IMG/VR virus record: IMGVR_UViG_3300042520_000788
Coordinates: 1 to 21,021 of that record
Direction: 5' to 3' (one strand)
Origin: a virus
Length of the DNA stretch: 21,021 bases
Positions within the stretch are counted from its first letter, which is position 1. The number at the start of each line of letters is the position of its first letter. A program made the position numbers and the translations under genes. Below are positions 1 to 21,021 of this stretch, one piece after another. The notes under the pieces were generated by a model. It had not been told where the DNA came from and made no database searches. It saw only the letters and a list, made by a program, of their open reading frames with translations.

Positions 1-1
1 T

Positions 2-1936
2 TTGTTCTCTGGTGAAACACAAATTAAGCCAAAGAAACAGAACCAACAAATAATCATTCCTAATCGCACATGGGAAGAAAATGATTATTTGCCTAACCTT
101 GATGAAGCACAGTCTTATCGCTATAACTTATGGGATTCATTTTATCAACCATTTGATGAAGAACTTGTGTTTGATATCGAGATTTATGGTAATTACTTTT
201 TAATATTCTTTGTGGGATATCGCACGGGTAAATGCTATTACTTTGAAAAGTATGATGACTATGAGCTTGATTTTACATTACTTAATTGGTTTGTAACTAA
301 CCACACTTTAATTAGCTTCAATGGTATCAAATTTGACTCTGTTATCTTGGCAATGGCATTGCATGGAAAATCTTTTTCCGAGCTGTGGCGAGCCACTGAG
401 ATGCTTATTTTGGAGGAATCAAGACCATATCAAGTCTTAAAACATTTCAAGGTTAAGCAACTCGATTTAGACCACATTGATTTGATTGAAGTGGCTAAAG
501 GTAAAGCATCGCTAAAGCAATATGCAGCTCGTTTAGGATGTCCCAATATTCAAGACTTACCGTTCAAAGCAGGTATTGATTTAAATCATGACCAGATAAG
601 TATTGTGCGTAGATATTGCTTAAACGATTGTGAAAGCACAGCGTATCTTTATAACTTCCTTTATCCACAAATACAACTGCGAGATAGTGTGGGTAAACAA
701 AATAAACTTGATATTCGCTCTAAATCTGATGCACAGATGGCTGAAGCTATTATTAAGAAAGAAGTTGAAGGCTTCTTAGGTCGTGAAATCTATAAAGGTA
801 AATCAGATGATGATATTGTGATTAACTATACTGCGCCTAAATTCATTCAATTTGAAACACCTGCGCTTCAAAAGGTATTAGATGATTTAAAGACTGAGCG
901 ATTTGAATTTGTGGGCGGTAAGATGCGCTCAGAGCTTCTTAAGAATACAATTATCACAATAGATAGTGTTGGTTATCAGCTTGGCTCAGGTGGACTGCAT
1001 TCAACTGAAAAATCGATATCTCATTACTCGGATGATACCTATGAACTAATTGATGCGGATGTAACATCCTATTATCCATCTATCATTATGTTACTTCAGT
1101 TATATCCAGAACAGCTCGGTAATATATTCTTAAAAGTATATAAAGGTGCATTAGATAAACGTGTTCACGCTAAGAAAGTAAAAGATAAAATTATCGATGC
1201 GTGTTATAAGATTTTGCTTAACGGGTCATTTGGTAAGTTTGGCTCTGAGTACAGCATTCTCTTTGCACCAAAACTTTTAGTTGCGGTAACAGTCACAGGT
1301 CAATTATCCCTTTTAATGCTTATTGAGCGTTTACATTTAGCAGGCATTGAATGCGTGTCTGCGAATACTGATGGTGTGGTTATTAAATCACCACGAGATA
1401 GCAATATCGTTAATGATGTTATTTCACAGTGGATGCATGATACAGGATTCAATATGGAATACACGCATTACCAGTCTATTCATAGTCGTGATGTGAATAA
1501 TTATTTTGCAATTAAGACTGATGGTGAGATTAAACGTAAAGGCGCATATTCTTTTTATACAAAGCCTTCAGAACGTGAAATTGATAAGAATACTTCCAAT
1601 ATGATTTGCTCGGAAGCAGTTGCTTTATTTTTAAGTAATGGAACATCCATTGAAGACACAGTGCGAGGATGCACTAGAATGAATGCGTTTCTAACGCTCT
1701 GTAAGGTCGATGGTGGCGCAGTAAAAGATACTGAATACTTAGGTAAGGTTGTACGCTTTTATCACAGTACATCGACCAATACAGCGATTATTTATGCTAA
1801 GACTGGTCACACTGTGCCGATGTCTGAAAAGTGTAGACCAATGATGAGATTAACAAAGGAGATACCTATTGATTTAGATTATGATTGGTATATCACCAAA
1901 TGCTATGAAATATTGAAAGACGTGGGATTTAAGTAA
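2..1936 (+). CDS. Family B DNA polymerase with 3'-5' exonuclease (5' end off window)
   Basis: Replicative DNA polymerase of the phage. The exonuclease motifs are visible in order: Exo I FDIEI (D58, E60), Exo II NGIKFD (N107, D112) and Exo III YCLND (Y205, D209). The polymerase motifs follow: A, DVTSYYPSI (D353); B, KILLNGSFGKFGS (K403); and C, NTDG (N455, D457). Motif C has Asn where most family B enzymes have the first Asp, but the second, metal-binding Asp is kept. Only about 50 residues separate motif A from motif B, so there is no room for the TPR1 insertion of protein-primed phi29-type enzymes; I infer a non-protein-primed phage polymerase. The frame is open to the left edge and the only candidate start there is a TTG with no visible ribosome binding site, so the gene most likely begins upstream and residue numbers count from base 2. 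The stop is TAA at 1934-1936. The endolysin follows on the same strand after 84 bases. Confidence 0.93.
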   Translation: MFSGETQIKPKKQNQQIIIPNRTWEENDYLPNLDEAQSYRYNLWDSFYQPFDEELVFDIEIYGNYFLIFFVGYRTGKCYYFEKYDDYELDFTLLNWFVTNHTLISFNGIKFDSVILAMALHGKSFSELWRATEMLILEESRPYQVLKHFKVKQLDLDHIDLIEVAKGKASLKQYAARLGCPNIQDLPFKAGIDLNHDQISIVRRYCLNDCESTAYLYNFLYPQIQLRDSVGKQNKLDIRSKSDAQMAEAIIKKEVEGFLGREIYKGKSDDDIVINYTAPKFIQFETPALQKVLDDLKTERFEFVGGKMRSELLKNTIITIDSVGYQLGSGGLHSTEKSISHYSDDTYELIDADVTSYYPSIIMLLQLYPEQLGNIFLKVYKGALDKRVHAKKVKDKIIDACYKILLNGSFGKFGSEYSILFAPKLLVAVTVTGQLSLLMLIERLHLAGIECVSANTDGVVIKSPRDSNIVNDVISQWMHDTGFNMEYTHYQSIHSRDVNNYFAIKTDGEIKRKGAYSFYTKPSEREIDKNTSNMICSEAVALFLSNGTSIEDTVRGCTRMNAFLTLCKVDGGAVKDTEYLGKVVRFYHSTSTNTAIIYAKTGHTVPMSEKCRPMMRLTKEIPIDLDYDWYITKCYEILKDVGFK

Positions 1937-1974
1937 AATTTAATAAACCGATGATAAACTGTATTTTCCTTAGT

Positions 1975-2002
1975 TTGGAAACAAAGTTATGAAACATAAA
2001 AT
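1975..2002 (+). promoter_or_regulatory. Putative sigma-70 promoter for the endolysin gene
   Basis: TTGGAA at 1975-1980 and TAAAAT at 1997-2002 are spaced by 16 bases, close to the sigma-70 consensus. A start near 2009 would leave a very short leader that still includes part of the purine-rich ribosome binding site GGAGAGAG (2009-2016). The placement in the polymerase-endolysin gap suggests independent timing of lysis. Called by eye, and AT-rich DNA gives chance matches. Confidence 0.4.
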
Positions 2003-2020
2003 AAGAATGGAGAGAGTCTT

Positions 2021-2497
2021 ATGATTACCGCAGCAGTATTAAGTTTATGTGTTATTGGTACAAGTGAACATGAAGGGTATAAAAAAATGCCTTATCATGA
2101 TAGAAATGGCGATATTTCTGTGGGGTATGGTTATAACCTAACAAAAAATCCTTTAGAATTAACGCCACGACAAATTAAAATTATTAAACGTCAGGGTATA
2201 TCAAGAGATAAAGCAGAAATGTTTGTTAGTGAAATGTGTAATCGTTTGGATACACAACTTCAAGAAACTTATAGTTGGTATTCTCAATTACCTATTACCT
2301 CACAGTATGTGATGCTGGATATGGGGTATAACATGGGTTTAGGTGGATTAGGTAAATTCACAAAGACCATTAAGTTAATTGAGAATAGACGCTTCACACA
2401 AGCATCACAAGAGATGCTGAAATCTAAATGGGCAAGACAAGTTTATGGGCGAGCTATTGATTTAGCTAGTATTCTTAAAACAGGTCATATAGCCTAA
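2021..2497 (+). CDS. Endolysin, T4-type lysozyme (glycoside hydrolase family 24)
   Basis: Muramidase that cuts the N-acetylmuramic acid to N-acetylglucosamine bond of peptidoglycan to release progeny. The T4 lysozyme catalytic pattern E-8x-D-5x-T is present as E18, D27 and S33, inside SEHEGYKKMPYHD and GDISVGYGYNL, so the usual Thr is a Ser. The C-terminal half matches the T4 fold, with MLDMGYNMG, GLGKFTKTI and SKWARQVYGRA lining up with the corresponding T4 helices. Length (158 aa) is close to T4 lysozyme (164 aa). ATG at 2021 is chosen for GGAGAGAG at 2009-2016. The first 12 residues are fairly hydrophobic but lack the basic start and length of a secretion signal, so a holin is probably needed; none is seen nearby. 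It lies on the strand opposite the structural genes and ends at a terminator. Confidence 0.93.
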   Translation: MITAAVLSLCVIGTSEHEGYKKMPYHDRNGDISVGYGYNLTKNPLELTPRQIKIIKRQGISRDKAEMFVSEMCNRLDTQLQETYSWYSQLPITSQYVMLDMGYNMGLGGLGKFTKTIKLIENRRFTQASQEMLKSKWARQVYGRAIDLASILKTGHIA

Positions 2498-2500
2498 AAG

Positions 2501-2528
2501 AATGCCCCTTTCGGGGCATTTTATTTAC
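2501..2528. terminator. Bidirectional intrinsic terminator between convergent units
   Basis: Perfect 8-bp stem AATGCCCC (2501-2508) and GGGGCATT (2513-2520) with a TTTC loop, followed by TTATTT on the + strand. Read leftward, the same stem is followed by CTTTT. It sits 3 bases after the endolysin stop and 4 bases beyond the stop of the last leftward gene, so it can end both transcription units. Confidence 0.9.
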
Positions 2529-2680
2529 TTCTTCTTTTTAGCTTTAAATTTACCAGCCTTTTTATCTGCCGCTACAAAGTCTTTTGCCACAGACATTGGG
2601 ACACCTGCTTTTTTAGCAAAGGCTTTATTATGAGCGGCTGCGAGCATTAATTTATGTTGAGCAAGTGTTTTTGATGCCAT
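2525..2680 (-). CDS. Small basic conserved phage protein, 51 aa
   Basis: Function unknown. ATG at 2680-2678 has the ribosome binding site AGAAGG about 8 bases upstream, which supports translation; the stop is TAA at 2527-2525. The protein is rich in Lys and Ala and ends in AKKKK. The core AHNKAFAKKAGVPMSVAK followed by DFVAADK resembles, from memory, a small protein of unknown role found in many tailed phages (pattern AHNPxFAKKVGIPQSV...FVAADK). It is the last gene of the leftward structural operon; its stop lies next to the shared terminator. The ribosome binding site overlaps the end of the preceding 23-aa frame, suggesting coupled translation. It is too small to infer an enzyme and could be a minor virion component. 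Confidence 0.8.
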   Translation of the reverse strand: MASKTLAQHKLMLAAAHNKAFAKKAGVPMSVAKDFVAADKKAGKFKAKKKK

Positions 2681-2692
2681 TTTAAATACCTT

Positions 2693-2764
2693 CTATTGTG
2701 GGATGGTTGGAGCATATAGGTATGTTTGTTTTGTTTCTGTTTGTAAAGAACTACTACTACTCAT
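2693..2764 (-). CDS. Micro-gene, 23 aa, unknown
   Basis: The frame encodes MSSSSSLQTE then TKQTYLYAPTIPQ and stops at TAG. I do not recognise it. Evidence that it is translated: a near-perfect ribosome binding site AAGGAGG ends 7 bases before the ATG; the ATG overlaps the TGA of the preceding 37-aa gene as ATGA; and its stop directly precedes the ribosome binding site of the 51-aa gene. The Ser-rich start and Pro-rich end are unlike its basic neighbours. There is no membrane segment. The alternative is that the strong ribosome binding site belongs to a remnant of a once longer gene. Confidence 0.6.
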   Translation of the reverse strand: MSSSSSLQTETKQTYLYAPTIPQ

Positions 2765-2874
2765 TTCTTGTCCTCCTTTTTCTTTTTAAAGATAGCATCC
2801 CAGTTATCCTCGAATTTCTTTCTATCTGCGATGGGTCTTGGTGTAGACCCTTTTCCACCGTGTGAAGCGGACAT
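2761..2874 (-). CDS. Small conserved phage protein, 37 aa
   Basis: Function unknown. The sequence GGKGSTPRPIADRKKF followed by EDNWDAIF and a Lys-rich tail matches, from memory, a short family seen in many tailed phages (pattern KGSxPRP...F..NWDxIF). ATG at 2874-2872 has AGAGAGG about 8 bases upstream. Its TGA overlaps the next ATG as ATGA. It lies 19 bases after the 154-aa fibre chaperone gene in the same operon. The charge and size suggest a nucleic-acid- or virion-associated peptide, but nothing in the sequence proves a role. Confidence 0.82.
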   Translation of the reverse strand: MSASHGGKGSTPRPIADRKKFEDNWDAIFKKKKEDKK

Positions 2875-2893
2875 TTATTAATCCTCTCTGTAT

Positions 2894-3358
2894 TTACTGA
2901 ATTGTTGGTGGTTTTGAAGGGAATACAACATCTAATGGGAATCCGATTTGTTGCGGTAAATCTAAAAGTTCACGTCTATATTGTGCTAATTCAGTTTTTT
3001 GTTCATCAGTTAACTCGTTGTATCTGAATGGATTTTCAACAATAGCGTCAATTTGTTGCAAATGATAAAGTCTCAAATCTCTGATTTCACCACTTAGAAT
3101 GCGAATCTTTTCATCCAAATCTTCAACCCAGTCTGTTTCATTCCAAATGTGAAATCTAGTTGGTTTTTCACTGAGCATTTCAATGGTATCATCATCTTTT
3201 AGTCGATAGAGTCTTCCGTATATATACTGAAAGTTTTCATCAGCAATAGCAGACAATTGTTCGTCTACTATTACTACACTTCCAATTTCATTAGTGATAA
3301 TATGTGACTTATAAAGTCTTGTTGTTTTGTCAAAAATGACGATTGTATATAATTGCAT
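2894..3358 (-). CDS. Tail fibre assembly chaperone-like protein (Phage_tail_APC type)
   Basis: Probably a chaperone for folding or trimerising the large fibre protein encoded just upstream in the operon. The C-terminal third has the pattern of the phage tail assembly chaperone (APC) family: ENPFRYNELTDEQKTELAQY, then RRELLDLPQQIGFP and VVFPSKPP. In that family the matching order is a D/N-P region, an L(S/T)DEQ helix, YRxxLRDLPxQ, then FP...WPxxP. The N-terminal half (about 1-90) is a charged region with no motif I can name. ATG at 3358-3356 is preceded by AAAGGA 5 bases away. It lies 9 bases after the stop of the 1336-aa fibre gene, and that adjacency supports the role. It is 154 aa, within the range of such proteins. 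Confidence 0.72.
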   Translation of the reverse strand: MQLYTIVIFDKTTRLYKSHIITNEIGSVVIVDEQLSAIADENFQYIYGRLYRLKDDDTIEMLSEKPTRFHIWNETDWVEDLDEKIRILSGEIRDLRLYHLQQIDAIVENPFRYNELTDEQKTELAQYRRELLDLPQQIGFPLDVVFPSKPPTIQ

Positions 3359-3367
3359 ATAATTCCT

Positions 3368-6300
3368 TTATTTTTTGTAAAGTACTGCTATAAATTGCAC
3401 AAAGTCGAAGTACAAGACAGTTTGGGTTGATGCTACAACAACGTTAAACTTTAATTCCACAGTGTCACCGGCTGATACTGTGAGACTATACAACGAATTA
3501 AAGGAGTCCATTGACCCGTTATTTCCACTTACGTATGTACCAAAATATGTAGAGCTCATAGCACCACCAGAAGAAATGTTTTTCCAGTACGGTGGATTCC
3601 AAGTGCCAGTTCCAATAACAGTGCCACTTGAATTCTTCTGTGTGTAGTTTGGATACCCTTGTACTCTATAACTTGTTGCAGTACTATTATTATGAACAAT
3701 CCCAAGTACTTCCACAACTAATGTGCCAGACGTTGGCATTGTTATTGGACTAGTTGTCACAACCACTCCACTACCAGCAGTGGGCATTTGCTGAAATGGT
3801 GCGTTAGATACAGACCAGTACGTAGATACTGCGTTCGCTTTTATATTTGTAGTACCAACAACATTACCATTAAAAGTAAATGTACTACCATTAAAACTAA
3901 TATTAGCAGTTGAATTACCTATGGCAAAAGTACCGTTAGAGTTTAACACTGCCCCACTACCAGTCATAGTATTTCCGCTAACGGCAGGAGAACTTCCTAC
4001 AGTAACTGTTCCACTAAAACTACCTGTAGCCGCACTCAGACTTCCTGCAAATGACCCTGTTGCTGCTGAAAGTGAACCAGCAAATGTACCTGATGCAGCA
4101 GATAATGCTCCGCTAAATGTACCACCACCAAAGAATTTAGCAGTACTGCCATCCCATGACAAACCAGTTGTCATAGTTCCAGCAGAACCTGTACCAATAC
4201 TAAATCTAGGTGTACCACTATTATAATCAAGCCAATAACCAGTGCCTGTAGCAAAATTAGTCATACCCGATTTAATAACACCTCCAGTACTAACTGTAAG
4301 TGCATTATTAACCGTTAATGCACCAGTATTCACAGTAAAGGCTGATAATGTATCAACTTTAAATACAGTTAAATAGGGTGAACCCCAAGTGGTTGAATTT
4401 GTATTTGGATTATATGTTCCATCACATTGCCATTGAAATTGACCTGTTGCTAATGTTTGAGCATTGGTATACCAAGTATCATTCGATGAGCCTGTTGCAG
4501 TAATATTACCTGATGGATTTGATGATGCCGCAGATGAACTTGAATTTTTTAAATAAACTCTAACCGCAGTACTACCACTTGAACCATTAGTCCCTAATTG
4601 TGACACAACAGTTGGAGAAGACCATGTACCAGCCGTTAAGGCACTATTAATAGTCGTTGTTGGTGGATTTGTGACAAAAGTAAACTGGCATTGATATGTT
4701 GGTAATGTTTGCGATGCTGCAGGCATCGTTTTAGACCAAGGTGAAGGCGCAGTTAATGTATTACCATTAAACACATATGTACCACCAGAAGGCGCACTTG
4801 GAGTTGATGCTGGGTTTGGTTGATAATAAATTGTAGCTGTGTAAACCGATGTGCCAGCAAGACCTGTATCACCTAGTATCTTACTCCATGTATAGAGTGT
4901 TGCATTAGTTGATTCTGTGGGGGAACTTTGATTTGACGCAATACCAATATATGCTTTACCTGTAGGTGAATCACTTAAGTTTGTACCAGATGCGTCATCA
5001 GCATATTTAGTCCAAGTATATGACGGAACACCTGCTTTAGCCTTAGTTATTGTTTGGTTCTCAGTTAATGTGATTGATGTACCATCCGATTTCACTGCGG
5101 TAATAGTAAACACAATGCTAACGGAATTAGTACCAGTAACCATATTACTGTGATTACCAATAATAAATGATGTCGTATTATTTCCACTTGTAGTACCAAG
5201 TGTAATTGAGCTTGTAGGATTCTGTGATACAGCAACTGAGAATTTACCGCTTGTTGCCACACCTGTGGTATATGTTAGCGCAGTTGTCCCTTCAAATACT
5301 TGAATGGTTGTACCTGAATTAGGATATGTTCCACTTGAGCTACCATCACTTGCTGTTGGAATAGTGACGTTATTATTTGAATCCACAATGCTAATTGCAC
5401 TAGACCCATCTTGAAGAATGGGGATTGTTTGTTCATCCAATTTAGTTGTTGTTCCACCCGCTAAATAAACTTCAACTTTTAATTGTGTTAAGTTATTTGC
5501 ACTTGGTGTATAAGCATAAGTTGATTGGTCTGTCGCTGAAGTATAACTTGGTGTTAATGAACCATTTTCATAAACTTTAAAACGACCAGCATACACAGAA
5601 GGATTAGCTGTTCCTGTTTTGCTATAGGCAGTCATTGACACAGTTGTTGGAGTATAAACTAGTGATGTACTGCGTTTTAAAGAATCAGTACAGCTAATCC
5701 AATAAGAAGTAGTATCTACTCCATTTTGAAAACTAATGACAGGTGTTGACCAGCCAGTAATATTTACTGCTGAGGTATTTCCTGCTGGAGCAGAAACAAC
5801 TGCTCGTGAAACATAAACAGGTAATGTACCAGTTGGAATATTAGCACTCCATGTAGCACCTGTTGATGTTGGTACACTCGTAATAGGTGTTGCACTTCCA
5901 AAAGTATAAGTTCCACCCGATGGGGTAGTTGTTGGCACACCACGAGTGTAAACAGATACTTCTGCAACATTAGCACCTTCAATTCGACTTGGTGTATCCC
6001 AAGTATAATTTGTACCACCCGTTGCTTTAAAACCCACACTTGACCACAATGGGTTTATTCCAGAAGGAACAGAAGCCACATCGGTATACCATTGGACTGG
6101 TGAGCTGGGCACTCCTGCTGACGCAGCGGGAGTCGCTGGTTGCAATGCACTACGCACAAAGATGAAATCAACTGCATCACCAGTATCACCTTTAATACCT
6201 GCACGACTTAACGAATACGTCACGCGACTTACGAGTAGACCACTTAATGCCGTACCAGTTGAATCATAAATGGTTGTTGAGATATCGAGATATGCACTAT

Positions 6301-7378
6301 CAGCAGACATTGCTGTTGGAGCTGGAAGAATTAATTTAGTTCCACTAATTGTTCCACCCGCAACTGTGACATTTGTAGCACTCACGGTACATTTAAATGT
6401 ATTTGCTCCACCAGTAGCACTATAGGTTAATTGTGTTGCACCAATGTATGCTGTGACTTCACATGAGCCAGATGCAAAATTAATCCCTGAGAATCCTATA
6501 TTTGATGCAGGGAAAGTCATATTCTCATTAGATAACGCAACTGTTGGTGTTGATGAACCATCAAGTAACATTGGTACAGTAATGGTATCTGTTAATGTTG
6601 CACCCACAACATTATTAATTGTTCCAGTGATTGTACAACTATAAGTATTTGTTGTAGTTGAATTGTAATCCGCAATTGGAATAGTATAACTTGATGAGGT
6701 TGCACCACTAATAACTGAAACACCTTTTTTCCATACATACCCAGTGATAGCAGATACGTTTTGATAACTTGTGGTTAAAGGAATACCCCCGCTAGGTGTC
6801 ACAACACCAGAAGATGATTTATTAAATATTGCAGACGCTTGGTCAATACTAAAATTAGCACCATTTGCACCAACCACACCATCTTTTGCTTTTGTGACAG
6901 CATAGGTTAAAACTAATGATTGTCCTTTATAGGATGCGGTAAAAACAATGCTACCATATGATTGTGCATCAGGCATTGCTGTTGCAGAATAGACACCTGT
7001 CGATGAATTAATGCTTGCAGTGATGTTATTTGGTGTACCTGCTGTAAAAGTACACAGTGTTGTGACATCTTGTGTGCCGAGCCATACTCTAAACGTACCA
7101 GTCGCATTAGCAAAACCACCAACAGGAACAACACCTGTAGTGCTACTATTAACTACTGATACAGGAATGGTAAGCATACCTGTGAGAAGTAGTGACGTTT
7201 CACCACTACCACTATAGTAATTAGCGGGATGCCATTGGATAGACCCATCATCACGACTTCTAAACCAAGGAGCAGTATCAACTAGATTTGAAGATGGTTG
7301 AGCAGGAACAGCACTCCCACCACTAGGCATTGAACTAGCAACAACAATTTGACCAAGTGCATCTAAATATAAAGCCAT
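3368..7378 (-). CDS. Modular tail fibre / receptor-binding protein, 1336 aa
   Basis: Likely distal tail fibre or tip protein that contacts the host surface. It is rich in Ser, Thr, Gly, Asn and Ala with few charges, typical of beta-structured fibres. The N-terminal part (about 1-60) probably anchors to the tip and includes DTAPWFRSRDDGSIQWHP. Ig-like modules follow to about residue 950; they resemble repeats in the C-terminal part of lambda J-type tip proteins. Two modules share TPSGGTYTF or APSGGTYVF and WSTPVI or WSSPTVV (about 470-550 and 842-935). Four 10-residue repeats of the type GTFSGALSAAS lie at about 1086-1126. The last 150 residues, ending FIAVLYKK, are a likely receptor-binding head. 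The start abuts the stop of the 238-aa gene without a gap. No peptidase or depolymerase motif was seen. The exact position in the tail is inferred. Confidence 0.83.
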   Translation of the reverse strand: MALYLDALGQIVVASSMPSGGSAVPAQPSSNLVDTAPWFRSRDDGSIQWHPANYYSGSGETSLLLTGMLTIPVSVVNSSTTGVVPVGGFANATGTFRVWLGTQDVTTLCTFTAGTPNNITASINSSTGVYSATAMPDAQSYGSIVFTASYKGQSLVLTYAVTKAKDGVVGANGANFSIDQASAIFNKSSSGVVTPSGGIPLTTSYQNVSAITGYVWKKGVSVISGATSSSYTIPIADYNSTTTNTYSCTITGTINNVVGATLTDTITVPMLLDGSSTPTVALSNENMTFPASNIGFSGINFASGSCEVTAYIGATQLTYSATGGANTFKCTVSATNVTVAGGTISGTKLILPAPTAMSADSAYLDISTTIYDSTGTALSGLLVSRVTYSLSRAGIKGDTGDAVDFIFVRSALQPATPAASAGVPSSPVQWYTDVASVPSGINPLWSSVGFKATGGTNYTWDTPSRIEGANVAEVSVYTRGVPTTTPSGGTYTFGSATPITSVPTSTGATWSANIPTGTLPVYVSRAVVSAPAGNTSAVNITGWSTPVISFQNGVDTTSYWISCTDSLKRSTSLVYTPTTVSMTAYSKTGTANPSVYAGRFKVYENGSLTPSYTSATDQSTYAYTPSANNLTQLKVEVYLAGGTTTKLDEQTIPILQDGSSAISIVDSNNNVTIPTASDGSSSGTYPNSGTTIQVFEGTTALTYTTGVATSGKFSVAVSQNPTSSITLGTTSGNNTTSFIIGNHSNMVTGTNSVSIVFTITAVKSDGTSITLTENQTITKAKAGVPSYTWTKYADDASGTNLSDSPTGKAYIGIASNQSSPTESTNATLYTWSKILGDTGLAGTSVYTATIYYQPNPASTPSAPSGGTYVFNGNTLTAPSPWSKTMPAASQTLPTYQCQFTFVTNPPTTTINSALTAGTWSSPTVVSQLGTNGSSGSTAVRVYLKNSSSSAASSNPSGNITATGSSNDTWYTNAQTLATGQFQWQCDGTYNPNTNSTTWGSPYLTVFKVDTLSAFTVNTGALTVNNALTVSTGGVIKSGMTNFATGTGYWLDYNSGTPRFSIGTGSAGTMTTGLSWDGSTAKFFGGGTFSGALSAASGTFAGSLSAATGSFAGSLSAATGSFSGTVTVGSSPAVSGNTMTGSGAVLNSNGTFAIGNSTANISFNGSTFTFNGNVVGTTNIKANAVSTYWSVSNAPFQQMPTAGSGVVVTTSPITMPTSGTLVVEVLGIVHNNSTATSYRVQGYPNYTQKNSSGTVIGTGTWNPPYWKNISSGGAMSSTYFGTYVSGNNGSMDSFNSLYSLTVSAGDTVELKFNVVVASTQTVLYFDFVQFIAVLYKK
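4003..4123 (-). repeat. Four tandem 30-base (10-residue) repeats in the fibre gene
   Basis: Consecutive units encode GTFSGALSAAS, TFAGSLSAAT, GSFAGSLSAAT and GSFSGTVTVG. Glycine and hydrophobic positions recur every 10 residues. This fits a repetitive beta or trimeric shaft before the C-terminal head. The units differ at third codon positions, so they are under protein-level selection rather than freshly duplicated. Boundaries are approximate. Confidence 0.75.
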
Positions 7379-8095
7379 TTACACAATCTCCAAAATCTCA
7401 AATCCAGCTTGATGCGTATTTACATATGGGTTTTTTATAGAAGAAAGCGTTGATAATCGTCCCATGAAATTACGCTTATAACCATATATTGTATCTGCAT
7501 AATCGGGGATTATCAATACCTCATTTGTGATATCAGATACACGAATAATTTCTAATGTTTGATAGGCTTCAGCATCCGTTAGCCAATCTAATGTGAAACT
7601 AAAATTACGTCTAATTGGCATTGATTTAAAATACTCGACACCACCAACAGATGTTTCCACAGTAGATTGTGACGTATAACCAAGTCCTGCACCAGCCGTA
7701 TGATTCACAGTAGGTTGAATTGTTGCACCAGCAAATACTCGTCCAATACTAATTGGCGCAGTGCTAGTAATTGTCACAGTGAATGTGCCAGATGCTGTTG
7801 CAGATAATCCAAAGATTAAATCTTGATTAGCCACAAGTGTAGTTTTTGTACCACTATTATATGCACCATTCGCTAATGAATAGGTTGCGCCAACAGGAAG
7901 ATTAGTTTTAATAATCCCAACACAACGAATAGATGTCGCAGTGAATGTAAAGGTGACAGAGCTTGTTGTTGTTATTGCGGGTTTTGATAATAATCTATTT
8001 TTGATATTTGTGATGGGAAATGAAGTATTCCAAGTACCACCACTTAGGGTTGAAGTATCAATTTGATTACTATACCCAAGCATTATATTTGCCAT
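7379..8095 (-). CDS. Minor tail protein, possibly distal tail component, 238 aa
   Basis: Structural protein of the tail tip, inferred mainly from position between the hub-like and fibre genes. The N-terminal part (about 45-125) is a Thr/Ser-rich beta domain (for example SVTFTFTATSIRCVGI). The C-terminal part, RRNFSFTLDWLTDAEAYQTL and a short stretch ending HQAGFEILEIV, looks like minor tail proteins in which an aromatic strand and an acidic helix precede a closing strand; from memory this resembles distal tail-type proteins. ATG at 8095-8093 has GGGGA upstream. It lies one base after the 509-aa gene and its stop directly abuts the fibre start, so translation is probably coupled. No enzyme motif. 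A decoration or adaptor role is also possible. Confidence 0.6.
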   Translation of the reverse strand: MANIMLGYSNQIDTSTLSGGTWNTSFPITNIKNRLLSKPAITTTSSVTFTFTATSIRCVGIIKTNLPVGATYSLANGAYNSGTKTTLVANQDLIFGLSATASGTFTVTITSTAPISIGRVFAGATIQPTVNHTAGAGLGYTSQSTVETSVGGVEYFKSMPIRRNFSFTLDWLTDAEAYQTLEIIRVSDITNEVLIIPDYADTIYGYKRNFMGRLSTLSSIKNPYVNTHQAGFEILEIV

Positions 8096-8096
8096 A

Positions 8097-9626
8097 TTAT
8101 CCCCACAATTTTAAGTCAAGTTTGTTATTTTCAAAGTCTGTTTGGATACCAATGACACGAAGGTATTTACCACTAGATAATCCATAGCGAGAACTGGTTA
8201 TTTTAACCACAGTACCTAAGTCAACTGTGGATAAAGAAGACGCATCAACTTTAACAGATACTGTTAAGATAATTCGTGCAGGGTCATAAATACTAAGAAG
8301 TCTTTGTGCTTCAGGCTCTGCATATTTTAATCCACAAAGAAGCGTTGATATTGTTACTTCTTGTGCATTTGGATGTGCTGTTTTAATTGAATCATCTTTT
8401 TTAACAGATTTACGGACTTCTTTTTCCAAATAAGATTTGTGGTCAGCCGCAACAGAACTTGCAAGTGAATCACCTGTTTGTACAGTCCAATTTTTATCAT
8501 GTTCTAGTGTGATTTTATATACTGCATCAGTAGAGCCATTTACACTTACTGATTCGCGCTCAATTGACATGATGCTGGATTCATCAAAATCAGCAACTGA
8601 TGTTGAACTTGGTGCATCAAGTCGAAGTATTCTAAATTTATTTAATGTATCAAATCCCCACCATGCACCAATTGATTCACAGAGATTATCAAGTACATCA
8701 GAAACCATAATATCACCTGATACCACAAGACCTACATTAGCTGCAATTTGTGCATCTAATGTTGTGTAATCAGATAAAACTAAATCACCTGTTGTTAATC
8801 CACCAGCAGAGGTAACAACTCTTTTCACAATTTGAGCAACAGTATTTTCTTCAACTGTTTTATATTGCCAAGCTACTGCTGTTAGCGTTCCTGTTGGAGT
8901 GCTTCCAAGTTTAATCATTCCCTCTGCTAAACAGGTGTTAAATGCCCCTAGAGCAGGAGCTGATGCTCTAAGTAATGCTGAGGTAGCATAGTTAGTTCCA
9001 CGAGCCAAATAGACCCCTTTATCGAAGACATTTACTACTTCAGTTAATACCCCTGTGGATATCTGATAGATAAGATAAAATGAATTAATTAATACAGGTG
9101 TCAAATTTGTCACACGACCAAGAATCATTGGTTTTTGTGCATCTTTTAAATCTGTTCCACCTTCATTAAAAATACTCACATTATCGTTTGTACCTGCAAA
9201 TAATAATGGTTGAACTTTCTTTTTTTGAAGGTCTGTAATTCTATCTCGAAGACGAATAGATACTCTTCCCCATTCAAATGCCGCTTGAGCAATACCTGCA
9301 ATTAGTACTGTGGTGAATGTTGAATAAACCGCATTATCATCACCTACTTTAATAGTCACAGTACGACCATCAAAAGCATAACTACTAAAGATATCAAGTC
9401 CACCATCAATATTCTTTAAGGTTAATTCACCATAACTTGATGTGGTTGTTCCACCAATTTTACCACTATTAAAAATGTCCCTGCGCATCATGCAAGGTTG
9501 CTCGATGCGAGGTTCATAGAAGTTACCATTTACAGTATCAACATACCCTAAGCCAGTTGAATAGCGTAGGGTTTCGATTGATGATGTTGTTAAGTTATAG
9601 GCTGTTATTTCTGCTAAATAAATCAT
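8097..9626 (-). CDS. Tail hub / tip protein-like, 509 aa
   Basis: Probable central tail-tip component that closes the tube and links to the fibre. It follows the tape-measure gene, where siphoviruses place distal tail and hub genes. Visible features: an N-terminal beta-rich part with SSYGELTLKNIDGGLDIFSS and the stretch FDGRTVTIKVGDD (about 65-100); AFEWGRVSIRLRDR; a middle region with DVLDNLCESIGAWWGFD (about 308-325); and a C-terminal part ending FENNKLDLKLWG, like hub proteins whose last strands describe coordinate changes. I cannot name a domain family with certainty. The ATG overlaps the tape-measure stop as ATGA (9623-9626), indicating coupled translation. No catalytic motif was found. 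It is about half the length of lambda gpJ, so the J functions appear split between this protein and the fibre. Confidence 0.65.
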   Translation of the reverse strand: MIYLAEITAYNLTTSSIETLRYSTGLGYVDTVNGNFYEPRIEQPCMMRRDIFNSGKIGGTTTSSYGELTLKNIDGGLDIFSSYAFDGRTVTIKVGDDNAVYSTFTTVLIAGIAQAAFEWGRVSIRLRDRITDLQKKKVQPLLFAGTNDNVSIFNEGGTDLKDAQKPMILGRVTNLTPVLINSFYLIYQISTGVLTEVVNVFDKGVYLARGTNYATSALLRASAPALGAFNTCLAEGMIKLGSTPTGTLTAVAWQYKTVEENTVAQIVKRVVTSAGGLTTGDLVLSDYTTLDAQIAANVGLVVSGDIMVSDVLDNLCESIGAWWGFDTLNKFRILRLDAPSSTSVADFDESSIMSIERESVSVNGSTDAVYKITLEHDKNWTVQTGDSLASSVAADHKSYLEKEVRKSVKKDDSIKTAHPNAQEVTISTLLCGLKYAEPEAQRLLSIYDPARIILTVSVKVDASSLSTVDLGTVVKITSSRYGLSSGKYLRVIGIQTDFENNKLDLKLWG

Positions 9627-12600
9627 CCTGCCAATGCTCTCATGCGATTATTAAAGGTGTCTTCTTGTGAAGTTGATACTAAATCAGTTAATTGAGCCAC
9701 AACAGTTGCATTTGCTTCTGCTTGTACAGTAACTAATGCACGAGTTTCAACGACTAATTGTGCTAATTGCTCATTTTGTAATTTCAATTCAGCAATAGTT
9801 TCAGCAGTATTAGTACTTGAATCATTTGCCGCTGGTTTGACAGTTGCCATTTCACTAACAGATATATTTGACCATGATGGATTTGCAGTTACTGCATAAG
9901 GGTCAAGAGTTATTGTTCCTGTTGGTGCAGCAATGATATCATTAACCACTGTTGTTAATGCTGATACGGAATCTAATGCTTTAGTTGTTGCAGCATCTGT
10001 TGTAGTACTAGTCGCCTTATCCGCCATCTTAGCAGTATTATCCGCTATCTGTGTTGTTTTTTCAAGCATTGTTGTTTGATAATCCACAGCACCTAAATTA
10101 GATACTTTATTCACAACATCTTGAACTAAATTAGCACCTACATCACCTGCACCATACATTTTTTGAATGTTTGTGATAAAGGTATCAGCATAACCTGTGA
10201 TTTTAGATTGAGCATTAGCCACATCAGTAGCACTATTTGCATTAGGATTATTTAAAATTGACAACATTGATTCAAATGCAACTTTTGATGCATTGAATTG
10301 TGATTCAGGTGAACCCACAGTTGTTGTCATTTTACCTAATACCCAATCAGATACTGATTTTCTAAATGATTCTACAGCAGTAGAACTTAATGATATTTGA
10401 TTATCATAGGCTTTCAATGCTCTAGTTGTAATCTTAACGGCATCATGCATTGTGGTAACGCCATCCACAGTTTCAGAATACGCATCAGTAATACCATAGT
10501 TAGCTTTAGTTGTGGTATCTAATCCAGATATCCATGATTCTACTGATTTTGTTAAATCTGGTGAGATAGAATTTAATAAAGTTGTAATATCATCAGTTGT
10601 ATTCAATGCCTTCAATGATGCTTCATTTGCTCGCGCTGTTGTTTCATCAGCAGTAGTTGACTTAGCTAAAATAGATTCTGCAATAGGACGTATCACACTA
10701 TCTTGATAATCGGTGACCGATTTAAATGCGGTTTTTAAATTAATGATACTTGCTGTTGCAGAATCCGATGCCGTAATCCATTCACCATATTTATCTGTCA
10801 AATAAGTAAATGCTTGTTCACGTTTACTAATATCTGTAATGCTAAGAATACCTGTTAACTGCTCTGTAATTGTTGCACGAGTAGCATCATCAACCATTGT
10901 AAATGTATTTTTTACAAATTTAGGTAATTCATTTGGTATATCTGCAAGTATCTTAGTTAGATTTGCCTGTTTTGCATCATTAGCCATGATAACAGATTTT
11001 AACTCTCTAAAGAATGCTAAGTTGGCATCACTACCTTTTGTCACTAATGTACCAGCAGTATTTTTAGTTGGGTCACCAAATAATCCAACTCTTTGTTTTG
11101 CAGTTAAATCAGCAGAAGTGATTGTGGCTAAATTGGTTTCATCATTGCCCATAGATTTCAACCATGATGAAAATTGAGAGGAACTTGCCTTACTTAATTT
11201 TGATAAGTCCATTGTTGGTAAAAATTCTTTTCTTGCAACTGCTAATCCAGATATTGCACCCGCTAATTTTTCTGAATTTTTAGTTGATAAATCAAATTGG
11301 GTAGTTAATTCTTTACCTGTCAATAAATTCAAATCTGTTGAAAGACTTAATTTATTTAAAACAGGAATTTGTTGAAGCAATACGCTCAATACAGGGTCAA
11401 TTGTACCTAATGCTGAATTCAAACTATTTGACATGACTGTTTTTTGAGTTTCTGTTGCATTAGCCGTAGTCATATAGGTACTTGGATTTGCAATAATATC
11501 TTTCACTTTATTTATTGCATCTACATTAGTGGCTAAAGTTTTATTTGCATCAATCAATGCAAATAAAACATCTCTATTAGGTGTTAATTCACTACCTTTA
11601 GTTATTTCTTTTGTTGCTTTTGCATCAAGTGTGGCTAATAAGGTAGTGCCTTTTAATTGTTCTGCTGTTACTGACTTTAAATCAGTTGCTGTTAATGCAA
11701 AACGATTTGAACCTGTTCTTAATGATAACTCTGCTTCACTGAAAATTGTTTTTGCTCGTGTTTCAAGTTCCACAGGGGTCATTGCTCTATTTACAACTTT
11801 ACCTTTAGCATCAATTTCTTGAATTGTGTTTGCTTGTTTTGCATAGGCTTTTAACGTATCTGAGCCTAATGCGGTCATTGTGTCTGCTACTTTTGTAAAT
11901 GGGTCAGCTAATGATTTTGATAAAATTGAAATTGCATCAGTTGTTAATGTATTTTTAGCAGTTGGCGCACTAGCAAGTAATAAACCTTGCTTATTAATAT
12001 CTGCTATTTTTGAAGATAAGTATGCTGCATCATTTGTAAATTGTTCACCTTTACTTGTCACAGCATTATAGAAGGCATCAATTGCAGTAATAAAATTCTT
12101 TAAACCATCATTTGCATTATTTGTTGATTCAAATAAATTAATCAGATTTTCAGACATGGTTATTAAACCAATACCACGAACAGAAATAGTGCTTCCTATT
12201 TTTTTGAATTGCTCATAAACAACATTAACATCAATTCCTATACGCGCAATAGTTTCATGTAATCCTTCACCCATTTTTTGGAATGGAGAAATAAAACCAT
12301 TAGTCACATCAGCAACAATATTGTCCATTGTTGTATTCAAAGACTCGGTGATTTTTTTATTTATTTCATCTGACTTTAATTTGGTAAATGATAATTTTAT
12401 TTTAGGTACAATAAATGTTGGGTCAACTAAATTACCAATACCTAACCCATTAATAACTTCATATAATGATTTGTTAAAATAACGGAAAACAGAACTTACA
12501 GCAACAGTTAAGTCTTTATTTATACCATTAATAACATCATAAATAAGCACATCATCACTAAACCATCCTTTCACAGTTCTTTTTATTTTACTGTAGTTAT

Positions 12601-15600
12601 AGACAGTAATGCCTTTGTTTGCACCACCTAGAATCATTTCTGTTGCATTACTTACGATACCATAACCAATGGCTTCATATTTTACTTTACCAATACCAAG
12701 TAATTTAGAAAGACCATATGTTACACCCAGCATTAATAGACCAATTCCGCCCATTGCCGCTGCTATCATTAAGCCGTTTAAAAACTGTTTTTCAGAAGCA
12801 CCTGTATTACCACTTGTCATTCCTTTAGTTGAACCACTAAAGTTACCATTATTAGCCACAGCTATAGAAACAACATTACCTATTGCATTATTGGTGTTTT
12901 TAAACCCATCAGCAATATCTTGCAAACTACGGTATTCTTTAGAATGGATGCTATTTAATGTATCCACAATACTACTAACTGAACTAGAACCTAATTCAGT
13001 ATTACCTTTTACAGTACCACTAACTTTAGTATCGGGTGTTGATAAATCTTTATACGAACCTTTAAATAATGCACCCATTAATCCTGTGATAATAGACCCC
13101 GCAGCGGCTAAACCAGCCACAATGAAGTTACCAGTCATCAATGCTTGCATTGCCACATTCATTAGTCCTTGACTAATTGATGCGACCATATTTTTAAACA
13201 TATCTCTGAATGCAGAAGTAAATGATTTCCCACGAGTCAATACATCGCTAAACATTGTGCTGAAACTAGAAGAAAGCGTTCCTGTCACAGTTGATTTAAT
13301 GTCATTCAAGCCTTTTAAGGTTTCTCTTGTGTCAATCAAACTTCTGATTTCCTCCACTTTAGCTCCTGTAGCACCTTGTTTACGAATTTCTTTTTGCTTT
13401 TCTAATTCCACAGTAGAAGAAGTAAGTGATTCCATTAAGTCATCATTACCTCTTTTTAAATTAGGAATCACATTGGCTTGTTGTTGCAATAAATCTAATT
13501 CGATTCTTGATACATCAGATGCTTGTTTTTTAGCATTAGCAATTTCTGATTCTAAAGCTAACTTTTTATTTAATGCCGCAACTTCAGCTTCAAAATTAGC
13601 TTGAGTTGGTTCAGCAATAGCAAGTGACTTTGCTGTTTCTAATTCTGCAACTGCTTTAGCACTTGCTTTTGATAACTCATTTTCTTTATCAGTTATCTGT
13701 TTAAGCATTGCATCAATTTCAGGTATTGCAAATCCACCTTTTTCCATGCCGAGTGTTTTTGCTTCAACTGAGATTGATTGACGTTCTTTTAAGAAATCAT
13801 AGGCATGAGCAGTACCATAAGCAGCTTCTGTTTGTTTGTCTAATGCTTCAATTACAGATTTATTTGCAGATTCAAATTCTTTTTGTGTTTGAACTGCATT
13901 CTTATATTCTTTCTCAGTTTCTTTTAAAGCACCTTGTGCTAAATCAAAATCCTTCTTTGATACTCTTGATGGAGCAGCATCAAATGCATTTCTTGCCTTA
14001 GCAAGTTCAACCTCTTTATTTTTTAACTCATTTAATTTTTGTTGTAATGTAACCAACTCTTTTGATTGTGCGCCATTTTCACCATTTAATCTTCCGAGAA
14101 TCTCTGGTGCAAATTTACGAGTTTCCATTGTGAGTTTTGATACATCACCTTGTACACCTTGCACACGACCTTTACCTGCATTATAAGCCGCTAATGCAAG
14201 TCTTACATCACCATTAAATGTTTTAAGTAAATCAGCCATTATCTTTGCGGCTGTTTCAATACTTTTTTCAGGGTCAAGTCTGTCTTTTAATGCCAATTTA
14301 TATGTCTGTGCAGTTGATTCACCAATCTGCATTAGACCTAAACCAGATTTAGCACCTGCGTAAGATACTGCTTGTGTGTTACCATGTGATTCTTGAACCG
14401 CCATTGATGCAAGTAGTGATGGTGATACACCATATTTAGTACCTGACTTTTCAAACATATCTTTAAACTGTGCAACTTCAGATAATGCTTTATTTTTATC
14501 AATTGACACAGATAGAGATAATGGATGCTTTGCACTAAAGTTAGTAAGCTCATTGCTTAATGTGCTAATTTCATCACGCACACCTTTAATTGCGGTATCC
14601 ATTCCTTGAAGTGTTTGTGCTTTTGCTTCAGGCTCTGACCAGCGTTTGGCTTCATCATTTGCTTTTTTTCTTTCAGTGAATGATTCTTTTTCAGCAAAGA
14701 TACTTGCATATTGCTTACGATAAATTTCATCGTAATTAATGCCAATATCAGTCAAATGCTTCTTATATGATTCCAAATCATCAAATCTAACTTTTGTGCC
14801 ATCTTTAATTGTTGTTCTTTGTTTTTCTAAATCTTTATCCATTTCTTTCAAAATGAATTGTTCTTTTTCAGAAAGACCTAGTCTGCGCAATTCTTCATTA
14901 TTAACCTCTGATTGCTTTTTAGCAATAGCCGTTAATTGCGCAATCTCATCTTCACGAGCTTGTCTTGCTTCATCATAACGCTTTTTATTTAAACGTCCTT
15001 GTTCATCGTTTGAGAATCCAACATTAGCAGCATCTAAACCTGAAGGTGTAAGTTTAGATAACATATTTGATGCAGATAAATTAGATTGATTTGGCACATT
15101 ACTTAAGCCAAATTTCATCGATGACATTTGTGTGCCAAATGCTTTCTCTTCTTGTGTTGGTAATCCTGTTTTATATGCTCGTTCTTGTGCTTTCTTTTCT
15201 GCTTCTTTTGCGGCAGAGTCTATTTGGTCAGATATCCAATTTCCAGCAACACCTGTTGGAGATAAGTCATATATTTTTTGCACAACATTATCAACTGATC
15301 CCATTGCATTACCTGCAATCTGTTTAGCATTAGGGAATTTTTTATCTAACCAATCTTTAAAATCACCTAATTTAGTCATCCAACTTGAAATTGAATCACC
15401 CAATCTATCTGTGACCACTTCAAACACATCACCCCAAGTAGATAATCCTTCACCAGTAACTTTTATTTCATCTTTGAGTAATGCAAATCCTGCTGTTAAT
15501 CCTGCAATAACTGCTATTGCCGCTCCAACTGGATTAATAGCAATAGCAATACCAGCAAATGATAATGCATACGCTCCTACAGCCGCTGTAGCTGCTCCAA

Positions 15601-17890
15601 TTACTCCCACAACAATATTGAAGTTATCTGCAATTTGTTGTGCCATCCGATAGAATTTATCAGATGCTTCAGTACCTTGATTTAATTGACCTACCCATTT
15701 TGTAAAACCATTCTCAATTGTTTGAAATGCTTGGGCAAATGTTTTATGTGTTTTTTCAAATGTGGCATCAATTTCATCTTGACCCATGATAATAGCTTTA
15801 GCAAATGCGGCAGATGCTACTTCACCTTGATACATCATATTTCTTAATGCTGAAATAGATAACTCATGTGTCTTTTCACTTTTAATCTTATCTAATTCTG
15901 CTTCTGACGCACCTCTAAGCGATGCTTCTTGTAACTTGATATCTTTAGCCGCATCTTGATAATGTTTAGCCACAGTAGCCATTACATTAGGCATACTATC
16001 CAAGATAGACTTAAATTCTTGCCCACGAACAGTTACGCCACCCAATGCTTGCTCTAATTGCAATAAACCACCACGAACAGCACTTGGAGATGTGCCCATG
16101 ATTGCAAGTGATTTTGTAACCACATCAATCATTTTGACAGTTTCGCCTTGTGTTATATTTAAGGTTTCAGCCGCACGGGACATTCTTAAATAAATAGATG
16201 TGATAGCTTCTAATGGTGCGCGATTATCTTGTGCAAGTTTAAATAACTTTTCTTGCATTTGAGCAGCACCACCTGTTTTCTCTGTGGCAATACCCACAGC
16301 ATTCACAAAGTGTAACCAGTTATCGGCATATTCAAGAACTTGACGACCAGACATTGCCACACCAACAAGCATTAATGCTGATTGAACTTTACCAAGCGAA
16401 TCACTTACTGCATTTAATGCGCTTGTTGTGCCTATAGTATTTGGAGCTGGTTGATTTGTAGATGTTGTGCCTTGACGACCCATCCAAGTTGAATTCAATG
16501 CTGCTTGACGCGATATAATTCTATCTTCACGAGCTTGTGCATCAGCGGCTTCTTTTATTGCTTTAAGACGGTCATTGCGTTCCATTTCAATAGATGCTCT
16601 TCTTACTGAACGTAAGTAAAGTTCATCTTTTTCCATTTGTGTGGATACTTGTTTAACGCCTTCAAGCCATTTTTTATTATTATCTTCAATTGCTTTATAG
16701 TTATCGGCTATTGATTTTTTTTGTAAATCTGAAACAAGACCCAATCCTGATGGTAATGCTTGATTTGCTGAAGGTGTCACTGTTGATGGTTTAATGCTAC
16801 CAAGTAACATTCCTGTTGCATCAACTTTTTGATTTTGACTTAGACCAGCGGGCATTCCGCTAAATGATGTGGGTGTTGGCGCGGTACTTTTAGAGCTACC
16901 AAGCATCATACCTGCTTGCGCCCATGTTTTCTTTTGTGTTTCTTCTGCTGTTTTTGCTATTTCTGCTTCTACACGTTTTGCTTCTGCAATTCGTTTTTTT
17001 CCTAATTCCATTTCATTAGCGAATGCTTGTAATGCAATCGCATTACGTTTTGCATATGCGTCTTCAATACTTTTCACAAGGGAATTGTATGCTTTTACTT
17101 CAGCATCGTTTTCTTTTTTAATTGCGGATTCTCTATTTCTTGCCGCTTCAGCATCTTTAGCCGCAATTATCTTTTTGCCTTCATCCACAGCAGCAACAAT
17201 CTTTTTATTCTTTTCAGCTTCTGCTTCAATCTCTAATTGCATTGCGCGTTTAGATTCAACTAATTTTAAAGCGGCTGTCTGACGATATAGTAAAATTGAT
17301 TTCTTATTTGATTCTGGAATCAAAGCCAATAACTTTTCAACTGCTTCACTTTGTGCCGCATATAATTCTTTATTGCCAGAATCCAATGCTTGTTTTTGTA
17401 AAGCAAACGAATTCTTTAAATCAATAATGGCTTTATTTGCATCTAAATCAAATGTGGGTGCTTTAACTTTTTTATTTGCTTCATTGATTTTGTCTGCTGT
17501 TTCAATAGCATTATTTACAATAGCATTTGATGCTGCTTTATTAATACCAACCAATTCTTGTGTTTTTTGTTTTTCTTTTTCAATCTGTAATTTACCTTGA
17601 GTTTCCATCTCAATACGAGCCATCTTAGCTCCTTCAAGCATGGCTTTACTGTAATCTTTACCTAATGCTTCAAAACCATCAGACATCTTCTTGATGTTAT
17701 CTTCAATGCTTTTAAATGATGATAAAGTCGCTTGACTGAAATTAATAGTCATTTCAACTTTATTAATAGAATTAATTAATTTATCTAAGCTAGATACCTT
17801 TGTAGCAATTTTGTCAATACTTGCGCTGGAATCATCTTTTACTCCAATCGAAAAACTAACTGTTCCGTCATTTGCTGGTGCTGTTGCCAT
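9623..17890 (-). CDS. Tape-measure protein with internal lytic transglycosylase domain, 2755 aa
   Basis: Sets tail length, occupies the tube lumen and is expected to help DNA cross the cell envelope. The N-terminal 500 residues are Lys/Glu/Ala-rich with long predicted coiled coils. About 515-720 is a tape-measure domain of the lambda type (for example RGGLLQLEQALGGVTVRGQE, then SMPNVMATVAKHY). Hydrophobic segments lie near 756-805, 1574-1606 and 1701-1729, candidates for membrane insertion during DNA ejection. About 1145-1245 is a soluble-lytic-transglycosylase-like domain with catalytic Glu in VQES (E1167), GLGLMQI and LALAAYNAGKGRV. The last 60 residues form a coiled coil ending in NNRMRALAG. 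ATG at 17890-17888 is preceded by AGAGGA 7 bases away and follows the chaperone gene by 11 bases. At about 1.5 angstroms per residue the tail would be near 410 nm, unusually long. There is no frameshift in the 8.3-kb frame. Confidence 0.95.
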   Translation of the reverse strand: MATAPANDGTVSFSIGVKDDSSASIDKIATKVSSLDKLINSINKVEMTINFSQATLSSFKSIEDNIKKMSDGFEALGKDYSKAMLEGAKMARIEMETQGKLQIEKEKQKTQELVGINKAASNAIVNNAIETADKINEANKKVKAPTFDLDANKAIIDLKNSFALQKQALDSGNKELYAAQSEAVEKLLALIPESNKKSILLYRQTAALKLVESKRAMQLEIEAEAEKNKKIVAAVDEGKKIIAAKDAEAARNRESAIKKENDAEVKAYNSLVKSIEDAYAKRNAIALQAFANEMELGKKRIAEAKRVEAEIAKTAEETQKKTWAQAGMMLGSSKSTAPTPTSFSGMPAGLSQNQKVDATGMLLGSIKPSTVTPSANQALPSGLGLVSDLQKKSIADNYKAIEDNNKKWLEGVKQVSTQMEKDELYLRSVRRASIEMERNDRLKAIKEAADAQAREDRIISRQAALNSTWMGRQGTTSTNQPAPNTIGTTSALNAVSDSLGKVQSALMLVGVAMSGRQVLEYADNWLHFVNAVGIATEKTGGAAQMQEKLFKLAQDNRAPLEAITSIYLRMSRAAETLNITQGETVKMIDVVTKSLAIMGTSPSAVRGGLLQLEQALGGVTVRGQEFKSILDSMPNVMATVAKHYQDAAKDIKLQEASLRGASEAELDKIKSEKTHELSISALRNMMYQGEVASAAFAKAIIMGQDEIDATFEKTHKTFAQAFQTIENGFTKWVGQLNQGTEASDKFYRMAQQIADNFNIVVGVIGAATAAVGAYALSFAGIAIAINPVGAAIAVIAGLTAGFALLKDEIKVTGEGLSTWGDVFEVVTDRLGDSISSWMTKLGDFKDWLDKKFPNAKQIAGNAMGSVDNVVQKIYDLSPTGVAGNWISDQIDSAAKEAEKKAQERAYKTGLPTQEEKAFGTQMSSMKFGLSNVPNQSNLSASNMLSKLTPSGLDAANVGFSNDEQGRLNKKRYDEARQAREDEIAQLTAIAKKQSEVNNEELRRLGLSEKEQFILKEMDKDLEKQRTTIKDGTKVRFDDLESYKKHLTDIGINYDEIYRKQYASIFAEKESFTERKKANDEAKRWSEPEAKAQTLQGMDTAIKGVRDEISTLSNELTNFSAKHPLSLSVSIDKNKALSEVAQFKDMFEKSGTKYGVSPSLLASMAVQESHGNTQAVSYAGAKSGLGLMQIGESTAQTYKLALKDRLDPEKSIETAAKIMADLLKTFNGDVRLALAAYNAGKGRVQGVQGDVSKLTMETRKFAPEILGRLNGENGAQSKELVTLQQKLNELKNKEVELAKARNAFDAAPSRVSKKDFDLAQGALKETEKEYKNAVQTQKEFESANKSVIEALDKQTEAAYGTAHAYDFLKERQSISVEAKTLGMEKGGFAIPEIDAMLKQITDKENELSKASAKAVAELETAKSLAIAEPTQANFEAEVAALNKKLALESEIANAKKQASDVSRIELDLLQQQANVIPNLKRGNDDLMESLTSSTVELEKQKEIRKQGATGAKVEEIRSLIDTRETLKGLNDIKSTVTGTLSSSFSTMFSDVLTRGKSFTSAFRDMFKNMVASISQGLMNVAMQALMTGNFIVAGLAAAGSIITGLMGALFKGSYKDLSTPDTKVSGTVKGNTELGSSSVSSIVDTLNSIHSKEYRSLQDIADGFKNTNNAIGNVVSIAVANNGNFSGSTKGMTSGNTGASEKQFLNGLMIAAAMGGIGLLMLGVTYGLSKLLGIGKVKYEAIGYGIVSNATEMILGGANKGITVYNYSKIKRTVKGWFSDDVLIYDVINGINKDLTVAVSSVFRYFNKSLYEVINGLGIGNLVDPTFIVPKIKLSFTKLKSDEINKKITESLNTTMDNIVADVTNGFISPFQKMGEGLHETIARIGIDVNVVYEQFKKIGSTISVRGIGLITMSENLINLFESTNNANDGLKNFITAIDAFYNAVTSKGEQFTNDAAYLSSKIADINKQGLLLASAPTAKNTLTTDAISILSKSLADPFTKVADTMTALGSDTLKAYAKQANTIQEIDAKGKVVNRAMTPVELETRAKTIFSEAELSLRTGSNRFALTATDLKSVTAEQLKGTTLLATLDAKATKEITKGSELTPNRDVLFALIDANKTLATNVDAINKVKDIIANPSTYMTTANATETQKTVMSNSLNSALGTIDPVLSVLLQQIPVLNKLSLSTDLNLLTGKELTTQFDLSTKNSEKLAGAISGLAVARKEFLPTMDLSKLSKASSSQFSSWLKSMGNDETNLATITSADLTAKQRVGLFGDPTKNTAGTLVTKGSDANLAFFRELKSVIMANDAKQANLTKILADIPNELPKFVKNTFTMVDDATRATITEQLTGILSITDISKREQAFTYLTDKYGEWITASDSATASIINLKTAFKSVTDYQDSVIRPIAESILAKSTTADETTARANEASLKALNTTDDITTLLNSISPDLTKSVESWISGLDTTTKANYGITDAYSETVDGVTTMHDAVKITTRALKAYDNQISLSSTAVESFRKSVSDWVLGKMTTTVGSPESQFNASKVAFESMLSILNNPNANSATDVANAQSKITGYADTFITNIQKMYGAGDVGANLVQDVVNKVSNLGAVDYQTTMLEKTTQIADNTAKMADKATSTTTDAATTKALDSVSALTTVVNDIIAAPTGTITLDPYAVTANPSWSNISVSEMATVKPAANDSSTNTAETIAELKLQNEQLAQLVVETRALVTVQAEANATVVAQLTDLVSTSQEDTFNNRMRALAG

Positions 17891-17901
17891 GATTTATTCC
17901 T

Positions 17902-18642
17902 CTATTTATCGGATGATTCTTTATCTTGTTTACTGTTGTAATGCTCTAAGTACACTCGGTCAAGTAATTTAATTACTCGTATTTCATAAGGCGATAGTGA
18001 GACACCAACTAATTCACACCATGCTTTGATTTCGCTGTAGGAGATAGCATTCATGCCCATACCACTTTGACGTGTGCTATTTAAATCTAAGAACCACTCC
18101 CACAAGTACATAATAATGTGGCTAACCTCCACAGTAGTAAGTTCTTGTGGGGTAATCCCTGTCATTTCCTCGACAGCCTTAAGATGTTCCCTATAGGTTG
18201 CACCATCCTTTTGTTTCTCGGATAGCTTTAATTCATTTTTAGTATATTCAACTAATTGTTCAACTAATGAATCTAAAAATAATCCCACACTATTTGATGC
18301 TTGAGTTATTTGTTTTCGTATAGATTGATTAGTTGAACATACATCAAGAATATTCTCGTAAGTAAATTCTTCTTCAACTCCACGCCAACCAACAGTTCTA
18401 AGGACAGATGATTGAATTTCAAAATCACGTTCTTCTTCCACACTAAAAAATGAATCGGAAGAAGGGGATAATTCTTTTATTTGAGCCACACGTTGTTTAA
18501 ATAGTAACGTGCCTTTTGTGTTGAAATTTACTCGTTTGGCATATTGTGATATAACACTTATATAAACTCCTATCCCTTGACCAGTAATGTCAGAGATGAC
18601 TTCAAATTCATAAGGTGTTTCACAAATAGGTAAAATATTCAT
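17902..18642 (-). CDS. Tail-assembly chaperone, gpGT-like (G-like and T-like domains in one gene)
   Basis: Predicted to bind the tape measure and recruit tube protein. Residues 1-124 are a paralogue of the 131-aa protein upstream: CETPYEFEV (7-15) matches CDTPYDLDI; TVGWRGVEEEFT (83-94) matches IVGWSGIEETFT; STNQSIRKQITQAS matches KTNPVIRDQVVTAS. Residues 125-235 have no counterpart there and resemble T-domain proteins, with YLWEWFLDLNSTRQSGMGM, SYSEIKAWCELVGV and EIRVIKLLDRVYLEH. So this looks like a built-in gpG-T fusion, which lambda makes by frameshifting. The next ORF is the tape measure, as expected for gpGT. No Shine-Dalgarno sequence is visible before ATG 18642-18640, and no other in-frame start exists between it and an upstream stop, so initiation may be weak. 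Its own promoter lies just upstream. Confidence 0.85.
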   Translation of the reverse strand: MNILPICETPYEFEVISDITGQGIGVYISVISQYAKRVNFNTKGTLLFKQRVAQIKELSPSSDSFFSVEEERDFEIQSSVLRTVGWRGVEEEFTYENILDVCSTNQSIRKQITQASNSVGLFLDSLVEQLVEYTKNELKLSEKQKDGATYREHLKAVEEMTGITPQELTTVEVSHIIMYLWEWFLDLNSTRQSGMGMNAISYSEIKAWCELVGVSLSPYEIRVIKLLDRVYLEHYNSKQDKESSDK

Positions 18643-18669
18643 ATGGTTAGGTATGGTATATGTCTCATT

Positions 18670-18698
18670 ATTATTTCACAGTTTATCAGATTTGTCAA
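18670..18698 (-). promoter_or_regulatory. Near-consensus sigma-70 promoter for the gpGT/tape-measure operon
   Basis: On the minus strand, TTGACA (18698-18693, perfect -35) is followed after 17 bases by AATAAT (18675-18670, five of six matches to TATAAT). Transcription should start near 18663, giving a leader of about 20 bases without a ribosome binding site. It lies between the terminator of the upstream gene and the 246-aa chaperone gene. Confidence 0.75.
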
Positions 18699-18706
18699 TG
18701 TCAGCA

Positions 18707-18748
18707 GATAAAAGAAAACCCTATTGAAGATGCTCCTCAATAGGGTTT
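18707..18748 (-). terminator. Intrinsic terminator after the 131-aa chaperone gene
   Basis: 12-bp perfect stem, AAACCCTATTGA paired with TCAATAGGGTTT (18716-18727 and 18737-18748), with a 9-base loop. On the minus strand the tail is TTTTCTTTTATC, so it stops leftward transcripts. It separates the two paralogous chaperone genes. Confidence 0.9.
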
Positions 18749-18753
18749 AGTGT

Positions 18754-18772
18754 TTTTCTTATTATAAGAAAA
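18754..18772. repeat. AT-rich palindrome at the stop of the 131-aa gene
   Basis: Perfect inverted repeat TTTTCTTAT-T-ATAAGAAAA lying between the TAG stop (18773-18775) and the intrinsic terminator. No T-run follows it on the minus strand, so it is not a terminator itself. It may be a protein-binding site, a 3'-end stabiliser, or chance in AT-rich DNA. Confidence 0.55.
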
Positions 18773-19168
18773 CTATTTTGTATAGTGCGACATATCTTCT
18801 GAAGCAGTGACTACTTGGTCACGAATCACAGGATTTGTTTTGCACAATTCAAAAGCGAGTTCTGGTGTGAATGTTTCTTCAATACCAGACCAGCCTACAA
18901 TACGTTTTGCAGCTAACTCAATACCAAACTCTAAGTCGTCTTCAACTTTAGTTACTGGTACATCTTTGCCTTTTTTTGTCATTTGTGATTCTGCTTGGCG
19001 TTTAGCATTAACTGCTTTTGCAACAAGTTTGGTAATCACTTGGCTATGTGCGCCAATAACTTTTAATGTAATACCTGTTGATTTACCAGTTTGTTCATCA
19101 ACAATATCTAAGTCGTAAGGGGTATCACAAGCCGCTTCAACATTGAGCGATTTTAATGAGATTGCCAT
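18773..19168 (-). CDS. Tail-assembly chaperone, gpG-like, 131 aa
   Basis: Probable major tail-assembly chaperone that coats the tape measure. The order CDTPYDLDI (14-22), TGKSTGITLKVIGA, a charged linker, IVGWSGIEETFT (90-101), then KTNPVIRDQVVTASED with a short polar C-terminus (YTK) fits, from memory, siphovirus gpG-like chaperones. It shares its whole length with the N-terminal half of the next gene. ATG at 19168-19166 has the ribosome binding site AAGGA 8 bases upstream. It is transcribed from its own promoter and ended by its own terminator, so it may be made in large amounts. Reading past its stop gives only 4 codons in the -1 frame and 17 in the +1 frame, neither T-like, so no frameshift product is expected. 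Confidence 0.85.
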   Translation of the reverse strand: MAISLKSLNVEAACDTPYDLDIVDEQTGKSTGITLKVIGAHSQVITKLVAKAVNAKRQAESQMTKKGKDVPVTKVEDDLEFGIELAAKRIVGWSGIEETFTPELAFELCKTNPVIRDQVVTASEDMSHYTK

Positions 19169-19218
19169 ATGGAAAGTCCTTCAATTTTGGTTAGTAAAAT
19201 TGCTTATGCAACATAATA

Positions 19219-19248
19219 ATCTTACCACGTCATCCTAACTAAAGTCAA
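19219..19248 (-). promoter_or_regulatory. Putative sigma-70 promoter for the gpG-like gene
   Basis: TTGACT (19248-19243) is followed by an 18-base spacer and TAAGAT (19224-19219) on the minus strand. It lies just after the tube-gene terminator and 50 bases before the gpG-like start. The -10 is only four of six to consensus, so strength is uncertain, but its position is the same as that of the promoter in the next spacer. Confidence 0.6.
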
Positions 19249-19260
19249 GTAATTTACTAC

Positions 19261-19287
19261 AAAAAGAAAGACCCTCTTTCGAGGGTC
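19261..19287 (-). terminator. Intrinsic terminator after the tail-tube gene
   Basis: 7-bp stem GACCCTC (19270-19276) and GAGGGTC (19281-19287) with a 4-base loop. On the minus strand it is followed by TTTCTTTTT, a typical U-tract. It lies 31 bases beyond the stop of the tube gene. Confidence 0.88.
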
Positions 19288-19318
19288 AATCAGTCTAACT
19301 TCGGGAGAAAGTTATTTT

Positions 19319-21021
19319 TTAAAGCGCAGAGTCTTGAATCTGAACAGTGGTTTCTTCAAAGTTTGTAGAACCAATTGCTACAGAGTACAAAGTCGCAGTG
19401 AATGGCATTGTTAATAACAAACCAGATTCACCATCGTTAACACTCGCGTCACTGAATTTTACTTTAGGTAATACTAATGAAATGAATTGACCATTTGCAT
19501 CACCGTCAGCACGGAATACAGCAATAATAGATACTTCATCTTGGTTTAAGAAGGCATCACGGTATTTACCATCTAAGAAGTAAATAGAGCTGTTACCTGT
19601 TACGTCAAGTGAACCCAAGAAGATATCAGGTGTTTGGTCTGAACCAATAACCGATGCATTAGAACCGTTACCGTTTACTGTGATATCAAATGAAGTCAAC
19701 AAGCCAACTTTTTCAAGTACAGCAGATGTGCCTTTTTTGTTTTTGATATAAAGCGCACCAGTAGTAGCACTAATTGTTGTATCAGTACCAGAAGCAGTTG
19801 GGTTTGCCAATTGTTGAATCTGAGCTGATTTAGATGCAGTACCCATAACAGTGATATCAATAGTTGACATCGCAGATGGAGACAATTTAATTGCTAATTG
19901 AGTTGGACGGCAACCCAAGAACAATTGTGATTCACCAATATCAGAATACCAATGCTCAATCGCATATGAATCTTTAGTGTGATTTGATTTTGGGATATAG
20001 GTTTTTTTACCTTTAACCACAAAACTTGGAGAAATTGCTAAACCAGTCAATGCAATGTTCGCAGAGAAGTTATCTTTCAATAAATCCAATACAATTTTAG
20101 TTGCAGTGTTTTCAATAACGATAAAGTTATAGTTATTGAAAGCGTTTAATGTAGTATTACCCCAAGCAGATGTATAAACAACATCACCAACTTTTAAAGT
20201 TGCTGTGGTATCTGTTGATGTAACTAATGTTAAACGTGGAGTATCTTTAGTTGCAGTTGCTGCTGTAATTGCCACAGAAGATGCTGTTGCACCTACTGTA
20301 AAATCTCTACGGAGTGTAGAACCAATGAAATCAGCATAGGTTTTGTTAGATAACTCACCAGAAATTGTACCATCTACAGTACGACCACCAACTGCAAGGT
20401 CAGCACGTTGCATATCAGTACGAATTTCGTTTGATTTGAATGTTTGTAATTTTAAGTTCATGTTAGAACTAACACGTCTTAAATATTTACCTGTAATTGA
20501 AGTCACAAATGTAATTGCACCTGATGAAGGACTTGTTACTAATACAGGGAATACTGTTACAGATGTAGTTACCACACCAGTTGCAACAGATGCGGTTACG
20601 ATATACGCATTACCACCAATAGATAAACGTTGACCCACAGGGATGAGACCTGCTGAGAATCCACCAATAGCTAAAGTTGAAAGACCCGCAGTACCAGTAC
20701 CTGTTGCGCCAGTTGTTGCCGCAGTTGGTGCTTGACCAATAGCTGGAGTACTTGCAGTTGTGATTGGGAATTCTTCAGTTGAAGCCAATAATGTAACTTT
20801 AACACCAGCAGAATAGTTGTTTAATGCTTTAGCATCACCAGCAATCAAACTGACGATTGTAGCGGTGGTAGTGTTACCTGAAGTGTTAGTGGTTACTGCT
20901 GAAACTTTATATTTATCAGAACCAATTTGGAATAATTGACCAATAGCCAATAAACCCGTTACAGTTAAGTTTGTACCTAATGCTAAATTGTCACCTTGTG
21001 CAATACCAGTTGATACTGCAA
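19319..21021 (-). CDS. Major tail-tube protein with N-terminal beta repeats (5' end off window)
   Basis: Forms the tail tube. The core matches, from memory, the Phage_tube_2 type of tail tube protein: LRRVSSNMNLKLQTFKSNEI, then RTDMQRADLAVGGRTVDGTI and SGELSNKTYADFIGSTLR; the C-terminal half has IEHWYSDIGESQLFLGCRPT, SLDVTGNSSIYFLDGKYRDA and a closing stretch ending VQIQDSAL. The frame stays open to the right edge (566 residues visible) and no ATG start is present, so the N-terminus is missing. Upstream of the core, about 170 residues carry at least two related beta repeats (IGQLFQIGSDKYKV and VGQRLSIGGNAYIV). The stop is TAA at 19321-19319, followed by a terminator. The gene is the first of the tail block seen here; the order tube, chaperone, tape measure is normal for siphoviruses. 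Confidence 0.85.
   Translation of the reverse strand, partial: AVSTGIAQGDNLALGTNLTVTGLLAIGQLFQIGSDKYKVSAVTTNTSGNTTTATIVSLIAGDAKALNNYSAGVKVTLLASTEEFPITTASTPAIGQAPTAATTGATGTGTAGLSTLAIGGFSAGLIPVGQRLSIGGNAYIVTASVATGVVTTSVTVFPVLVTSPSSGAITFVTSITGKYLRRVSSNMNLKLQTFKSNEIRTDMQRADLAVGGRTVDGTISGELSNKTYADFIGSTLRRDFTVGATASSVAITAATATKDTPRLTLVTSTDTTATLKVGDVVYTSAWGNTTLNAFNNYNFIVIENTATKIVLDLLKDNFSANIALTGLAISPSFVVKGKKTYIPKSNHTKDSYAIEHWYSDIGESQLFLGCRPTQLAIKLSPSAMSTIDITVMGTASKSAQIQQLANPTASGTDTTISATTGALYIKNKKGTSAVLEKVGLLTSFDITVNGNGSNASVIGSDQTPDIFLGSLDVTGNSSIYFLDGKYRDAFLNQDEVSIIAVFRADGDANGQFISLVLPKVKFSDASVNDGESGLLLTMPFTATLYSVAIGSTNFEETTVQIQDSAL

Follow-up and report, generated by a model that had tools for sequence, protein, structure and literature searches.

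How might a phage produce the two tail assembly chaperones, the short G and the longer GT, from separate genes that have a predicted terminator and promoter between them? In phage lambda, the G and GT products are made in a ratio of 30:1, which has been called crucial, and the frameshifting involved is widely conserved in long-tailed phages, T4 excepted (PMC5009743). The window analyzed here, a stretch of viral DNA of 21,021 nucleotides taken at its full length and belonging to a group of uncultured tailed phages, carries such a pair of genes in a tail module on the minus strand. DNA polymerase and lysozyme-like genes lie on the opposite strand (2-1936 and 2021-2497, plus strand), and a hairpin is found at 2499-2522, between the converging modules. 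The features of the chaperone region are listed below in the order in which they would be transcribed; the 38-kb relative mentioned here and later consists of loci L036 and L037.

19270..19287, minus strand: predicted intrinsic terminator 3′ of the tail-tube gene, GACCCTCGAAAGAGGGTC then TTTCTTTTTG, 7 pairs of which 5 are G-C; the site is also present in the 38-kb relative.
19219..19248, minus strand: predicted promoter of G, TTGACT-18-TAAGAT with TGn.
19177..19181, minus strand: Shine-Dalgarno sequence AAGGA of G, read directly.
18773..19168, minus strand: G-type tail assembly chaperone, 131 aa, matching phrog_313 (Tail assembly chaperone, E 1.3e-11); T domain absent.
18716..18748, minus strand: predicted intrinsic terminator between G and GT, found by scan.
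18670..18698, minus strand: predicted promoter of the GT-tape measure unit, TTGACA-17-AATAAT, with TGn at 18678-18676; start expected near 18663.
18643..18663, minus strand: predicted 5′ leader of GT, with no G residues and no Shine-Dalgarno sequence; one fixed difference between clades.
17902..18642, minus strand: GT, 246 aa, in which a G paralogue (about residues 1-120) is fused in frame to a T domain.
17944..18174, minus strand: T domain, Pfam PF23812 Phage_TAC_18, GT residues 157-233 (E 2.3e-22, 79.4 bits against a cutoff of 27).
9623..17890, minus strand: tape measure protein, 2755 aa, called by size and position; its gene comes next after that of GT and has the Shine-Dalgarno sequence AGAGGA.

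Both domains are homologous to known chaperones, G through phrog_313 and GT through PF23812 as well as phrog_8233, and the locus is flanked by a tail-tube gene (PF18906) upstream and by the tape-measure-sized ORF downstream. Given these family matches and flanks, we read the locus as G followed by a G-T fusion. An earlier note on this DNA had described the two chaperone genes as paralogues, and the alignment bears this out, with 30% identity over 117 aa in the G region (E 1e-19). The T domain occurs only in the longer gene, in frame with the G-like domain and within a single ORF, and G is a separate ORF located 130 bases upstream of GT. The length of the tape measure protein differs in close relatives, being 2755 aa in the window (9623-17890, minus strand) and 2818 aa in L036/L037 (17999-26455). 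A search by sequence for a solved structure found none.

We ran the G and T profiles on the stop-to-stop ORFs of all fetched loci, those where the G profile fell below threshold being uninformative on frame layout. At every locus outside the window clade that gave matches to both domains, two different, overlapping frames carry G and T, and most of these relatives carry a slippery heptamer at the end of G (GGGAAAC, GGGAAAG, AAATTTY or TTTTTTG). This includes a Bradyrhizobium hit (H8) that gave the impression of an in-frame fusion in BLAST and actually has two frames. In the set that we used for comparison with the lambda-type -1 frameshift, namely Pasteurella phage Pm86, Mannheimia phage 1152AP2 and Synechococcus phage Yong-M4-211, the likely slip sites are GGGAAAC, GGGAAAG and AAATTTC. 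In Limnohabitans and allies, T is in another offset and there is no -1 heptamer; the Limnohabitans/Curvibacter-type loci (L006, L051-L053, L058-L060, L090) have T at an offset of +1 or -2 and AACTTTCG at the end of G, which suggests a slip of a different kind.

In the window, G and T do not lie in overlapping different frames, and no canonical slippery heptamer was found at the fused junction of GT or within the final 75 nt of G. One contig of the second clade, L014, has AAACCCT in this part of G; the motif lies 5′ of the homologous site and is not followed by a T frame. In matched register at the end of G, locus L098 reads AACTTGGGAAACTACACCAAG where the window reads GATATGTCGCACTATACAAAA, so that the slippery site of the window's G appears to have been lost through substitution. 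A hidden frameshift was ruled out, as G contains no heptamer and no T domain follows it in any frame. With two paralogues, T present only in the longer one and no heptamer left, the sequence shows no way to obtain both G and GT other than their separate expression.

In the gap that separates the 131-aa gene (19168-18773) from the 246-aa gene (18642-17902), a scan found a hairpin with arms AAACCCTATTGA/TCAATAGGGTTT, whose minus-strand layout (18748-18716) is AAACCCTATTGA-GGAGCATC-TTCAATAGGGTTT, then TCTTTTATCT. Its outer invariant stem has 12 bp, exactly as the earlier note had reported for a terminator at this place, and the scan counts 15 pairs and a 3-base loop because inner bases can pair too. 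The hairpin has the highest pair number among the 20 terminator-like sites in 20 kb (shuffles: mean 10.8, sd 2.7) and a predicted energy of -19.7 kcal/mol, and its conserved, GC-containing stem and U-rich tract are those of a predicted intrinsic (Rho-independent) terminator. An A/T palindrome, TTTTCTTATAATAAGAAAA (18772-18754, minus strand), stands directly 3′ of the G stop codon and just 5′ of the terminator; in the second clade, it is one pair shorter but retained. The same note had placed a near-consensus promoter, TTGACA-17-AATAAT, within 20 bases of the terminator and facing the 246-aa gene, and indeed the -35 box starts 17 bases beyond the stem. This predicted promoter is of the extended sigma-70 type (TTGACA, 17-base spacer, TGn and -10 hexamer), and with 11 of 12 matches plus TGn it is the single best of 60 promoter-like sites in the 20-kb scan. 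As these 60 sites are fewer than in shuffles (mean 79.5), a lone match to the consensus proves little, and we therefore tested conservation.

Close relatives of GT were found in 15 contigs of the viral collection, falling into two groups at ~98-99% and 83-84% protein identity, and a scan of genome contigs found no relative. No close isolate turned up among the collections that were searched. In the 13 homologous contigs of the two clades that cover the whole 130-base gap between G and GT, 17 of the 130 positions vary, with none among the 39 positions of the stem, the hexamers and TGn (P = 0.0014); the variable parts include the loop of the hairpin and the interval from terminator to promoter. 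An assembly artefact was ruled out by the identical layout in more than a dozen contigs from the two clades.

The promoter form also recurs. In the 38-kb relative, the pattern TTGACW-N13-15-TGn-WA..T has six sites on the coding strand and none on the other, where 0.7 were expected under a Markov model, a figure that is descriptive because the pattern was defined after inspecting the sites. All six are in gaps upstream of genes: before the gene at 1650, the capsid gene (two sites), the gene at 13016, G and GT. In L036, three genes, at 1650, 16721 (G) and 17247 (GT), have the motif CTAACC in their leaders, between promoter and start codon. Because it is present in both chaperone leaders, we considered that the G leader had been copied to GT with loss of the Shine-Dalgarno sequence, an idea that we rejected, as aligning the two gaps gives no clear gain over shuffles (86 of 2,000 as good in the relative, 322 of 2,000 in the window).

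Upstream of G, the gap after the tube gene (19287-19219) has a terminator and promoter arrangement resembling that between G and GT. Both hexamers and the TG of the G promoter are retained in the two clades, and its spacer has diverged. On its coding strand, the 38-kb relative has only two terminator-like sites with at least 5 G-C pairs in the structural module, and they bracket G. As read from the DNA, G is thus a one-gene unit with a predicted terminator-promoter pair on both sides, an arrangement that strongly suggests that G and GT are transcribed separately.

The two genes differ further at their starts. In the 38-kb relative, the anti-Shine-Dalgarno energy of GT, at +2.7 kcal/mol, is the weakest among 31 genes, compared with -5.4 for G and -6.0 for the tape measure gene, and GT is the only gene directly behind a promoter of the family to have no Shine-Dalgarno sequence. 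Translation initiation at GT is therefore likely to be poor. It is not certainly so, since local structure in the start region is weak (about -2.4 kcal/mol), and good translation is possible from a start that has little structure and lacks a Shine-Dalgarno sequence; low GT output is likewise not certain. The GT promoter is nearer consensus than the G promoter, which by itself would favor GT over G.

We consider it probable that the two proteins are made from two genes and not by programmed frameshift. Given that G has a separate unit and GT the weakest Shine-Dalgarno sequence, the excess of G is most likely achieved by separate transcription together with weaker initiation at GT. According to this model, G would be made in quantity from its own promoter, Shine-Dalgarno sequence and terminator. 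GT, a diverged copy of G fused in frame to the T domain, would be expressed from a strong-looking promoter through a leader that has no Shine-Dalgarno sequence, and would head a separate unit with the tape-measure gene and downstream tail genes, made in smaller amount. The gene structure, the missing frameshift site and the conserved terminator and promoter sequences are read from the DNA, whereas the activity of these elements, and their part in setting a ratio, is inferred. The earlier note had proposed that the ratio may come from separate promoters rather than from slippage. The absence of a heptamer and the separate units agree with this, but the promoters may not act alone given the GT start, and translation initiation, a likely second control on G:GT, was absent from that proposal. 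Similarly, its claim that the tail operon is broken at G/GT agrees with the predicted elements there and is too narrow as to place, since the boundary between tube and G likewise has a predicted terminator-promoter pair.

Because the GT promoter would also feed the tape-measure gene and the downstream tail genes, it is not only a ratio device. It is conceivable, if rather unlikely, that the whole arrangement is ordinary punctuation of transcription units, the promoter mainly driving the tape measure and downstream tail genes, with an incidental effect on G:GT and a ratio set mainly by translation initiation. The like arrangement between tube and G, the same promoter form before the capsid gene and other units, and the fact that the tape-measure unit has no further coding-strand terminator of similar quality all fit this explanation, as does the position of the weakest Shine-Dalgarno sequence at GT. 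That both coding-strand terminators of that quality flank G is, however, beyond what generic punctuation would call for.

We regard as unlikely a leaky terminator, through which G, GT and the tape measure gene would be largely co-transcribed, the promoter adding a minor boost and the hairpin mainly stabilizing the 3′ end of the G transcript. The U-tract is interrupted (TCTTTT), intrinsic terminators are seldom fully efficient, and termination at this hairpin may be only partial; yet a strong promoter right behind such a hairpin would be little needed, and the two are conserved together.

Even less credible is the absence of a functional G/GT pair, with GT alone sufficing or the 131-aa gene having another role. 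The low identity of the copies, 30%, would agree with it, and so would the faster evolution of the G half of GT (dN about 0.16, compared with 0.015 in G). On the other hand, both genes find matches among tail assembly chaperone families, lie in the interval from tube to tape measure, and evolve under purifying selection: dN/dS between clades is about 0.04 for G and about 0.18 for GT, so that both are constrained, GT less. 

In the G-domain tree, G and the G half of GT are in one region without coming out as sisters, and grouping them is not rejected (p-AU 0.47), which is compatible with an origin of the pair that may lie in a duplication within the lineage. In the T-domain tree, the window stands away from the group that was nearest to it in the first G tree, and no single donor is indicated.

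Finally, a chance origin of both terminator and promoter is very improbable. Promoter-like consensus matches are common and the scan total is below shuffles, but the cores are invariant across clades and score best in the window, and the promoter form recurs in gaps; for the promoter, conservation and recurrence led us to reject chance.

Going beyond separate expression of G and GT with unequal initiation, we put forward, tentatively and at somewhat less than even odds, that a lineage of siphoviruses has done away with the tail-chaperone frameshift, which is otherwise near-universal. A copy of G would have been fused in frame to T, the slippery site substituted away, and the ratio rebuilt from two promoters and a GT start lacking a Shine-Dalgarno sequence. 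As GT is placed in the tape-measure operon, its amount would scale with the tape measure rather than with G.

Like the lambda-type systems, the window has a G-like protein and then a T domain, situated from tube to tape measure, and a long protein that shares the N-terminal part of the short one. Those systems use slippage to join a single G gene to an overlapping T frame, whereas here there are two genes, no heptamer, and a terminator and promoter between them. As reported in papers that cite it (PMC10885494, PMC12846349), the work of Vladimirov et al. 2022 (PMID 34826709) attributes the chaperones of T4-like phages to a mechanism other than frameshifting. A precedent from another family is T4, where gp26 and gp51 likewise come from two separate paralogous genes; each has a match of about 200 residues to Pfam PF12322, and gp51 is the longer by a C-terminal extension of about 48 residues. 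In contrast to the window genes, they belong to a myovirus, are divergently transcribed, and are unrelated by sequence comparison, as a Pfam scan of the window gave no PF12322 match and BLAST found GT not similar to gp51. They are said to be the genes meant in the 2022 study. At the T4 locus (L092, 5803-6429 and 6480-7229), an internal-start form of gp26, 26', is annotated. Two chaperone ORFs also occur in some Microbacterium phages, where, as in the window, there is no evident frameshift (PMC7302621). In these phages (Espinosa genes 15 and 16), the second ORF is short and does not resemble the first, so that the long protein is not a paralogous G-T fusion. Compared with the open-licence literature, the window clade is apparently an independent siphovirus-type example of separate chaperone genes, with frameshifting relatives for comparison.

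For the authors of PRFect, chaperone genes left as an unjoined pair are largely gaps in annotation (PMC10885494); the present locus warns that a frameshift should not be forced wherever two chaperone genes occur. Few recoding events in tailed phages are as widely conserved as the G:GT frameshift, and a lineage that does without it beside frameshifting relatives would mean that the slip is not indispensable. Such a lineage would thus offer a natural test of whether the product ratio itself, and not the mechanism, is what selection maintains.
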